Shown one piece after another: positions 1-64,000 of a DNA stretch of 64,000 nt. Made by a program: the position numbers and the translations under genes. Where the stretch lies: contig NZ_MDGR01000007.1 in assembly GCF_002742335.1 (NCBI RefSeq), forward strand, positions 4,282,501-4,346,500, given 5' to 3'. Position 1 is the first letter of the stretch. The number at the start of each line of letters is the position of its first letter. The notes under the pieces are model-generated. The model was not told the origin of the DNA. It saw nothing but the letters and a program-made list of their open reading frames with translations, and made no database searches. This DNA comes from Reichenbachiella sp. 5M10. Its GTDB lineage: Bacteria > Bacteroidota > Bacteroidia > Cytophagales > Cyclobacteriaceae.

Positions 1-131
1 AAGAAGGGGAAATAGACATCTGAGTTTGGGTTGGTTCAGCGAAAAAGCACGCCTAATTGTGTGTTATGATAGGTTTGGGCGCCCCCATACGAAGAAGCTA
101 TATTGCTGAAGCACGCAGTTATTTTGGGAGA

Positions 132-1472
132 ATGTCAAAGTCATTTATCAACACATGGAACCTAGAGTTTCACGATGAGGAAATAGAAGAGCGTTTTAGA
201 TCCTACAACATAGGTTTTGAAATTAGGTTTGTGAAGTTTTTTTTGGGCATGCTTTTGTTGTTCAATACAATATTCGCAGCGAAGGATTACTTCTTTTATG
301 TGGAGGAGCGCCATGTCGTCTCTGTATATTGGCAAGCATTATTGATTGTACCGATTTACGTTTTATTGGTGTTGATGGTGATGCGATCGAGTCAGGCTTT
401 TCTTGTGCGTCACTTTTATCAGTTGGCGTGGTTTCTTTTTGTATTTACGATTGGTTCACAGCTTTTGCTTTTGCATCTCAATGGTACCCAGGGTTTTGGG
501 ATCAACAGTACGATGATTATTGTGGTTTTTGGTACCTATTTGTTTTCGGGTATTCTGTACCGGCACGCCTTGTTTTTGACACCTCTTTTGATGGTAGTAG
601 TCGTGTTCTTCTTGATCTATGTATTGGATTTTGAAGTGTACGAGACAGGAAATTCGATTCTTTCGTATGTGATGGTACTCAGTGGATTGATTGTCATCAA
701 ATATCAAATCGAGCGACAAAATAGATTGAGTTTCAACCAAGCCGAGATGCAGTCCCTGGAGGACACCAAGATCAAAGAAAATTATTTGCGAGTAAATGCT
801 CTCAGTCAAATGAGAAAGGATTTGATTGCTATTTTGGCCCATGATGTACGTTCTCCTCTCGCCAGCTTGCATGGCGTGTTGCAATTGGCGAAAGAAGGTG
901 ATCTGACCGAGGAAGAAACCATGGGGTACATCGAACGAATCGAAACGCAAGTGTCATCGGTCAATTTCCTCATCAATGATATACTCATTTGGATCAAGAG
1001 CCAAAGTGATGAGGCTGATTTTGAAAAAGGGCCTTTCAATCTGTCCAGTGTCATAGAGGATCTCAAGTTCTTGTTCGCAGAGCAGCTTGAAGATAAGGGG
1101 ATCTTGCTCCAAGTAAATTTAGAGGAAGATGACGTCTATGGTCAACCAGACATGATCAAAACGATCTTAAGAAATTTTGTAAGCAATGCCATCAAGTTTT
1201 CGTCAAGTAACGACACGATCTATCTTGAGAGCAAACGCGATGGGGACAAAGTATTGCTCAGTGTCCGTGACGAAGGAGTCGGGATGTCTAGTACAGAGCT
1301 CAAGAGGCTCAAAAACACGTTTGCTTCCAAGCTAGGTACGGGAAAGGAGAAAGGAATGGGATTGGGCCTAAAAATTTGTCGTGCATTGATTCGAGCGCAT
1401 AAGTCGACTCTGACGATTGAGAGCGAACCCGCCCAAGGTACAAAGATCAGTTTTGACCTAGAGAGAGCTTAG
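132..1472 (+). CDS. Membrane-bound sensor histidine kinase
   Basis: Sensor kinase with about six hydrophobic segments in the first ~190 residues and no clear extracytoplasmic sensor domain, followed by a cytoplasmic kinase core. The H-box reads AHDVRSPL (His about residue 237 from this start). The N-box is NFVSNAIKFS, the G1 box DEGVGM and the G2 box GMGLGLKICRALI, so the catalytic set is complete. The ATG at 132 (MSKSFINTW) is preferred over the more upstream start at 57 because the extra 25 residues are not membrane-like. No response regulator lies beside it in the window, so it is an orphan or its partner is upstream of base 1. The signal it senses cannot be read from the sequence. The gene runs convergently into the next one with a single base between the two stops. 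Confidence 0.9.
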   Translation: MSKSFINTWNLEFHDEEIEERFRSYNIGFEIRFVKFFLGMLLLFNTIFAAKDYFFYVEERHVVSVYWQALLIVPIYVLLVLMVMRSSQAFLVRHFYQLAWFLFVFTIGSQLLLLHLNGTQGFGINSTMIIVVFGTYLFSGILYRHALFLTPLLMVVVVFFLIYVLDFEVYETGNSILSYVMVLSGLIVIKYQIERQNRLSFNQAEMQSLEDTKIKENYLRVNALSQMRKDLIAILAHDVRSPLASLHGVLQLAKEGDLTEEETMGYIERIETQVSSVNFLINDILIWIKSQSDEADFEKGPFNLSSVIEDLKFLFAEQLEDKGILLQVNLEEDDVYGQPDMIKTILRNFVSNAIKFSSSNDTIYLESKRDGDKVLLSVRDEGVGMSSTELKRLKNTFASKLGTGKEKGMGLGLKICRALIRAHKSTLTIESEPAQGTKISFDLERA

Positions 1473-1473
1473 T

Positions 1474-3213
1474 TCAGTAGTTTTTGAGTGACCATTTGCC
1501 TTTCTTGAGCACTTCTACCGAGTGGATTTGGACGTTGCGTATGTCGTCATATTTGGGCTTGATCAGGGTTTGACCGTTGATCGTGGCTAGACCGACTTTG
1601 CCTCGATCATCTATTCGGATATATCTATCAGGAGTGAGTGTTAGTTTGTCATATTGAAAAGGTATTTTGACAAATTGATTTATAGTCATGAGTGAGCTTT
1701 TTCCATTTTTTTCTACAATCACAGATTGTCCTTCGTCGTAGACTTGGATGTTGTCATAGCGGATAGGGAGCAGTGGAGTTCCGTCTTCAGCTATGTAGCC
1801 CCACAAGTCACCTTGTTGCACGAGGTAGCCACTGCTGTAGAGGTTTTTGACCAACTGTTGGTATTCGACAGGTAGCAAAGGCGAACCAAACTGATCCAGC
1901 ATGCCGTATTTGTTTTCTTTCTTGATGATGAATTGATTGTTGGTCGTAGACTCTATGCTTTGATAGACGACACGAGTGATGAGTCTTCCGGAGTTGTTGA
2001 CTAGGCCTAGTTTGTTTTCTTCTTCGACGATGGCCAATCCATGATCAAATTTTGAGATATGATCGTATTTGGTGTCTAGTATAAGGTTGCCTTGTTTGTC
2101 TATGAGACCCCATTTGCCGTTTAGACTTATTTTAGCAATTCCTTCGTTGAAGGGCTCTGCGTCATCGTACTGACAGGGCACGAAGATTCCTCCGTCTGCG
2201 TGTAGGTAGCCATAGAGCCCTTTGCGGATGACAAGTATACAACCATCATTGACTTTATAGGGGCCATTCCAGCTTTTGGGTTTGTCGTAGTGTTTGTCGG
2301 AGAGCAGTTGACCTTGAGTATTGAACAGCAACAGGCCGAGAGATTCTTCGACATAGATGAGGTGATCATTTCTGTAGTCTGCATTGCGATACTTGATAGG
2401 TATGACGGTTTGCCCTGCTGCATCTATGAACCCATATTTCCCGTGGAGGCCAACTTTGAACAGTCCATCTTGAAGAGGCGTCATGCTATGGTAGAGGTAG
2501 TCAATCACTAGGTTGCCCCCTAGGTCTATGGCTCCCCATAGGTCAGATTTTTTGGCAGGAGAAAGCCCTTCGGAGTAGTATTTTAGGTTTTCATATTCGG
2601 GGGCGATAGCGGTCTTTCCCGTCCGGTTGACGAAACCGTATTTTCGACCGAGTTTTACTTTGATCATTCCTTCTCGCATGGGGTAGACCTGTTGGTAGAG
2701 AAACTTCGTGATGAACTCCCCTTGCGAATTGGCCATGGCCCAAGTGTCGTCTTGTTTGACGATGACTAGATTTTCGTCTATAAGGATGACTTTTTTGTAT
2801 TGGGTAGGGATGAGTTGTATTCCGTGTGAGTCGATGAGACCTTCCTTTTGTCGTAGACTTACACCAAAGATTTGATTGTCTATGGTAGTGATGTCATCGT
2901 ATATCGGAGGTAGGATTAGGCTGTCTTTTTGGTTGATCACACCATAGAAGTTTTTGAAAACTACCACAGACAGACCGTTTCGGACGGGTTCTACGATATC
3001 GTACTTACAAGGTATGACTAAGTGGTCATTGGCGTCTACAAATCCCCATAGTTGTGTAGTACTAGATCGAACACTTGTGTAGCCCTCTGAGTCACTACCT
3101 CTGAGATCATAGCTTACTTGTCCCCAAGCACTTGCGGCGATGCACCAAAGTATGATGCAGGCGACTAGTCGTGTGAAAATGCGTTCGTATTGTATAGTTT
3201 TAGTTCGTTCCAA
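1474..3213 (-). CDS. Exported WG (KWG)-repeat protein
   Basis: The protein is about 579 residues and consists almost entirely of degenerate WG repeats of the form (W/Y)G-(F/L/I)-(I/V)-(D/N)-x2-G-x3-(I/L)-P-x2-Y-(D/E). I count roughly 15, including WGFVDANDHLVIP, YGFIDAAGQTVIP, WGLIDKQGNLILD and WGYIAEDGTPLLP. An N-terminal hydrophobic stretch ending SAWGQ looks like a signal peptide, so it is probably periplasmic or surface-exposed. WG repeats are common in Bacteroidota and are thought to form beta-rich binding surfaces; no ligand is known here. The start codon is TTG, with no in-frame ATG before the signal peptide. The gene stands alone on its strand. Confidence 0.85.
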   Translation of the reverse strand: MERTKTIQYERIFTRLVACIILWCIAASAWGQVSYDLRGSDSEGYTSVRSSTTQLWGFVDANDHLVIPCKYDIVEPVRNGLSVVVFKNFYGVINQKDSLILPPIYDDITTIDNQIFGVSLRQKEGLIDSHGIQLIPTQYKKVILIDENLVIVKQDDTWAMANSQGEFITKFLYQQVYPMREGMIKVKLGRKYGFVNRTGKTAIAPEYENLKYYSEGLSPAKKSDLWGAIDLGGNLVIDYLYHSMTPLQDGLFKVGLHGKYGFIDAAGQTVIPIKYRNADYRNDHLIYVEESLGLLLFNTQGQLLSDKHYDKPKSWNGPYKVNDGCILVIRKGLYGYLHADGGIFVPCQYDDAEPFNEGIAKISLNGKWGLIDKQGNLILDTKYDHISKFDHGLAIVEEENKLGLVNNSGRLITRVVYQSIESTTNNQFIIKKENKYGMLDQFGSPLLPVEYQQLVKNLYSSGYLVQQGDLWGYIAEDGTPLLPIRYDNIQVYDEGQSVIVEKNGKSSLMTINQFVKIPFQYDKLTLTPDRYIRIDDRGKVGLATINGQTLIKPKYDDIRNVQIHSVEVLKKGKWSLKNY

Positions 3214-3359
3214 CGAGTCCTTATCCCCTGATTTTTAATGCTATATCTGCGAAGATAGAGCGATTTTTTTGGCAAAAGAACAGATAGAGTATATAGGCTC
3301 ATAAATACCTAAAATGAAGTATGCTCCTCAGAACATGCGGTCAATGTAAGATCAGCGGA

Positions 3360-4421
3360 TCAAAATTTGACCCGCTTGATTTTCATGGCTTTGAGAATCC
3401 AATTGGGGAGCGGTTTGTTCGGGTCTCGATGTTTGAGGTTGATGTTGAAATTCAACTTCTTGATCAAGGGAACTTTGTGTGTCTCTACAAATTCGATGAG
3501 TGTACCGTCTTGGTCTTCGATGTATCCCCAATGCCCGTTGGCATCACCCATATCAAAGGATTCGTTGCTGAGAACTTGAAAAGGGAAGCCTGCCTCTTTG
3601 CATTCTTCGACCAGTTTCTTCATGTTTTTGATGTCAAAACACAAATGAATGAACCCGATGTCTCCCCAGAATCTGTTTTCAAACAGTTTTTTTGGTTTGG
3701 AGTCTAGACGCTGTATCAATTCGATTTCGCTCTTGCCAAGCAAGGGGCTGAATCCACCTGTTCGGTCGTTTTTGTGTGTGAGCAAGATACGTCTGAATTT
3801 TTCGGTGCCTTTGGATAGGCTAGCGACATCTTCGAAAGTACCTGTCTCATCGTAAATCACTTGGTCGTAACCCAGTAAATTCGAAAATAGTTTGAGCGAA
3901 GCTTCGATATCGGATACACCGAGAGTGGCACCACAGATCCCACCCATATCATGTTTCTGGACGTTGTACCAATTATCAGACTCTTTGATTTCGAGTATGT
4001 TGTCCCAAGGGTCTTGGATATAGAAGCTCTTCTTCCCGTCTGGGCCTGTCACGATCTCTGATCGAAATTCTACGCCGAGATTTTTGAGGCGGGTGTAGCT
4101 TTTTTGGATATCGATGGATTTGATTTTGGCGATATTGATCCCCAAATCCCCTAAATCCAAAGGCGATTCCATTTTGAGCGGAGTGCGACCGGTATGTTGC
4201 CATATTTCATAGCCACTACCCCCTTGGAGGTTCATGGCGAGAATGGCACGTTTTGGGCGCGCTTGACCCCCCATGTATTTGGCCATATAGGTGGCCTCAT
4301 TGTCATCGTCAAAAATACATGCGTCTGCGCCTAGACGAGTGCCGTACCATTCAAAACCTCTCACGGCATCATCTACCCCTACTCCTATCTGCTGTATACC
4401 GTATATCAATTTGTCTTTCAT
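3360..4421 (-). CDS. VOC-superfamily (glyoxalase/dioxygenase fold) protein
   Basis: A protein of ~353 residues with repeated vicinal-oxygen-chelate modules. One begins around GIQQIGVGVDD, one around GATLGVSDIEASLKLFSNLLGY, and a C-terminal half carries GFIHLCFDI and GTLIEFVETH, whose His and Glu are plausible metal ligands as in HPPD and glyoxalase-like enzymes. The substrate cannot be assigned. It is the last gene of a minus-strand unit after a GH15 enzyme and a Rid-family protein (79 bases after the Rid stop from this start, 49 from the upstream ATG). I chose the ATG at 4421 (MKDKLIYG) because the fold begins right after it. The ATG at 4451 adds ten charged residues and cannot be excluded. 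Confidence 0.75.
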   Translation of the reverse strand: MKDKLIYGIQQIGVGVDDAVRGFEWYGTRLGADACIFDDDNEATYMAKYMGGQARPKRAILAMNLQGGSGYEIWQHTGRTPLKMESPLDLGDLGINIAKIKSIDIQKSYTRLKNLGVEFRSEIVTGPDGKKSFYIQDPWDNILEIKESDNWYNVQKHDMGGICGATLGVSDIEASLKLFSNLLGYDQVIYDETGTFEDVASLSKGTEKFRRILLTHKNDRTGGFSPLLGKSEIELIQRLDSKPKKLFENRFWGDIGFIHLCFDIKNMKKLVEECKEAGFPFQVLSNESFDMGDANGHWGYIEDQDGTLIEFVETHKVPLIKKLNFNINLKHRDPNKPLPNWILKAMKIKRVKF

Positions 4422-4500
4422 TTCATATCTTTTTTCGACGTGACTATCCATTTTTGAGACGCTTAAAAATAAGAAAACGTCTTAGCCTTTCCAATTTAAA

Positions 4501-4878
4501 TTACAGGGAGGCCGTTACTTCTATTTCGATTTTCATGTGAGGGTCTGCCAAGCCCGCTACGATCATGGTTGCAGCGGGTTTGATCTTGCCAAAATATGTT
4601 TTGAGAATCGGCCAACAAGGCTCAAAATCGTCACGTACGGGAAGAATATACTTGACCCGTACGATCCGTTCCAAACTACTGCCAGCTTGCTCCAGCGCAT
4701 GGGTGATATTGATCAGGCATTGTCGAGCTTGCTCAGTGACGTCTTCTGAGATGCTCATGTCTTCGTAGTGGTACCCAGTGGTACCAGAGACATGGACATA
4801 GTGGTCATCGACTACTGCACGCGAGTAGCCGATTTTGTCCTCGAAGGCTGATCCACTTGAAACCCTCTTCTTGATCAT
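4501..4878 (-). CDS. Rid-family (YjgF/YER057c/UK114) protein without the RidA arginine
   Basis: A 125-residue protein of normal Rid length with the family pattern YVHVSGTTG near residue 30, a central helix (QARQCLINITHALEQAGSSLERIVRVKYIL) and the C-terminal strand IEIEVTASL. RidA proper uses a conserved Arg in a P-A-R-[ST] motif to hydrolyse imine/enamine intermediates. Here the motif reads P-A-A-T (residues 101-104), so the catalytic Arg is absent. It therefore more likely belongs to one of the Rid subgroups of unknown activity than to RidA. It starts 8 bases after the GH15 stop and is probably co-transcribed with it. Confidence 0.85.
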   Translation of the reverse strand: MIKKRVSSGSAFEDKIGYSRAVVDDHYVHVSGTTGYHYEDMSISEDVTEQARQCLINITHALEQAGSSLERIVRVKYILPVRDDFEPCWPILKTYFGKIKPAATMIVAGLADPHMKIEIEVTASL

Positions 4879-4886
4879 TTTGGCTC

Positions 4887-6674
4887 TTAGTAATTGAAAT
4901 CGTGAATGTCTAATTTCTTCGCGATTCTGTCCGCGGCGTTGAGTAGTCCGACATGGCTATAGGCTTGTGGGAAGTTGCCCCACATGCTGCCGTCTTGCTC
5001 GGTGACATCCTCGCTGAGTAGCCCGACATGGTTGCCATAGCCGACGAGGTTGTCAAAGTACTCTACCGCTTCGTCGATTCTACCTACGCAAGCCAAAGCT
5101 TCTACATACCAGAAAGCACATATCATAAACGTCGTTTCGGGCTCACCAAAATCATCTTGGTGTTTGTATCGGAAAAAGAGTCCATTGCTGGCTTTCAGGT
5201 CTTTTTCCATGGCAATCAAGTGCTGTTTTGCTCTGTCTTGGTCATGGTCTAGATAGCCCATGTTGATGAGTTGGAGACAGCTTGCATCCATGCGGTCTGT
5301 TCCGATGGCTTGACTGTACCCTTTTTTGACGGGGCTGTAGCATTCTTCGATCTTGGCCTTGGCGATTGCGCCGAGTTTGGTGGCCAACTTGTCCATTTTT
5401 TCATCTTTGATGACTGCTGCGATTTTTCTTGCAGCTAGACAACCCGCCCAATGAAACAAGTAGGTATAGCAATGGTACTGTTTGAGATTTCTAAACTCCC
5501 AAAGACCTGCATCTGCTTGCTCCATGGTCTTTTCGATGAGGCCGAGGGTTTTGTAGATCAGATCGCCACTGTCAAAGGTCTCCGTGAATATAATCCTCTG
5601 ATCATAGTACAAAGGCAACAACGATACGAGGACTTGCCCGTAGACATCATTTTGGATGTGTTCATAAGCTTGGTTTCCGACACGTACAGGCTGATTTTCG
5701 CCCATGTATCCTTTGAGGTCTGTTTCGATTTCGATGAGGCTTTTTTCACCACCGATCCCCACGAGCGGTTGATACCTTTCGGTCTCTGAGCTAGTGATGT
5801 TCATGATGTAGTGAAAGTATTTTTCGAGTTCTTCGAAATGGCCAATATTATTGAACGCGTTGAGGGTGTAGTAGGTGTCTCGCATCCAGCAGAATCGATA
5901 GTCCCAGTTGCGTGTGGATTTGGGAGCCTCTGGCAAACTGGTAGTGAGTGCTGCTACGATGGCGCCAGTATCTTCGTACTGGTGGATTTTTAGGATCAGC
6001 GCCGATCGAATAGCTGCTTTTTGTTGAAAGTGATTGATACTCGCTGTTTTGACCCATTTTCTCCAGTATCTTGTTGTACGGTCTTGAAAATTCTCACATG
6101 TTTCTTTGAGCTCAGCCTCCATCGGTTGTCCGTAGGTGAGGACGCAGTATTTGGTTTCGTTGAGCACGAACTCTTGATCGTTCATGACGTAGTTCATCGA
6201 GATGTTGGTCGTCAGTCTCACTTGCGAGCCGAGACCGATGTACCGGATGTGGTTGCTTCCGATGGTACGTTCAGGGACGGTGTTGCCATAGTCACCTACA
6301 GGATTGCAGTTGACTTTGATTTTGGGATGACCCGAGACAGGTTCGATTTTGCGGATGAGCATTAGCGGTTTATAATGGCGCTCGTATTGCTCGAAGCGTG
6401 GCGCAAAGTCTGTCACCTTGTATTTGCCGCTGGCACATTCGATTTCAGTACAGAGTAGGTTGGTGTTTTCGATGTAGTATTGTTTGGATTCAAATTTGCC
6501 TTCTGCGGGCAGTACAGAAAACTCTCCACCCTTTTGGTCATCGATCATTTTGCCGAAGATGAATGAGCTGTCAAATCTTGGCCAACACATCCATGAGATG
6601 TTGGTGTCTGTTTTGATGTGTGCACTAAATGCACAATTGCCTATTACTCCGAAATCGTAGGTATGCCTTTTCAT
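4887..6674 (-). CDS. Glycoside hydrolase family 15 (glucoamylase/trehalase-like)
   Basis: A 595-residue protein matching bacterial GH15 enzymes. It has an N-terminal beta-sandwich region and an (alpha/alpha)6 barrel with the signature RNWDYRFCWMRD (about 255-266). GLWEFRN supplies the likely general acid Glu393, and LLSED followed by GNFPQAYSH gives the likely base Glu555. No signal peptide is visible, so it acts in the cytoplasm, presumably on an intracellular alpha-glucoside such as trehalose or maltodextrin. The family contains glucoamylases, trehalases and glucodextranases, and the sequence alone does not decide. It is first in the GH15-Rid-VOC unit and is divergent from tpiA across about 180 bases. 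Confidence 0.9.
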   Translation of the reverse strand: MKRHTYDFGVIGNCAFSAHIKTDTNISWMCWPRFDSSFIFGKMIDDQKGGEFSVLPAEGKFESKQYYIENTNLLCTEIECASGKYKVTDFAPRFEQYERHYKPLMLIRKIEPVSGHPKIKVNCNPVGDYGNTVPERTIGSNHIRYIGLGSQVRLTTNISMNYVMNDQEFVLNETKYCVLTYGQPMEAELKETCENFQDRTTRYWRKWVKTASINHFQQKAAIRSALILKIHQYEDTGAIVAALTTSLPEAPKSTRNWDYRFCWMRDTYYTLNAFNNIGHFEELEKYFHYIMNITSSETERYQPLVGIGGEKSLIEIETDLKGYMGENQPVRVGNQAYEHIQNDVYGQVLVSLLPLYYDQRIIFTETFDSGDLIYKTLGLIEKTMEQADAGLWEFRNLKQYHCYTYLFHWAGCLAARKIAAVIKDEKMDKLATKLGAIAKAKIEECYSPVKKGYSQAIGTDRMDASCLQLINMGYLDHDQDRAKQHLIAMEKDLKASNGLFFRYKHQDDFGEPETTFMICAFWYVEALACVGRIDEAVEYFDNLVGYGNHVGLLSEDVTEQDGSMWGNFPQAYSHVGLLNAADRIAKKLDIHDFNY

Positions 6675-6854
6675 ATAACTTTTGGTTTATAGAAAGTGAG
6701 AAAAACTCTTTCAAATCATGAGACTAAACAGACGGTAGGGGGAGATTTAGGCCATTCAATCCAATCGCTAAAATGATGAAAAATCACCAATTAATGCCAT
6801 AATTTTTACAACTTTGTGCAATCAATATTTGGATTCTTTAAAATACACATAACA

Positions 6855-7610
6855 ATGAGACAAAAAATCGTTGCAGGCAACTGGAAAATGAATAACGACC
6901 TGGAAGCAGGCAAAAAACTAGCTTTGGAGGTATTGGAAAAGTCTACGGGCTCTGAAAAAGCAAAAATCGTTTTGGGTACACCTTTCATTCATTTGACCTC
7001 AGTGTCAGCGGATGTAGCAGGCAAAAACGGTATCGAAATCGCCGCACAAAACTGCAGCGATAAAGCATCTGGTGCGTATACTGGTGAGATCTCTGCTTCG
7101 ATGGTGAAGTCTACAGGAGCCAATTATGTGATCTTGGGTCATAGCGAAAGAAGGGAGTACTTCAACGAATCTGCGGCTCTATTGGCAAGCAAAGTAGATA
7201 TCGCTTTGGAAAATGATTTGATTCCGATTTTTTGTTGTGGTGAGCCGCTCGAGATTAGAGAAGCAGGGACGATGTATGACTATGTCAAGCAGCAATTGAC
7301 AGAAAGTCTTTTCCACCTTTCTGCAGAAGACTTTGCTAAAATATCTGTTGCTTATGAGCCTATATGGGCGATTGGTACAGGCAAAACGGCTAGCTCTGAG
7401 CAAGCACAAGAAATGCATGCAGAATTGAGAGCGCACCTGGCGACTCAGTTTGGCCAAGCAGCAGCAGACGCATGTCCCATCTTATATGGTGGCAGTTGTA
7501 AACCAAGCAACGCGCAAGAGTTATTTGCTCAGGCAGATGTCGATGGTGGATTGATCGGCGGTGCTTCGTTGAATGCCGATGACTTTCTTGCGATAGTCAA
7601 CGCATTCTAA
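6855..7610 (+). CDS. tpiA: Triosephosphate isomerase
   Basis: Interconverts dihydroxyacetone phosphate and glyceraldehyde 3-phosphate in glycolysis. The 251-residue length is normal. Family hallmarks are the N-terminal V-A-G-N-W-K-M-N with the catalytic Lys, ILGHSERR with the catalytic His, and [15 protein letters not shown] with the catalytic Glu and phosphate loop. [10 protein letters not shown] and [10 protein letters not shown] complete the phosphate-binding end. The ATG at 6855 ([11 protein letters not shown]) is preferred over an in-frame start at 6816, which would add 13 residues before the first beta strand. A strong terminator follows, so it is separated from the prmA unit downstream, although tpiA-prmA neighbourhood is common in Bacteroidota. 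Confidence 0.98.
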
Positions 7611-7629
7611 AAGCAGGAAATTTATAGTG

Positions 7630-7663
7630 CCCTCTACAGTGCAACTGTAGAGGGTGTTTTTTT
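7630..7663 (+). terminator. Rho-independent terminator of tpiA
   Basis: A perfect 11-bp stem, CCCTCTACAGT paired with ACTGTAGAGGG around a 3-base GCA loop, is followed by TG and a run of eight T. It lies 20 bases after the tpiA stop. Confidence 0.93.
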
Positions 7664-7681
7664 AACGGACTGACTCCAGAG

Positions 7682-8014
7682 ATGCTTTCTATTATTTTGT
7701 CTTGTATATTTTTTTTGGGTTCAGACCCAAAGAGTGACCTGCCAGATCCTTGTGAGATTTATGGAAAGGTGTATTTCTCTCCTGATCCGCGTCAGGCGGA
7801 TTTCAGTGTGTATGTCGAAGAGACAGAGTCATTTGCGGACGTCATAGTATTCGAAGAAGCCAATGCATTGTACGCAGATCGTGCGGGACACTGGTCTACG
7901 GTACCTAACCGAGGGATGGCAGACGTCTACATTTATCTCGAGCGCAACCGAAGCTTAGCTGATTTTAGCATTTATTACACAGATTACGAATCCTTCGCCG
8001 GATGCAACAGATGA
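7682..8014 (+). CDS. Small exported 7(1) septoil-knot (DUF6150)-like protein
   Basis: A 110-residue protein with a short hydrophobic N-terminus (MLSIILSCIFFLG) that may be a signal sequence. The body is built from a recurring strand unit ending in Ala-Asp: QADFSVYVEE, SFADVIVFEE, YADRAGHW, MADVYIYLER, LADFSIYYTD, then SFAG and a final Cys. A first Cys lies in PCEIYGKVYF. This pattern matches what I recall of the DUF6150 / septoil-knot family, whose members are predicted or shown to have a deep 7(1) backbone knot. Molecular function is unknown. Its stop overlaps the prmA start (ATGA), so the two are translationally coupled. Confidence 0.65.
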   Translation: MLSIILSCIFFLGSDPKSDLPDPCEIYGKVYFSPDPRQADFSVYVEETESFADVIVFEEANALYADRAGHWSTVPNRGMADVYIYLERNRSLADFSIYYTDYESFAGCNR

Positions 8015-8844
8015 CATTTATCCAATTGACTATTGCCTGTACCCCTGAGTTTTCAGATATTTTCGTCGCGGAGCTCGCGGAAATTGGCTTTGATACATTC
8101 GAAGAAAAAGAAGATGGTGTCGAAGCATACATTGCCAGTGAGCTGTTTCAAGAAGAGGCGGTGCGTGAGATTGTGCAGCGCTATAAAGCCCCCTCTGATG
8201 CCAAGTATTCTTATCGAGAGATTGAAAAGGAGAATTGGAATGAAGAGTGGGAAAAAAACTATCACCCGATCGAGGTAGCGGGAAGATGTCGTGTGCGCGC
8301 GACTTTTCACGAGCCCAAACCAGAGTTTGACTATGAGATAGTGATTTTTCCAAAGATGTCATTCGGTACAGGTCATCATGCCACCACCTACAACATGCTT
8401 TCTCTCGAAATGGAGAACGATTTTGAAGGCAAGTCTGTGATTGATATAGGTGCGGGCACGGGAGTATTGGCCATCATGGCGCACAAACTAGGTGCGACAC
8501 ATGTAGAGGCGACGGATGTCGATGACTGGTGCATCGAAAATAGTATCGACAACTTTGAACTCAATGAGATGTATGATGTACCAGTACATCAAGGTGTGAT
8601 TGACGAAGTGAAACTGACCCGGAAATGCTATGATGTGGTCTTGGCCAATATCAACAAAAATGTATTATTGGTCGAAATTCCGAGTTATGCTAGTTTGTTA
8701 GAGTCGGGTGGGGTGTTGTACTTGAGTGGATTTTATGAGGCAGACATTTCTGATATCGAAGAAAAGGCGGCACAATACGATCTTCATTTGGACAAATCAG
8801 TCATTCGAGACAATTGGGCTGCCTTGAAATTGACCAAATCATGA
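8011..8844 (+). CDS. prmA: Ribosomal protein L11 methyltransferase
   Basis: A SAM-dependent methyltransferase that trimethylates ribosomal protein L11. After an N-terminal recognition domain comes PKMSFGTGHHATT, a signature of PrmA, then motif I VIDIGAGTGVLAIMAHKLGA, the acidic loop EATDVDDWCIEN and the substrate-pocket motif LANINKNVLL. From the ATG at 8011 it is 277 residues, a normal length. This start overlaps the upstream stop by the tetranucleotide ATGA; an in-frame start at 8002 would add MQQ. It is co-transcribed with the septoil-knot gene. Confidence 0.96.
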   Translation: MTFIQLTIACTPEFSDIFVAELAEIGFDTFEEKEDGVEAYIASELFQEEAVREIVQRYKAPSDAKYSYREIEKENWNEEWEKNYHPIEVAGRCRVRATFHEPKPEFDYEIVIFPKMSFGTGHHATTYNMLSLEMENDFEGKSVIDIGAGTGVLAIMAHKLGATHVEATDVDDWCIENSIDNFELNEMYDVPVHQGVIDEVKLTRKCYDVVLANINKNVLLVEIPSYASLLESGGVLYLSGFYEADISDIEEKAAQYDLHLDKSVIRDNWAALKLTKS

Positions 8845-8907
8845 TATTCCTTTAGATTATCGCTGGACGTTTACTTATCTTTAGCCGTTCATACAGAATC
8901 ACTTTTA

Positions 8908-11900
8908 ATGTTCAAAAACAGGTGTTTACTTCTTGTTCTGCTATGTACCCTCGGCTCTCATCTAGCTACAGCCCAATACTTTGGCTTTGCGACTCAGCCG
9001 GATAGCTTTGCTATAGACGTGGTACGCAATCTCAGTGCGCTTCATACCGAGACGCATGACAAGGTCGCCTATGATTTTCAAAACATCTGGCGTACCCAGA
9101 TTGACGATTCTCAGAAAGCCTCAATCATCGAGATCTGTACCAAGATGAATGACCGAAGGCTCTCAACCAAGCCATATTATACTTTGTTTTTTAGCCTGAT
9201 CACTTATGCTCATACGCAAGAGGGGCTCAAGGGAGATCAGTTTTCGGGCGTACTTGACATTTGTCATCACGCAGTAGATCACTACGACAAAACTCAGATC
9301 ATCACGGTTTTTAGAAACCTGGCTTTCTTTTTTGCCCAAGGGACGATCTACCAGTCTAGGTACAATAAAGTGATGAGTACAGGGGGCAGCTATACCATCG
9401 AGTTGATGAAGGATACGACACTGGTGCAGACAGCAATCCCTACCGAAGAGGCCTTAGAAGAAGTCGTGGAGGAAGAGTATATTTCTGAGGAAGAGATAGC
9501 AGAAGATTATGGTTCGACAGACGACAGCTGGGCTTCGGATGATTGGGGTAGCGCTGACGACTGGGACAGTGACGATGGCTGGGGAGACGATGATGGTTGG
9601 GGTAGCACCGACGACAGTTGGGGAGCGGATGATACTTCTTGGGACAGCCCCGCGGACAATGGCTTCATTGATGATCAACCCAAAAAAGAGGTGTATGAGC
9701 GCAAGTTATATGCTTTCGAAAAGACGGATTTGGTAGCTTTGGCTCAGGCCAATGACTTTGATCCAATCATAGGAGGACCTGTGATCAAGGTCAAAGGAAT
9801 GGAGTTTCGTATGGCGACACCCTATGACACATTGACCATCCAAAATGTGTCGGGCAGTTTTCTCCTCAAGGAGGAGCAATTTGTTGGGACCAGTGGCACA
9901 ATAGATTGGCCAGATGACCTGAGAGGTACGGATGGTGCTGTGGTAGAGCTCAAAGGCTATTCGTTTAATACGACGACTCCTCTGCTGCGAACGACACGTG
10001 CCGAACTCCAGTATCCAGATATGTTTGATGGCACGATACCAGGAGTTTTCTACTTCAAAAGTGGGAAGCGTCATTCCAAATCAGAGAAGAAGCATCCAGC
10101 TTTCACCTCGCTGCATTCAGATATCAATCTTAAACTTCCCGGCAAAGGGGTCAAGTATGTCGGTGGGTTTGCGCTCGTGGGTGCACGAAAATATGGACGC
10201 TCCATTGCCAAAGAATTGTCGACTTTGGAGGTTCAGGGTGTCGAGGGTCGAAGTTTTGTCAGTAAATCCTATGAGTATGTATTGGAGGATTCGTTGGTCA
10301 CGGCAGAACGGTCGTCTATGGTGATACACCATGGGTCTGACTCGATCTACCATCCAGCAGTTGGGGCTTCGTATGATGCGAGCGGGCCCGAACTGAAACT
10401 GTTCGTGGACAAAGGGGACTACAAGCATACCTATTACTATTCATCTTTTTTTAAAATGGAGTTTCAAGCGGATATGGTAGAGTGGAACCTCGACTCCAGT
10501 GATCTAGACGTGTCTATTCTTAATGCACCCAATCGTGTCCCTGCCTTGTTTGAATCCGAGGAGTATTTCAATCCGATTCGTTATACGAAGATGACAGGCT
10601 TGTTTGGCTTTCACCCGATCATGCTGGTAGTGCAGTATGCGCGCAAAATCCAAGATTCAAAGTACAATGTCCTCGAATTGGTGGATGCCTATGATTTGGA
10701 CCCAAACCTCGTCATTGCTGCAGCAGTCTATTTGGAGCAAAACCAGTACATCACCTACGACAAAGAGTCTGGTCAGATTCAGGTATTGCGCAAAGCTTTT
10801 CACTATCAATTGGCGTACAATAAGCGAAAGGATTATGACAACTTTCTGATCAGTTCGGTCAATCCATCGGGAGGTCCGAATGCTACGCTTCATTTTGACG
10901 AGGGAGAGATGGATGTGCGCGGTGTGCGCAAAGTCTACATCACCCCAGATACAGAGGTCTACATCGAACCAGACAGTAGCATATTGACTTTGACAAAAGA
11001 CAAGGGAATGAAATTCAACGGAATGGTCAATGCGGGGGATTTTCGCTATCATGGCAAGGAGACAGTTCTCAATTACAACGAGTACCTGGTTGAGATGCCT
11101 GATATTGACTCGATCAAAATCCAAGTTGATTTTCATGACAAAAGTGAAGCAGAGAAGACACGGTTGAGTAATCATCTTGAGCTGACTTCTGGGACACTGT
11201 ACATCAATCATCCAAAAAACAAAGCAGGTCTCAGGGAGTTTACACAGTATCCTTATTTTGTTTCTGACTCGGAGGCAATAGTTTACTTTGACAAAAAAGA
11301 CATCTTGCATGGAGCGTATGACCGTTCGGTGTATTTTATCGTGCCCCCGTTTGAGATGGATAGTAGCAATCGTGGTGATGCATCTGCGATTGGTTTTGAG
11401 GGTAAATTTAATTCGGGTGGTATTATTCCTGAGATTACTGAGACGTTAAAGATAATGCCAGACCAGTCTTTGGGGTTTGTACACCAGATCCCTGCGGAGG
11501 GTTATGCATTGTATCGTGGCGAAGGGATGCTTTATGGAACCTTGACACTCAATGCCGACGGTATTAGAGCTTCAGGTCGTATCGATTTTCGTACGGCGAC
11601 TGTGTATTCAGATGATTTTGTGTTTTACATGGATTCGGTCTCTGCTGTAGGACAAGAAGGGCTCATACGCGAGGGACAAATAGATGAGGCCTCTTATCCT
11701 GAAGCAAAGCTTGCGGATTTTAAGATGCTATGGAGGCCACTTAAGGATAGCATGTATATCGAGAATACAGGGGCTCCTTTTCAGTTTTACAATGAGACAG
11801 CTTCTTTGGATGGCAAGGCCAACATCACCCTCAAAGGGGTTTATGGTTCGGGTGAAATGCTGACTCGTGGATCACGGTCTATTTCGGAGGAGTTTCAATT

Positions 11901-13923
11901 CCAGCAGTATGAGTATCTGGGTCGTCATTCAGCGTTTGAGATTTTGACAGACAACCCAGAGAAGCCAGCCATGGCTGGCAAGGATTTGGATGTTCACTTT
12001 GACCTAGTGGAGAATATCGCCAAGGTTCACCCCGAGCGGCAAGGTATTGCAGCGATTAGTTTTCCATATGCTCAGATGAAAACATCGATTCCAGATGCGG
12101 TATGGTACCTTGATTCGGCCAAGGTGGTGATGTCTAAGCCGGATTACATCGATATCGAGCATTCGTATTTTTATACGACACGAAAGGAGCTCGATTCTTT
12201 GGCATTTAGTGCGACGGAGGCAATCTACAACATGAACACCTATGATTTGAATATCAAAGGTATCCCGTTTATCAAGGTAGCAGATGCGGAGGTGATTCCA
12301 GACAACCACGAGACGACGATTTTGGAAAACTCGGTCCTTCAGCCTTTCAACAATGCCAAACTGAAAATAGATACGCTCAATGGTTATCACAATCTTTTTG
12401 ATGGGAATATAACCGTTATCTCCAGAAGGAAGTTTGAAGGGAGTGCAACTTATGAATTGGTGAATACTGCCAAAGACACTTTTGCGATCAAATTTGAGAA
12501 GTTTGAATTGACAGGGGTCAAAAATGCTTCAGGAAAGATAGATTCGATGACTGTCTCGGGTGGGGTCATTCGCGAAGAAGAAAATATTCGAGTTTCTCCG
12601 GGGTTCTTTTATAAAGGAGACGTGACCATGTATGCCAACCAAAAATCTCTGGAGAAAGAGGGGTATGTCAGCCTCGATATGAAAAGCCAAGGACGTTATG
12701 ACTATTGGATTAGTTACCGTACTCCAGGAGATACCGCTGATGTAGAGCTTGATATTGCTCAATCCACTACAGAGGAGGGAGAACCAGTGACAGCAGGGCT
12801 TCTATACGATGAGAGTAACGGGGAGTTGTACATGGGGTTTGTGCGAGAGAGGCATCAGTTGGAGGATAGTTATTTTTTCAAAGCGAATGGAATATTGTCG
12901 TATGACCAGAGAAAGAAGGAATTCAAAATTGAAGAACCGAATCGACGTACTTTGAGTGGCTACTCGGGCAAATCCTTTGTTTACAATGATGAAACAGGAG
13001 AGTTGTTTTTCGATGGTCGAATCAATTTGGTCAAAAACAAGAAGGAATTTAAAGTGATGACTTCTATAGTGGGGCGTGCCAAACCGGACTCTAATGTGTA
13101 CAGCATGGATGCATTGATCGGGTTGGACATGGATATAGACAAAGACGTGATCCATGCGATGACACAAGATGTACTGGATATGGTGGAGAGGATAGGGTCA
13201 CATGCGGCTCATCACAATGGCGTTGACTTGATGGTGAAACTGTCCAACATCATAGGTGATGAAGATACTCGCGAATATGAAAACAGTACCTTGGGAGACT
13301 ATGCGCCACTGTACTCTGCCTCTGAAGAATTGGTCCAAACGATGCTCATTTCCAATGTGGATTTGAAATGGTCTCATGACTATAAGGCCTGGTATAATAC
13401 GTCGAAAATAGGTATTTCAAACATCAAGAATATCGATGTGAATGCTGCCGCGGATGGTTTTTTGGAGATATCCAAAGATGAAGATGGGGAAGAAGTATTG
13501 AGGCTATTTTTTCAATTGGCACCGTCGACTTGGTACTTCTTTAGTTACGAAGGAGGGCGTTTGCTGATGTTCTCGTCCAACGAAGATTTTAACAACCTCG
13601 TGGCTGAAAACTCAAATGTTTCCAAGGTCGGTTTTGGGTCCTATACTACGGTGGTAGGAGATGAATTTGAAGTGACGGATTACGTCAATGGGTTTCGTAG
13701 AAAGTACTACAATATCGATGAGGATTACAACTTGGAGTTGCCAGATGACGCACATGTGGAGCTACAGAGCGAGCAAGAGTATGATACTATCATAGAGGAA
13801 GAAGAAACGCCTGTCTATGACGAGGAGGAAGCCGCGGATACTTTTGATGAGGTCATAGAGGAGGAAGAATCTCCTGCTGAATCGACTCCTGTCAATGAAG
13901 AGGAAGAGGATGATGGATTTTAG
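8908..13923 (+). CDS. Giant exported protein of unknown function with Asp/Trp-rich segment
   Basis: A 1671-residue protein with a clear signal peptide (MFKNRCLLLVLLCTLGSHLA, cleavage near TAQ). Residues ~24-175 look alpha-helical. Residues ~180-257 are extremely acidic, and ~204-250 is a low-complexity run of D/S/W/G such as DDWGSADDWDSDDGWG. The long remainder is beta-rich with many short strand-turn units but no motif I recognise; some stretches (repeated G-x-L/F-x-Y/F strands) recall OstA/LptA-like or beta-helical proteins, which is only an impression. The C-terminus (last ~45 residues) is again Glu/Asp-rich. It stands 63 bases after prmA and is followed by a hairpin. It is probably periplasmic or at the outer membrane; no function can be given. 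Confidence 0.85.
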   Translation: MFKNRCLLLVLLCTLGSHLATAQYFGFATQPDSFAIDVVRNLSALHTETHDKVAYDFQNIWRTQIDDSQKASIIEICTKMNDRRLSTKPYYTLFFSLITYAHTQEGLKGDQFSGVLDICHHAVDHYDKTQIITVFRNLAFFFAQGTIYQSRYNKVMSTGGSYTIELMKDTTLVQTAIPTEEALEEVVEEEYISEEEIAEDYGSTDDSWASDDWGSADDWDSDDGWGDDDGWGSTDDSWGADDTSWDSPADNGFIDDQPKKEVYERKLYAFEKTDLVALAQANDFDPIIGGPVIKVKGMEFRMATPYDTLTIQNVSGSFLLKEEQFVGTSGTIDWPDDLRGTDGAVVELKGYSFNTTTPLLRTTRAELQYPDMFDGTIPGVFYFKSGKRHSKSEKKHPAFTSLHSDINLKLPGKGVKYVGGFALVGARKYGRSIAKELSTLEVQGVEGRSFVSKSYEYVLEDSLVTAERSSMVIHHGSDSIYHPAVGASYDASGPELKLFVDKGDYKHTYYYSSFFKMEFQADMVEWNLDSSDLDVSILNAPNRVPALFESEEYFNPIRYTKMTGLFGFHPIMLVVQYARKIQDSKYNVLELVDAYDLDPNLVIAAAVYLEQNQYITYDKESGQIQVLRKAFHYQLAYNKRKDYDNFLISSVNPSGGPNATLHFDEGEMDVRGVRKVYITPDTEVYIEPDSSILTLTKDKGMKFNGMVNAGDFRYHGKETVLNYNEYLVEMPDIDSIKIQVDFHDKSEAEKTRLSNHLELTSGTLYINHPKNKAGLREFTQYPYFVSDSEAIVYFDKKDILHGAYDRSVYFIVPPFEMDSSNRGDASAIGFEGKFNSGGIIPEITETLKIMPDQSLGFVHQIPAEGYALYRGEGMLYGTLTLNADGIRASGRIDFRTATVYSDDFVFYMDSVSAVGQEGLIREGQIDEASYPEAKLADFKMLWRPLKDSMYIENTGAPFQFYNETASLDGKANITLKGVYGSGEMLTRGSRSISEEFQFQQYEYLGRHSAFEILTDNPEKPAMAGKDLDVHFDLVENIAKVHPERQGIAAISFPYAQMKTSIPDAVWYLDSAKVVMSKPDYIDIEHSYFYTTRKELDSLAFSATEAIYNMNTYDLNIKGIPFIKVADAEVIPDNHETTILENSVLQPFNNAKLKIDTLNGYHNLFDGNITVISRRKFEGSATYELVNTAKDTFAIKFEKFELTGVKNASGKIDSMTVSGGVIREEENIRVSPGFFYKGDVTMYANQKSLEKEGYVSLDMKSQGRYDYWISYRTPGDTADVELDIAQSTTEEGEPVTAGLLYDESNGELYMGFVRERHQLEDSYFFKANGILSYDQRKKEFKIEEPNRRTLSGYSGKSFVYNDETGELFFDGRINLVKNKKEFKVMTSIVGRAKPDSNVYSMDALIGLDMDIDKDVIHAMTQDVLDMVERIGSHAAHHNGVDLMVKLSNIIGDEDTREYENSTLGDYAPLYSASEELVQTMLISNVDLKWSHDYKAWYNTSKIGISNIKNIDVNAAADGFLEISKDEDGEEVLRLFFQLAPSTWYFFSYEGGRLLMFSSNEDFNNLVAENSNVSKVGFGSYTTVVGDEFEVTDYVNGFRRKYYNIDEDYNLELPDDAHVELQSEQEYDTIIEEEETPVYDEEEAADTFDEVIEEEESPAESTPVNEEEEDDGF

Positions 13924-13949
13924 GGCTACCGAATCAGTAGCCCTGTATT
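13922..13949 (+). terminator. Probable terminator after the 1671-residue protein
   Basis: An 8-bp stem, AGGGCTAC paired with GTAGCCCT around a 7-base loop, begins inside the stop codon and is followed by the T-rich GTATTTG. The T tract is imperfect. Confidence 0.5.
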
Positions 13950-13996
13950 TGTTGTTGGATTAGGGCCCTTTGAAGCCCCATGTATAGAGGGTGTGT

Positions 13997-14551
13997 TTAG
14001 TCGTCAGTTTCCCAACCACCAAAAAGCCAGTTTCCTAGTGCCTTTGGATCACTGCTACGCATGAACTGATCTACGGATTTGATGACTTCATCATAGGAGA
14101 GTTTTCCATCGTTGTTGTCATCCAAGCTTCGGAATGCCTTGGGAGCAAAACGTACTTCGATTCTCAAGCCGATAAACAAATCAATGTATTCATTCTGAGA
14201 GATGACTCTGTCCTCGTTGAGATCAAATAGCTTGAAGATGTTTGTCGTGAAACTCACGACGTATTTTTTGTAAGTTTCGAGATTGTCAGGGTCGAGGAGT
14301 GCTGTCATGTATTCGAGCCATTGATCCAATGTCGCATGGTCGCCTTCGACATAGGGGCTGAGGTTGGACCAAATGGCATCCGTCATGGAGATGACTGTCG
14401 CGTATTCAGGCGTGTCAAAATCAAAATCCCTCACGATACATAGGTTTTCACCGATGGCTTCAAAATCATCTTTTTCTACTGTACCACTTCGATCAAAATC
14501 AATGATGTTGAAGAAGTGCGTCAGCTTTTCTACTTGTAATGGGCTTAACAT
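13997..14551 (-). CDS. EF-hand calcium-binding protein
   Basis: A 184-residue protein with no signal peptide and three EF-hand loops with good ligand spacing: DFDRSGTVEKDD (about 18-29), DLNEDRVISQNE and DDNNDGKLSYDE. It resembles calerythrin / sarcoplasmic-calcium-binding-type proteins, which buffer or sense Ca2+. The partner is unknown. It begins 7 bases after the stop of the exported redoxin gene, so the two are likely co-transcribed. Confidence 0.88.
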   Translation of the reverse strand: MLSPLQVEKLTHFFNIIDFDRSGTVEKDDFEAIGENLCIVRDFDFDTPEYATVISMTDAIWSNLSPYVEGDHATLDQWLEYMTALLDPDNLETYKKYVVSFTTNIFKLFDLNEDRVISQNEYIDLFIGLRIEVRFAPKAFRSLDDNNDGKLSYDEVIKSVDQFMRSSDPKALGNWLFGGWETDD

Positions 14552-14558
14552 AATTGCT

Positions 14559-15155
14559 TCATTTTAGATTTTTCAAAATCTGTTTTACTGTTGCTCTTTT
14601 TGAATAATCGGGATCATAAAAGGCGAAAAGTATTTTTCCGGAGGAATCGATGATATAGGTAGCAGGTACAGGTAGGTAGGGTTCGTCCATCCCGTTGATT
14701 TGGGCGACATTAAGGCCATAGCCTTTGTATTTTTCGATGAGTGCATCTTCCATTTTATAGGAGACACCATAGGTGTTCATGATGGAGAGATCTTGGTCAT
14801 AGATGATTTTGAACGAAGCGTCTGTTTTTTGGATGGTTTTTTCGATGTTGTCAGGCTTTTCGGGCGTGACAGCTATGACGCTCCCTCCTTTTTGCGTGAT
14901 GAAACTTAGAGAATCTTCCAACTGAGACAGCTGCTTGTTGCAGTGAGGGCACCAATATCCCCGATAAAACATCAACACCACAGGGCCCTTGTCGAGTTGC
15001 TCGGAGAGGTCAAAAGGCTTGCCGAATTGGTCCGTGCCGACAAATGTAGGAGCGGTATCTCCTTTGTCGTATAGTGGGGTAGGGTTTTGAGCATATGCGA
15101 TGATCGACGAGACCGTCATCATCACGGCGAAAATAAATGTGGTCAATGCTTTCAT
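14559..15155 (-). CDS. Exported peroxiredoxin-like (AhpC/TSA) thioredoxin-fold protein
   Basis: A 198-residue protein with an N-terminal signal peptide (ends AYAQ) and a redoxin domain: KGDTAPTFVGTDQFGKPFDLSE, the active site YRGYWCPHCNKQ (Cys69 and Cys72), then VIAVTPEK and the cis-Pro loop VPATYIIDSSGKILF. The CPHC pair is more like a thiol-disulfide oxidoreductase than a 1-Cys peroxidase, so either a periplasmic peroxide/thiol role is possible. It is first in a two-gene unit with the EF-hand protein. Confidence 0.88.
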   Translation of the reverse strand: MKALTTFIFAVMMTVSSIIAYAQNPTPLYDKGDTAPTFVGTDQFGKPFDLSEQLDKGPVVLMFYRGYWCPHCNKQLSQLEDSLSFITQKGGSVIAVTPEKPDNIEKTIQKTDASFKIIYDQDLSIMNTYGVSYKMEDALIEKYKGYGLNVAQINGMDEPYLPVPATYIIDSSGKILFAFYDPDYSKRATVKQILKNLK

Positions 15156-15234
15156 GAGTTATCCTTTGGGGAGATACTAAGATACGTTCATTCTCATAAT
15201 AATTATGGAAAATGACATAAAATAGGATGGGTGG

Positions 15235-16374
15235 TCACTTGACCCGCAAGACATCCTTCATGTGGTAGATAAAATTTTGTAGAGCTTGTTCCCAAGTCAA
15301 ATCGGCGTCCCATTTGAGACCTACATAAGTGTCCTTGGTGAATACGTGCTGGACATAGAACTTGGTCACTACAGCATCTACGGGCAGTGCTACGACTTTG
15401 GCACCAATGTCCGAGGCACGGAGTGTGACATAGTCTGTCTCTTTGGTGGGGTCATATTCCAGACACTCACGGATGGTTTTGCCGGTACCGTCTATTCGCA
15501 TCAGTGCAAATTGATGCCCTTCGTTGTAGATGGCTTGGGCAGTGATTTCGTCAGTGAGTTGGTACTTGAGGGGACTGTAGGTTGCGAGGATTTCTTCTAG
15601 TTTTTGGTTTTTCTGATCAATGCGCTTGTTGTAGTCGGCGACTCGTTTTTTGTATGCCTCGTCTACTGTGGAGGGGTCGTCGATGAGGTATTTTTGAAAG
15701 CGAGGTACTACGAGAGTTTCCACTTTCAAATCCATAGCATAAGTGGGTATTCGGCGGCCTCTGATTAGGTCTACACTGGAGAAAAATTCGGGGTGCTCTG
15801 GGATGAGGTAATTGGAAAAGTCCATTTCTGCACGAATCACATCTTTGTTCATTTTGATGAGGATCTGCATGAGGTCTGTTCCCTCTACTTTCCAGGCGTT
15901 TTGGTCTGGGTCTACGAAGCTGGGCTCGTCATTGAAGGGGGTCACGGTGATTTTGTAATGCTCAATGGCACTGGTGTCTCCTTTCATTTTGCTTTGCTCG
16001 AGGAGGATGACATATTTGATTTCACGTTCGGCCAATTGTTTGGCAAATGTGGCATTCACGTCGACATTGCTGAAAACATCATCGACGTAGTAGTAGGCAA
16101 CCGCATCGATATTCATTTGACGAAAGTATTTGTGGACAAAACGGGACAATTCTTGCCAATTGGATCGAACGTGTGGGTTTTTGTCTGACATGGGTGTGGA
16201 TACTAGCACGACCGTTTTGGTAGAGAGGAGGTATTTGGGGAGCTTGTCGTGGTAGGTAAAGTGCGTGAATGGCAGGGCATCGCTACCTACCAGTTGGGCT
16301 CCTGCTTGCCAAGTGGAGCTGAGCATACAGATACTCACGATGACTTTTGCTATTGTTTTGTTCGTCTTTGACAT
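15235..16374 (-). CDS. Exported protein of unknown function
   Basis: A 379-residue protein with a signal peptide (MSKTNKTIAKVIVSICMLSSTWQAGAQ). The sequence alternates strands and helices, for example TVVLVSTPMSD, IDAVAYYYVDDVFS and IKYVILLEQSK, and has a charged helical stretch around EAYKKRVADYNKRIDQKNQKLEE. It reads like a soluble alpha/beta domain, but I recognise no family motif. It stands alone between the redoxin unit and tag. Predicted periplasmic. Confidence 0.75.
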   Translation of the reverse strand: MSKTNKTIAKVIVSICMLSSTWQAGAQLVGSDALPFTHFTYHDKLPKYLLSTKTVVLVSTPMSDKNPHVRSNWQELSRFVHKYFRQMNIDAVAYYYVDDVFSNVDVNATFAKQLAEREIKYVILLEQSKMKGDTSAIEHYKITVTPFNDEPSFVDPDQNAWKVEGTDLMQILIKMNKDVIRAEMDFSNYLIPEHPEFFSSVDLIRGRRIPTYAMDLKVETLVVPRFQKYLIDDPSTVDEAYKKRVADYNKRIDQKNQKLEEILATYSPLKYQLTDEITAQAIYNEGHQFALMRIDGTGKTIRECLEYDPTKETDYVTLRASDIGAKVVALPVDAVVTKFYVQHVFTKDTYVGLKWDADLTWEQALQNFIYHMKDVLRVK

Positions 16375-16467
16375 AAAATATGATCCAAAGAGAGGTAAAT
16401 TCTCGTGAAATCGAAAAATAGATCAGCGGAAATTTAGGACATTACATCCGGAAAAAAGGAAACAGCG

Positions 16468-17043
16468 ATGTGTAAAAATAGATGCCAATGGGCAAGAAAT
16501 TCTTTTGAGGCCTACGAAAGATACCATGACGAAGAATGGGGAGTACCTGTGTATGATGATAAGGTGCATTTTGAGTTTTTGATTTTGGAGGGTGCTCAGG
16601 CAGGGTTGAGCTGGAGTACGATCATCAAAAAGCGCGAGGGCTACCGTCAAGCTTTTGCAGACTTTGACGTGCAGAAGGTGGCTACCTATACGGATGAAAA
16701 AATGGAGGAGCTTCGCAGTTTTGAGGGGATCGTCCGAAACAAACTCAAGATCAAATCAGTGGTCACCAATGCCCGTTTGTTCATAGAGATTCAAAAGGAA
16801 TTTGGAAGCTTCAGCCAATACATTTGGTCATTTGTCAAGGGGGAAGTGATCGTGGGCAACTGGAAGCAGATGTCTGAGGTGCCTGCTACGACTCCAGAGT
16901 CTGACGCACTGAGCAAGGATCTCAAAAAGCGAGGGTTCAAGTTCGTCGGTAGTACGATCATGTATGCGCACATGCAAGCGACTGGTTTGGTCAACGACCA
17001 TACGGTGGATTGCTACCGCTATCATGAACTTTTGAAAGGATGA
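16468..17043 (+). CDS. tag: DNA-3-methyladenine glycosylase I
   Basis: Excises 3-methyladenine from alkylated DNA. The 191 residues match Tag throughout: CQWARNSFEAYERYHDEEWGVPVYDDKVHFEFLILEGAQAGLSW (Cys and His zinc ligands, base-pocket Glu), the helix-hairpin-helix region with SFEGIVRNKLKI, and the C-terminal zinc ligands GLVNDHTVDCYRY. Length is normal. The gene stands alone between a minus-strand exported protein and a small membrane peptide. Confidence 0.95.
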   Translation: MCKNRCQWARNSFEAYERYHDEEWGVPVYDDKVHFEFLILEGAQAGLSWSTIIKKREGYRQAFADFDVQKVATYTDEKMEELRSFEGIVRNKLKIKSVVTNARLFIEIQKEFGSFSQYIWSFVKGEVIVGNWKQMSEVPATTPESDALSKDLKKRGFKFVGSTIMYAHMQATGLVNDHTVDCYRYHELLKG

Positions 17044-17045
17044 AA

Positions 17046-17075
17046 TTGACAATTGCGCAATCTTGATTACCTTCG
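17046..17075 (+). promoter_or_regulatory. Candidate promoter of the 42-residue ORF
   Basis: TTG at 17046-17048, a 19-base spacer and TACCTTCG at 17068-17075. This fits the Bacteroidota TTG-N19/21-TAnnTTTG pattern with one mismatch. Transcription would start about 20 bases before the ATG at 17101. Confidence 0.5.
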
Positions 17076-17100
17076 CAGAGGTAATTAAAAAGAAAAAGCT

Positions 17101-17229
17101 ATGTTTAATCCAGCAGTTACAGACGGAGTAAATTTATTTGTGAATATCGTAGTATGCTTGGCGGCTTTTGGTGCGGCTGTATCATTGATAGATTTCAGAA
17201 ACTCAAACAAGAAAGAAGAGAAGCACTAA
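17101..17229 (+). CDS. 42-residue single-span membrane peptide, unknown
   Basis: A short ORF beginning MFNPAVTDGVNLFVNIVVCL, with a single hydrophobic helix (about residues 11-30) and a charged tail of Asn, Lys and Glu ending KH. It is supported as a real gene by its own promoter-like sequence (17046-17075) and a strong terminator 25 bases after the stop. The preceding AAAAAGAAAAAGC is A-rich, as usual for Bacteroidota start regions. I recognise no family. Confidence 0.6.
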   Translation: MFNPAVTDGVNLFVNIVVCLAAFGAAVSLIDFRNSNKKEEKH

Positions 17230-17253
17230 TTGTCCTCTTCGTTAAAGAAATTG

Positions 17254-17283
17254 AAACCTCAGATTACAGTCTGAGGTTTTTTT
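17254..17283 (+). terminator. Rho-independent terminator of the small ORF
   Basis: A perfect 10-bp stem, AAACCTCAGA paired with TCTGAGGTTT around a TTACAG loop, runs into a T tract on the plus strand. The A run before it could also serve minus-strand transcripts. Confidence 0.88.
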
Positions 17284-17330
17284 GTTTGCAATGGATTATA
17301 CGAGTTGCTCCTCTAGGTTTTCGCGAATTT

Positions 17331-18503
17331 CTAACTTGCCTTTCTTGCTTTTTTCTTTTTGTTGAGCCAAACGATCAATCCCGTGATCGGTAAGCTTCCA
17401 CAGATCAAACTGATGAAGAAGGCAATGGTTTTGCCTGTCAATCCGAGAGCACTGCCCATATGGAGGTCTAGGTTGAGCATATCGAGCTGATCCGCAAAAT
17501 TGGCCTCATCGAACCGGTCTCCTTGTACCCGAAAGCGCTCCAGTGTATACTGGTCGTAGTAGTATATGTTCCTGTTGAACCACGATCCTTCGTCTTGGTA
17601 GGCGATGATCTCAATGGCGTCATCTGGATCTTCCATAAGAGGAGTCATGTACATGCCCGCCATTTGATTTTTTTCTTCTGCCATGACCTTGTACCACGCC
17701 AAGTCTAGTACCGAGACACTGTCTGTGGCAGTATCTATCTGTGTAGTGTCCGAGTGGGGGTGGTGATGCCCTGGCTTGCTGTCGCCAGCTGAGGTCACAT
17801 AGTAGAGGCCATCTTCGAACCACTCAAAACTCCAAACTAGTCCTGTGACTGCAATCACAAAAGCCAACAATAGACTGTAGAAGCCTAGTACGTTGTGTAG
17901 GTCATAGTTGACCCGTTTGAACGTGCCTTTCCATTTGATTTTGAAGCTTTTGTTGAGGTTGGATTTTTTTAGGTTTTTGGGCCACCACATGATGAGACCA
18001 GAGACCAGCAAGAAGAGAAAGATCAAAGTGCAAACTCCAACGATAGGCCGGCCTATATCATAGGGTAGCCATAGGGCACGGTGACCGTCGAGGATGAAGC
18101 GAAAGAAATTGAAGTGGTCCTTGCCGAGGAATTTCTGCTTTTTGATGAATTCGCCTGTGTAGGGATTGACGAATACCGCGGTAAATGAGCGCTTGCCATC
18201 AGTAAAACTGCTAAAACCGACTGCTGCTGCTCCATCTCTATTGGCATAGGTGAGCCCTGTAGGTTTGCTGTCAGGCATCTGTGCCATGGCGGTTTCGAGA
18301 ACTACACTTGGCGGGATATATTCTTTGTCTTGTACTTCTACATATTTCCAAGGTTCTGAACCGAGCGCTCGTTCTATTTCGTCGTGGTAAACGTAGATGC
18401 AGCCCGTGATGCTGACAATGAATACAACCAAACCTGAAACTAGTCCTAGCCAGAGGTGTAACCAATCATTTAGCTGGCGGAGTATGCTTTTTTTGTTTTT
18501 CAT
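17331..18503 (-). CDS. PepSY-associated transmembrane protein (PiuB-like)
   Basis: About 390 residues. The N-terminal helix begins LNDWLHLWLGLVSGLVVFIVSITGCIYVYHDEIERAL, typical of PepSY_TM proteins. A PepSY-like region, further helices (FIFLFLLVSGLIMWWPK; LGFYSLLLAFVIAVTGLVW), a His-rich loop (GHHHPHSD) and a last helix follow. Members of this family sit in the inner membrane beside siderophore receptors and are thought to reduce or release iron. I chose the ATG at 18503 because the longer frame from 18629 would run back through a hairpin and into the upstream gene. Third gene of the TonB receptor-DUF4374-PepSY unit. Confidence 0.85.
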   Translation of the reverse strand: MKNKKSILRQLNDWLHLWLGLVSGLVVFIVSITGCIYVYHDEIERALGSEPWKYVEVQDKEYIPPSVVLETAMAQMPDSKPTGLTYANRDGAAAVGFSSFTDGKRSFTAVFVNPYTGEFIKKQKFLGKDHFNFFRFILDGHRALWLPYDIGRPIVGVCTLIFLFLLVSGLIMWWPKNLKKSNLNKSFKIKWKGTFKRVNYDLHNVLGFYSLLLAFVIAVTGLVWSFEWFEDGLYYVTSAGDSKPGHHHPHSDTTQIDTATDSVSVLDLAWYKVMAEEKNQMAGMYMTPLMEDPDDAIEIIAYQDEGSWFNRNIYYYDQYTLERFRVQGDRFDEANFADQLDMLNLDLHMGSALGLTGKTIAFFISLICGSLPITGLIVWLNKKKKARKAS

Positions 18504-18544
18504 CGGACGATTGTCATCAATGGGTAATGTAATTAGGGTCATAA

Positions 18545-18578
18545 AGTAAGCCAATAGTCGAGAGACTATTGGCTTACT
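18545..18578. terminator. Strong intergenic hairpin inside the siderophore unit
   Basis: A perfect 15-bp stem, AGTAAGCCAATAGTC paired with GACTATTGGCTTACT around a GAGA loop, lies between the DUF4374 stop (18589) and the PepSY start (18503). On the minus strand it is followed by only TTTATGACC, so it lacks a good U tract. It may be a partial terminator or an mRNA-stabilising hairpin that tunes the ratio of the two products. Confidence 0.7.
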
Positions 18579-18588
18579 AAGTTTGTTA

Positions 18589-19821
18589 TCAATCGAACCT
18601 GAAGAATCCAGCGACGAAGTTGGCTTCAACCAATGCGCCTTTTTCGGCAGTCAAGTTTTTTGTATCGATTTTGTATACATAGATCCCGGTGTCTTCTGGA
18701 ATACACTGATAGACAAAGTCTCCGTTGTGTAGTACAGCGAGTCTACGACCATCTCCAGAGTGCTCAGGCACATCGCTGATGAAGGCTACGGATGGCGTTT
18801 CTAGATTGACAACTGCTGTCTCCAAAGGACTGTCTGACCAGCGGCCTTGTTGTGCTCTTTCATCACGATTGATTTGAGCAAAAGCACGGCCATCACCCAG
18901 GTATTTGAGGTGAGAAATGGTTTTTCCATCTGTCAAAGCTGCCACGTCGAAGAAGTAGTCTGCATCAAATTCCGTCTCTCCTTTGTTGATTTTCAAGATG
19001 CCAGCGGGCTTGGTAGATTGGCTGTATCCGTTGGCAGGGTTAGAGTGAGACACACCGTATATATTCCCATCTTCGTCAGCGAACAGCCCTGCTTTGATAT
19101 TGAAGCCACCCAATGGACCTACGCGATCATCTTCGATTACTTTGATGAATTCCAATTCTGGATAACTATATACTGCTACTTGAGCTTTGTCCGTATACGG
19201 GGTGTTGTAGGTGTCTCGGTCACTGATGTAGTAGCTGAGGAACACGTGGTCTCCGCTCACAGCGAGACCAGAGTAGGCTGCTACATACTCTGTAGTCAAG
19301 TTGGAGGCAGGGCTAGAGAATGTTTCTTTGACAGAAATCGTGTTGTTGTCAATGGTGTAGAAAACCACTTGATCCGATTCGCTACTGAGTGATACAGCGA
19401 GCAAGTTGTCGTCATCGGCTCTCACGAGATCCGAGAGACTGTTTGCAAAGGTGGCAGAACCTACTTCGCTTAGTGATTCATCTTCGTTTTGGATGATGCT
19501 GTGTACATCTGTAGCACCTAATCCACCGATACTATAGAGCGTGCGATCGATTTGAGTATAGTCGTAGTATCCTGGTTGCTCGATCGCTTCAGTGTTTTGA
19601 GCACTCAAAGTACCGGTCATCACGTCCAAAAAAGGAACGGTGTAATAGGTAAAACCACCTTCACTACCTTGAATAGCAAGAGTTACAGCAAAGTCACCTT
19701 TTGCTGGAGAGACATCGTCTCCTTCGTCACATGAGCTCAGTATGCTCGCAGATACCAATGTTGCAATAGCCAAAGACAGTAGTCTGGCACGATTGATCAG
19801 ATTCATATAATTACGTTTCAT
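18589..19821 (-). CDS. DUF4374 lipoprotein of a siderophore uptake unit
   Basis: A 410-residue lipoprotein: hydrophobic N-terminus with lipobox I-L-S-S-C followed by acidic DEGDD. The body is a repeated beta-strand pattern consistent with a beta-propeller. It matches DUF4374 proteins, which in Bacteroidota recurrently sit between a TonB receptor and a PepSY membrane protein and are inferred to bind a ferric ligand at the outer membrane. The start is the ATG at 19821, 33 bases after the receptor stop; an ATG five codons later is possible. Confidence 0.85.
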   Translation of the reverse strand: MKRNYMNLINRARLLSLAIATLVSASILSSCDEGDDVSPAKGDFAVTLAIQGSEGGFTYYTVPFLDVMTGTLSAQNTEAIEQPGYYDYTQIDRTLYSIGGLGATDVHSIIQNEDESLSEVGSATFANSLSDLVRADDDNLLAVSLSSESDQVVFYTIDNNTISVKETFSSPASNLTTEYVAAYSGLAVSGDHVFLSYYISDRDTYNTPYTDKAQVAVYSYPELEFIKVIEDDRVGPLGGFNIKAGLFADEDGNIYGVSHSNPANGYSQSTKPAGILKINKGETEFDADYFFDVAALTDGKTISHLKYLGDGRAFAQINRDERAQQGRWSDSPLETAVVNLETPSVAFISDVPEHSGDGRRLAVLHNGDFVYQCIPEDTGIYVYKIDTKNLTAEKGALVEANFVAGFFRFD

Positions 19822-19854
19822 TTTTAAAAATTAATACATCGTCTTGTCCTCAGT

Positions 19855-22239
19855 TTAGAGGACGAATCTCAATTTGAGATAAAAAGCTCTTCCAGGTTTT
19901 TGTAGGTAGTACCGATCGTACAATCGGGCGTTGGCGAGGTTGCGACATTCTAGAGTCAGGTTGTATTTGCCCTCTTTGAGACCGTAGGATATCTCGGCAT
20001 TGTGTGCGGTTTGGGTTGGGATGACTTTCTTGTTGTCCTTGGACCCGAGCTCCGCCCAGTCTAGGAAGTACTGCTCTACATAGCTGAAGTTGTAGTTGAT
20101 ACTCAAAGAACTGCCTGACGGCATCCAATCACTGAAGGTCAGTCCAGCATGGGCATTGCCAAAGAGGTAGGGGGTATTGGGCAGACGAAAGCCCTTTTGG
20201 TAGTTTTTTTGCCAACCCGTGTTGGTGTAGGATTCGTTGTAGACAGAGTCGGCTTGATCCGTGATGTTTTGGAAGGTGATGCTTGCGCCGAGGTTTAGGA
20301 TGTTTTTCCATTGGTATTTGACTCCTCCTTCGATCCCAATATTGCGTGCTTCGCTGAGGTTGGCATAGTTGGTTTCTGGATTGCCTCCTTTTACTACTTG
20401 GTAGATGAGGTCTTTGGATTTTCGATAGATCAAACTACTTTCTAAGTGAAACCTGTTGACTTCTCGGAGTTTGAAATCATAACCCAATCCAAAATTGAAA
20501 TTGTCGCTTTGCTCAGGACCTAAGTCCGGGTTGGGCTGCACAAATAGCCCGTCTCCGAAGATTTCGTTGGCCCATGGCATACGGTAGGTGTGTTCATAGG
20601 AGGCTTTGGCTTCTAGGTTGGGAAGTAGGTAGTACGAGGATGCGATCCCGTATCCGAAGTTCTTTTTGTGACTTTCTACTGCTTCGGTTCGCTGTGTGGA
20701 GAGTCCAAAGTCGAGCTGTTTGGAGCTTTCGACTCCTAAGAAGAAGTACTTGCCGAATACCGTGGCACTCCATTTTTTCGTTGGGTCGATTTTGTAAGCT
20801 AGCCCTACGATCTGTTTGGTTTGGGTATTGGGAAACTGATTGGCAATGCGGTTGGGATTTTCCTTGTCAAAGGTCTCACGTGTAAAATGTGTCAACGAAT
20901 AGTTGAGAGCCAAGGATTGCTTTGCTCCTATCTCATAGCCAAGGTTGAGCTGGCTCGATAGCTCTTGGTCGTCGAGCGTGCTTTGGGTCAGCGACGACTC
21001 TCCGAGTTTTCCTGGATTAGGGATTGCCTCGCCCAGCCAATTGTAATTGTAGCCTCTGAGTGTGTCGATGACTTCACTGTGCGTGCGATTGTAGGCACTG
21101 TATAGACTCAGGTCTAATCCCTTGAGGAATAGGTCTTGTTTGGCATATTTCAAAGTGGCAATAGCCGACCGACTGTTTCGCATGATCTTGCCATAGACCG
21201 TTTCCATAGTAGTTCCTGTCTGTACTTGCTGGTCATTGCCAGAGAGGATCGCCCCGATCAGGAGCTGATCTGCGTAAGGCTTGTTGACAAAACCAGCTTC
21301 CATTCTGAGTGTCCCCGATCGGTAGCGATCATGAAAGCGCTCTACATTGGTGGTATCTACGATGGCGTTGTTTTCGACGATTTGAGCCCAGACTTTGTAG
21401 TTGTTGTCCGAGTAGTTGCCGATCACATTGGTACGGACTGTAAATCCCGTGTTTTTGTTGGTATAGGCACCATTGAGAGATAGCCGGTGGGTATTGAATG
21501 AGCCTACGGTGTAGGACATGTCCATGTAGTTGCTCTTGCTGGTGGTGATGATGTTGACTGCTCCACCGAGCGCATCGGTACCGAGCCATACGGGGACGAC
21601 TCCCTTGTACACTTCGATGCGTTCGATCATGTTGACGGGGATGTTGTTGAGACTTAGTGAAGAACCGAAGTTGTCCATTGGGATGCCGTCCATGAAGAAT
21701 TTGACCTGATCACCCGAAAAGCCATTGAGAGAAAAGTTGAGCGTAGAGCCAAGTCCTCCGTCTTGCATCACGCGTACCCCCCCTACTCGGTTGAGCATGG
21801 TCTGTGCGTCAGAAGTTGTATTGAGTAGGTCTTTGGCCGAAATGGCAGTGACTGAGTAGGCCTGTTCGTTGATTTCTCGTGCCATGGATTTTCCTTCGAT
21901 TTCGATGGCACTCATTTCTACTGTGTTTTCTTTGAGAGTAAAGTTGACTTCTGTCTTTTGCGAGGGTTTGAGTGTTAGAGTTTTTGTTTGCTTGTCGAAC
22001 CCTAAAAATTGGGCCGTCAGCGTATGCGTACCAGCGGGAATATTGGTGATCTCGAAGCGACCATCCTCATCAGATATTGTCCCGGTGGTACCGTGATCGA
22101 TGATGATCGTGACACCTAGCAGAGCCTCTCCTCCGGCTGATTTCACTTTGCCAAACACTATAGTCCCTTGTCCACGAACGACTTCTCCCCCACACAGTAT
22201 CAACCACAAGCAACCCGCTACTATCCCTAACTTTCTCAA
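19855..22239 (-). CDS. TonB-dependent siderophore-type receptor
   Basis: A 794-residue outer-membrane receptor. It has a signal peptide, a carboxypeptidase-regulatory-like beta domain (GKVKSAGGEALLGVTIIIDHG, then SDEDGRFEITNIPAGTHTL), a plug with IERIEVYKGVVPVWLGTDALGGAVNIIT, and a long barrel ending in aromatic-rich strands and FYLKLRFVL. There is no SusD partner; the following genes (DUF4374, PepSY) point to iron-siderophore import instead. The start is TTG at 22239 with no in-frame ATG nearby. Two iron-box-like palindromes lie 18 and 78 bases upstream. Confidence 0.9.
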   Translation of the reverse strand: MRKLGIVAGCLWLILCGGEVVRGQGTIVFGKVKSAGGEALLGVTIIIDHGTTGTISDEDGRFEITNIPAGTHTLTAQFLGFDKQTKTLTLKPSQKTEVNFTLKENTVEMSAIEIEGKSMAREINEQAYSVTAISAKDLLNTTSDAQTMLNRVGGVRVMQDGGLGSTLNFSLNGFSGDQVKFFMDGIPMDNFGSSLSLNNIPVNMIERIEVYKGVVPVWLGTDALGGAVNIITTSKSNYMDMSYTVGSFNTHRLSLNGAYTNKNTGFTVRTNVIGNYSDNNYKVWAQIVENNAIVDTTNVERFHDRYRSGTLRMEAGFVNKPYADQLLIGAILSGNDQQVQTGTTMETVYGKIMRNSRSAIATLKYAKQDLFLKGLDLSLYSAYNRTHSEVIDTLRGYNYNWLGEAIPNPGKLGESSLTQSTLDDQELSSQLNLGYEIGAKQSLALNYSLTHFTRETFDKENPNRIANQFPNTQTKQIVGLAYKIDPTKKWSATVFGKYFFLGVESSKQLDFGLSTQRTEAVESHKKNFGYGIASSYYLLPNLEAKASYEHTYRMPWANEIFGDGLFVQPNPDLGPEQSDNFNFGLGYDFKLREVNRFHLESSLIYRKSKDLIYQVVKGGNPETNYANLSEARNIGIEGGVKYQWKNILNLGASITFQNITDQADSVYNESYTNTGWQKNYQKGFRLPNTPYLFGNAHAGLTFSDWMPSGSSLSINYNFSYVEQYFLDWAELGSKDNKKVIPTQTAHNAEISYGLKEGKYNLTLECRNLANARLYDRYYLQKPGRAFYLKLRFVL

Positions 22240-22256
22240 AACAGAATGACTTATAC

Positions 22257-22279
22257 TTATTTAGACTTGTTTTAAATAA
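22257..22279 (-). promoter_or_regulatory. Iron-box-like palindrome 1 (Fur/DtxR type)
   Basis: A 9-5-9 inverted repeat, TTATTTAGA-N5-TTTAAATAA, with 8 of 9 positions paired. It lies 18 bases upstream of the TonB receptor start. The TTATTTAGA half resembles metalloregulator boxes upstream of Bacteroidota iron genes; which regulator binds is inference. Confidence 0.6.
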
Positions 22280-22316
22280 TGGCAAATATGAGGGTATGAA
22301 TTGAGAAAGAAAAGGC

Positions 22317-22339
22317 TTATATAGATTAAGACTAAATAA
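22317..22339 (-). promoter_or_regulatory. Iron-box-like palindrome 2 (Fur/DtxR type)
   Basis: A second 9-5-9 inverted repeat, TTATATAGA-N5-ACTAAATAA (7 of 9 paired), exactly 60 bases from the first. It has the same half-site family and the same spacer length. Confidence 0.55.
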
Positions 22340-22484
22340 TTTCATGTTTCGACATGTAAAATGGAGGGTGGTTTAAATTGTAGAGGGTATTGTTGGGCAA
22401 GTTGACGAAATGATAATCTTATGAGGTATGTAATCCTCTAGCTTTTCGATAAATTCACCCAATAAAATTAAAATCTACCCCAAT

Positions 22485-24572
22485 TTGGAAGAGCAAACCA
22501 CGCAAAGCACAGAAGTTACCAATCGTTATTTTGATAGGGACCTGAGTTGGTTGACATTCAACTATCGAGTACTCAAAGAGGCACAAAGCAACGATGTTCC
22601 GCTCTATGAACGGCTCAAGTTTCTGGCGATTTATTCTGCGAATCAAGATGAGTTTTTTAGAGTGCGAGTCGCTAATCTGCGCAATTACATCAAGTTGGAT
22701 AAAAAGAAAATCAACAAGGCGCTGGATTATGATCCCATTGAATTGCTGAAGAAGATACATGAAAGGATTCACAATCAGCTGATTGAGTATGGAGATACCC
22801 TGCGTAGCAAGGTGCTCGTCGAATTAGAGAAAAATGGAGTTTTCATCCTGTCTCCAGAACAGCTCAATGAAGACCAAAAATCTGCGAGCTTGTACTTTTT
22901 CAAAACCAAAGTACTATCGTTTTTGCAGCCTTATGTGTTTGGGTTTTCGAGTCGGGAGCCTTTTCTCAACAACCGTGAGTTATACTTCGCACTGAGGTTA
23001 CAAAATAAATATTCGGGGACCATTGAGTTTGCTTATCTTAATATCCCGTCGAATGTCTTGCCTCGATTTTTTCAGTTGCCTTCACCCAACGTGCAGTTTC
23101 ATTACATGTTTTTGGATGACATCATTCGAATGAATTTGGATTTTGTGTTTCCAGATTATGAAGTGCTGGAGTGCCAGAGTATCAAGATGAACAAGGACGC
23201 GGATCTCAATATTGAGGATGAGTTTAGTGGTGACCTAGTAGAGAAGATCGAGCGACAAATAGAAAAGAGGAATTTGGGTGTGCCGTCTCGGTTCTTGTAT
23301 GATTTTACTACCTCAGATATTTTGCTCAAGTTTCTTGCTGACTCGTTTGATCTGATCGATGAGGATTTGGTCTCAGGCGGGCATTACCATAGTTTGTTTG
23401 ATTTCTTTCAATTGCCTAACCCGATCGGAAAGGCCATCGAGTATGAGCCGCTGACGCCACTACGCAACATCAAGATAGATCAACACCGATCGATTTTCTC
23501 AGCGATCGACGAGTCGGATCAGATGCTGCACTTCCCATATCACACGTACAATTATGTGTTGCAGTTTTTCAACCAAGCGGCCATTGATCCACATGTGCGA
23601 GAAATCAAGGTGACATTCTACCGCATGGCACAGGACTCTCTGATCGGCAATGCCCTAATGAGTGCTGCTAAGAATGAGAAAAAAGTAACGGTATTTATGG
23701 AGCTCAAGGCACGCTTTGACGAGGAAAACAACCTCCGATGGGCAGAGCGTATGCAGAAGGCAGGGATCAAAATCATCTACAGCATACCAGGGCTGAAAGT
23801 TCATGCTAAGGTGGCTCTCGTCAAGAAAAAAACCGAATCGGGACTCATCAAAAACTATTGCTTTTTTGGGACAGGAAACCTCAACGAAAAGACCGCGTCG
23901 CTGTACGCAGATCATGGCCTGTTGACATGTGACGAAGAGATGTGTGATGAGCTTGATGATTTGTTCAAGTTTCTGTACAAGAGAAAGGAACCGGCCAAAT
24001 TCAAGAGTTTGTTGGTTTCTCAGTTCAACATCATCGATGCGTTCACGGCGTTGATTGACCGGGAAATCGCGCATGCTAAGGCAGGCCGTGAGGGTCACAT
24101 CATCATCAAGCTCAACAATCTAGAAGAGAAAGGAATGATCGACAAGCTCTACGAAGCGAGCCGTGCTGGAGTACGTATCGAGATGATTATTCGTAGTATC
24201 TGCTGTCTTGTACCTGGAGTGCCAGGGATGAGTGAGAACATCACTGTACGCCGAATCGTCGGCAGATTTTTGGAGCACAGTCGTATCATTTGGTTTCACA
24301 ACGATGGCGAGGATGAGCTGTACATGGGGTCTGCCGACTGGATGAAGCGCAATTTGATGGGACGAATAGAGGTGAAGTTTCCTGTCAAGGACAAAGAACT
24401 CCGAAATCAAGTCCGCGAACTCCTGCGCGTGCAACTCAAAGACAACACGAAGGCCGTCATGCTTGATGAAAACATCAACAATATCCCCATCGAGAAGAAA
24501 AAGGGGCAGAGATTATACAATGCCCAGTTGGATACCTACCACACTATCAAACGGTGGGAAGAATTGGAATAG
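22485..24572 (+). CDS. ppk1: Polyphosphate kinase 1
   Basis: Polymerises the ATP gamma-phosphate into polyphosphate, reversibly. The 695 residues cover all domains: N-terminal FDRDLSWLTFNYRVL, the first catalytic core with KVTFYRMAQDS and IPGLKVHAKVALV (autophosphorylated His440), and the second core with IVGRFLEHSRI (His598). The start is TTG; there is no in-frame ATG before the conserved N-terminus and the frame is open back to 22434. It converges on a PhnD-like lipoprotein gene with only 3 bases between the stops. Confidence 0.97.
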   Translation: MEEQTTQSTEVTNRYFDRDLSWLTFNYRVLKEAQSNDVPLYERLKFLAIYSANQDEFFRVRVANLRNYIKLDKKKINKALDYDPIELLKKIHERIHNQLIEYGDTLRSKVLVELEKNGVFILSPEQLNEDQKSASLYFFKTKVLSFLQPYVFGFSSREPFLNNRELYFALRLQNKYSGTIEFAYLNIPSNVLPRFFQLPSPNVQFHYMFLDDIIRMNLDFVFPDYEVLECQSIKMNKDADLNIEDEFSGDLVEKIERQIEKRNLGVPSRFLYDFTTSDILLKFLADSFDLIDEDLVSGGHYHSLFDFFQLPNPIGKAIEYEPLTPLRNIKIDQHRSIFSAIDESDQMLHFPYHTYNYVLQFFNQAAIDPHVREIKVTFYRMAQDSLIGNALMSAAKNEKKVTVFMELKARFDEENNLRWAERMQKAGIKIIYSIPGLKVHAKVALVKKKTESGLIKNYCFFGTGNLNEKTASLYADHGLLTCDEEMCDELDDLFKFLYKRKEPAKFKSLLVSQFNIIDAFTALIDREIAHAKAGREGHIIIKLNNLEEKGMIDKLYEASRAGVRIEMIIRSICCLVPGVPGMSENITVRRIVGRFLEHSRIIWFHNDGEDELYMGSADWMKRNLMGRIEVKFPVKDKELRNQVRELLRVQLKDNTKAVMLDENINNIPIEKKKGQRLYNAQLDTYHTIKRWEELE

Positions 24573-24575
24573 TGC

Positions 24576-25520
24576 TCAGAGAAGTATGGCACGTAGGCCG
24601 TCATAGTCCGAATCTTTGCAACGCTCATACCCCTCGATCGAGTAGAGTTCGTTCATGGCTGTTTTGCCTTCTTCGGTCTCTAGGAACTTGATGATACCTA
24701 GGGATACAGGAAAATAGATGTCCCGCGCAATGTGCTGACCAAAGACTACTGGGTCGTTGGGGATAGGGTCGGTCACGGCGATGATCTTTACTTTGTCTGC
24801 TACATCTGGAAACTCCTCGATCAATCGTGATCGGGCATCACGAATACGCCCATCCCCAGAGGGCTCGGAGTAGTAGGTGGCTCCTGCGTCAGCGATTCCT
24901 TTGTAGACCATCTTGACGACACGGTCGTGCGTCCCTGCAAAAGCCGTATGACTTGGTGAGATGTTTTGCTGGTCTAGGATCTGTTTGGGAAATAGGTAAC
25001 CAGAGGCAGATAACTCATCGGTGTAGACGATGGATTTATTTTGGATATCGGAGATGTCCTTGATTCCACTGACGGTACTGGCGATGATTTGTCCAAAATA
25101 ATTGGCTTTGCCGTAGCGAATGGCTTTTAGTTTGGCAGTCACACCATAGGCTTCTCGGGCTTTGATATAACTCGAAGAGCTCATGAGGGCTATGTCTCCA
25201 TTGTTTTGAGCAAAAGCATTAATCATTTCGTCATAGTTTTCAGGGACGATGAGTTCAAATTGAAGCTGTGTTTCGGCTTCCAAATAGGAGATCAATTTTT
25301 GTCCGGCATCTTGGACTAGTTCTGAGGTTCTAGAGGGAGTCAAGTAGAATTTCAGCGGGTTTTCATGGCTGCCCAGTATTCCTATCCGTGTCGTAGAGGG
25401 AGCTTCTTGTGTGTGTGTGGTGATGAGGGGCCTGGTCGTTACAGATTGTTTTGCTTCTTCTTTGGGAGAACAGGCCATGGCAAAAAAGGCCAAAAGCCAT
25501 GTGGTCGGGATGAATTTCAT
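24576..25520 (-). CDS. PhnD/SsuA-type phosphate/phosphonate-binding lipoprotein
   Basis: A 314-residue lipoprotein (lipobox F-A-M-A-C) with a periplasmic binding-protein fold of the PhnD type: RIGILGSHENPLKFYLTPSRTSELV, the ligand-loop region NNGDIALMSSSSYIKAREAYG, then DKVKIIAVTDPIPNDPVVF. In classical systems PhnD feeds phosphonate or phosphite to PhnC/PhnE. No ABC permease or ATPase lies nearby, so it may act with a distant transporter or as a sensor. The position next to ppk1 suggests phosphorus metabolism but is only circumstantial. Confidence 0.82.
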   Translation of the reverse strand: MKFIPTTWLLAFFAMACSPKEEAKQSVTTRPLITTHTQEAPSTTRIGILGSHENPLKFYLTPSRTSELVQDAGQKLISYLEAETQLQFELIVPENYDEMINAFAQNNGDIALMSSSSYIKAREAYGVTAKLKAIRYGKANYFGQIIASTVSGIKDISDIQNKSIVYTDELSASGYLFPKQILDQQNISPSHTAFAGTHDRVVKMVYKGIADAGATYYSEPSGDGRIRDARSRLIEEFPDVADKVKIIAVTDPIPNDPVVFGQHIARDIYFPVSLGIIKFLETEEGKTAMNELYSIEGYERCKDSDYDGLRAILL

Positions 25521-25718
25521 GTACTATCGTTTTGTCAGTTTAGGTGATTGTTTGTGTGTGATGTCAAAAAATCATTGCGAGTATAATTGATTTTGAATCA
25601 AGGACAAAAAGGAATTCTTAGGTCTATCGAAAATCAAGAATGTCATTATAGCGAACCCATTTCAGTTTATTGACTAAATTTAAATCGGACTTTCCCTATG
25701 ATCAATAAATCACAGCAT

Positions 25719-27872
25719 ATGAAGAGTGTTTCACTTGTATTTTTCTTGGCAATCATGTCTTGTGTGTCGCTGTATGCACAAGAGAATGAGAGCGCATTTT
25801 TTCCTAAAATCATCGAAAACGACAAAGGAAAAATAGTCATATATCAGCCTCAATCCGAATCTCTGAAAGGAGATGTACTGGAATCAAGGGTGGCGATATC
25901 GGTAAAACCCAAGGAAGACTCTGCTCCGACGTTTGGTGTGATGTGGGTTACGAGTTATCTCGAGGTGGATCGTGTGGATCGTCTAGTCACGCTCAAGTCG
26001 GCCAAAATCAACGCCGTGCGATTTCCCGAAGAAGTGGATAGTGTCAAAATCCAAAAGCTCAAGTCTTTTATCGAGAATGAAGTGCCCAACTGGCATTATG
26101 AGTTTTCGTTGGATGGACTGATCTCTACACTTGAAGAAGCTGACGGTGAGCGCAATGTGGAGTTCAAAAATGAGGCCCCCAAGTTGATCTTTCGTACGAC
26201 GCCTGCAGTGCTGATCATGCTGGACGGGGAGCCGAAGCTTCAGGATTTGGAAAAAAAATACCAGCGTATAGTGAACACGCCAGTGTTTATGCTCAAAAAG
26301 AAAGAGACATATTATCTCTATGGAGGGGGCAAGTGGTTCAAGACCAAAGACCTGCTCAAAGGCCCTTGGTCCAAAATGAAAAACCCTCCTACTAGCTTGA
26401 CATCTATCGAAAAGAAATACAACAAGACAACAGAGTCTCAAGAAACAACACCAGAAGAGAGTGATAAGCAAGAGGCAGACCTGGAGATCATCGTGGCGAC
26501 CACTCCGACTGAGCTCATCGTGACGGAGGGGGAGATGAATTTTGTGCCTATTGCCAATAGTGGGTTGATGTATGTGGAAAATACCATGTCTGATTTGTTT
26601 ATGGATGTGGCGACTCAGCAGTACTATTTGCTGATTTCTGGGCGTTGGTTTACCTCTACTTCGATCGATGGAGCATGGACCTATTTAGATGCCAATGACA
26701 TCCCCGAAGATTTTAAGAGTATCCCTGAGGATTCTGCCAAGGGCGATGTACTGGCGAGTGTGCCCGGCACCTATGCGGCCAAAGAAGCTGTACTGGATGC
26801 AAATATTCCTCAAACTGCAGCCATTGATCGCAAGAATGCTACAGCTTCTGTCACCTATGATGGAGACCCGATATTCAAAGCTATCGATGGGACGACCCTG
26901 TCTTATGCTGTCAATACGTCGAGTGCCGTTTTTTTGTCCAAAGGAGTCTATTTTCTTTGTGACAATGCCGTTTGGTTCAGTTCCCCTACAGCGACAGGGC
27001 CATGGACAGTGTCTGATATCCGTCCAGTGGACATAGATAAAGTGCCGTCTGGCAACCCTAACTACAACGTCAAGTATGTATACATCTATGAGAGTACTCC
27101 TGAAGTCGTCTATGTCGGATATACTCCTGGGTATATAGGATGCTATGCTTATGGACCGACAGTTGTATATGGGACTGGCTGGTACTATCCTGGTTGGTAC
27201 GGGATGTACTACTATCCTAGGCCTGTGACTTATGGTTTTGCTGTACATTATTCTACCTATGCGGGATGGAGTATTGGGTTCGGTGTACACGTCGGATATG
27301 GAGGTTGGTATGGGGGGCGTGGCTGGTATGGCCCGCCGTACTATCGACCACCGCACTACATGCCGCCACATCATAGGCCGCCAAGTCAGCGTCCGCCAGG
27401 CCATCGACCACCTGCAGGAGGCAACAGGCCACCGGCGACTACTGGTCAACGTCCCAATAGTCGCCTCAATGCGGGCAACCTGTACAATCATCGCAAAGAT
27501 GTCGTGTCTGGCAATCATCAGCGTCCATCCACCCGTCCAGCGACGAGACCGAGTACTGGTGGCCAGCCTGGCAATGTGAGACCAGCGACGCGAGACCGAC
27601 AGACTCAGCCAGCTACTCGTCCTGCTAGCTCAGGCAATGGACGTATCAACAACGATGTGTACTCCGACCGAAATGGCAATGTATACAGGAGAAGTTCGGA
27701 TGGGTGGCAGCAGCGCGAAAGCAATCATCAGTGGTCAGCTCCGACGCAGCGACCTAGCAACGGACAGATGAACAATAGTTATCAAAATCGACAAAGAGGA
27801 GCACAACGCTCACAGAGTTTCCAAAGACCCGCTGGAGGTATGGGGATGGGAGGTCGAGGAGGACGTAGATAA
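25719..27872 (+). CDS. Exported repeat protein with Gly/Tyr/Trp- and Pro-rich C-terminus
   Basis: About 717 residues from the ATG at 25719 (MKSVSLVFFLAIMSCVSLYAQ, a signal peptide); an in-frame ATG lies seven codons upstream. After an N-terminal domain come three related modules, each of the form T-x-P-x-x-L...G-(E/D)-P...V-F...Y-Y-(L/F)...W-F...G-P-W (about residues 165-220, 258-320 and 370-430). A stretch dense in Tyr, Gly and Trp follows, then a tail rich in Pro, Arg and His (RPP repeats) ending MGMGGRGGRR. The family is sometimes labelled carbohydrate-binding V/XII-like; I cannot support a specific ligand. Probably surface-located and upstream partner of the FadL-like porin (11-base gap). 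Confidence 0.8.
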   Translation: MKSVSLVFFLAIMSCVSLYAQENESAFFPKIIENDKGKIVIYQPQSESLKGDVLESRVAISVKPKEDSAPTFGVMWVTSYLEVDRVDRLVTLKSAKINAVRFPEEVDSVKIQKLKSFIENEVPNWHYEFSLDGLISTLEEADGERNVEFKNEAPKLIFRTTPAVLIMLDGEPKLQDLEKKYQRIVNTPVFMLKKKETYYLYGGGKWFKTKDLLKGPWSKMKNPPTSLTSIEKKYNKTTESQETTPEESDKQEADLEIIVATTPTELIVTEGEMNFVPIANSGLMYVENTMSDLFMDVATQQYYLLISGRWFTSTSIDGAWTYLDANDIPEDFKSIPEDSAKGDVLASVPGTYAAKEAVLDANIPQTAAIDRKNATASVTYDGDPIFKAIDGTTLSYAVNTSSAVFLSKGVYFLCDNAVWFSSPTATGPWTVSDIRPVDIDKVPSGNPNYNVKYVYIYESTPEVVYVGYTPGYIGCYAYGPTVVYGTGWYYPGWYGMYYYPRPVTYGFAVHYSTYAGWSIGFGVHVGYGGWYGGRGWYGPPYYRPPHYMPPHHRPPSQRPPGHRPPAGGNRPPATTGQRPNSRLNAGNLYNHRKDVVSGNHQRPSTRPATRPSTGGQPGNVRPATRDRQTQPATRPASSGNGRINNDVYSDRNGNVYRRSSDGWQQRESNHQWSAPTQRPSNGQMNNSYQNRQRGAQRSQSFQRPAGGMGMGGRGGRR

Positions 27873-27883
27873 GCCCAAGTAAT

Positions 27884-29332
27884 ATGATGAAGTCAACCTA
27901 TCTTTTATTTGCTCTCTGTATATTTTTGATTGGACAATCAGTCCAGTTGTTGGGCCAGGATGCCCACTATTGGACGGAGCAGTTTGGAAATAAGTCTATG
28001 CTCCTTGGAGGAAATGTCATCGGTAGTGTCGATGATTTGGGAGCGACGTTTTACAATCCGGCGCGTTTGGCCTTGCAAGATGACCCCAAATTTTTGATCA
28101 GTGCGAAGGCTTACCAACTCAGCACGCTACGTGTCAAGGATGGTGTACAAAAGGCAGACCTTAACGAGTCTACCTTTGGAGATGCTCCGACTTTGGCTGC
28201 CGGGAGTTTCAAAGTACCTTTTATGCCTAAGCATAAGTTTGCTTATGCGTTCTTGTCGAGACAGCAAGTCAATTACAGTTTGGGGACGAGGTCTGAACTG
28301 ACCTATGAGTACAATGATACTTGGCCCGGAGAAGAAACACTGTATGTAGATTTCAATGTCAACAAAACCATCAAAGACGAATGGATGGGAGGTAGCTGGG
28401 CCTATGCGTTGAATGAACGATGGAGTGTGGGTGCCTCTGGCTTTGCTTCGATCCTCAACCAAAGTCGTACCTATCAGCTCTTTGAGGATGGGTTGAGCAG
28501 CGATTCTTCTGCTGTGGCATCATATGAGAGGACTCGAATCAAAAAGTACAGTTTTACGAGTGCGGTTTTCAAATTGGGAGTGAACTATGAAAGCAAGAAT
28601 TTCAGTGCAGGGCTCACCGTCACGACTCCATATTTGGTAGTGCGCAAGAGTGGAAAGGTCGACTATGATGAAGTATTGGCAGGTTTTGATTTGGACGAAG
28701 ACGGAGACATCGATAACGATGCACGATTGATCAAAAACACGACCAGTGATGTGGATGTCAATTATAAAACACCTTTTTCTATAGGGGTGGGTTCTGCCTA
28801 CGATTTTGGCCCAGTCAAACTCCATGTCAGTGCAGAATGGTTTGATAAGGTCAGCCGATATGCGGTGATGACCCCTGCTCCATTTTATGCACAAAAGGTC
28901 CCAGACTATTTGTTGTCTGCATCCGGTCCTCTGGAGATCAAGGATCGGCTTTATGATGAGCGCCATTCGGTGATCAATTGGGGCTTTGGCGTGGAGTTGA
29001 GTTTGGTCAAAAAGGTTAAGGGCTTTTTGAGTATGTCTTCGGATTATTCTACACTTCCTGAGACAGGGCCAATTGCGGACGGTTTGCCTACTGATAATTT
29101 CACCAATTCAATCTTCACAGCAAACATATTCCATTATGGAGGAGGATTTATGCTCAATTTTGACAAGATCGAACTGACCATGGGGACGACCTATTCGAGG
29201 GGGACACAGACGATTGGCAAGATAGTCAACCTACCTGGAGATGATACCAATCCTGAAGTGGCTGTAGATGTGCTTTGGGAGCGATGGAGGTTTTTAGTAG
29301 GGTTTTCTTTGCCGTTTTATAAGTTTGGTTGA
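27884..29332 (+). CDS. FadL/OmpP1-like outer membrane barrel
   Basis: A 482-residue protein with a signal peptide (ends LLGQ). The N-terminal hatch-like motif GNKSMLLGGNVIGSVDDLGATFYNPARLAL is typical of the OmpP1/FadL/TodX family, which carries hydrophobic compounds across the outer membrane. Alternating amphipathic strands fill the rest, ending WRFLVGFSLPFYKFG. An Asp-rich loop (DLDEDGDIDNDA) is a possible Ca2+ site. Co-directional with the preceding repeat protein. Confidence 0.82.
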   Translation: MMKSTYLLFALCIFLIGQSVQLLGQDAHYWTEQFGNKSMLLGGNVIGSVDDLGATFYNPARLALQDDPKFLISAKAYQLSTLRVKDGVQKADLNESTFGDAPTLAAGSFKVPFMPKHKFAYAFLSRQQVNYSLGTRSELTYEYNDTWPGEETLYVDFNVNKTIKDEWMGGSWAYALNERWSVGASGFASILNQSRTYQLFEDGLSSDSSAVASYERTRIKKYSFTSAVFKLGVNYESKNFSAGLTVTTPYLVVRKSGKVDYDEVLAGFDLDEDGDIDNDARLIKNTTSDVDVNYKTPFSIGVGSAYDFGPVKLHVSAEWFDKVSRYAVMTPAPFYAQKVPDYLLSASGPLEIKDRLYDERHSVINWGFGVELSLVKKVKGFLSMSSDYSTLPETGPIADGLPTDNFTNSIFTANIFHYGGGFMLNFDKIELTMGTTYSRGTQTIGKIVNLPGDDTNPEVAVDVLWERWRFLVGFSLPFYKFG

Positions 29333-29346
29333 CTATAAGGTAAAGA

Positions 29347-29377
29347 GATAGCATGCAGTCGTCTACCGCATGCTATC
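29347..29377. terminator. Hairpin between convergent FadL-like and RND genes
   Basis: A perfect 10-bp stem, GATAGCATGC paired with GCATGCTATC around an 11-base loop, lies in the 67-base gap between convergent stops. No strong T tract on either side, so a bidirectional terminator is likely but not certain. Confidence 0.6.
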
Positions 29378-29399
29378 GTGAAAGAAATAGTGAACCTGG

Positions 29400-32300
29400 T
29401 TAAGCGGGTTCGGCGCTTTTTACTGAACTTGAAGTAGTTGTTTTTGTTTTGGATTGTACCCATGCCGTGGCTTTGTCTGCGATCTCGAAGGCTACAGGGA
29501 CAAGATAGATCGTCAGGCAGAGAGAGGACATCAATCCACCGATGAGCACCCAAGCCATGGCGTTTTTCCACTCGGCACCAGCACCTGCGGCGATTGCAAT
29601 CGGAATCATCGCAATCACCATGGCGATGGTTGTCATCAAGATTGGCCTCAATCGATCGTTGCCTGCTTGTACGACAGCATCACGAGTGGATAGGCCATCT
29701 CCTTTGAGCTTGATGGCAAAGTCCACAATCAGAATAGCATTTTTGGCGACAAGCCCTAGGAGCATAATCATACCTAGGATGGTGAATATACTCATCGTCG
29801 AGACTGACAAACCTAGGGCAAGCATCGCACCGATCACGGCTACAGGTATGGAAAGTAGTACCACGAGCGGGTAGACGAAATTGTCATAGAGTGCGACTAA
29901 GATGAAGTAGATCAGCAATAGAGAAATGCCAAAAGCACCACCTAACGCACCGAAACTTTCCTCTTGGTTTTTGACATCTCCACCCCATACGAAACTTACG
30001 GTGTCAGGAAAATCAGCAGCCGCCATTTGTTGTTGGATAGACTGGGTGACATTGCCGACCGGTACTCCCAGTGCAAAGGCTGTAACGCCGACTGATTTGA
30101 TTCTATCTTTTCGTTCCAGCATAGAGGCTGATGCACTTTGATTCACTTCGGCAAACTGACTCAGGGTGATTAGCTGACCTTTGGTGTTGATGAAAGGAAT
30201 CTGCTTGACATCCTCGGCATTTTTGCGATCAAACTTGGTGAGTTGTACCATGATGGGGTATTCTAGACCGTCCTCTCGGTACTCATTGTCGTCATTGCCT
30301 TGAAGCGAATTTTGTAGCGTAGCACCGACTGTGGCGACATCTAGTCCGAGCATGGAGAGTTTGTCCCGATCGATTTTGATTTCTACTTCGGGCACGCCGG
30401 TTTCTACGGATACATTGACGTCATTGGCTCCTGGTGTATGTTCGATCATATCTTTGACGCGATGCGCTACCTCTATCACTTCGTCGTAGTTTTCGCCTAC
30501 GACAGATACGTCGATTGGTGCAGTCCCCATGTTGACCATGCCTACCAACGAAACACCTACTTTGACACCTGCATATTGCGCTCTGATTTGGTTCATTGTT
30601 TCGATCATATATGCCTCAGTGTTCACATTTTTGAATTGTTCTTGATCCAATATGACATTGAGCTCAGACTTGTAGGGGTCTCCGAGTCCCGTGCCTCCGA
30701 TTCCAGAAGAGGGCCCGCCGACGTTGGTCAAGATCATCTTGACCTCTGGTTTGGAGGCGATCCAGTTTTCAATTTTACGAGTACGGAGATTATTGGCTTC
30801 TATACTGGTGACTTTGCTGTATTCGAGGTTGAGTTTGAATTCACCTTTGTCTCCAGATGAGAAAGTCTCTGATCCGATCACTCCGAGACTTCCGATCCAT
30901 CCTGTCATACCAAATAGAGCGAGGAGGATAGCAAAGAGTACCCATTTTTTGTTCATGATCCATTTCAGGGAATTGTTGTATCCATCGTTGATCCAGGTCA
31001 GTCCTGATTCGAATTGGATCAAGATCCATTGAAATGGGTTTTTTGGATTGAGGTGGGTGATTTTAGAAAATTTAGACATCAGCCATGGAATCAACGTGAA
31101 AGAGACCAAGAGACTGAACAAGGTCGCTACAACGATCGTCCACGAAAACTGGCGGAAAATATCTGCGACAAAGGACTCGACCATGGTCACAGGGATAAAC
31201 ACGATGACAATCACCAAAGTAATAGACACTGCTGTCAATCCAATCTCTGCGATACCATCGATGGCAGCTTTTTTGGGAGACTTGCCCATTTCCATGTGTC
31301 GGTAGATGTTTTCCAACACTACAATCGAGTCGTCTACGAGGATACCAATCACGAGGGACATGGCGAGCAGGGTCATGAGATTGAATGTGTATCCCATGGC
31401 GAACATAAAGGCAACTGTCGCAAGTAAGGACGCTGGCACAGCGATCATGACGATCAGTGCGTTTCTAAAACTGTGTAAGAAGAGCAGCATCACTACCGCA
31501 ACGAGTATAATGGCGATCTCTAAGTCGTGAAGGACGGCATTGACCGCTTCGAGGGTGAATTCTGCGTCGTTTTGTGCGACGGCAAAGTGGAGGTCCTGTT
31601 TGTCGTAATGCACTTCTAGTTCTTCGAGTTTGGCGAGTACGGATTCGGATACTTCTACCGTGTTTGCATCTCCTTGTTTTTTGATGCGAAGTAGGATGGC
31701 ACTTTTTCCATTGAGTCGGGCGATACTTTCGGCATCTGCTATGTCGTCGGTGACTCTTGCGAGGTCTTTGAGCCGTACGGTTCCGCCGTCTTCGGTGGTC
31801 GAGACGATGAGCTCTCGGATTTCCTCTACATTGGCGAATTTGCCCGAGATCCGTACCGTCACCGCTTCTCCGTTTCCTTTGACTTTCCCTGTAGGGAAAT
31901 CCAAATTGGCATAAGAGATCGATCGAGTGACCTGCAGTAGGGACAAATTGTAGTACGTAAGTTTTTCGGGATCTACGCTCACGCTGATGGTGCGCTGCTC
32001 TCCTCCTAGTATGTCTATCGATGCGACTCCTTTGAGCTGCTGGAGCTGAGGGATGAGTTTGTCATCCATCTGGGCATAGAAGTACTTGCCGTCCATGTTG
32101 GAAGTCGCACTGATCTGCAAGATGGGCAGATCGTTGGGCGAGATTTTGGAGATCGATGGGTTCTCTGCATCGTCTGGTAGATCACTGATGACGTTGTTGA
32201 TTTCACGTTGTGCATCTTGCATCATCAGGTCTAGATCTGTTCCACTTTTGAAGTTGACAATCACGATCGAGGCGCTCTCGACGGACTTGGAATTGATCTC

Positions 32301-32534
32301 ATCGAGATTGTCCAATTCGGAGATGGCGTCTTCTATTTTTTTGGAGACCGAGGACTCTACTTCTGAGGGTGCCGCTCCAGGATAGATGGTCGTGATCGTC
32401 AAGGTAGGGCGAGACATCTCTGGGAGGAGTTCATAGCCGATTTTGTTGAATGACAAAAGCCCCGCGATCGACGTGAGCAAAAAGATCACGAGGATGAATG
32501 ACGGTCTTTTGATCGAAAATTCTGCAATATTCAT
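29400..32534 (-). CDS. RND-family efflux pump inner-membrane permease
   Basis: A 1044-residue proton-driven transporter of the HAE1/AcrB type. It begins MNIAEFSIKRPSFILVIFLL, a standard RND start. The TM4 proton-relay pair lies in GILVDDSIVVLENIYRHME and the TM10 Lys in LGLVAKNAILIVDFAI. Two large periplasmic porter regions separate the helix bundles. It exports hydrophobic or amphipathic compounds with the adaptor and TolC protein encoded just upstream; the substrate is unknown. Fourth gene of the tetR-tolC-adaptor-RND operon, 22 bases after the adaptor. Confidence 0.96.
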   Translation of the reverse strand: MNIAEFSIKRPSFILVIFLLTSIAGLLSFNKIGYELLPEMSRPTLTITTIYPGAAPSEVESSVSKKIEDAISELDNLDEINSKSVESASIVIVNFKSGTDLDLMMQDAQREINNVISDLPDDAENPSISKISPNDLPILQISATSNMDGKYFYAQMDDKLIPQLQQLKGVASIDILGGEQRTISVSVDPEKLTYYNLSLLQVTRSISYANLDFPTGKVKGNGEAVTVRISGKFANVEEIRELIVSTTEDGGTVRLKDLARVTDDIADAESIARLNGKSAILLRIKKQGDANTVEVSESVLAKLEELEVHYDKQDLHFAVAQNDAEFTLEAVNAVLHDLEIAIILVAVVMLLFLHSFRNALIVMIAVPASLLATVAFMFAMGYTFNLMTLLAMSLVIGILVDDSIVVLENIYRHMEMGKSPKKAAIDGIAEIGLTAVSITLVIVIVFIPVTMVESFVADIFRQFSWTIVVATLFSLLVSFTLIPWLMSKFSKITHLNPKNPFQWILIQFESGLTWINDGYNNSLKWIMNKKWVLFAILLALFGMTGWIGSLGVIGSETFSSGDKGEFKLNLEYSKVTSIEANNLRTRKIENWIASKPEVKMILTNVGGPSSGIGGTGLGDPYKSELNVILDQEQFKNVNTEAYMIETMNQIRAQYAGVKVGVSLVGMVNMGTAPIDVSVVGENYDEVIEVAHRVKDMIEHTPGANDVNVSVETGVPEVEIKIDRDKLSMLGLDVATVGATLQNSLQGNDDNEYREDGLEYPIMVQLTKFDRKNAEDVKQIPFINTKGQLITLSQFAEVNQSASASMLERKDRIKSVGVTAFALGVPVGNVTQSIQQQMAAADFPDTVSFVWGGDVKNQEESFGALGGAFGISLLLIYFILVALYDNFVYPLVVLLSIPVAVIGAMLALGLSVSTMSIFTILGMIMLLGLVAKNAILIVDFAIKLKGDGLSTRDAVVQAGNDRLRPILMTTIAMVIAMIPIAIAAGAGAEWKNAMAWVLIGGLMSSLCLTIYLVPVAFEIADKATAWVQSKTKTTTSSSVKSAEPA

Positions 32535-32556
32535 GTTTCAGTATTTTGAGTTATGA

Positions 32557-33627
32557 TTAGTAGGATACTTCGACACCATCGCTCAAGTTGATTTGACCGT
32601 TGGTTACTACTATATCGTCTAGGGTGAGGCCTTCTTTGACTTCTATTTTTTGCTCAGAGGTCATGCCGACTTTGATGGGTTGGAGGATGGCTTTGCCTTC
32701 TATGATTTTGTAGACTTTGGCGTCTTTGGAGGAACCCATCATGGCGGTCGCTGGGATGGTGTGACTTGTGCCGTGAGGGTGGCTTGTATGCTCTATCCAT
32801 CCATACATCCCTGATTTGATCGGGTATTCTGTTGTGTTTTGGATTTTGACTTGTACGTCAAACTTGTGTGCTTCGTCTGCTTGATCACTGACCATAGTGA
32901 TGGTACCCGTATAGGAATGTGTAGGGTATACATCGGATTTGACCGTCACTTGCTTGCCTTTTTCAAAATCCATTACTTGATCTTCGGGTACACTGATGAC
33001 GAGTTTGAGATGGGAGATGTCTATGAGTGACCCGAGTGATCTGCCCGGAGCGAGTACTGACCCTACATCAAAGGTGCGCGTAGCTAGAGTACCAGCGAAG
33101 GGAGCTTTGATTTTGGTGTTGCGGAGTTGTTTGTTGAGCAATTTGAGATTGCTCTCTGCGCTGGCCAGTTGTAAGCTTGCTTTCTCCAGATTGATTTTGG
33201 CTACTGCGTTGTTGTCTGTTAGTTTTTGGTACCTATCGTATTCGCGTTTGGCATCTTCGTAGGCAGCGGTTGCTGCGATGAGCTGAAAACGTATTTGTTC
33301 AGAATCCACGGTAGCGATTAATCCATTTTTGGGCAGTTGGTTTCCTTCTTGGGCAGAGATGGCCAGTACTTCTCCCTGTGTTTGAGAGGTGATGGTGATG
33401 GCTCTGTTGGCCTCAAAGGTTCCCAAGTATCTTCTCGTTTCTTCCAGTTGGGTGTCTTCTACTTTGGCGATTTTGACGGGCACTTTGATCGAGAAGTCCC
33501 GAGTATACACGCGTGCTTTGACTTCTTCAGCGTTGCCTAGTAGCGAATAGATGGTCCACCCTCCGAGTAGTGTGACTGCCGCTATTGCGACGATGATTTT
33601 GCTTGTTTTAGATTTTTGGATTTCCAT
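32557..33627 (-). CDS. RND efflux periplasmic adaptor (membrane fusion protein)
   Basis: A 356-residue protein with an N-terminal membrane anchor, a lipoyl-like half ITITSQTQGEVLAISAQEGNQLPKNGLIATVD, an alpha-hairpin around residues 115-165, the returning lipoyl half TKIKAPFAGTLATRTFDVGSVL, and beta-barrel and membrane-proximal domains. It bridges the inner-membrane pump and the TolC-type channel. Located 28 bases after tolC and 22 before the pump. Confidence 0.94.
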   Translation of the reverse strand: MEIQKSKTSKIIVAIAAVTLLGGWTIYSLLGNAEEVKARVYTRDFSIKVPVKIAKVEDTQLEETRRYLGTFEANRAITITSQTQGEVLAISAQEGNQLPKNGLIATVDSEQIRFQLIAATAAYEDAKREYDRYQKLTDNNAVAKINLEKASLQLASAESNLKLLNKQLRNTKIKAPFAGTLATRTFDVGSVLAPGRSLGSLIDISHLKLVISVPEDQVMDFEKGKQVTVKSDVYPTHSYTGTITMVSDQADEAHKFDVQVKIQNTTEYPIKSGMYGWIEHTSHPHGTSHTIPATAMMGSSKDAKVYKIIEGKAILQPIKVGMTSEQKIEVKEGLTLDDIVVTNGQINLSDGVEVSY

Positions 33628-33655
33628 TTCTATATGATTGACTTGATGATGAGAC

Positions 33656-34978
33656 TTAATTGTAGTGGGTTAATAGATGACCTTCTGCTTTGGCTAGGTC
33701 TAGTTTGGCTTGCTGGAGGCGTACCCATGAATTGAGATAGTTGGTTTGTGCTTCTGTGAGTTCATTTTCTGATTCGATGATCTCCTGCACCCCCACGACT
33801 CCTTCACTGTACTGCATCTGGATGTTTTGGTAGATGTTGGTAGCGAGCTCCATGGACTGTTTTTGATTGGCAACCTCACGTTGGTGGACTTTGAGCTTAG
33901 AGAGGGCATTGATCCTTTCGTTTTCAATGCTTCTCTGGGTCATTTCCAATTGTGCGTTGAGTTGTTTCATTTCTATTTTCTTTTGTGTTTTTTGAGAGCT
34001 CTTGACCATGCCGTCAAATAACATCCAGTTCAGTTTGAGCCCCACGTAGCTAAAGTCATAGTGCTCGTAGTAGTTTTCGGACTGGTCACCATAGCCCATC
34101 ACTCCATAGGATGCGACAGCCGATAGGTGTGGCAGGTAGCCTGAGTTGATCTGCTTCTCTTGTAGATCTAGGACTTCTTTTTGTTTGTTGAGTAGTTGTA
34201 CTTCACTACGGTTTTCGTAGTGGAAAGCATCCTGAAAACTGAGTGCAGATAAATCTGGGTTCAGCTGATGTTCGATCGTCAATCCTTCGTCGGTATCCAT
34301 ATTGAGCAGGAGTTTGAGGGAGTTGATCAAATAGATGTAATCAGCCTGTAGTGTAGCGGTATGGTTGTCCAAGCTGGACTTGTTGATGACGAGTCGATCT
34401 ACATCGGTCGTATTGACTAATCCGCTCTGCATCATCATGCGCGTAGAAGCAATGAGTGTATCGAGTGATTGACTGTTGTCTTCCAGCATTTCGATTTGTT
34501 TGGCAACTACCTGTGCATTGTAGTAGGTAGATGCTACCCGAAACGTGATATTTTCCTTGGTCTGTACGTATTGGATTTCTCCCATTTCGTTGATGGTCTG
34601 GGCCGCTTTGATGCCAACGTTGAGACTAGGGTCGAAAATTACCTGTTCCAGTTGCAGTGCGTAGGTGGACTGATGTGGCGTACCGAAACTTGCAGCGGCA
34701 TACCCTTCTGCCCCTGGACTGAAGGCACTTGACGGGATCACCGTGGTGGGTAGCTGGGTATATAGGTCATACTCTGCCCCGAAACCTAATTTTGGTAGTG
34801 CAGCGCGTTTCACTTCTTTGACCTGCTCATCATAGAGCAACTGGTCGTAGCGGCTGTTTCCTATTTCTAGGTTTTGCTCCAGAGCAAGGCTTACACATTC
34901 GTCAAGTGTGTAGACTTTTTGCGCGTGACTTAGCAGTGGCGTCAGTAGCATAATAAATGTTGCAATGTTGATTTTCAT
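33656..34978 (-). CDS. TolC-family outer membrane efflux channel
   Basis: A 440-residue exported protein (signal peptide ends SHAQ) with the two-fold OEP repeat: YTLDECVSLALEQNLEIGNSRYDQLL at the start and long amphipathic helices rich in Gln, Glu and Leu. The end is NELTEAQTNYLNSWVRLQQAKLDLAKAEGHLL. It is the outer-membrane duct of this tripartite pump. An operator-like palindrome ends 12 bases before its ATG. Confidence 0.94.
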   Translation of the reverse strand: MKINIATFIMLLTPLLSHAQKVYTLDECVSLALEQNLEIGNSRYDQLLYDEQVKEVKRAALPKLGFGAEYDLYTQLPTTVIPSSAFSPGAEGYAAASFGTPHQSTYALQLEQVIFDPSLNVGIKAAQTINEMGEIQYVQTKENITFRVASTYYNAQVVAKQIEMLEDNSQSLDTLIASTRMMMQSGLVNTTDVDRLVINKSSLDNHTATLQADYIYLINSLKLLLNMDTDEGLTIEHQLNPDLSALSFQDAFHYENRSEVQLLNKQKEVLDLQEKQINSGYLPHLSAVASYGVMGYGDQSENYYEHYDFSYVGLKLNWMLFDGMVKSSQKTQKKIEMKQLNAQLEMTQRSIENERINALSKLKVHQREVANQKQSMELATNIYQNIQMQYSEGVVGVQEIIESENELTEAQTNYLNSWVRLQQAKLDLAKAEGHLLTHYN

Positions 34979-34990
34979 TTTGATTAATTG

Positions 34991-35010
34991 TTTTAAACGT
35001 TTGTTTAACT
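34991..35010 (-). promoter_or_regulatory. TetR-type operator copy 2, upstream of tolC
   Basis: TTTTAAACG-TT-TGTTTAACT has the same 9-2-9 layout as the palindrome upstream of tetR (TTTTAAACA-AG-TGTTTAAAA), with 15 of 18 half-site positions identical. It lies between the tetR stop and the tolC start. A weak promoter match (TTG-N18-TATTCCTG, minus strand, 35039-35011) ends at its edge. It probably lets the regulator also control tolC-adaptor-RND directly. Confidence 0.65.
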
Positions 35011-35030
35011 CAGGAATAAATTTTTTTAGA

Positions 35031-35669
35031 TCATGACAAGGGTTTCAAAAATGCTTCCATGATGCTGAGCGTGGTGGCTTTCCAGTGTGGTTCGTAGCTT
35101 TCATAGCTTTCAAATCCAGCCGCTGCTAGTTTTCCTGTTTTCGTCAGTATTTTTTTGGAGATAATAGGAAAGACAATCATAGAAAATAGGGCCATCTGAA
35201 AGTCAATGGCTTTGATGGGTCGAATCTTGCCGCTGTGATAATCTAAGTCTAAGGTCGCTTGTAGCTGCTGTGTTTCTATTGCCGCTTGCTCTTTGTTGAG
35301 GTCAGAGAGCATGTCGAGCAGATTTGAGTTATAGTGTGTCTCGCTAAGTATGAATATGGGTAAGCCTTGATCATTGTTGATTTGATGGTTGAGCCGATCG
35401 ATGTATGTTTTGATACGGTCTAGTAAGTCGCGTGAGGTATCGTTGAGGATGCTCAGTCCGTCTTTGGTATAGGATCTGAATTTCTCCTCGAAAATGGACA
35501 GAAATAGCTTCTCTTTGCTTCTGAAATAATAATTGACGAGTGCGACGTTTACCTCGGCCTTTTCGGCTACTTTTCGCATGGTTGTCCCTTTCATACCTAG
35601 CTCTGAAAACAGCTCACGTGCTGCTTCTTTGATTTTTATTTCGGTGCTATCGAGTGATTCTTGGGACAT
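35031..35669 (-). CDS. TetR/AcrR-family repressor of the efflux operon
   Basis: A 212-residue regulator with an N-terminal helix-turn-helix: IKEAARELFSELGMKGTTMRKVAEKAEVNVALVNYYFRSKEKLFLSIFEEKF, the classical TetR DNA-binding region. A helical ligand/dimer domain follows. It is first in the operon, with tolC 52 bases downstream. A perfect palindrome covers the -33 element of its own promoter and a second copy precedes tolC, so it most likely represses itself and the pump until a substrate binds. The inducer is unknown. Confidence 0.94.
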   Translation of the reverse strand: MSQESLDSTEIKIKEAARELFSELGMKGTTMRKVAEKAEVNVALVNYYFRSKEKLFLSIFEEKFRSYTKDGLSILNDTSRDLLDRIKTYIDRLNHQINNDQGLPIFILSETHYNSNLLDMLSDLNKEQAAIETQQLQATLDLDYHSGKIRPIKAIDFQMALFSMIVFPIISKKILTKTGKLAAAGFESYESYEPHWKATTLSIMEAFLKPLS

Positions 35670-35685
35670 AGTATCTATTGGACAG

Positions 35686-35716
35686 CAAACGTAATTTGAA
35701 TGTTTGTTTTAAACAA
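35686..35716 (-). promoter_or_regulatory. Promoter of the tetR-efflux operon
   Basis: On the minus strand TTG (35716-35714), a 20-base spacer and a perfect TACGTTTG (35693-35686) match the Bacteroidota TTG-N19/21-TAnnTTTG consensus. The -33 TTG lies inside the palindrome at 35707-35726. The tetR ATG is 16 bases beyond the -7 element. Confidence 0.8.
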
Positions 35717-35726
35717 GTGTTTAAAA
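35707..35726. promoter_or_regulatory. TetR-type operator copy 1 (perfect palindrome)
   Basis: TTTTAAACA-AG-TGTTTAAAA is a perfect 9-bp inverted repeat around two bases. It overlaps the -33 element of the tetR promoter, an arrangement that would block RNA polymerase when bound. Confidence 0.8.
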
Positions 35727-35754
35727 TTATTTTTATAGATAATTTTTTACGAAG

Positions 35755-36447
35755 CTAGTTGAGCGTATAGCTGAGCCGTATTCGTATGATGTTGTCGTTG
35801 AGGCCATAGTCGTAATCTGTCACTCGCACAGTTTGCCAGATGTAGTGGAGGCCTATTTTGAATCGTTTAGTGATTTTGTTGCCCAAGACTGCCTCCCAGC
35901 GGTGCTGGCTTCCTAGTGAGTATTGTATACTGTTGGTGAGGGTTACAAAGGTCTCCCATGTGAGCTCTGCATAGAAGTTTTCTTTGCCGAAGAGGGTGAA
36001 ATTTGGTGGGGCTAGACTTAAGCGGTAGCGCATTCGAGTTTGGTTTTCTTTGTTTTCGTTGATATAGAAAAAGCGCTCCTCAAATCGTAGGCGGTGGTTG
36101 AATTTTAGGATTTTGGTATTGGGCCAAAAGAGCATGGCTTCTTGAGCAAAACGAAGTTCATTGAGGTTCGAGGATTCGGTATTGAAGGTTTGAAAATTAG
36201 AAATCGCGAAGCAGAGATTGTACAAGGAATTGTTGGACCACTTGATCGTAGGTCTGTAGTACATTTGATGAAATTTGTAGTCGCCCATTGAGGTTCGGTA
36301 GCCAAAGTCCCCTCCTACCTTGGTGTTTTCCCCCAGTTTGTACCATAGCGTCAGGTCTGTCCAGCCTTGGTGTCGGGTGAAGATCTTTTGGCCCCAGCAA
36401 AATTGAGAAAGGAATAAGAAGGCGAAGAGAGTGAATATTGGTTTCAT
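35755..36447 (-). CDS. DUF2490-family outer membrane protein
   Basis: About 230 residues from the ATG at 36447 (MKPIFTLFAFLFLSQFCWGQ, a signal peptide). The rest is a short beta-barrel pattern with W-x-D-L-x-L-W-Y-K near the start, and the family-like R-x-R-x-E-x-R-F (HRLRFEERFF) and M-R-Y-R-L. It ends IIRIRLSYTLN. DUF2490 proteins are small outer-membrane barrels of unknown role. An in-frame start at 36483 would add 12 non-signal residues. It lies upstream of the tetR promoter and is not obviously part of the efflux operon. Confidence 0.8.
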   Translation of the reverse strand: MKPIFTLFAFLFLSQFCWGQKIFTRHQGWTDLTLWYKLGENTKVGGDFGYRTSMGDYKFHQMYYRPTIKWSNNSLYNLCFAISNFQTFNTESSNLNELRFAQEAMLFWPNTKILKFNHRLRFEERFFYINENKENQTRMRYRLSLAPPNFTLFGKENFYAELTWETFVTLTNSIQYSLGSQHRWEAVLGNKITKRFKIGLHYIWQTVRVTDYDYGLNDNIIRIRLSYTLN

Positions 36448-36672
36448 TGGGCTAAAACTATCACTCTCTTGGTTAAAATGCACTTCTTGCTGTGCTTTCC
36501 TTCAAAAAAACTCCAATAGTGCGATTTGGATGGGAGCAATGCTTGGCTCAGGGTGCGTGAGTTTTGGCACTCTACTTGTGTGAAACTACACGGCTTATGG
36601 AAACTCATTCACTGCTTAAAAAGAAGGACATCTATGATCAATTTGCTTTATTTGACAGTAGAAATTAAAGTA

Positions 36673-38106
36673 ATGAAATACTACGCAATATTATTATTGA
36701 TTTTTTGCTCTACATGCTTGGTATGGGCACAACCCCATGAGTACGATGAGCGCTTGGGCCAAGAAGCTGCTTTGCAGGTAGAACGTACCCTGGGGCTGTA
36801 TGAAGACGAGGCATTGAATCGCTATGTTGATGAGGTCGGTCAACGACTCATTGCTGCACTCAACCACACCTATTTTGATTATGAGTTTGCGATCATTGAC
36901 GACCCTACTCCCAATGCGTTTGCTTTGCCTGGAGGATACATCTATGTGACGCGTGGTTTGCTGGCCCTCGTACAAAGTGTCGATGAGTTGGCTTGCGTGC
37001 TGAGTCATGAAGTAATTCATGTGGATGAGAGGCATTCGGTTAAGCAAATGAAGCGTAGTATTTTGCCAGCCCTGCTACAAGTACCTGGGCTACTCGTGGG
37101 AGCAGTGGCCGGAGAAAAAGCAGGAAGTATAGTCAGTGCTCCTTTTGATTTGGGTTCTAGCTTTTTTACTTCTACGTATAGTCGTAAACATGAAACACAA
37201 GCAGACCAAATGGGTGTTGCATTGGCAGCTAAAGCAGGGTTTGACCCCAATGCTTTGAGCCCGATGCTGGATCGGATCATGAAATGGGAAGAAACTCGAA
37301 CCGAACAAGAAGAGAAAAAAAATTACTTCAGCACTCATCCCTATACCCCTGATCGAATCAAGAAACTGAAACCAGCGATCAGTGAATTGACTTGGTCGTT
37401 GAATAGCCTACACGAAGAACCCGTTCTCCCTTTGCTTGATGGCTTGGTTTTTGGAGAAAATCCCGCGAAGGGAGTTTTTGTAGATAGTGTGTTTTTGCAC
37501 GCTGATATTGATTTTAGTGTCGTGTTTCCAAGTGACTGGATCTACATCAACCAGCACGATGCAGTAGGGGCGATGAACTCAGATAAGACGGCATTGGTGT
37601 ATTTGACACTAGAGGACACTACTCAATCCCCCGAACAATGGGGTATAGATTTTGTCAAACGTGTGAAGAGAACTGGCGAGTTGAAGGCCTCAGCAGAAAA
37701 GGTGGAGGTCAATGCTCGTGAGGCATTTCTAGTCTCGGTGGTTCAGCACGGAGAAGGGGAAGATATCTATGCACATTTTATTTGGATAGAGATGGGAGAT
37801 CATGTGTATCGCATCACCGCCATCAAAGCGGGAGGTTTCAAAGAGCAACTCAAAAGGACAGCTCTCTCATTGCACCCTTTGACAGAAAGTGAAAAGCAAA
37901 TGATTGAGGTAGAGCAACTCTATTTGACCAATGTCGAGGAGGATGGATCATGGGAAGCCTTGGCTGAGCGTACCGAGAGTACATTAGAACCCAAATACCT
38001 TCGAGTACTCAATGGTAGCCGTTCTCACTCAGCTCCTCCTAGTGGTGAGAGAGTCAAAGTCGTCAAGAGTTACCCTTATGTGCCAGAGGATTCATCAGAT
38101 CAATAA
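36673..38106 (+). CDS. M48-family zinc metalloprotease (BepA/LoiP-like)
   Basis: About 477 residues from the ATG at 36673 (MKYYAILLLIFCSTCLVWAQ, signal peptide). The zinc motif is HEVIH (His112), within ELACVLSHEVIHVDERH. The third ligand is the Glu of KHETQADQMG. FALPGGYIYVTRGLL is typical of the family. These are periplasmic proteases that act on misassembled outer-membrane proteins. A C-terminal ~200-residue region (HADIDFSVVFPSDW onward) resembles a PsbP/lipoprotein-like domain. The longer frame from 36526 adds a non-signal leader. Its 3' end overlaps the convergent fusion-protein gene by 12 bases. Confidence 0.9.
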   Translation: MKYYAILLLIFCSTCLVWAQPHEYDERLGQEAALQVERTLGLYEDEALNRYVDEVGQRLIAALNHTYFDYEFAIIDDPTPNAFALPGGYIYVTRGLLALVQSVDELACVLSHEVIHVDERHSVKQMKRSILPALLQVPGLLVGAVAGEKAGSIVSAPFDLGSSFFTSTYSRKHETQADQMGVALAAKAGFDPNALSPMLDRIMKWEETRTEQEEKKNYFSTHPYTPDRIKKLKPAISELTWSLNSLHEEPVLPLLDGLVFGENPAKGVFVDSVFLHADIDFSVVFPSDWIYINQHDAVGAMNSDKTALVYLTLEDTTQSPEQWGIDFVKRVKRTGELKASAEKVEVNAREAFLVSVVQHGEGEDIYAHFIWIEMGDHVYRITAIKAGGFKEQLKRTALSLHPLTESEKQMIEVEQLYLTNVEEDGSWEALAERTESTLEPKYLRVLNGSRSHSAPPSGERVKVVKSYPYVPEDSSDQ

Positions 38107-40635
38107 TTGATCACGCACGTTTTGTTTCCAGATTTTGTATCCTTTGGGGTTGAGGTGGAGCATATCCTCTACAAATAGGTCTGTTCTTGGCCGTCCATCA
38201 GGCGAGAGCATGTGTTCGTACATTTCTATCCAGTGCATATAGTTTCGTTCTTCTACGAAGGAGCGCAGTAGGGCATTGGAGGTATTGATGTGGTGTAGCA
38301 AATACTCACGGCTTGGGCTCGGCTTGATGGAGATGACGGTGATCTGTGCCTCGGGGCTGTGTCGTTGGATTTTTTCTATCAAGAGTGAAAAGTTCATGAG
38401 TACGTCCTCAGGCGATTGGCCGTTGCTGAGGTCGTTGTCCCCTCCGTACAAGACGTAGGATTTGGGATGAAACTGCTCAAAGAGCCGTTCGAAATAGAAC
38501 AAACACCACTGATACGATGATCCACCAAACCCCAAGTTGATGGCGTTTTTGTCTGCAAGGTCCGTCTCGAGACTGTCCCATAGTCGTATGGTACTACTGC
38601 CATAAAAGGCGACCGAATCTTCCGTCCCCTGTGTAGCAATTTTTTCTTTGAGTGCGTTGATCTCATCTTCAAAAAGCAATTGAGCACTGTTTTCGTTGGC
38701 GATTTCTTGACTGAGTTCTTGGGTGTCTTTTCTGAAAGTCATCTGGTACTCACGCAAGAACTCCTTGACAGATGTTGTACCATACTCTTTCATTTTTTCA
38801 CTGAGTTTGAAGGGTTTTTTGATTTCGCAGGCAAATTTGAACGCAGTGATTCGCTTGTCAAAATTGGCCATGATAATGGGGACGATGAAGGGTTCGTGCT
38901 CCATTTTTTCGATCACTTTGAAGATCCCCGATTTGAAATGACTCGGTGAGTGCTCTGTCGGGTGCGAACTGCCTTCTGGGCTGATGATGATGTTGTGACC
39001 AGCGGTCAAAGCGTCATTGATTTGATCAAAAAATGCTTGATGCCTAATTTTTTTCTGTTCGGGACTTTCGATGAGTACGTCCGAATCGGGTGTGTAGACA
39101 TTGATATAGCCCAGTTTGTTGTAGTAGTTTTCATGAGCATATTCTTCGGATTTTCCGATACGAACGACCCGTTGTGCATGTTTTCCATAGTTCTCAAAGA
39201 TCAGCGAACTCAAAAAATGTGAGTCCAAAGTGATTTGGAACTGATTGGGCAGCGTGTAGTAGGGTTCATTGAGCAGGTGGTTGTAGATGAAGACACAGCC
39301 TGAGTTGGGAGGGATGTTTTCGAGCCCTTTGATGTAGATCGATGGGATCGAAAAAGCCTTGCGACAGGCTTTGATACAGTCCAGTTGTACCTCTTCTAGA
39401 GATTTGTTCTCATCACTTTCGGCTACACTGCTATAGATGTCTTGTAATGCACGGTAGAAATTCGACTCTTTTTGTGTTTTGTGTAGATTGTCGAGACAGA
39501 GTGAGGCCAAATTCTTTTCAGGGCCCATTCCTTTCAACTCGGCTTGGTGCAGCATGTTGATGGCTTGAGGAATCGTGAGTTTATCTTCGAGCAACACGGG
39601 CACCGAGTGGAGCGGAGAGTGTACCGACAGTTTGGTACTGTTGCTGTTGATGAGTGTGCTTGCGACGAGTAGCTCCTCGTTGAACTGGGTGGCAATCAGT
39701 CTAGTACGTACGGCGCGTAGCTGGTTGTTGATCAACCATAGGATTCTTTTTTGAAAGCTTAGGGCGAATTTTGGGTGTGCTTTGCAGTGAGCTTCGAGGT
39801 TGTCTTTTGGGATGTATAGTACGACGGCTTCTTTCGTCACGTGGGAGGTCATCGCACTTTTGACTCCTAGCAGACTGGAGGAACTGACCAGATAGCCAGG
39901 CGTAGAAATCGAGCGAAAGGGTACTTTGTAGGTCTTGTTGGTTTCCATGCTGAAGTTCATTCTTGAGTATTGAATTTCGCCGGATTCAAGCAGGAATATA
40001 CCCTTCTTTTGTTCGTCTTGGCTGATCACTATGTCGTTGACGAGGTATTCTCTACGTTGCATCGAGGTAGCTAGGACAGCAAGATCTTTTTCGTCAAACT
40101 CCTCAAAAAATGGAGATTGTAGTAGCAGGATGACTTTGTCGATTTCGTCTCGTTCTATATGTGACAAATAGCCGTCTGAGGAAGTGTCAATTTCTAAAGA
40201 TTGGAGCGCTGCTGAGGTATTGGCAAATAGCTCACTGGTGTCTTCGACAAACTTGTGTGAGTGGTTGTTGAGAAAAGTGAAAAAAGCGATGGCCAATTCA
40301 ATGTCTGCGTCGAGACAGGCGATGAGTTTTTGGGTTTCCCATTCGAGTAGGATAGCATGGTCTGATGCTACGCGAGCTGTGGTTTCGTTGCGGTACGGTG
40401 CAATGAAAGCATCCATACCGATCGGTGCGTAGATGGATTGACTCATGCCTGCGAGGAGCTCTTTGTCATTGCTATGTAGGCTTTGGTGAAAATGTACCGT
40501 TCCTTCTAGCAGGATGTAGAATGTATCTACTCTGCTAAATTGCTTTTTGAGCGTATCTCCTTTTTTGCAAGTGACCTCTTTGCCGTCAAGGATGAGTTTA
40601 TCAAGCGGGTAGGGTAGCTTTTCTGTCATGTCCAT
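38095..40635 (-). CDS. Multidomain protein: two cNMP-binding-like domains, acyltransferase, SGNH hydrolase
   Basis: An 846-residue cytoplasmic protein with no signal peptide. Residues ~15-130 and ~175-300 each look like a cyclic-nucleotide-binding domain (YILLEGTVHF; GIFLLESGEIQY). Residues ~430-620 resemble a PlsC-type acyltransferase, with FIYNHLLNEPYYTLP where the H-x4-D motif is expected and IISPEGSSHPTEHSP matching the E-G motif; the canonical Asp is replaced, so activity is uncertain. Residues ~672-846 are an SGNH/GDSL hydrolase: FYGSSTIRLW (nucleophile Ser681), NLGFGGSSYQW, GGDNDL, and DMLHLNP (Asp824, His827). The combination suggests a nucleotide-gated lipid-remodelling enzyme, which is inference. 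Confidence 0.8.
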   Translation of the reverse strand: MDMTEKLPYPLDKLILDGKEVTCKKGDTLKKQFSRVDTFYILLEGTVHFHQSLHSNDKELLAGMSQSIYAPIGMDAFIAPYRNETTARVASDHAILLEWETQKLIACLDADIELAIAFFTFLNNHSHKFVEDTSELFANTSAALQSLEIDTSSDGYLSHIERDEIDKVILLLQSPFFEEFDEKDLAVLATSMQRREYLVNDIVISQDEQKKGIFLLESGEIQYSRMNFSMETNKTYKVPFRSISTPGYLVSSSSLLGVKSAMTSHVTKEAVVLYIPKDNLEAHCKAHPKFALSFQKRILWLINNQLRAVRTRLIATQFNEELLVASTLINSNSTKLSVHSPLHSVPVLLEDKLTIPQAINMLHQAELKGMGPEKNLASLCLDNLHKTQKESNFYRALQDIYSSVAESDENKSLEEVQLDCIKACRKAFSIPSIYIKGLENIPPNSGCVFIYNHLLNEPYYTLPNQFQITLDSHFLSSLIFENYGKHAQRVVRIGKSEEYAHENYYNKLGYINVYTPDSDVLIESPEQKKIRHQAFFDQINDALTAGHNIIISPEGSSHPTEHSPSHFKSGIFKVIEKMEHEPFIVPIIMANFDKRITAFKFACEIKKPFKLSEKMKEYGTTSVKEFLREYQMTFRKDTQELSQEIANENSAQLLFEDEINALKEKIATQGTEDSVAFYGSSTIRLWDSLETDLADKNAINLGFGGSSYQWCLFYFERLFEQFHPKSYVLYGGDNDLSNGQSPEDVLMNFSLLIEKIQRHSPEAQITVISIKPSPSREYLLHHINTSNALLRSFVEERNYMHWIEMYEHMLSPDGRPRTDLFVEDMLHLNPKGYKIWKQNVRDQLLI

Positions 40636-40738
40636 TCCTATTTGTCGAATTGCAATATACTCATCAAAAAGATGATTTGGTTAAACAAACTCTATGCGAT
40701 TTCACATATTATTGTAAATAGTAATAGCTAATAGCAAT

Positions 40739-40746
40739 TACTTTTG
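40739..40746 (+). promoter_or_regulatory. Perfect -7 element (TACTTTTG) upstream of the J-domain-like gene
   Basis: TACTTTTG matches TAnnTTTG exactly. The nearest TTG upstream is 24 bases away, longer than usual. The same octamer recurs at 40803-40810, only 6 bases before the ATG at 40817; use of that copy would give a nearly leaderless mRNA. Confidence 0.4.
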
Positions 40747-40816
40747 TTTTTGATTCAACCTAGATGAGTCACGTTCTAGAGGTAATCTTCATGTAGGTGG
40801 GGTACTTTTGCAAGTG

Positions 40817-41527
40817 ATGGATGGATACCTACGTCTACATGGAGAAGAGCGGGCGGAAAATTTGAGGAGTCGTATAGACGCACTGCGCCGAGAGCTGAGT
40901 GATATAGAAAGAGTGACGCGTGTCTTTGAGGATATCCTGCGTGGTGAACTAGGCGATCTTATCATTCAAGAGCAAGAGTTGGCTGAGCTGTACAAGAGGG
41001 TTCAACGGGCCAAGAAGGCGAAGCGTTTGGCCCAACGTAGGCGGGGCAAGAGATACAAAGAACCAAAGGGCCTGAAGCTAGTCAAGCAGGTGAAGTCAGG
41101 CTCAGACCTAAATCAACAGGAACTTAAGAAGCTTTATAGGGAAGCTATGGTGCATGTTCACCCTGACAAGTTTTCTATGGAGGAGGATATGCAGGGTTTA
41201 GCGACTTTAGCTACGACTCAATTGATTGAAATCTACGAATCAGGTGATTTACAACGTATGATACAGTATCATGCATGTGTCATGAAGGGACATGCTTTGG
41301 ACGAGTCAAAGGAACGTTCCCTTATTCAGTTGGCCCCTTTGGCTTATTTGGAGCAGGAATTTGAAACCATTCGGGGCAATTTGTCTGCGGCAAAAAACAG
41401 GCAGGTCTATCAGGTCCTGCAGAATTATGCTGACCCGATGACTTATGTCGTGGAGTTGCAGCGATACTATACGGACCGTATTGCCAAACTCAAGAAGCGT
41501 ACGCGTAAGGCGGACAAGGGTGAGTGA
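40817..41527 (+). CDS. J-domain-like protein with coiled-coil N-terminus
   Basis: About 236 residues. The N-terminal ~60 residues are a charged, probably coiled-coil helix (LRSRIDALRRELSDIERV). A very basic stretch follows (KRVQRAKKAKRLAQRRRGKR). Then comes LNQQELKKLYREAMVHVHPDKFS with the HPD motif (about 115-117), as in the J domain that stimulates Hsp70. The rest of the J domain is degenerate and there is no G/F or zinc region, so it is a type III-like J protein at most. The client is unknown. ATG 40817 is preferred; a TTG three codons upstream is also in frame. Confidence 0.7.
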   Translation: MDGYLRLHGEERAENLRSRIDALRRELSDIERVTRVFEDILRGELGDLIIQEQELAELYKRVQRAKKAKRLAQRRRGKRYKEPKGLKLVKQVKSGSDLNQQELKKLYREAMVHVHPDKFSMEEDMQGLATLATTQLIEIYESGDLQRMIQYHACVMKGHALDESKERSLIQLAPLAYLEQEFETIRGNLSAAKNRQVYQVLQNYADPMTYVVELQRYYTDRIAKLKKRTRKADKGE

Positions 41528-41532
41528 AGCCT

Positions 41533-42402
41533 TTACTCCAATTTGGCTAGATAGATGAGCTGGTTGTTGATGTAATATTGCTCGTTTCGAATCTCCAATG
41601 GCAGTGTGAGTGCAGGGAGTTTGTCAAAGGTCAATATGAGTGTGGCCTTTTGGCCTTTTTCCGCATTATTGATACGGTATGTACCTTTCTTGGTGCCGTG
41701 ATATTTGCCAGCCATTCCTTTGAATATCCCTGTACGCTGGACTTTACTTTTAAAGCGCCCATCATAGTAGAGCCATATACGGTTTTCTTTTTTCGATACG
41801 TTTTCGCGTTGATAAGTGAAGAGCATTGTGCCAGTGAGTTGTTTTTTCCAGTCCAAGGTCTCATTTGGATTGATGGTTCTGGGCTTTGAAAAGCTCAAAT
41901 GAGAGAGCATGGCACCTTTTTGATCTTGATAATAAGAGTAAAAGGGAGAAGGAGTGTATAAAAGTGCGGTGACACAGTATCCATAGTCACCACAAGTAGC
42001 GGCGAGATGCCCTTGGTATAGTTGGTTGCTTGAGAGATGGACACGAGCTGTCATGATGCCTTCGTGGATGCTTGGTTCTTCGCTGAGCGTGATGTCCAGT
42101 TCGGGTGCTAGTTCAATGCCTTTTTTCCAACTCTCTTGGATATGGTTGAGTGAGTTTTCACTGACAAAATACAGCGTAGTGGCTTCCTGCGTGGTATCGC
42201 AGCTAAGTGTGAAGATGCCAGACCCTCTGGACAAATAGCCTTGCCAATCTTGAGGAACTTCGAGTTGTAGCCCATAGGTAGGGGCAAGGATAATTTCTCC
42301 TTCTTTGTATACTTTGTAGGCTTGGACTATTTCTTGTCCATGTGTGAATAATGAACTCATAATGAGTATCACTAGCAATAGGTATGTACAGTGTTTTGTC
42401 AT
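41533..42402 (-). CDS. Exported protein of unknown function
   Basis: A 289-residue protein with a signal peptide (ends LFTHGQ). The central portion resembles small PsbP-like or DUF-type beta domains (YGLQLEVPQDWQGYL, then YFVSENSLNHIQESWKKG). The C-terminal ~90 residues contain W-L-Y-Y-D-G-R-F, an antiparallel pattern often seen in lipocalin-like modules (GKYHGTKKGTYRINN). I recognise no family. Its ATG overlaps the stop of the upstream Omp85-type gene by one base (TAATG), so the two are translationally coupled. Confidence 0.7.
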   Translation of the reverse strand: MTKHCTYLLLVILIMSSLFTHGQEIVQAYKVYKEGEIILAPTYGLQLEVPQDWQGYLSRGSGIFTLSCDTTQEATTLYFVSENSLNHIQESWKKGIELAPELDITLSEEPSIHEGIMTARVHLSSNQLYQGHLAATCGDYGYCVTALLYTPSPFYSYYQDQKGAMLSHLSFSKPRTINPNETLDWKKQLTGTMLFTYQRENVSKKENRIWLYYDGRFKSKVQRTGIFKGMAGKYHGTKKGTYRINNAEKGQKATLILTFDKLPALTLPLEIRNEQYYINNQLIYLAKLE

Positions 42403-43637
42403 TAGAAAGCTTCGTTGATGCCAAAATAGAAACCAGATGCGCCGTATTCACCAAAGGCAACGTCCAAGTTGAGGTTTGCTCTTGATTTTTTGTTGATCAT
42501 GACACGCAAACCCATGCCATATCCAAAGTCCAAGTATTCGAACAGCTGGATGTCTCCGTTTGGGTTGCTAGCGGTAGTAGTGTTGGCAAATACTACAGCG
42601 CCAAAGGTCTCTTTGTTTCTTTGAAGTGGGACACGATATTCTACTTCGGCGTAGGCCAAGTCTTCACCACGAAATTGACCTTGTGTATAAGCTCTGCCTG
42701 ACCGGCCAAATTGATCCCAACCCACAGCTGGCAAATCTAGATAGGGGACATTACCAGAGGTCACAAACCATCCGTAGGTCCATACGGCTATCATATGGCG
42801 GGGTCTTTCTTTGTTGAGAGGGAAGTAGTCTCGGTACTCAAGCCAAAGTAGGGATGAGCGTTGGTCACTACCTAGTATTTCGGGATTGAGGTGGATGTTG
42901 GCAAATGCATAGCGGCCGCTGTACGGGTTGATCGCATTGTCTCGTGAGTCGTACACTGCATTGATGGATAGGCCTGAGAGAGTGTATTCTTCTGGGTCAA
43001 ATCCTTTTTTTGTGCTGTAGGCGTAATTGCTGGTGATGACTTTGGGATCAGCATCTAGATCGAGGAGTTTGTCTTCTATGTCCCAATGCTTGTCTAGATG
43101 AAAACCAATTCCGGCAAAGAACCTCGACTGTTTGTAGCGCTTCATGACGGTCTCATGTATGCGTAGGTAGCTGAAATTCATCATTTGTTTGCCTGTGATA
43201 GGTTGGCTTACTAGACTGTCTTGGTATTCGATCCCTATACCTACGGGTTTGGCAGATTGTGGGCCTGTGCCGAGTCCATAGGTGGGTTGTGACGTGATGA
43301 AAAAGCGCCAGTCTCCATAGAGGTTCCATGAATCACCACTGAAGAATACATTGGTTTTGGCCGTGATGATCCATTGCTTTTTGGTGGTGTAGATGACTGT
43401 GCCTAGACCGCTTGAGATATGGGTATCTTTGGGGTCTCCCATATTCCATGATGCTCCGGGTGCTACCCCAAACATCCAGCCGTTGGTTGGGTTGGAAGCG
43501 ATGGCAGGTAGTGGGATGATAGAAACTTTTCGTTTTTTGTGGTTGGTAGTAGTCTCTGTCGAGTCGTTGGGTGCGCCTTGTCCATGTACGACATGCAGGC
43601 CGAGGCATAGCGAAAACAGCAGGACTAGTTTTTTCAT
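42402..43637 (-). CDS. BamA/TamA (Omp85)-type outer membrane barrel without POTRA
   Basis: About 411 residues from the ATG at 43637 (signal peptide MKKLVLLFSLCLGLHVVHGQ). It has no POTRA domains. Omp85 hallmarks: INAVYDSRDNAINPYSGRY, GRAYTQGQFRGEDLAYAEVEYRVPL (the RGF-like L6 region), and GYGMGLRVMINKKSRANLNLDVAFGEYGASGFYFGINEAF, ending in Phe. Such POTRA-less surface antigens occur in Bacteroidota with unknown role. Coupled to the next exported protein. Confidence 0.88.
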   Translation of the reverse strand: MKKLVLLFSLCLGLHVVHGQGAPNDSTETTTNHKKRKVSIIPLPAIASNPTNGWMFGVAPGASWNMGDPKDTHISSGLGTVIYTTKKQWIITAKTNVFFSGDSWNLYGDWRFFITSQPTYGLGTGPQSAKPVGIGIEYQDSLVSQPITGKQMMNFSYLRIHETVMKRYKQSRFFAGIGFHLDKHWDIEDKLLDLDADPKVITSNYAYSTKKGFDPEEYTLSGLSINAVYDSRDNAINPYSGRYAFANIHLNPEILGSDQRSSLLWLEYRDYFPLNKERPRHMIAVWTYGWFVTSGNVPYLDLPAVGWDQFGRSGRAYTQGQFRGEDLAYAEVEYRVPLQRNKETFGAVVFANTTTASNPNGDIQLFEYLDFGYGMGLRVMINKKSRANLNLDVAFGEYGASGFYFGINEAF

Positions 43638-43834
43638 TGGGGACAGGTTCAAATTTCACATGAAGTTAAGCAAATGTATGGAGTTGGACGAAAGTTGATT
43701 GAGTTTGTTTGGGGTTGTAGTGGAGGGTAGAGCTTTCCCTTTGAGTAATTTATTTGGTGGGGGATTGCCAAGGAGCTTGGGATATTGATTAAGTTTAATT
43801 GTATTTTGAATCAACCTTAAAATAAGAGAAAACT

Positions 43835-44455
43835 ATGAAGTCAGTTGTCGTGTATATAGGTTTATTGCTGGTGTCACAGTTGGGTTATAGTCAAGCCGTT
43901 GAACTTTCGGGGTTTGGAGGCTATACACTGAGCGGGGATGCACAGTATTATGATGGAGAGATAGATGTGAAGAACGGTCCTGTTTGGGGGTTGACACTGG
44001 GGTTTGACACAGGCCAGGATGTACTGATCCAGTTTATTTATAGCAATACGATAGCGGAGACAGAGGCGATCGATTATGGAGCCATATTCGATGGTACAGA
44101 GGTGTTTGATATTAAGATGGAGCATTTTCATTTGGGTGCAGAAAAGGCTTTTGCTGGCAATGACCTGATTCGTCCTTATGGAGCGTTTAGTTTGGGATTG
44201 ACAAGTTACGCCCCACAGTCGGGTACCTATGATGATGTGGTGCGCTTTTCTATGGGTTTGGGTGCTGGGCTCAAGATTTTCCCCACAGAGAAAATCGGGT
44301 TTAAGTTTCAAGGCAAGATGTATATGCCATTGGTGTTCAACGGTGGGGGTATTTATTGTAGTTCGGGGTCTGGGTGTGGAGGAGGTTCCTCATTTCAAGT
44401 GCCCATCGTGCATGGTGAATTTTCGGCAGGGATAGTGCTTAGGTTAGAAAAGTAA
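43835..44455 (+). CDS. Small outer membrane beta-barrel protein
   Basis: A 206-residue protein with a signal peptide (MKSVVVYIGLLLVSQLGYSQ), then alternating strands with Gly and aromatic girdles, as in the OmpA/OmpW-like eight-strand class. A glycine/cysteine loop (YCSSGSGCGGGSS) may carry a disulfide. It ends FSAGIVLRLEK. It lies 8 bases before an Omp85-like gene and they are probably co-transcribed. Confidence 0.75.
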   Translation: MKSVVVYIGLLLVSQLGYSQAVELSGFGGYTLSGDAQYYDGEIDVKNGPVWGLTLGFDTGQDVLIQFIYSNTIAETEAIDYGAIFDGTEVFDIKMEHFHLGAEKAFAGNDLIRPYGAFSLGLTSYAPQSGTYDDVVRFSMGLGAGLKIFPTEKIGFKFQGKMYMPLVFNGGGIYCSSGSGCGGGSSFQVPIVHGEFSAGIVLRLEK

Positions 44456-44463
44456 GAAATTGT

Positions 44464-46419
44464 GTGCGTAAGGTAGTAAGGTGTCTTTTTGTTCTGTGTT
44501 GTTGGATGTGTGCTTCTGGAGTTGCACGTTTACAAGCGCAAATCATTCAGGACAAAGCCACCTATAGCATAGACTCTATTCGTATACGCGCTGATCGTTT
44601 CTTGTTTTTGGGAGATGATGTTTTTTATATCCAGCGTGACACGGTCATTGCAATTCCTGATACGGTTGATTTTTTTGTGCGGAAGCAAACCTTAGAAAAG
44701 TCGGATGTTTTTTATGATTCGGTCAAGGAGAAGATGTCTCGCAACAAGATGTCAAGCATGGTCTATGATGCGGTGTTTAAGAGTACGGCCAAAGGAAAAG
44801 TGCATGGTGAGGGGTTTAGCGAATTTCGTTTTGTCCCTTACGAATATGCAGTGGTATCTCCTCTAGAGTACAAGCACTTGGATATTTTTGGGTCGAGTAT
44901 GAATGATACGACGAAGCATAACGTCGATCGATACACTAATATTCTGAACAAGTTGCACGTACATACGCAGCGGTGGGTGGTTAGACGCAATCTCACTTTT
45001 CGAGCGGGGGATTATGTAGAGGCACAGAAAATGATAGACTCGGAGCGTTTGTTGCGCTCTCGAGCATATATCCGAGATGCGCGGATTATGATTGATACAG
45101 GCGTTGGTGACTCTATGAGGACAGAGGTTGTGACTCGTGATGTCTTTCCGTATGCGGTATCAATTCGACCCAACAACAATAATCGAGCTTTATTCGGAGT
45201 GAAGAATGTAAATATTGCTGGTTTTGGGCATGAGGTTGAATACAATTTTATCGACGATGGAGGGACGGAGTTTTTCTATCGAGCCAATAACCTATTTGCT
45301 TCCTATTTGGACATGACTCTGGATGTGGCTACTTATTTTCGTAAGGAAGGCATTGGAATATTTGCCAACCGCCCCTTTGTCACTCAAAACACAAAGTATG
45401 CGGGAGGGATGGAATTGAGCAGGTATCAATTTGGTGAGTATGCGTATGATCCTTATACGGATGTGACAGATGAATTTTTTTATGACCGTGACCGTTTTGG
45501 AATTTGGTTGGCGCGTTCTTTTGCTTTGAAGAAAACATGGCCGCAATTGGGGTTTAGCAAGCAGATGAATTTTGTAATTTCTGCAGGGTATGATACGCAG
45601 GACTACTATAACAGACCGGTGGTTACTGCGGATTCCAATTATATCTATCAAGACCGCAATACCTATCTTGTCGAATGGGGCTTGACGTCACGAAACTACT
45701 TTAGGGATAGGTATGTCTTGAACTATGGTCGTACGGAGGATATTCCTACGGGGTCTGTTGCAGGGGTTATTACAGGTTATCAAGAGAGGGAGTTTGTCAA
45801 CCGTTATTATTTGGGTTTGAATTATGCGAGAGGGGGTTACATCAAGTCTTTTGGTTATCTCAATACGACAATGTCTGTTGGTTCTTTCTTTGATAAGGGT
45901 AAGCTGGCTGATGGTGTGGGGTATGTGGGGGTGGATTATTTTTCTGATTTGTTTCGATTGGGTAGGTTTAGGTTTCGTCAGTTTGTCAATATGTCGTATT
46001 CTCAAGCGATCAACCCTACAGAAGATATATTTATTCAAGGACAGAATGAGTTGGGTCTGAGCAATGTCTCGGGTTATTACCTCAAGGCGACAAGTAAATT
46101 CAATCTTAAAGCTGAGCCGGTGATGTTTACTCCATTCAATATATTTAGTTTTCGTATGGCTTTTTTCACTTTTGGACAAGCGACGATGGTGACTAATTCA
46201 AAGAATGGTTTTTTTGAACGGGAGGTGTTTTCAGAGTATGGGCTGGGCGTGACGTTCAACAATGATAACTTTGCTATCTCGACTATTACTGTGCGTTTTG
46301 CTTACTTTCATAATACACCGATCAATGCCAATACAAAGCCTGCAAGTGTGTCTACTTCTGGTCGGTTGAGGATACGTGATTTTGATATTGAGAGCCCTGA
46401 GTTGATTCAGTTTCGATGA
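44464..46419 (+). CDS. Omp85-like outer membrane protein with one POTRA-like domain
   Basis: A 651-residue exported protein (signal peptide about MRKVVRCLFVLCCWMCASGV; GTG start). Around residues 165-235 is a POTRA-like unit: WVVRRNLTFRAGDYVEAQKMIDSERLLRSRAYIRDARIMID, the pattern seen in BamA/TamA/ShlB families. The rest is a beta-barrel with many G-x-Y/F strands ending RIRDFDIESPELIQFR, without a terminal Phe. It may secrete or assemble a specific partner, possibly the small barrel protein encoded just before it. Confidence 0.75.
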   Translation: MRKVVRCLFVLCCWMCASGVARLQAQIIQDKATYSIDSIRIRADRFLFLGDDVFYIQRDTVIAIPDTVDFFVRKQTLEKSDVFYDSVKEKMSRNKMSSMVYDAVFKSTAKGKVHGEGFSEFRFVPYEYAVVSPLEYKHLDIFGSSMNDTTKHNVDRYTNILNKLHVHTQRWVVRRNLTFRAGDYVEAQKMIDSERLLRSRAYIRDARIMIDTGVGDSMRTEVVTRDVFPYAVSIRPNNNNRALFGVKNVNIAGFGHEVEYNFIDDGGTEFFYRANNLFASYLDMTLDVATYFRKEGIGIFANRPFVTQNTKYAGGMELSRYQFGEYAYDPYTDVTDEFFYDRDRFGIWLARSFALKKTWPQLGFSKQMNFVISAGYDTQDYYNRPVVTADSNYIYQDRNTYLVEWGLTSRNYFRDRYVLNYGRTEDIPTGSVAGVITGYQEREFVNRYYLGLNYARGGYIKSFGYLNTTMSVGSFFDKGKLADGVGYVGVDYFSDLFRLGRFRFRQFVNMSYSQAINPTEDIFIQGQNELGLSNVSGYYLKATSKFNLKAEPVMFTPFNIFSFRMAFFTFGQATMVTNSKNGFFEREVFSEYGLGVTFNNDNFAISTITVRFAYFHNTPINANTKPASVSTSGRLRIRDFDIESPELIQFR

Positions 46420-46428
46420 CTTTATGAA

Positions 46429-46467
46429 AATTAGTTAGGGGTTCATTTAATGAAACCCTAACTAATT
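46429..46467. terminator. Bidirectional terminator between Omp85-like and M56 genes
   Basis: AATTAGTTAGGG pairs with CCCTAACTAATT, with a further TTCA/TGAA after one mismatch and a short loop. T-rich runs follow on both strands (TTTTC on the minus strand). The right arm shares bases with the BlaI-type palindrome at 46460-46475. Confidence 0.75.
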
Positions 46468-46475
46468 ATTTAGTT
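46460..46475. promoter_or_regulatory. BlaI-type palindrome C (downstream of the M56 gene)
   Basis: AACTAA-TTAT-TTAGTT, the same core and 4-base spacer as the two sites before blaI. It lies between convergent genes where no promoter is expected. It may be a true extra operator or an mRNA 3'-end element. Confidence 0.6.
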
Positions 46476-46491
46476 ATATGGCGGAAAATTT

Positions 46492-47982
46492 TTATTCTCC
46501 TGTAGCCTCCAATGCGTCTTCGGTAGTTGTATTTCCTAACTTGTAAGTTATAGGCAAAACCATTTTTACATTGACCGCTTTTCCATCTTGCATGCCTGGT
46601 TTCCATTTCTGACTATTTTGAACAACTCTTAGCGCTTCTGCATCACAGCCATTCCCAATACCTTTCAGCACTTGAGCTTCAGTGATGTTGCCTTCTGTAT
46701 CAACAATGAATTGTACGAAAACTATGCCTTCTACACCAGCATCTCTAGCCGCTAAGGGATATTTCATGTTTTGTGCGATGTATTGATAGAATTCTTCCAT
46801 TCCTCCTTGGGGCATGGGTTGATCCTCTACTATGTCAAATATCCCATCCTCTGATTTTTTGTATTCTACGAGTTGTTCAAAATTTTCATTTGCGACGAGG
46901 ATGAGCCCAATTTTGTTTTCATGTTTATTGACATCTATCCATTGTACCGTATTGGGATCGATTCCCAATTCTTCGATGGCTATATTGTTTTTGGGAGCAT
47001 CTATTTGTAGATAGTTGAATTTTTGATCAGGATATTCTGCTCTGAGTCTATCTAGTTCATTTTGTGCATTTTCTGGTATTTGAGCTACCATTTCGGCAGA
47101 GTCTACGACGTTGATTATGTCGTCGTTGCAGGCCATCACCACACTTAGTAGTGTGAAACTTATGATAGCTGTACTGGTTTTTAACCAATGGGTTTTTTTT
47201 AGTTTTTCATTCATCATGTTTATTCGTTTTATGGTTTTACTTTTTGCGAAGTAGTTGCCACTAGCATATATGGTTCGAATGGTCATTTGTGCGAGCAGCT
47301 GTTGGTAACTTGATTTGTCTTCGCATTTTATAATTTCTTGATCTACAAGGTACTCGTGTGTCTCTTGCTGCGAATTTTTGTAGAACCATATGATAGGGTT
47401 GAACCAAAATACTGCTCTTGATAGATAGAGTATAATCATGTCGAGACTATGCCATTGTTGGCTATGTACTTTTTCATGTGCTATGATTTGATGCTTATCA
47501 CGGGCATGCTCTGCTTCACATTTGTTGATGAATATCAACTGAAAGAATGAAAAGGAAGGATGCGATTCGGTCATGAAAATGGTCGAATTGGGATATTCAT
47601 TGAGCCGCTGGGCATCCAGCGAAAGCTGAATGATTTTGAGCAATTGATAAAGAAATGCTCCTAATGCAATACAACTGACGATGATATAAAGTGAAAGTAC
47701 TATATCGATTGAGCCTATTGTGTTTCCAATGTTTTCTGATTCACCAATCTGTATGGGAGGTAGATACAGCACAGGTGCTGTATTGGCTTGTGCTTGTGCT
47801 GGGGAATTGATAAAGCTGAGCTGAACGAGTGGCAAAGTCCAGGCGGTCATTGTGCTTATCAGGATGTAGACTCGTTTCAACTGAAAGCTATGTTCGTTGT
47901 GAAGGAAGACATAGTATATCATACCCGTAATTAGCAGTATGAGGTTGGCTTCAAGCAGATAATTAATCAGTGCTATTTTCAT
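46492..47982 (-). CDS. BlaR1-like M56 membrane metallopeptidase with C-terminal TonB domain
   Basis: A 496-residue protein. Several transmembrane helices surround an M56 zinc motif, HEKVH (169-173), with a Glu-rich third-ligand region (QETHEYLVDQE) about 35 residues later. A further hydrophobic segment crosses to the periplasm. After a linker the last ~95 residues form a TonB C-terminal domain (YPLAARDAGVEGIVFVQFIVDTEGNITEAQVLKGIGNGCDAEALRVV, QKWKPGMQDGKAVNVKMVLPI). Such proteins sense an envelope signal and cleave the BlaI repressor encoded beside them. It overlaps blaI by 20 bases. Confidence 0.92.
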   Translation of the reverse strand: MKIALINYLLEANLILLITGMIYYVFLHNEHSFQLKRVYILISTMTAWTLPLVQLSFINSPAQAQANTAPVLYLPPIQIGESENIGNTIGSIDIVLSLYIIVSCIALGAFLYQLLKIIQLSLDAQRLNEYPNSTIFMTESHPSFSFFQLIFINKCEAEHARDKHQIIAHEKVHSQQWHSLDMIILYLSRAVFWFNPIIWFYKNSQQETHEYLVDQEIIKCEDKSSYQQLLAQMTIRTIYASGNYFAKSKTIKRINMMNEKLKKTHWLKTSTAIISFTLLSVVMACNDDIINVVDSAEMVAQIPENAQNELDRLRAEYPDQKFNYLQIDAPKNNIAIEELGIDPNTVQWIDVNKHENKIGLILVANENFEQLVEYKKSEDGIFDIVEDQPMPQGGMEEFYQYIAQNMKYPLAARDAGVEGIVFVQFIVDTEGNITEAQVLKGIGNGCDAEALRVVQNSQKWKPGMQDGKAVNVKMVLPITYKLGNTTTEDALEATGE

Positions 47983-48346
47983 CTTTTGCTATGTTTTGTT
48001 TTACGTGAGTCATGAGTGCATCTAGGTCATCTATGTCCATATTTTCTTCTTTGACAAAGAATGACACGAGGTTTTTGAATGAGCCACCAAAGTAGCCTCC
48101 GATGAATGTGTTCAGAAACTGTTTGCTGTAGTCATCTTTGGATACCAAGGGATAATATTGGTGTGTCTTGCCATGTGCGGTAAACCCGACGAATTCCTTT
48201 TTTACGAGGATTCGAACGATGGTAGAGATGGTGTTGTATGCAGGTTTTGGAGTAGGTAGTTTTTCAATGATATCATGTACCACTCCTTGTTCTATTTGCC
48301 ATAGGACTTGCATGACTTGTTGTTCTGCTTTGGTCAATTCTTTCAC
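47963..48346 (-). CDS. BlaI/MecI/CopY-family repressor
   Basis: A 127-residue winged-helix repressor: LTKAEQQVMQVLWQIEQGVVHDIIEKLPTPKPAYNTISTIVRILVKKEFVGFTAHGKTHQYYPLVSKDDY is the family's DNA-binding region, followed by a dimer helix. It represses its own operon until the M56 partner inactivates it. The start codon is GTG. Two AACTAA-N4-TTAGTT palindromes precede it, one touching the start codon and one inside the promoter. There is no beta-lactamase in the window, so the regulated stress is probably general envelope damage. Confidence 0.94.
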   Translation of the reverse strand: MKELTKAEQQVMQVLWQIEQGVVHDIIEKLPTPKPAYNTISTIVRILVKKEFVGFTAHGKTHQYYPLVSKDDYSKQFLNTFIGGYFGGSFKNLVSFFVKEENMDIDDLDALMTHVKQNIAKDENSTD

Positions 48347-48362
48347 AACTAAGTATTTAGTT
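48347..48362. promoter_or_regulatory. BlaI-type operator B, adjoining the start codon
   Basis: AACTAA-GTAT-TTAGTT, immediately upstream of the GTG start of blaI. Same core and spacing as sites A and C. Confidence 0.75.
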
Positions 48363-48380
48363 ATAGGGGTTTAAAAATTA

Positions 48381-48397
48381 CCGATGATTTTCATCGG
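48381..48397 (-). other. Hairpin at the 5' end of the blaI leader
   Basis: CCGATGA-TTT-TCATCGG, a perfect 7-bp stem, begins about where transcription from the 48403-48433 promoter would start. It could stabilise the mRNA 5' end; the role is inference. Confidence 0.45.
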
Positions 48398-48402
48398 CAG
48401 TC

Positions 48403-48433
48403 CTAAAGTATAACTAATTCTTTAGTTATACAA
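48403..48433 (-). promoter_or_regulatory. Promoter of the blaI-M56 operon
   Basis: On the minus strand TTG (48433-48431), a 20-base spacer and TACTTTAG (48410-48403), one mismatch from TAnnTTTG. The spacer is filled by operator A. Confidence 0.7.
48408..48431. promoter_or_regulatory. BlaI-type operator A within the promoter
   Basis: A perfect 10-bp inverted repeat, GTATAACTAA paired with TTAGTTATAC around TTCT. It spans the promoter spacer, so repressor binding would exclude RNA polymerase. Confidence 0.82.
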
Positions 48434-48444
48434 GTGTATAAGCA

Positions 48445-48474
48445 CAAAAAAACCTCAGCCATACGACTGAGGTT
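48445..48474 (-). terminator. Rho-independent terminator of the nqr operon
   Basis: The 8-bp stem AACCTCAG/CTGAGGTT around an 8-base loop is followed, on the minus strand, by a T tract. It begins 25 bases after the nqrE stop, so the operon ends here. Confidence 0.82.
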
Positions 48475-48498
48475 CTGTAATCATGCTTCTCTTTTGTA

Positions 48499-49110
48499 CT
48501 ACAATACGATACCGATGAAGGACTTGAAAGCGATACCCATTAGACCTGTGAGGATCATGGTGATACCGAGACCTTTCAACCCGTTTGGCACGTTACTGTA
48601 CTTCAATTTTTCTCTGATGGCGGCTAGGGCGATGATCGCCAAGAACCAACCGAACCCTGAACCTGATCCGTATGCTGTAGCCTCGACGATTGTATAGTCA
48701 CGTTGTACCATGAAAAGTGACGCCCCGAGGATCGCACAGTTTACCGCGATCAATGGTAGGAAAATCCCTAATGAACCGTAGAGTGATGGCGATACTTTCT
48801 CGATGATCATCTCGACCAATTGTACCATCGCTGCGATGATTGCAATGAACATGATGAAGGTCAAGAAACTAAGGTCGATGCTTTCGAAACTAGCATTGAT
48901 CCAGGTAAGAGCACCTTCTTTGAGGACGTACTCTTGGAGCAACCAGTTGATTGGCACAGTGATCGTCAAGACGAAAATAACTGCCGCACCGAGACCCAAA
49001 GCCGTAGATACTTTCTTTGACACAGCAAGGAACGAACACATACCTAAGAAGTATGCGAAGACCATGTTGTCAATAAATGCGCTTTTTATAAATATATTAA
49101 ATGCTTCCAT
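48499..49110 (-). CDS. nqrE: Na+-translocating NADH:quinone reductase subunit E
   Basis: A 203-residue six-helix membrane subunit. [41 protein letters not shown] and the symmetric [21 protein letters not shown] are typical of NqrE/RnfA. The Cys of each half help bind the membrane iron centre shared with NqrD. Last gene of the operon, 5 bases after nqrD, followed by a terminator where nqrF would normally come. Confidence 0.96.
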
Positions 49111-49115
49111 TTCTC

Positions 49116-49793
49116 TTAGTGTTCTACGTATCCGTTTTTAGTTCTCTGTACCCAAATGATGATACCCAATACCATAAATGCACCGATCGAATCTACCATC
49201 AACCCGTTTGTAGGGATGGCAAAGCCTGTCCAGTTTTCGATGGCCCCATAGACTGGGAAATCAAAGACTGAACCTGATCCGAGCAATTCTCTAAAGAAGG
49301 CTACCGTCAAGATGACCCATGCATATCCAAAACCACTACCCAATCCATCGAGGACAGAGTCGTAGGCCTTGTTGGCCATGGCGAATGCTTCAAGACGTCC
49401 CATCACGATACAGTTGGTGATGATTAGCCCTACGAAGGCCCCTAGTACCTTGTACATGTCAAAAAGGTAAGCTTTGAGAAATTCACTAACCAGAGTCACA
49501 AGTGTCGCCACGATGGCAAGCTGTACGATGATTCTGACACGACCTGGGATGATGTTTCTCATCATAGAGATGATGAGGTTCGAAAATACCACTACGAAAA
49601 CCACTGCAATGGACATCACTAGTGTTGGCTGCATCTTGACAGTCACCGCTAGTGCCGAACATATCCCCAGTACCTGTATGGTGACGGGGTTGTCGTCATT
49701 CAATGGATCAGTAATGAATTTCTTTCTTCTTTTGGAAAGTAACGGTTCCGATGGCTCCTTGACGATCGGTTGTTCCAAAGTTTCTGTACTCAT
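49116..49793 (-). CDS. nqrD: Na+-translocating NADH:quinone reductase subunit D
   Basis: A 225-residue membrane subunit of the NqrD/RnfE family: [47 protein letters not shown] near the start and [37 protein letters not shown] in the middle. It carries a ~30-residue hydrophilic N-terminal extension with KRRKK. Pairs with NqrE around the intramembrane iron centre. Confidence 0.96.
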
Positions 49794-49835
49794 TTCTTTA
49801 TCAATTTTATGGGCCTAGACCCAATTAAATATCAA

Positions 49836-50594
49836 TTATATATTTTGCCCTTTACTGCTTTCTGCTTTCGTTTTTTCGATAAACGTCAAGTAGTAAGTCA
49901 GATAATCCTTGAGCATGGCATTTACACCTTTTCCTGTGAGGGTTGCTCCAGACATTCCATCGATGTGATGATCATCGAGTGGTTCGCCTTTTTCTCCCTT
50001 GATCATCGATACAGAAACTAAGTTTCCGCTTTCGTCAAAGATCTTTTTGCCAATGTATCGGTCTTTGACCACATCGGTGGTGATTCTAGCGCCTAGACCA
50101 GGTGTCTCCGATTTGTGATCAAAAGCTACACCTCTCACGGTGTTGAGGTCACTATCCAAGGCAATGAATCCTGAAATCCAATCCCATAGACCTGCTCCAA
50201 ACAACGGAATAATGTAAGAATCAACCTCGTCACTGTCCTCTTTCATAAACATGAAAACAGGGTAAGGTCTTGTCTGTACGTCCTTTTTGTTGTTTTTCTG
50301 GAAATCGATTTTCTCAGCCACCAGTGGGTTGCCTTTTTCGTCTTTCTCCATCAAGTTGCCGTTGATGTCTACTACAGTCGAAGTGACTCTTTCTTCGTAT
50401 AGTTTGAGTATCGCATTTGGATCCTTGATGTTGGAAATATCCATCACTGCACCCAAAATTTTCTTCTTTGTATCTAACTCTACCTGCTTGTCTTGCATGG
50501 GTTTCAACACCACAGAAGTACCAGATAGTAATCCCCCCAGTATGATTGTCAATACTGCCGAGAATATGACGATGTATAAATTAGACCGTTGCAC
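49836..50594 (-). CDS. nqrC: Na+-translocating NADH:quinone reductase subunit C
   Basis: A 252-residue subunit with one N-terminal helix and a periplasmic FMN-binding domain. The covalent FMN site is DGMSGATLTGKG (Thr of S-G-A-T-x-T). GAGLWDWISGFIALDSDLNTVRGVAFDHKSETPGLGARI is typical of NqrC. The GTG start overlaps the nqrB 3' end by 14 bases. Confidence 0.96.
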   Translation of the reverse strand: MQRSNLYIVIFSAVLTIILGGLLSGTSVVLKPMQDKQVELDTKKKILGAVMDISNIKDPNAILKLYEERVTSTVVDINGNLMEKDEKGNPLVAEKIDFQKNNKKDVQTRPYPVFMFMKEDSDEVDSYIIPLFGAGLWDWISGFIALDSDLNTVRGVAFDHKSETPGLGARITTDVVKDRYIGKKIFDESGNLVSVSMIKGEKGEPLDDHHIDGMSGATLTGKGVNAMLKDYLTYYLTFIEKTKAESSKGQNI

Positions 50595-51774
50595 GTTTCA
50601 ACCTCCTTTTCTTGTTAGCTGCTACCACGTAGTAATCAATAAGTGGAGCGAATACATTCATTAATAATATAGCAAGCATGATCCCTTCAGGGTATGCTGG
50701 ATTAAATACTCTGATGATTACGGTCAAAATACCGATCAAGAATCCGTAGATCCATTTTCCTGTTTCTGTTTGTGCTGCGGTGACAGGGTCAGAGGCCATG
50801 AATACTGCCCCGAATGCTAAACCACCAATCACCAAGTGATAGTGTGCGGGGAGCAACATGTACTCGTTTGCACCGAACACGTTGCATAGTGTACCCATCG
50901 CAAATGCTCCAGCGAATACACTGAAGATGATTTTCCAACTACCTACTCCGGTGAAGATCAATATCGCTGCACCAATCAAGCACATCAATGTAGAGGTCTC
51001 TCCAATCGAACCAGGCATGATGCCAATGAACATGTTCCAGAAATCAAATAGGCCCTCAGACCAACTGTTGTTGAGCATGGAGACCATCGGTTCTGTGCCT
51101 TCTACAGCTGCTGCTCCGATGGCGAGTGGAGTCGCTCCAGAAAAGGCTGCCACAGCAGTGTTTCCCTCTCCTATAAATGACCATACATCTCCCGAAATCT
51201 GTGAAGGGTAGGCAAAGTATAAGAATGCTCTAGCCGTCAAGGCTACATTGAGGATGTTCATTCCTGTTCCTCCAAAGACCTCTTTGCCAATAATAACTGC
51301 AAAGGCAGTGGCCAAGCCGACTTGCCATAGTGGAATCGATGCTGGCATTACCAACGGAATCAACATTCCAGTGACGAGGAAACCTTCGTTTACTTCGTGT
51401 TTTCGGATGGTTGCGAATGTGAATTCGATTCCTAGACCTACCGCATAGGATACGATAATGATCGGAACGACCAAGATCGCTCCTGTCAATAGGATGTCTC
51501 CGAGCGCAGCAACCTCACCAATGGCGAGATAGTGCTGATACCCTGCGTTCCAAATACCGAACAGCAAGCAAGGTACCATGGCGATGATGACTGTCATCAT
51601 CATTCTCTTCATATCGATGGCATCACGAATCTGAGCACCTGTTGCACCAGTGGTGCTGTTTGGTGCGAGTAGTAAGGTCTCGTGCGCCTCGTATATATAG
51701 TAAAATTTCTCCCACTTCCCTCCTTTTTCGAAGTTCGGGCGAACTTTTGCAAAAATGTCTTCTATAAATTTCAT
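50581..51774 (-). CDS. nqrB: Na+-translocating NADH:quinone reductase subunit B
   Basis: A 397-residue membrane subunit, with about ten helices, that carries the Na+ path. The FMN attachment motif S-G-A-T occurs in VAAFSGATPLAIGAAA. The family pattern RDAIDMKRMMMTVIIAMVPCLLFGIWNAGYQ and MASDPVTAAQTETGKWIYGFLIG is intact. It follows nqrA by 8 bases. Confidence 0.97.
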   Translation of the reverse strand: MKFIEDIFAKVRPNFEKGGKWEKFYYIYEAHETLLLAPNSTTGATGAQIRDAIDMKRMMMTVIIAMVPCLLFGIWNAGYQHYLAIGEVAALGDILLTGAILVVPIIIVSYAVGLGIEFTFATIRKHEVNEGFLVTGMLIPLVMPASIPLWQVGLATAFAVIIGKEVFGGTGMNILNVALTARAFLYFAYPSQISGDVWSFIGEGNTAVAAFSGATPLAIGAAAVEGTEPMVSMLNNSWSEGLFDFWNMFIGIMPGSIGETSTLMCLIGAAILIFTGVGSWKIIFSVFAGAFAMGTLCNVFGANEYMLLPAHYHLVIGGLAFGAVFMASDPVTAAQTETGKWIYGFLIGILTVIIRVFNPAYPEGIMLAILLMNVFAPLIDYYVVAANKKRRLKRATV

Positions 51775-51782
51775 CTATGCTA

Positions 51783-53135
51783 TTAACTATTTTTTACTAA
51801 ATCAATTCCTTCTCTCAAAATAGACTGGATGTCATTTTTAGACACATCGATAAACTCACAAAGTGCCAAATCTTCTTCAATCACTTCGTAAATTCCCAAA
51901 CCTTCCATGTCATCGTAATCCTCCGCCAAGATCGCTTTGATCAAATGCGTGGGTAAAACGTCCATTGGTACTACCTTTTCGAAAGACCCCGTTTGCACGA
52001 ATGCTCTGTGTTGGCCCCTGGTATTGGTGTCCAGTACGTATTCTTTATTTTTGCCTCCAAGGAAGGACAACAAACCAAATGCACGGTGCATACTCAATTT
52101 CTTGGTTGTAGGAGTGATCCATCCGAAGAATTCATAGTAGTCACCTTCTGGGATTACGGTCACTTGATTGTGATAGTGTCCGAGGTAGCCCGTAGAGTTG
52201 ATTTGATTTCCAGTCAAGGGGTTGCCTGAGATGAATCTCTCGTTTCCACCATTGGTAGTACCGTCGAGGAGTTTATTGACACATGCACCAGAGTATGTTT
52301 TGTAGTACTGTGGAGCTTTTACTTCTGAGCCGGTCAAGGCGATGATTTTCGATGCATCATACTTGCCTTCTAAGAAGAGTTTACCAATTTGTGCTACGCC
52401 ATATGGAGCAACCGTCCAAGCCACTTCTCCTTTGTTGATAGGGTCAATGTGATGGATCTGTACACCTACGTTGCCTGCAGGATGAGGCCCTGATACGGTG
52501 TTGATTTGTGCTTTATTGCTTTTCAAGAACTCCGCTGTATCGCTGTTGACGTTGATGTGGACCTTGCCTTCAGTGAGTTTGCTCAAGACCTCTATGCCCG
52601 CCTCATAATACTTGGCATAACCCTCGAGGATGAAGTTGGTATCTGGCGCCAAAGGGTGTGTATCGAATGCAGAGATGAAAATGGCTTTTGGCGTATCCTG
52701 AGGACTGGCTACTACGCCATAGGGCCTCTGAATAATGTTGGTCCAAACGCCAGACTTTTTCATCTGATCGATAGCCGCTTCTTTAGAAAGGCCACTGACA
52801 TCTGAGTGCTTCTCGAAAGACTCAAATTCGATTTCCTTGTCTGCAAGGATTCGTATTTCAAGTACTTTTCTCTTGGCTCCTCTCACCACTTCAGCTATTT
52901 CACCACTCACAGGAGAGCAATACATGACGTCTTCCACTTGCTTGTCGATCATAATCGGCGAGCCTGCTTTGACTGTATCTCCTTCTTTGACGAGCAATTT
53001 GGCTCTGCTCATCCCAACAAAGTCTGAGGGTTTCATGGCAAAAGTCTCTGGCTGAGAGAGCTCTGCGATTTTCTTTTCAGCTTTTCCAGCAAGGTTGATG
53101 TCAAAACCTTTCTTAAGCTTGATATTCTGAGACAT
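51783..53135 (-). CDS. nqrA: Na+-translocating NADH:quinone reductase subunit A
   Basis: A 450-residue cytoplasmic subunit: IKLKKGFDINLAGKAEKKI at the start, then PVSGEIAEVVRGAKRKVLEIRI (biotinyl/lipoyl-like region) and GAEV-type GSEVKAPQYYKTYSGA. It caps the quinone side of the complex. First gene of the operon, with a perfect -7 element upstream. Confidence 0.97.
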   Translation of the reverse strand: MSQNIKLKKGFDINLAGKAEKKIAELSQPETFAMKPSDFVGMSRAKLLVKEGDTVKAGSPIMIDKQVEDVMYCSPVSGEIAEVVRGAKRKVLEIRILADKEIEFESFEKHSDVSGLSKEAAIDQMKKSGVWTNIIQRPYGVVASPQDTPKAIFISAFDTHPLAPDTNFILEGYAKYYEAGIEVLSKLTEGKVHINVNSDTAEFLKSNKAQINTVSGPHPAGNVGVQIHHIDPINKGEVAWTVAPYGVAQIGKLFLEGKYDASKIIALTGSEVKAPQYYKTYSGACVNKLLDGTTNGGNERFISGNPLTGNQINSTGYLGHYHNQVTVIPEGDYYEFFGWITPTTKKLSMHRAFGLLSFLGGKNKEYVLDTNTRGQHRAFVQTGSFEKVVPMDVLPTHLIKAILAEDYDDMEGLGIYEVIEEDLALCEFIDVSKNDIQSILREGIDLVKNS

Positions 53136-53169
53136 ATTTTAATGCAATAAATCTTGTTTTAAAAACCTT

Positions 53170-53177
53170 GCAAAAGT
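53170..53177 (-). promoter_or_regulatory. -7 element of the nqr operon
   Basis: On the minus strand TACTTTTG matches TAnnTTTG exactly, 34 bases before the nqrA ATG. No TTG lies at the usual 19-21 base spacing; the closest is 13 bases upstream, so the -33 half is weak. Confidence 0.5.
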
Positions 53178-53309
53178 AACAAAAAATTGATCAAAAGCCG
53201 GATTACGTAGAAATATCATGAAAGTAATTGGGGAGGCATATAAAGGCATGTTTGTCAAGCTATTTCAAATCAAGGAATAGTCTATAAATTGTGGTCAAAT
53301 TCGTTGAGC

Positions 53310-53990
53310 ATGAGAAAAGTAATCTTCTTCCTACTCCTCTTTGGAGCATCCATCGGGACGTCTTTGGCCCAAGGCGTTTCCATGTCATTCATCGTGCCCA
53401 AAAACGGGTACTTTTCTGCACCCGTCAGCCCTCTGTCCGTTCGAGGATTGGGCTATACATGGGGTGTGATTGGGTTTGCTACGGGAGCTTCGCTTTACAG
53501 CATGCCTGGGCTGCCCATGTCTGATCTTCCGTTCCAATCGAGCAAACCTCTAGTGGGGCCGTTTTGGTCGCTACTCGTTCCTCTGCAGTTGACCTTGGGA
53601 GTAGAGGGGAGTAGGGTCTCTGCCAAACTATTGGCTGGGGGTTTTGGAATGTGGCATCTAGCGCCACGTGTCGATTATGGCAATATGGATCGAGCGATTG
53701 CCGAATACGAGGGATGGGATGTGGTCAATGCGGACCTTGATCTCAAAAATAAATTGGGAGGTGGTTGGATTGGAGGAGTTGAATTGGCGTTTCATGTCAG
53801 TCGTCAGTTTTCGATCACCACCGAAGTAGAGTACCTCTCAGGGGTGTCATCTATGCCGCTGAGGGGTAGTTACAGTGGAGGCATGATAGGCGGAGAGATA
53901 GAAACAAGGCCGGCGGATTTTGCCGATGCTCAGGTTTTGCTAGAGGGGTTGGAAATATCGGTGGGTGTGGTCATCCACAGCGGCCGTTGA
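53310..53990 (+). CDS. Exported protein of unknown function, likely outer membrane
   Basis: About 226 residues from the ATG at 53310 (MRKVIFFLLLFGASIGTSLA, signal peptide ending Q). The rest has Gly-rich strand patterns (VRGLGYTWGVIGFATGASLYSMPGLPMSD) and a repeated amphipathic pattern compatible with a small barrel. No family recognised. Its stop directly abuts the stop of convergent ispH with no base between. Confidence 0.7.
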   Translation: MRKVIFFLLLFGASIGTSLAQGVSMSFIVPKNGYFSAPVSPLSVRGLGYTWGVIGFATGASLYSMPGLPMSDLPFQSSKPLVGPFWSLLVPLQLTLGVEGSRVSAKLLAGGFGMWHLAPRVDYGNMDRAIAEYEGWDVVNADLDLKNKLGGGWIGGVELAFHVSRQFSITTEVEYLSGVSSMPLRGSYSGGMIGGEIETRPADFADAQVLLEGLEISVGVVIHSGR

Positions 53991-54884
53991 TTACACAGCC
54001 TGTGCTTCAAACTGCTGCTCGATATATAGTTTGACCCGCTCCATCAGCCACATCGGCGTAGAGGTCGCGCCGCATATACCGATCGAATCACTGGGGTTGA
54101 TCCAGTCTAAGACGAGCTCTTCTTCGCTACCGATGAAGTAACTTCTTTCGTTGAAAGTTTTGCAGACACCATATAATGCACGGCCGTTGGAACTCTTTTT
54201 GCCACTGACGAAGATGATCACATCGTGCTTTTGCGAAAATTTCTCCATGCTGGGCTCGCGGTTAGAGACTTGTCGACAGATGCTATCATTGGCTTTGAAG
54301 TCTGTGACTTCTAGACTGCCTTTGGCTGCTGTGATTCGCTCTTCGATCATGGCTTTGAGGCGATAGAAACCTTTGGTGCTTTTGGTGGTTTGGCTATAGA
54401 GAATGACTGGACGAGAAAAATCGATTTGTTCTAGGTCTTCGTCTTCCATCACGATGATGGCTTTTTCTCGAGTTTGCCCGGTGAGACCTATGACTTCTGC
54501 GTGCCCTGGTTTGCCATAGATGACGATTTGTCCTTCGACATTCTCCATTTGGTCAAAGGACCCTTTGACACGGTTTTGGAGTTTCAAAACGACGGGGCAA
54601 GATGCGTCAATGAGTTCTATGTTGTTTTCGATGGCGAGCTTGTAGGTCTCTGGTGGTTCGCCATGGGCACGAATCAGGACTTTACAATCGCGTAGGTCTT
54701 TCATGTCGGCTTGATCGATGATTTTGAGTCCCTTGGCGGCTAAGCGATCCACTTCCATGTGGTTGTGAACGATATCTCCTAGACAATAAAGAGAACCACT
54801 CTCGTTGAGTTCGTCTTCGGCCATCTCGATGGCGTATTCTACTCCAAAACAATATCCTGAATTACTATCTATTTCTATGTTCAT
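53991..54884 (-). CDS. ispH: 4-hydroxy-3-methylbut-2-enyl diphosphate reductase
   Basis: The last enzyme of the MEP isoprenoid pathway, giving IPP and DMAPP. All three cluster-binding cysteines are present: Cys12 (SGYCFGV), Cys96 (DASCPVV) and Cys203 (DSICRQV). Substrate-site motifs are intact: GDIVHNHMEV, RAHGEPPE, GKPGHAEVIGL, QTTKST, KSSNGRAL and GATSTPMW. The 297-residue length is normal. Monocistronic as far as can be seen. Confidence 0.97.
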   Translation of the reverse strand: MNIEIDSNSGYCFGVEYAIEMAEDELNESGSLYCLGDIVHNHMEVDRLAAKGLKIIDQADMKDLRDCKVLIRAHGEPPETYKLAIENNIELIDASCPVVLKLQNRVKGSFDQMENVEGQIVIYGKPGHAEVIGLTGQTREKAIIVMEDEDLEQIDFSRPVILYSQTTKSTKGFYRLKAMIEERITAAKGSLEVTDFKANDSICRQVSNREPSMEKFSQKHDVIIFVSGKKSSNGRALYGVCKTFNERSYFIGSEEELVLDWINPSDSIGICGATSTPMWLMERVKLYIEQQFEAQAV

Positions 54885-55082
54885 GGTGTGACCTCCTAGT
54901 CCTGTGGCAAAATTAAGACAATTCTTGCCTTATGGGTTCTATCCGCAATGCAATTATTCACCTAAAGGTAGTGATTTGATTGGTTTTGCTTTTGGAGTCA
55001 GGAGCGAAATACCGGAGGGCTGGTTAAATGGGCTTGAGGTATTTGGAATAGGCTGACAGGGTCATGGATGGTTTGGAGAGGG

Positions 55083-55676
55083 TTAATGAAAGCTTTGCTC
55101 AACTCGTGTATATAGCTCTTGGTATTGTTGTGATTCTTCTATAAATACATTGCTCTCTAGGAGAGAGTCTTGTTCGTGTCTGAAAAAGTATAGGGTAGTA
55201 TCTTTGATCCATTTCAATTGATAATTGCCAATCAGGGGGTTGATAAAAAAACCACTATCAGATCGCAAGAGTATTTGGGTTTGGGACAAGGAGTCTGTTT
55301 CTATTCTTAGCTTTTTGAATTTGAAATTGCCATATTGACTGATCAGTGCAGAAGAGATGTTTTTGTTCAAGTCATATTTCTTGCGACAGAGGAGGTCGTC
55401 GATGAAATAAAGGGTCATTTCTTGTACTTTTCCTCCATGCAAGCCAATGTTTGGGTCTTCCACAATATGAAAGGAAACTCTGTCTGAGTGAAAATTTCCA
55501 AATAGGTTTTCTTCGCCAATTTCTTCATCTCCCCATTCTCCCAATTGATTCCAATTTTCTGACGACACAGATACTTCGGATTCCATTTTAGGCTGCTCGG
55601 GCGTTGTTTTTTGCGGAAGAGCTTTTTCACAACTCCAAAGAATAGAAACCAAATAGATTGGAGTGAAGAATTTCAT
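55083..55676 (-). CDS. Small lipoprotein of unknown function
   Basis: A 197-residue protein with a short signal and probable lipobox (V-S-I-L-W-S-C). It then has a charged linker and a domain with several strand-like stretches (SFHIVEDPNIG, MTLYFIDDLLCRKKYDL). No family recognised. Its ATG overlaps the cmk stop by four bases (ATGA), so it is translated from the cmk message. Confidence 0.7.
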   Translation of the reverse strand: MKFFTPIYLVSILWSCEKALPQKTTPEQPKMESEVSVSSENWNQLGEWGDEEIGEENLFGNFHSDRVSFHIVEDPNIGLHGGKVQEMTLYFIDDLLCRKKYDLNKNISSALISQYGNFKFKKLRIETDSLSQTQILLRSDSGFFINPLIGNYQLKWIKDTTLYFFRHEQDSLLESNVFIEESQQYQELYTRVEQSFH

Positions 55677-56356
55677 TTCTGGAGCATCTTGCTATCGGCG
55701 AGTTGGGTGATGTGGTCGACTTGTTCGTTGAAGTACATGTGTGTTGTATCGACTTCTATGCTGTCTTTGGCACGAATTAGAGGGCTTTCGGCACGAGTGG
55801 TGTCGATGGTGTCTCGTTGTTTGAGATTCGCTTTGACGTCATCGAGATCTACGAGTTCATCTTTGTCGAAGAGTTCTTTTTGTCGACGTTCGGCACGGAC
55901 GTCAAAGTCTGCAGTCATGAATATTTTGAGTTCTGCCTCAGGGAAGACGACACTACCTATGTCTCTTCCATCCATCACGAGACCTTTGGATCGCCCCATT
56001 TTCTGTTGTTGTTTGACGAGATCGTCACGGACTGCTTTGATGGCGCTGACCTCACTGACGTTTTGTGAGATTTCCATTTCACGTATTCTTTTTTCGACAT
56101 TGAGGCCATTGAGGTAGGTTTCGCTCTTGCCTGTTTTTTCGTTGTGGTGAAAAGTAATTTCTATCTTATCAAGGGCCTTTTCAACGGATTTGGGGTTGGT
56201 CTGATCCACGTAGTTTTCCATGAAATATAAAGTAACGGCGCGATACATCGCTCCTGTGTCTACATACCTGTAGTTGAGCTTTGAGGCCACTTGCTTGGCT
56301 GTCGAACTTTTGCCGCAAGCGGAGTACCCGTCGATGGCTATGATGATTTTTTTCAT
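55673..56356 (-). CDS. cmk: Cytidylate kinase
   Basis: Phosphorylates CMP and dCMP. The start is the ATG at 56356 (MKKIIIAIDGYSACGKSSTA), placing the P-loop GYSACGKSS at residues 9-17; an upstream in-frame start at 56644 would add 96 residues including another small gene. Family motifs are YVDTGAMYRAVT, KGLVMDGRDIGSVVFPEAELKIFMTAD, ERRQKE and LKQRDTIDTTRAESPL. Length 227 residues, normal. Confidence 0.95.
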   Translation of the reverse strand: MKKIIIAIDGYSACGKSSTAKQVASKLNYRYVDTGAMYRAVTLYFMENYVDQTNPKSVEKALDKIEITFHHNEKTGKSETYLNGLNVEKRIREMEISQNVSEVSAIKAVRDDLVKQQQKMGRSKGLVMDGRDIGSVVFPEAELKIFMTADFDVRAERRQKELFDKDELVDLDDVKANLKQRDTIDTTRAESPLIRAKDSIEVDTTHMYFNEQVDHITQLADSKMLQK

Positions 56357-56397
56357 GGGATAGGGATCAAAGTTGTGTATGGTATTGAAAGCGTGGT

Positions 56398-56547
56398 TTA
56401 ACAGTCTTTGACTGGACAAGGGATGGGTTTTCCTTTTTTGAGTGTGCGTGGCTTTCGCTCGCCGGGGTACCGGGAGGATTTGCATGCAGTGAGACTGAGT
56501 ACAGCTAGCAGTGTGAGCAAGAAAAGCAATCTTCCAGTATATTTCAA
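56398..56547 (-). CDS. Unlisted 49-residue lipoprotein upstream of cmk
   Basis: A short ORF that encodes a near-perfect lipoprotein. From a TTG start it reads MKYTGRLLFLLTLLAVLSLT, then A-C (lipobox L-T-A-C), then K-S-S-R-Y-P and a basic tail ending KPIPCPVKDC with two Cys. The signal, lipobox and end make random occurrence unlikely. It lies 41 bases before cmk on the same strand, and the frame is otherwise occupied only by the unlikely cmk extension. Function unknown. Confidence 0.75.
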   Translation of the reverse strand: MKYTGRLLFLLTLLAVLSLTACKSSRYPGERKPRTLKKGKPIPCPVKDC

Positions 56548-56653
56548 AGCAATCGTATCTATGGAACAAAACAAATATACCGATTAATTGATTAACGAAA
56601 AAGGCTCTGTTTGGTGATTTGAGGAAAGTCAATCGATCAGACAAAGGGGGTAA

Positions 56654-57424
56654 TTAGATCGTCCCCAACACAACCATCTGATCCAGAGTTGGTGAGGGAC
56701 TGCCGCCCCTAGGTTCGATGGTGATGGCAAAAGCTTGCGGGTCTTCATTATTTTTCATTGTGAGCAATCTATCAGCGCCAGTCATATCAAAAATCCCAGC
56801 ATCGACAGGTGCTCCTTCTTGAATGCTCCAAAGTTGGTACTGTTGGTTTTCAGGGAGTGGTTGCAAAGTTCCAGGGTGTAGGAGTGTTTCTTTGGTCTCA
56901 GCGTTCCAAAGTACCGTAGCGGTGTACTCCAGAGTAATGCCTTGCCCTTGTAGTGGAACGGTCACAAAGGCGGGGTTAGTCAGTAGATCAATGGCTTCTT
57001 TGGCGATTGACAACTGATGTCGCGTTAGTTGAGTGTTTTCAGCCAAGAGTGTTTGTTCTTGTAAGGCTAATGCGAGGGTCGTCTCGGTTTGTTGCCAGCG
57101 ATTCCAAAACAGTACTGCTAGTGTGGTCGAGATGATGGTCAGTGAGATAGCTGCTGCCATGAGGTAGCTTGGAAACCGCCGAGAGGTTGTTGTTTGAGGG
57201 ACCGTAGTGTTGACTTCTGCCATGATTTTGGCCCGGAGATCAGCAGGAGGCTGTATGCTTCCTGCTTCGGATAGTATGGCTAGCCCTGCTTCGATTTCAT
57301 CCAGCTCGGCTCGTACCGAGTTGTTTGCCAATTGGCTCGCGACGGCATCAACTTCTTTTTGCGAAAGCATGTCCAAGCTGTACAATTCCAAATCTCCTTG
57401 CGATATGTAATCCTCTGGTTTCAA
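56654..57424 (-). CDS. Anti-sigma factor, RskA type
   Basis: A 256-residue membrane protein. The N-terminal ~75 residues form a zinc-less anti-sigma domain (DYISQGDLELYSLDMLSQKEVDAVASQL). A single transmembrane helix follows (YLMAAAISLTIISTTLAVLFW), then a periplasmic RskA domain (QLWSIQEGAPVDAGIFDM, EPRGGSPSPT). It holds the adjacent ECF sigma factor inactive until an envelope signal. The start is TTG, sharing four bases with the sigma stop (TTGA). Confidence 0.92.
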   Translation of the reverse strand: MKPEDYISQGDLELYSLDMLSQKEVDAVASQLANNSVRAELDEIEAGLAILSEAGSIQPPADLRAKIMAEVNTTVPQTTTSRRFPSYLMAAAISLTIISTTLAVLFWNRWQQTETTLALALQEQTLLAENTQLTRHQLSIAKEAIDLLTNPAFVTVPLQGQGITLEYTATVLWNAETKETLLHPGTLQPLPENQQYQLWSIQEGAPVDAGIFDMTGADRLLTMKNNEDPQAFAITIEPRGGSPSPTLDQMVVLGTI

Positions 57425-57978
57425 TTTATTCGAATTCGTTGTCTTAATGTCAAAATCGCTTTTCTCAACCGTGTTTTTACGGTACCGAGTGGCATGTCAT
57501 ATTCTTTGGCCAGTTCGGCATGGGTATATCCTTTGTAATAAATCATCTCCAAGACGAACCGTTCTTTTTCGTCGAGTGAGGCGAGTACATCTTGGAGACC
57601 AATGGCATCTGTTGATTGTTCGTAGCTGTTGCCACGATCTATACTAGATACGTGATCAATGAACGAATCGGATTTATTTTCTTTTCGTACTTCGGCAGAG
57701 CGCACTTTGTCTATGGCTTTGTTTCGCACGATGTTGACGAGCCAAGTAAACAGGCGGCCTTTGGTTGCGTCGTAGCTGTCGATTTTTTTCCAAACATTGA
57801 CAAAGGCATCTTGAAGGACTTCTTCCGCAAAGGACTTGTTTTGAACGATGCGGTAGGCGGCACCATAGAGGGCAGCAGAATAATGGTCATAGAGATACTC
57901 TAGGCCTTTGCTGTTTTTGTTTCGCAGCAGCCTTAGCAATTCGTCTTCTGATACGTGCTTTTTATTGGAGGTTGTCAA
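57421..57978 (-). CDS. ECF-type RNA polymerase sigma factor
   Basis: A 185-residue sigma-70 family factor with region 2 (YDHYSAALYGAAYRIVQNKSFAEEVLQDAFVNVWKKID) and region 4 (LDEKERFVLEMIYYKGYTHAELAKEYDMPLGTVKTRLRKAILTLRQ). It forms a pair with the following RskA-type anti-sigma. The start is TTG with no in-frame ATG near. Divergent from the MFS-like gene across about 110 bases, which may be one of its targets. Confidence 0.94.
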   Translation of the reverse strand: MTTSNKKHVSEDELLRLLRNKNSKGLEYLYDHYSAALYGAAYRIVQNKSFAEEVLQDAFVNVWKKIDSYDATKGRLFTWLVNIVRNKAIDKVRSAEVRKENKSDSFIDHVSSIDRGNSYEQSTDAIGLQDVLASLDEKERFVLEMIYYKGYTHAELAKEYDMPLGTVKTRLRKAILTLRQRIRIN

Positions 57979-58087
57979 ATGATTGTCCCAAATGGTATGT
58001 ACAAGTTAGCAACAAGTTTTGGTAAATAAAATCCAAAATGCTAGAGCACGTCGTATATCTGTGCAAACACTAATTAGAACTGTAATC

Positions 58088-59179
58088 ATGGAAAACAAAA
58101 ACCAAGTCAAATGGCCAGAGATCATGAGCTTGGCGGCACTGAATGTCGCTCTCGTGATCAGCTGGATCGCATACCACGAATATCAACCTGTCCTGTTGGA
58201 AAATTTTAGCTTTACGGATTTGTCCTCTTTTTTGGTGATTTCTAAAGCGATCATCTTGGTGGTCATCCCTCCTTTGGCGGGTCTGACCGCTGATTATTTT
58301 CTGAGAAAGAGTGGCAAGTTCTTCATCGTATTTACGGTAGGGATAGGTGCTACGGCGATGATTTTCATGGTGGTGGCATCCATTATTGGTGCTGGACCTG
58401 CCAACAATATGAAGGTTTTTTTACCCTATATGATTTTGTTGTGGTTGATTTCGATGAACTTGTTTATCAGTCCAGCCTATTCGATGATTGAGGCATTTGC
58501 TCCAGCGAAGAAGCTGCCTGTTGTGGTGGGTTTTTTGTTTCTCGTGACAGAGTTGATCTACGCTCTCGAACCTGTGGTGGTAGCCTTGGTTCGTTTCTTT
58601 GGTGATACACTGACCTTCATTGTCGGTGGGGTACTGATTTCGGTGAGTGGTTATTTCTTTCACAAGATTGCTTCTTCGGAAGTGTTGAGCTTTAGGAAAG
58701 ATGGGGTAGATACAGCCTCAAAGAAGTCAGGAGTATCTGCGTATGTGGCGATCATTGGGGTAGGTTTCTTTTTGGGAGCTGGCAAGGCTGTGTTGGTTGA
58801 GTATTATCCAGGGTATATAGCGACCAACTTCCCCCATCATGAGGGTTTAGCCGCGTATTTTTCACTTGGACTGTTGGCTTTTGCGGCGATCTTTGCTTTT
58901 TTGATGAGCAACAAAGTCGCCAAGATGAATATCCAAAAAGTAATCATTGTAAGTTTTATGCTACTTGCGGTAGGGTCTGTAAGTATCTTGCTTACATCCA
59001 ACCTATATTTTACCTTGTTTGCTGGGGTAGTAGTCGCGGTTGGTTTTGGCCTAATCAACCTTGTCGGTATACCGTTTGCCTTAGTCAACCTCTCGGCCAA
59101 ACACATTACGTATGGTATTGGGATTTTTATCGGTGCTTCGGAGCTGTTGACGGGGCTTTTCGAAGTGGTACTGCATTGA
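58088..59179 (+). CDS. Major facilitator-like membrane transporter
   Basis: A ~363-residue polytopic protein with about eleven to twelve helices starting IMSLAALNVALVISWIAYHEYQPVLLENF. LAGLTADYFLRKSGKF resembles the MFS loop 2-3 motif (G-x-x-x-D-x-x-G-R/K). No substrate motif is visible. I chose the ATG at 58088; the longer frame from 58019 lacks a membrane start. Divergent from the ECF sigma factor gene. Confidence 0.8.
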   Translation: MENKNQVKWPEIMSLAALNVALVISWIAYHEYQPVLLENFSFTDLSSFLVISKAIILVVIPPLAGLTADYFLRKSGKFFIVFTVGIGATAMIFMVVASIIGAGPANNMKVFLPYMILLWLISMNLFISPAYSMIEAFAPAKKLPVVVGFLFLVTELIYALEPVVVALVRFFGDTLTFIVGGVLISVSGYFFHKIASSEVLSFRKDGVDTASKKSGVSAYVAIIGVGFFLGAGKAVLVEYYPGYIATNFPHHEGLAAYFSLGLLAFAAIFAFLMSNKVAKMNIQKVIIVSFMLLAVGSVSILLTSNLYFTLFAGVVVAVGFGLINLVGIPFALVNLSAKHITYGIGIFIGASELLTGLFEVVLH

Positions 59180-59207
59180 TGTAGTGGGTGCTGATCCTCA
59201 ATTGAGT

Positions 59208-59249
59208 AGAGCCCTCTCTGAGAAAATTTCTCAGGGAGGGCTCTTTTTG
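59208..59249 (+). terminator. Rho-independent terminator after the MFS-like gene
   Basis: GAGCCCTCTCTGAGA pairs with TCTCAGGGAGGGCTC (one G-T wobble) around a short A/T loop and runs into TTTTTG. It lies about 30 bases after the stop. Confidence 0.9.
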
Positions 59250-59397
59250 TAGTATTTGTGCTTTTCTACAGATGTATTTCACAGACTATTGAGCATCTTG
59301 CTTGCTTGGAGTTAATTTTGACATTCCTTATTTGAATAAGTAGACCTGTGAAGGTAGAAATAAGGAAAATGAAGAATCTAATTACCTTGAGAACTCA

Positions 59398-62300
59398 ATG
59401 AGAAGGCCTGTAAAAGTTTTATCCATATCGTTTGCCATTTTGGTCGTCTTGACGATACTACTAGAGTTGTTGGCTAAAGTGGCATTTCATGATAGAATAG
59501 TACAAGAGGTCCAAAAAATGATAGATGAAAATCTAGAGTCGAAATTGACGTTTTCTAATGTGCAGATCTCTACGATTCGAAACTTCCCTACCGCGACAGT
59601 GGTCATCGATTCGGTACTCATCGTAGAAGATGGGTACGCGGTACTGCAAGCGGAGCATATCCTATTACGGATCAACCCTTTGGACCTTCTAAAAGAAAAT
59701 TACATTTTCAATACTGTAGAGATCCGCAAAGCGAAATTTCATTCAGTGGTGGATTCTCTAGGACACAAACACATGATCAAAGGGAAGCACAAAGAAGGAC
59801 ATAAGGCAGGTGGAGACTTTGATTTTCATATTCCGAACATCAAAATTCGACAAGCTGAAATCCGCGTAACCAATGAATACAAGAAAAATAGTGTCAAGAT
59901 ATCTGTCGAATATGGCGATTTCCAAATGATCTCGACAAGCGACTTGGTTTCCTTTGAGGGCAATGCCAAAGCGGTACTTGATACGATGGTGAGTAAGGGG
60001 ACTATTGCTGCGACGGGGGTCCGGATGGAGGCTAAGGATGCGGCTTTTCGGATTGGAAAATTGGACCAAAGAAATCTTTTTGATGGTATTTTGAAACTGG
60101 GTGATGCACATATCCGTGCGGCAGGTGTGCTCAAGCCTGTAGGCAATGGCAACCTGATGGATATTACGCTTGAGGGCGCAGAGTCTGATCTCAACAATTA
60201 TTTGACCTTAATCCCACAGATGAAGGCCTTCAAGTTTAAGCAGACCAACCCTGATGCTAGGTTGAGTTTTCGGATGAAGATGACGGGCTATGTCGATCCC
60301 GTGACCTTCCCATTTATCCATGTAGATTTTGATTTGGCCAATGCCTCGTTTGCCAAGGAAGGGATACCTTATGAGATCGGAGATGTGTTTTTCTCTGGGG
60401 TGTATACCAATGGAAAAGAAAAAGGTCCAGAGACCAGTGAGCTAATTCTCAAATCTGGAAAGGCCCGCATTGTGGACAGTTATGTCAATGTCACAGGTAG
60501 TTTTTACAATTTTGAGGACCCTTATGTTGATTTGAATTTGCAGGCCGAATTGTCGCTTTCGGAGTTGGACGATATGTTCGAGATTCCTAAAGTAGCGGGT
60601 TTGAAGGGCATGGTCAAGCTGGATTTAGACCTAGAGGGAAACCTAGCCGATCATGTCAAAAAGACAACCTTGGTGGACGACCGATTTACGGGGAGGATAG
60701 AGTTTCGAAATGTATATGGCGCCAGCGATACATTGAACTATGTGATGCGCGACCTCAACGGGTTGCTCACCATCCAAAACGCTAATTTGACATTTGATGA
60801 AATTCGTGGGAGCCTCAATGAGTCCAAGTTTCGTCTCAACGGAGGGCTTGAGAATTTTATCCCTCTCCTCGACCCAGCCTCGACTCATCTTGCGAAGGCA
60901 AAGTTGGAGATAGATTTGGATGAGTACTATTTGAATGAAAAGGATCTCAACTTGAGTGAGGTACCCGCAGATACTTCTGGGTTTGATTTTTCGTTTTTTC
61001 CGAAGAATCTAGACTTGGCATTGAAATTCAATTCGAATAAAATTGGCTTTGGAGATATCGAGATCGAAAAGGTCCGCTTGCGGGTGAGTATGAACAAAGA
61101 TTCAGTGCTTTTTAGGCAGTTTCATTTTTGGTTTCAACATGGCGAAATTCGCTTGAGTGGAAACAGCTATTTCAACCAAGGGAAAAACATCAGAAATCAT
61201 ATCTCCCTCCGCTCTCAATTTGAATATCTCAATGTCGATACGTTGATGACTCGATCGTTATTTCGCAAAAATAGAGCAGGAGGTGAATTACCTGACAATC
61301 TATCAATAGTGACTGACATCAATATAAACGAACTCGTCTATCAAGGAAAGACCTACCGTAAGGTTGGATTAAGTGGAAGGTTTAAAGAGGATAAGGTGGT
61401 CATGGATCGAGTCGATGTAGATTTCCCATACGGGAGTCTCCGTTCGTCTTGGGAGATTCATTCTTTGAGTGGTTTGCCTCTCATCGATGGGGCTGCCCAA
61501 GTGGACTTGGGAGAGGTACATATAGATTCACTCAAAAATTACTTCCAGTCATTCGTTTCCAAGGACTCGCTGGCTGCACCGAAAAAGAAGAGCAGGAAGT
61601 TTGCCTTCGAAGACATAGAAATTAAAGTCACAGGCCCCAAACTCACCTATGATGACATAGTAATGCACAACCTCAGAGCGGAGGTTGTATTGCATGACCA
61701 GGATTTAGAGGTTGAGAAGACTTCCTTTGATTTGTTTGGAGGCAGGTTCCACTTCAGTGGGATGCTACGAAAAAGTGATAGTCTACATGTGATCACTACG
61801 GCAAAACTCAAGGCGGAAAATATTGATGCTAGTCAAATGGTGGACGCTTTTCCTGAAGACGCCAAGACCCTCATCGGCAAAGACAACATCAAGGGAAGAA
61901 TACAGGTAGATGGTATGGTGATTTTGAATCACGATGAAAAATTGAATCATCAAGAAAAGGATATGATTGGTAAGGTCCATTTGCGTTTGGATGACGGTAT
62001 GTTGATCCATTTCAAGCCAGTGACCGAGTCTCTCAAGTTTTTGAAGAAGGAGGTTGTCGACACCATCTTTGTGGCCAACCGCGGAATTGATGTGTTGTTT
62101 CACAACGATGAGATATTGATTCCCAATACCGTATTCACCTCCAACCTGACGAACATTGAGTTTTTGGCGTACTACAACAAAAAGATTGAGTTTGGTTTTA
62201 ATCTCAAGATAAGTGTCAGTGATCTGCTATTCAAATCCCAAAAGAAAAAGAAGGCCAACATTGAAGCAGACAATGCCAGAGTCAAAGGCATCAACTATTA

Positions 62301-62451
62301 CATGAGTGCTCGTACAATCGACGAACAATTGGATATTCGCTCTCTCAAAAAGAAAGAATATGCTTGGCAAGAAAAGCTACTCAAGACCCGCTACAAGCAA
62401 GTCGATCTGCTCATGGACCAGCACATGGCCAAAGACCTCCCTACTCCTTGA
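59398..62451 (+). CDS. AsmA-family large envelope protein
   Basis: A 1017-residue protein: one N-terminal helix (VLSISFAILVVLTILLELLAKVAF) then LTFSNVQISTIRNFPTATVVIDSVLIVEDG and the AsmA signature INPLDLLKENYIFNTVEIRKAKFHSVVDSLG. Repeating-groove strands fill the rest, with a C-terminal AsmA_2-like region (VHLRLDDGMLIHFKPVTESLKFLKKEVVDTIFVANRG). These proteins bridge the periplasm and carry or help move lipids to the outer membrane. It is monocistronic here. Confidence 0.9.
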   Translation: MRRPVKVLSISFAILVVLTILLELLAKVAFHDRIVQEVQKMIDENLESKLTFSNVQISTIRNFPTATVVIDSVLIVEDGYAVLQAEHILLRINPLDLLKENYIFNTVEIRKAKFHSVVDSLGHKHMIKGKHKEGHKAGGDFDFHIPNIKIRQAEIRVTNEYKKNSVKISVEYGDFQMISTSDLVSFEGNAKAVLDTMVSKGTIAATGVRMEAKDAAFRIGKLDQRNLFDGILKLGDAHIRAAGVLKPVGNGNLMDITLEGAESDLNNYLTLIPQMKAFKFKQTNPDARLSFRMKMTGYVDPVTFPFIHVDFDLANASFAKEGIPYEIGDVFFSGVYTNGKEKGPETSELILKSGKARIVDSYVNVTGSFYNFEDPYVDLNLQAELSLSELDDMFEIPKVAGLKGMVKLDLDLEGNLADHVKKTTLVDDRFTGRIEFRNVYGASDTLNYVMRDLNGLLTIQNANLTFDEIRGSLNESKFRLNGGLENFIPLLDPASTHLAKAKLEIDLDEYYLNEKDLNLSEVPADTSGFDFSFFPKNLDLALKFNSNKIGFGDIEIEKVRLRVSMNKDSVLFRQFHFWFQHGEIRLSGNSYFNQGKNIRNHISLRSQFEYLNVDTLMTRSLFRKNRAGGELPDNLSIVTDININELVYQGKTYRKVGLSGRFKEDKVVMDRVDVDFPYGSLRSSWEIHSLSGLPLIDGAAQVDLGEVHIDSLKNYFQSFVSKDSLAAPKKKSRKFAFEDIEIKVTGPKLTYDDIVMHNLRAEVVLHDQDLEVEKTSFDLFGGRFHFSGMLRKSDSLHVITTAKLKAENIDASQMVDAFPEDAKTLIGKDNIKGRIQVDGMVILNHDEKLNHQEKDMIGKVHLRLDDGMLIHFKPVTESLKFLKKEVVDTIFVANRGIDVLFHNDEILIPNTVFTSNLTNIEFLAYYNKKIEFGFNLKISVSDLLFKSQKKKKANIEADNARVKGINYYMSARTIDEQLDIRSLKKKEYAWQEKLLKTRYKQVDLLMDQHMAKDLPTP

Positions 62452-62468
62452 TTTGAACTATTGATAGA

Positions 62469-63407
62469 TTAGTCCTCTTTGGGTACTTGGGAGATGTCTA
62501 GTTTTTTGCCATCTGCTGAGACTGATGACACACTAAAGAATCCCAATACCATGGTTTCTGAATCAGAGTCTAGGGGGCTGAGGTTACTTTTGACATTGCT
62601 CATCGGTGTAGCAAAGAGCTCCCCGAATCCCCCAGGCCGGTTGGTTTGGACTTGGATTTCGTTGAGGTATTCGTAGGTCTCGTTGGTGATGGAGTGTAGC
62701 TCCACATATAGTGAGTCTCCGTCTTTATAGGGGGAGCTTATGCCTAGGTCATTATCGTCGGATTCGTCGTAGGGGTTGACCCCCTCTCGGACGGGCACGA
62801 TGAATACCAAGTTGTCGACTCCTTCCCCTCCGATGCCTGCGTCATAGGCGATGTTTATTTCTTCAGGTTTGCCCAAAAACTGACCATTCTTGTAGGCTTT
62901 GATCCAATAGGTATCACCAGCTCCTTCAGGGTCTTTGGCCCAAAACTCACCAATGTAAAATATTTCTTCTGTACCAAACCCCGAGATCTCTTCGTAGCGA
63001 AAGGTGACACTGTCCATGGGCGGTACTCGGTTCATGGTTGAGGTGGAGACGAAGCTTTCGTTGTGGGCAGTGATAGTCAGTACAAAATCATCTCCTACGG
63101 ATCCAAAACCAGTAGGCGAAGTATAGATGCCGTTTTCTAAATGAGTAAAAGTGACGGAGGTTGCGGGATCACCATAAGAGACTGTGACGATGGCGTCTGT
63201 CACTCCGATGATTTGCGTACTGTCAAAGTAAGGCTGGGTCATGGCTACCAAGATACGTTGCTCTTCATTTTTGTCATTGATGAAGGCGTCCACAACCAAG
63301 ACAGGGTCTTCGGATTCTAAATTTGGATAGATGCGGTCGTCACAAGAGATTAGCAAGGCCAAGTTTAGAACCATGAGGGTGTGTATCCATATATTTTTCA
63401 TATCCAT
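62469..63407 (-). CDS. DUF4249 lipoprotein
   Basis: A 312-residue lipoprotein (lipobox L-L-I-S-C then DD). Body: DPVLVVDAFINDKNEEQRILVAMTQPYFDSTQIIGVTDAIVTVSYGDP, the strongly conserved start of DUF4249, followed by a two-domain beta structure. DUF4249 lipoproteins pair with a TonB-dependent receptor, as here (ATG overlapping the receptor stop by one base, TAATG). The substrate is unknown. Confidence 0.9.
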   Translation of the reverse strand: MDMKNIWIHTLMVLNLALLISCDDRIYPNLESEDPVLVVDAFINDKNEEQRILVAMTQPYFDSTQIIGVTDAIVTVSYGDPATSVTFTHLENGIYTSPTGFGSVGDDFVLTITAHNESFVSTSTMNRVPPMDSVTFRYEEISGFGTEEIFYIGEFWAKDPEGAGDTYWIKAYKNGQFLGKPEEINIAYDAGIGGEGVDNLVFIVPVREGVNPYDESDDNDLGISSPYKDGDSLYVELHSITNETYEYLNEIQVQTNRPGGFGELFATPMSNVKSNLSPLDSDSETMVLGFFSVSSVSADGKKLDISQVPKED

Positions 63408-64000
63408 TAAAATCTAAAGTTATACGAGATGGAAGGAATGATGGTGCCGATGATAGACACTTGTCTTGCTTCCGTCTGGGGAAGTTGGTAGTTGACAGGT
63501 CGTACGTCTTCTTGGGTGAAGTAGATGGAAAATGGGTTTCTACGTGCATAGACGTTGTAAGCAGAGACGACTAGCTCACTATGAAACCGTTTGTTCGGTA
63601 CTGGCTTGCCTAATTCGAAGGTGGCAGATATGTCGAGTCTGTGATAGTTTGGGATACGGACATTGTTTCGGCTATCGGCGTTGTTTTGGGGCACGACATA
63701 GGAGCCCTGTATCACGTATTTGGATTTGGGGTAGGTTGTCGGAGTGCCTGAGACGAAGGTGAAGTTGGTCGAGAGGGAGATACGGTCTGTCAGTGCGTAG
63801 AATGCCGCTACTTTGAAGTTGTGCAGTTGGTCGTAGCGTGTCGGGTACCAGTTGCCGTCGTTGATACCGTCTACTTGGAGTTCGGTACGAGCTGCAGTGT
63901 AGCTGACCCATCCAGTGAGTTTTCCTGTATTTTTCTTGACCATGAGTTCTAGGCCATAAGCACGACCATCACCACTGAGCAGATCTCCTTCAAGGTACTC
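63407..64000 (-). CDS. TonB-dependent receptor, 3' end only (cut by the window)
   Basis: The C-terminal ~197 residues of an outer-membrane receptor, open at the window end; the frame continues upstream of the ATG at 63943 with EYLEGDLLSGDGRAYGLEL. Features: GKLTGWVSYTAARTELQVDGIN, FTFVSGTPTTYP, and NYHRLDISATFELGKPVPNKRFHSELVVSAYNVYARRNPFSIYF, ending GTIIPSISYNFRF with the terminal Phe. It is coupled to the DUF4249 lipoprotein downstream. Confidence 0.9.
   Translation of the reverse strand, partial: EYLEGDLLSGDGRAYGLELMVKKNTGKLTGWVSYTAARTELQVDGINDGNWYPTRYDQLHNFKVAAFYALTDRISLSTNFTFVSGTPTTYPKSKYVIQGSYVVPQNNADSRNNVRIPNYHRLDISATFELGKPVPNKRFHSELVVSAYNVYARRNPFSIYFTQEDVRPVNYQLPQTEARQVSIIGTIIPSISYNFRF

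Follow-up and report, generated by a model that had tools for sequence, protein, structure and literature searches.

The window, the 64,000-nucleotide stretch of Reichenbachiella sp. 5M10 DNA analysed here, encodes an 846-residue protein in which two CNB-type sensor domains, a connector, a PlsC-like acyltransferase (AT) and an SGNH hydrolase follow one another on a single chain. Sequence profiles identify the modules, fused open frames in most genomes of the genus show that the fusion is real, and gene order in relatives indicates that it is the joined form of a conserved two-gene AT and SGNH pair. We tentatively read the protein, with somewhat less than even confidence, as an acyl-exchange machine gated by its sensors, most likely a soluble protein of the cytosol. 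Its features are as follows.

38095..40635, (-) strand: whole open reading frame of the CNB-CNB-helical-AT-SGNH fusion (Pfam), 846 aa plus stop, ATG start
40291..40596, (-) strand: CNB-type domain 1, residues ~14-115; PF00027 (E ≤ 0.1) in all 14 members; PDB profile matches 3mdp, DNR, PKA-R and CRP
40390..40392, (-) strand: codon of Arg82, the sole classical phosphate-cassette residue retained; Arg in 24 of 24
39736..40125, (-) strand: CNB-type domain 2, residues ~171-300; best PF00027 stretch 195-286; profile matches PKG and PKA-R
39361..39735, (-) strand: connector without known family, residues ~301-425, called helical from low-confidence models only
38716..39360, (-) strand: PlsC-like AT, residues ~426-640 (PF01553; hhalign; best PDB profile match 5kym)
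39277..39279, (-) strand: His453, predicted catalytic base in motif I (NHLxN); His in 24 of 24
38974..38976, (-) strand: Glu554 in the PEG motif, which by analogy with PatA is the putative acid paired with His453 in a charge relay; Glu in 24 of 24
38656..38715, (-) strand: AT/SGNH junction, residues 641-660, the least conserved stretch; relatives with two separate genes have their gene boundary here
38098..38655, (-) strand: SGNH hydrolase, lysophospholipase-L1 / PAF-acetylhydrolase-Ib like, residues 661-846 (Pfam; PDB profile matches)
38593..38595, (-) strand: Ser681, nucleophile (G-S-S); 20 of 20 SGNH rows
38164..38166, (-) strand: Asp824 of the triad; 20 of 20 SGNH rows
38155..38157, (-) strand: His827 of the triad; 20 of 20 SGNH rows

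The sequence-only reading had proposed this order of domains on one chain, and the profiles bear it out. Searches made segment by segment with Pfam, PDB profiles and hhalign recovered two CNB domains, the PlsC-like AT and the SGNH hydrolase. On the 846-aa protein, Pfam gave two stretches of PF00027 cNMP_binding (38.1 bits, cut-off 27.5), a marginal PF01553 Acyltransferase match (23.3 bits, cut-off 23) and PF13472 Lipase_GDSL_2 (51.9 bits, cut-off 32.9). Between the window and Reichenbachiella agariperforans, pN is 0.13 and pS is 0.78, with similar values in all modules, so the 846-aa frame is no chance ORF. Identity between these two proteins is 50% over the 20 junction residues (641-660) and 77-83% in the other modules (AT 77.7%, CNB domain 2 83.3%, connector 82.4%), so that the AT is not more conserved at this distance. 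Across the order, conservation within the CNB-CNB-AT protein is highest in the AT, where 40 of 215 columns are invariant, versus 5-7% of columns in the CNB domains and the helical connector; this comparison covers the 13 rows left of 19 once six near-copies were dropped, and the SGNH module lies outside it.

The connector profile gave four PDB matches at E 1.3-2.7, all of them designed-protein entries, and hhalign found no relation between the connector and PlsC (prob 0.3). AlphaFold2, with the window and R. agariperforans sequences as input, reached a mean pLDDT of 31.7 for the full length and 41.0 for the AT region, too low for either model to be used. The best 50 of 237 Foldseek matches of this AT model included no acyltransferase, and there was no match at E ≤ 0.001, the model being too poor for the result to be weighed. 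A hydropathy scan of the window protein gave no run of membrane helices and no clear membrane span or signal peptide; its maximum of 1.87 (residues 104-122) compares with 1.1-1.6 in the other 15 AT rows, and membrane contact is still possible.

A fused open frame is present in six of the eight genus genomes, including the window's own, with the others 38-82% identical. Elsewhere the two parts are mostly separate genes: the 28 AT loci comprise 18 followed immediately by an SGNH gene in the same orientation, six fused and four solo. (L003, identical in DNA to the gene of G1014, has one count with it among the 28 loci, yet is present in the alignments and trees.) The gaps in the 18 pairs run from -35 to +56 bp, and 15 of them are within 20 bp or overlap by at most 29. 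Because the AT and SGNH are kept as neighbouring genes in many relatives, the two parts probably work together. The solo CNB-CNB-AT paralogue, with no SGNH neighbour, occurs in four of the eight genus genomes and forms one clade, in which the Gly of the PEG motif is replaced by His or Asn in all four members. In the tree, well-supported branches force a minimum of two changes of label, each a fusion or a split; long branches are involved (L100_f with L108), and a single fusion together with a single split would equally yield this result. When each genus is represented by a single row (11 rows), AT and SGNH distances correlate with r of 0.56, a value reached in 7 of 5000 permutations; r is 0.93 (15 rows) and 0.78 (11 rows) when several rows per genus are used. 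Shared species history alone could explain the correlation.

The tight pairing of the modules and their repeated fusion or splitting would also suit a direct hand-over, in which the AT passes an acyl group to the SGNH serine and thence to an acceptor, in the manner of AT3-SGNH or PatB-like systems but in the cytosol. AT3-SGNH proteins (OafB, OatA) likewise combine on one polypeptide an acyltransferase and, C-terminal to it, an SGNH domain, and the excerpted review of this known fusion presents the SGNH domain as the presumed agent of the final transfer (PMC9558356). The same excerpts, however, describe AT3 as a ten-helix membrane domain of another superfamily with an extracytoplasmic SGNH, and make no mention of CNB domains (PMC9558356). 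The window protein, in contrast, has an AT of the PlsC superfamily, no AT3 family in the Pfam scan (E ≤ 0.1), no clear membrane span or signal peptide by hydropathy, and an SGNH module nearest to hydrolases, and we regard an acyl relay as unlikely.

As to taxonomic distribution, the family is rare, being found in 17 of the 390 sampled genomes of the order. Beyond the window's own genome, no full-length match was found in 395 sampled genomes of the class, nor among the matches listed for 296 sampled genomes of the phylum. Matches at E ≤ 1e-8 occur in 109 of these 296 genomes, and those listed outside the window's genome cover the CNB part only (profile positions up to 335). One of the searches for relatives scored three candidates per genome, which makes absences there soft. 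The profile search of genome contigs gave one locus, and two scans of viral contigs gave no relatives. Spread by plasmids was considered and rejected, as the single plasmid record among 72,556 is a 1.58-Mb Persicobacter replicon typed non-mobilizable.

Profile matches and motif order place the AT in the PlsC/LPLAT superfamily (PF01553). The AT region of the window scores 27.7 bits by itself (cut-off 23), and PF01553 is recovered in all 14 AT regions (E ≤ 1) and, at the stricter E ≤ 0.01, in 12 of 13 CNB-CNB-AT proteins. Nine PlsC-like proteins of the class, all of the HX4D type, aligned with the AT profile (hhalign prob 98, E 2e-13), a comparison that is not blind: the nine were chosen from the AT profile's own best matches, and a tenth ORF (501 aa, masked letters) was excluded. 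Three of them, each scanned alone, score 81-97 bits with PF01553. The best PDB profile match of the AT is Thermotoga maritima PlsC (5kym, E 0.084). Motifs I and III match collinearly with this PlsC/LPAAT enzyme, and the PEG motif, the His and the motif-II Arg are common to both; the window AT differs in the missing HX4D Asp and in the helical connector and CNB domains in front.

The altered H-x4-D box that the sequence-only reading had noticed is there: motif I reads NHLLNEP, in which Pro occupies the Asp position and a Glu directly precedes it. Asp at +5 from His453 occurs in none of the 24 AT rows and Glu in two, whereas HX4D is found in all nine PlsC-like control proteins. An acid at +4 occurs in eight rows, including the window, and an acid at either position in nine. 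The H+3 residue is an invariant Asn. His453, Arg492, Glu554 and Pro586 are each present in 24 of 24 rows, as are the residues of the P-E and V-P motifs (Val not counted).

Loss of the HX4D Asp would abolish activity in most PlsC enzymes. The AT may be catalytically dead and serve to bind lipid or acyl-CoA, thereby controlling or targeting the SGNH lipase, which would fit the lack of an acid at the Asp position in 22 of 24 rows, and at +4 as well in 15, and the Asn that is conserved at H+3 instead. However, the other motif residues are invariant, and the retention of solo ATs in half of the genus genomes suggests that the AT is useful by itself. HX4D-divergent enzymes can also be active. In the excerpted report on mycobacterial PatA, a lipid acyltransferase that uses a block III acid, a His126-Glu200 relay takes the place of HX4D and both Ala mutants are inactive (PMC4792965); we liken the two proteins by residues and not by direct alignment. 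For LpxJ, a lipid acyltransferase without HX4D/E, the excerpted source proposes a block III acid in a His61/Asp132 dyad across blocks I and III (PMC6148475). The spacing from the His to the PEG Glu is 72 in the PlsC-like set and that of the PatA pair is 74, so Glu200 probably corresponds to the PEG Glu; the spacing is 101 in the window protein, which has extra residues between. To our knowledge, neither PatA nor LpxJ carries CNB or SGNH modules.

By analogy with PatA, His453 and Glu554 may form a hydrogen-bonded relay replacing HX4D. A shifted local dyad, with the acid at +4 or +5 as in nine of the 24 members, is possible as well, and Glu554 need not be the partner. Since His453 and Glu554 are invariant and such a pairing is used by the active PatA, a catalytically dead AT does not appear to be the best reading, and we consider it rather unlikely. 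The binding-only acyltransferase of the sequence-only reading is thus possible but not favoured, given the high conservation of the AT and the activity of PatA.

The SGNH module is more conventional. The triad Ser681, Asp824 and His827 had been called intact; the residue numbers are right, and all three residues are invariant in 20 of 20 rows, including the window. Ser (block I), Gly (II), Asn (III) and Asp-x-x-His (V) are each found in all 20. The PDB profile matches include 7pzg and 6njc (E 4e-18), with PAF-acetylhydrolase Ib at E 4.5e-13 and weaker, and the best are bacterial entries titled Sialate O-acetylesterase / Lysophospholipase L1. PAF-acetylhydrolase Ib subunits act on lipids. These and the lysophospholipase L1-like hydrolases have the same fold family and catalytic blocks as the window SGNH and, as far as we know, stand alone with no acyltransferase partner on the chain. 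The sialate esterase titles, and the lack of pathway genes indicating phospholipids in the neighbourhoods compared, would also fit an SGNH module that cleaves acyl-thioesters or acyl esters of sugars or proteins, with the AT making an acylated small molecule. The presence of PAF-acetylhydrolase Ib among the matches and the membership of the AT in the glycerolipid acyltransferase superfamily argue against such non-lipid editing, which we find very improbable. A tree of 15 paired and 15 unpaired SGNH rows has two changes, and one change in 42% of bootstraps, leaving a single origin of the paired SGNH unsettled.

Both sensor domains have the PF00027 fold by profile, the whole protein lying over the cut-off with its best stretch in domain 2; domain 1 of the window protein by itself scores 22.2 bits, under the cut-off of 27.5. 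The domain 1 profile matches the solved CNB structures 3mdp (E 2e-8), DNR, PKA-R and CRP, and domain 2 aligns with domain 1 at hhalign prob 98.7. Weak similarities of domain 2 to TIGR03896 cyc_nuc_ocin (44.8 bits) and to family 2B encapsulin NF041163 (17.6 bits) are far under the cut-offs of 161 and 400. The Glu and Arg of a classical cAMP/cGMP-binding cassette are not found together. In cassette 1, Arg82 is kept in 24 of 24 members and the ribose-binding Glu position (74) holds Trp in 15, Met in five and Leu in four; in cassette 2, both Glu and Arg are absent in the window protein and most members. A PS00889-like cassette pattern matched none of the 24 members and 13 of 19 control CNB loci, so control by cAMP or cGMP is not supported. 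A much looser GE..R pattern, regardless of sequence context, matched four of 24. The CNB domains seem to have switched ligand.

A classical switch, in which cAMP or cGMP (or cCMP or cUMP in a Pycsar-like manner) binds the CNB pair and activates lipid remodelling, could draw on the nearness of the folds to PKA-R, PKG and CRP, on Arg82, and on the cyclases of the carriers. The window's own genome has one class III cyclase match and one SMODS nucleotidyltransferase match, and six of nine carrier genomes are positive for class III. The PADLOC PycTIR model also matches one of four scanned AT homologues (L071, E 1.5e-5). Against this, profile searches of the other three carriers, two of them 99-100% complete, gave no class III, SMODS or class I cyclase match; no cyclase was found among the Pfam-scanned neighbours (overlapping sets of 9, 10 and 10), and PADLOC gave no match to the window protein. 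The nucleotide control put forward in the sequence-only reading is weakened by the two non-canonical cassettes and by the class III-negative carriers, and we judge the classical switch to be quite unlikely. An anti-phage system (Pycsar or CBASS) was rejected, with no PADLOC match to the window protein and no cyclase or CD-NTase among the scanned neighbours.

Beyond the AT-SGNH pair, the neighbourhoods compared hold no neighbour common to several lineages and none that names a pathway. A link to caspases was rejected: the WD40-caspase gene of ~1180 aa found upstream in one genus (g50) lacks a homologue in the remaining neighbourhoods compared. Both R. agariperforans and the window have an RND efflux operon ~1.6 kb past the 3' end of the gene. 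Of the other neighbourhoods compared, G672 alone has efflux genes (24-29% identical), on the upstream side of its pair, and we provisionally take the proximity as coincidence.

Literature searches gave no described system with this domain order, as the sequence-only reading had supposed. Neuropathy target esterase likewise has CNB-type regulatory domains ahead of a (lyso)phospholipase, and their nucleotide binding is also unproven in the excerpted source (PMC6995513). It differs in its patatin hydrolase, membrane anchor and three CNB domains and, as far as the excerpts go, in having no acyltransferase (PMC6995513).

The sequence-defined modules, their conservation, the gene pairing, the fusion and the residue patterns are observed. 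In the acyl-exchange reading that we prefer, whose two activities, substrates, gating, His-Glu pairing and cytosolic location we infer, the SGNH module would hydrolyse an acyl ester, its most likely substrate being a lysophospholipid or other acylated lipid, and the PlsC-like module would move an acyl chain from acyl-CoA or ACP to a lipid hydroxyl. His453 would be the base, with the PEG-motif Glu554 as the charge-relay partner replacing the missing HX4D Asp. Together, the two modules could run a Lands-type cycle of deacylation and reacylation. Gating would fall to the two CNB folds, with a ligand that is probably not bound in the classical cAMP/cGMP manner. In this genus, two partner genes were joined into one. 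The lost HX4D Asp, the solo paralogues without SGNH, the level of AT conservation relative to R. agariperforans and the lack of a neighbour naming a pathway were counted against the acyl-exchange reading, and our confidence in it was lowered by the weaker strict distance correlation and the acid at +4. A fuller version is doubtful: a soluble, tandem-sensor lipid-editing machine with a ligand other than cAMP/cGMP, in which an HX4D-less PlsC (His453-Glu554) and the SGNH hydrolase form an acyl-exchange or relay unit fused more than once.

Control of membrane acyl chains in bacteria is known mostly at the level of synthesis and transcription. A sensor pair tied to acyl-adding and acyl-removing modules would be a direct switch on lipids. 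It would also give a single-chain, possibly soluble model of how acyl groups pass between an acyltransferase and an SGNH domain, a step that the excerpted AT3-SGNH review calls unclear (PMC9558356). The family would be a test ground for catalysis without HX4D, and it would offer CNB domains that have seemingly changed in ligand.

The gene is an open reading frame on the minus strand of the window, and its product is a fusion of four domains on one chain. Pfam placed two cNMP-binding-type folds (CNB; cNMP_binding, PF00027), a GDSL/SGNH lipase (SGNH) well above the cut-off and a PlsC-type acyltransferase (AT; PF01553) barely above it. The layout is as follows.

Window 38095-40635, minus strand: ORF of 846 residues with an ATG start
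Residues about 14-115: first CNB (CNB1)
Residues 171-300: second CNB (CNB2)
Residues 301-425: connector without known relatives
Residues 426-640: AT
Between AT and SGNH: short, variable junction
Residues 661-846: SGNH

This order, proposed in the sequence-only reading, was recovered by Pfam and the family profiles alike. Simple hydropathy profiles of 16 AT and 15 SGNH rows gave no clear sign of a membrane-spanning segment or a signal peptide; the maximum was 1.87, at residues 104-122 of the window protein. The fused protein of Reichenbachiella agariperforans is 79% identical to that of the window. Between the two, pN is 0.13 and alike across the modules, whereas pS is 0.78, near saturation of synonymous sites, and the entire chain is therefore under purifying selection. 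The 3' end of the gene overlaps that of a plus-strand M48 peptidase gene by 12 bases (38095-38106). The divergent upstream gene (40808-41527) has a partial J-domain-like match of 18 bits, below the cut-off, and no counterpart of it was found at the R. agariperforans locus.

Due to the marginal AT match of the single window sequence, a family alignment was built. PF01553 was matched at E<=1 by all 14 AT regions and, under a limit of E<=0.01, by 12 of the 13 complete CNB-CNB-AT chains. Against nine PlsC-like proteins of the class that carry the motif I box His-x4-Asp (HX4D), the AT profile reached an hhalign probability of 98, a comparison that is not blind because the nine were picked from the profile's own matches; three of them, each scanned separately, are clear PF01553 members. 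The top PDB sequence match of the AT profile, Thermotoga maritima PlsC, is weak (E 0.084), yet collinear over motifs I and III. The CNB1 and CNB2 profiles match one another as well as the structures of PKA-R, PKG, CRP and DNR. The SGNH profile matched lysophospholipase-L1-like entries and PAF acetylhydrolase Ib. Acyl editing of a non-lipid substrate is, in our judgement, very improbable.

We found the full CNB-CNB-AT protein in 17 of 390 sampled Cytophagales genomes, the window's own included. In the other 16, SGNH is encoded by a separate gene immediately downstream in the same orientation. A Persicobacter megaplasmid and one further genome (G1021) bring these two-gene loci to 18, with gaps between the genes of -35 to +56 bp. 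The fused form occurs in six of the eight Reichenbachiella genomes, the window's own counted, and the five other proteins are 82, 80, 79, 55 and 38% identical to that of the window; two of the eight genomes gave no match at 1e-30. Outside the window's own genome, a search of 395 genomes sampled from the class (cut-off E<=1e-20) found no full-length match, and there was none among the matches listed for 296 from the phylum. SGNH is fused or adjoining in 24 of 28 AT loci. A tree of the 24 AT sequences requires a minimum of two switches between the two-gene and fused states on well-supported branches; the G1020 fusion clusters with two-gene relatives, albeit on long branches. The tight adjacency and repeated joining are good evidence that the AT and SGNH products function jointly. 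Distances in AT correlate with those in SGNH (r 0.56, one row per genus), as shared descent alone could account for. An intramolecular acyl relay, in which AT would hand the acyl group to SGNH, seems unlikely to us.

The neighbours of these loci vary. In G672, the CNB-AT/SGNH pair is immediately preceded on the same strand by genes for an outer-membrane channel, for an RND pump and for a membrane-fusion protein (L075 10702-16222), which are distant homologues (24-29% in the case of the pump and fusion protein) of the efflux genes near the window gene. In the RND efflux cluster of the window (32557-36483), the genes for the membrane-fusion protein, the outer-membrane channel, TetR and DUF2490 share 97-99% identity with their R. 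agariperforans counterparts, whereas other shared neighbours are 55-79% identical (one small gene, 89%). Judged by these identities, the cluster was probably transferred or recombined recently; the stretch compared did not include the pump gene (29400-32534). In the five genomes of one genus (g50) for which long loci were read, a WD40-caspase gene of about 1180 codons is directly upstream of the pair on the same strand (L078 4308-7844; homologues in L079-L082), and a caspase-domain ORF is likewise upstream in the short g50 loci scanned. The fused gene of G1018 has neighbours unlike those of other fused loci, with a phage-integrase-family gene on its 3' side (L099 43-1281).

In SGNH, the triad read as intact from the sequence (Ser681, Asp824, His827) is invariant in 20 of 20 rows, as are Gly704, Gly732 and Asn734. 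The suspected alteration of the acyltransferase box is confirmed across the family: motif I reads NH(L/I)xN, and none of 24 members has Asp at the HX4D position (two have Glu), whereas all nine PlsC-like controls keep HX4D. An acid stands four places after His453 in eight of the 24, among them Glu457 of the window. Across the order, conservation within the CNB-CNB-AT protein is highest in AT, where 19% of columns are invariant vs 5-7% for the CNB and helical segments, and the first linker has no invariant column; in the comparison of the window protein with that of R. agariperforans, AT does not rank highest. His453, Asn456, Arg492, Glu554, Pro586, Asp593 and Arg595 are invariant in all 24. 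Set beside both the missing Asp and these residues, a dead AT serving as a lipid-binding regulator appears rather unlikely.

In PatA, the partner of the catalytic His126 is Glu200, in block 3, and not the HX4D Asp (PMC4792965), and LpxJ is proposed to use a similar arrangement (PMC6148475). The His-to-Glu spacing of 74 in PatA is close to the 72 of the PlsC-like set, measured to the Glu of the PEG motif, vs 101 in the family of the window protein. By this analogy Glu554, the PEG-motif Glu, is the natural candidate partner of His453.

The CNB modules had been proposed to confer nucleotide control. Arg82 of the first cassette is invariant, but the Glu position holds Trp, Met or Leu; the second cassette has other residues at both positions in the window protein and in most members. 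A PS00889-like pattern for the classical cassette occurs in 0 of 24 members vs 13 of 19 control CNB loci. Class III cyclase had no match in three of nine carrier genomes, two of them 99-100% complete, and SMODS and class I cyclases had none in the same three. Because of the altered cassettes and these three carriers, canonical cAMP/cGMP control is not supported by the sequences. A classical cNMP switch thus seems quite unlikely, even though the window's own genome has a single class III cyclase match and a single SMODS match.

Each module of the fused protein is already known. Acyltransferase-SGNH fusions have been described for the AT3 superfamily (PMC9558356), and NTE is a CNB-bearing phospholipase whose nucleotide binding is likewise unproven (PMC6995513). 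The CNB-CNB-PlsC-SGNH combination, fused or as a gene pair, was found in none of the open-access articles searched, in keeping with the initial impression that no system of this order had been described.

The window's own genome also encodes a solo CNB-CNB-AT paralogue (43% identity), and such genes, lacking an SGNH neighbour, are present in four of the eight Reichenbachiella genomes in all (L070 8391-10349; L101-L103). Their PEG motif is changed to PEH or PEN, and upstream of them a gene of about 255-270 codons runs in the opposite direction; in L101 it belongs to the LamB/YcsF family. A paralogue without SGNH suggests that AT can serve a purpose by itself. For the fused and paired forms, we tentatively favor, at somewhat less than even chance, a two-CNB sensor that would gate an acyl-exchange pair, in which SGNH would take off an acyl group and AT would attach one.
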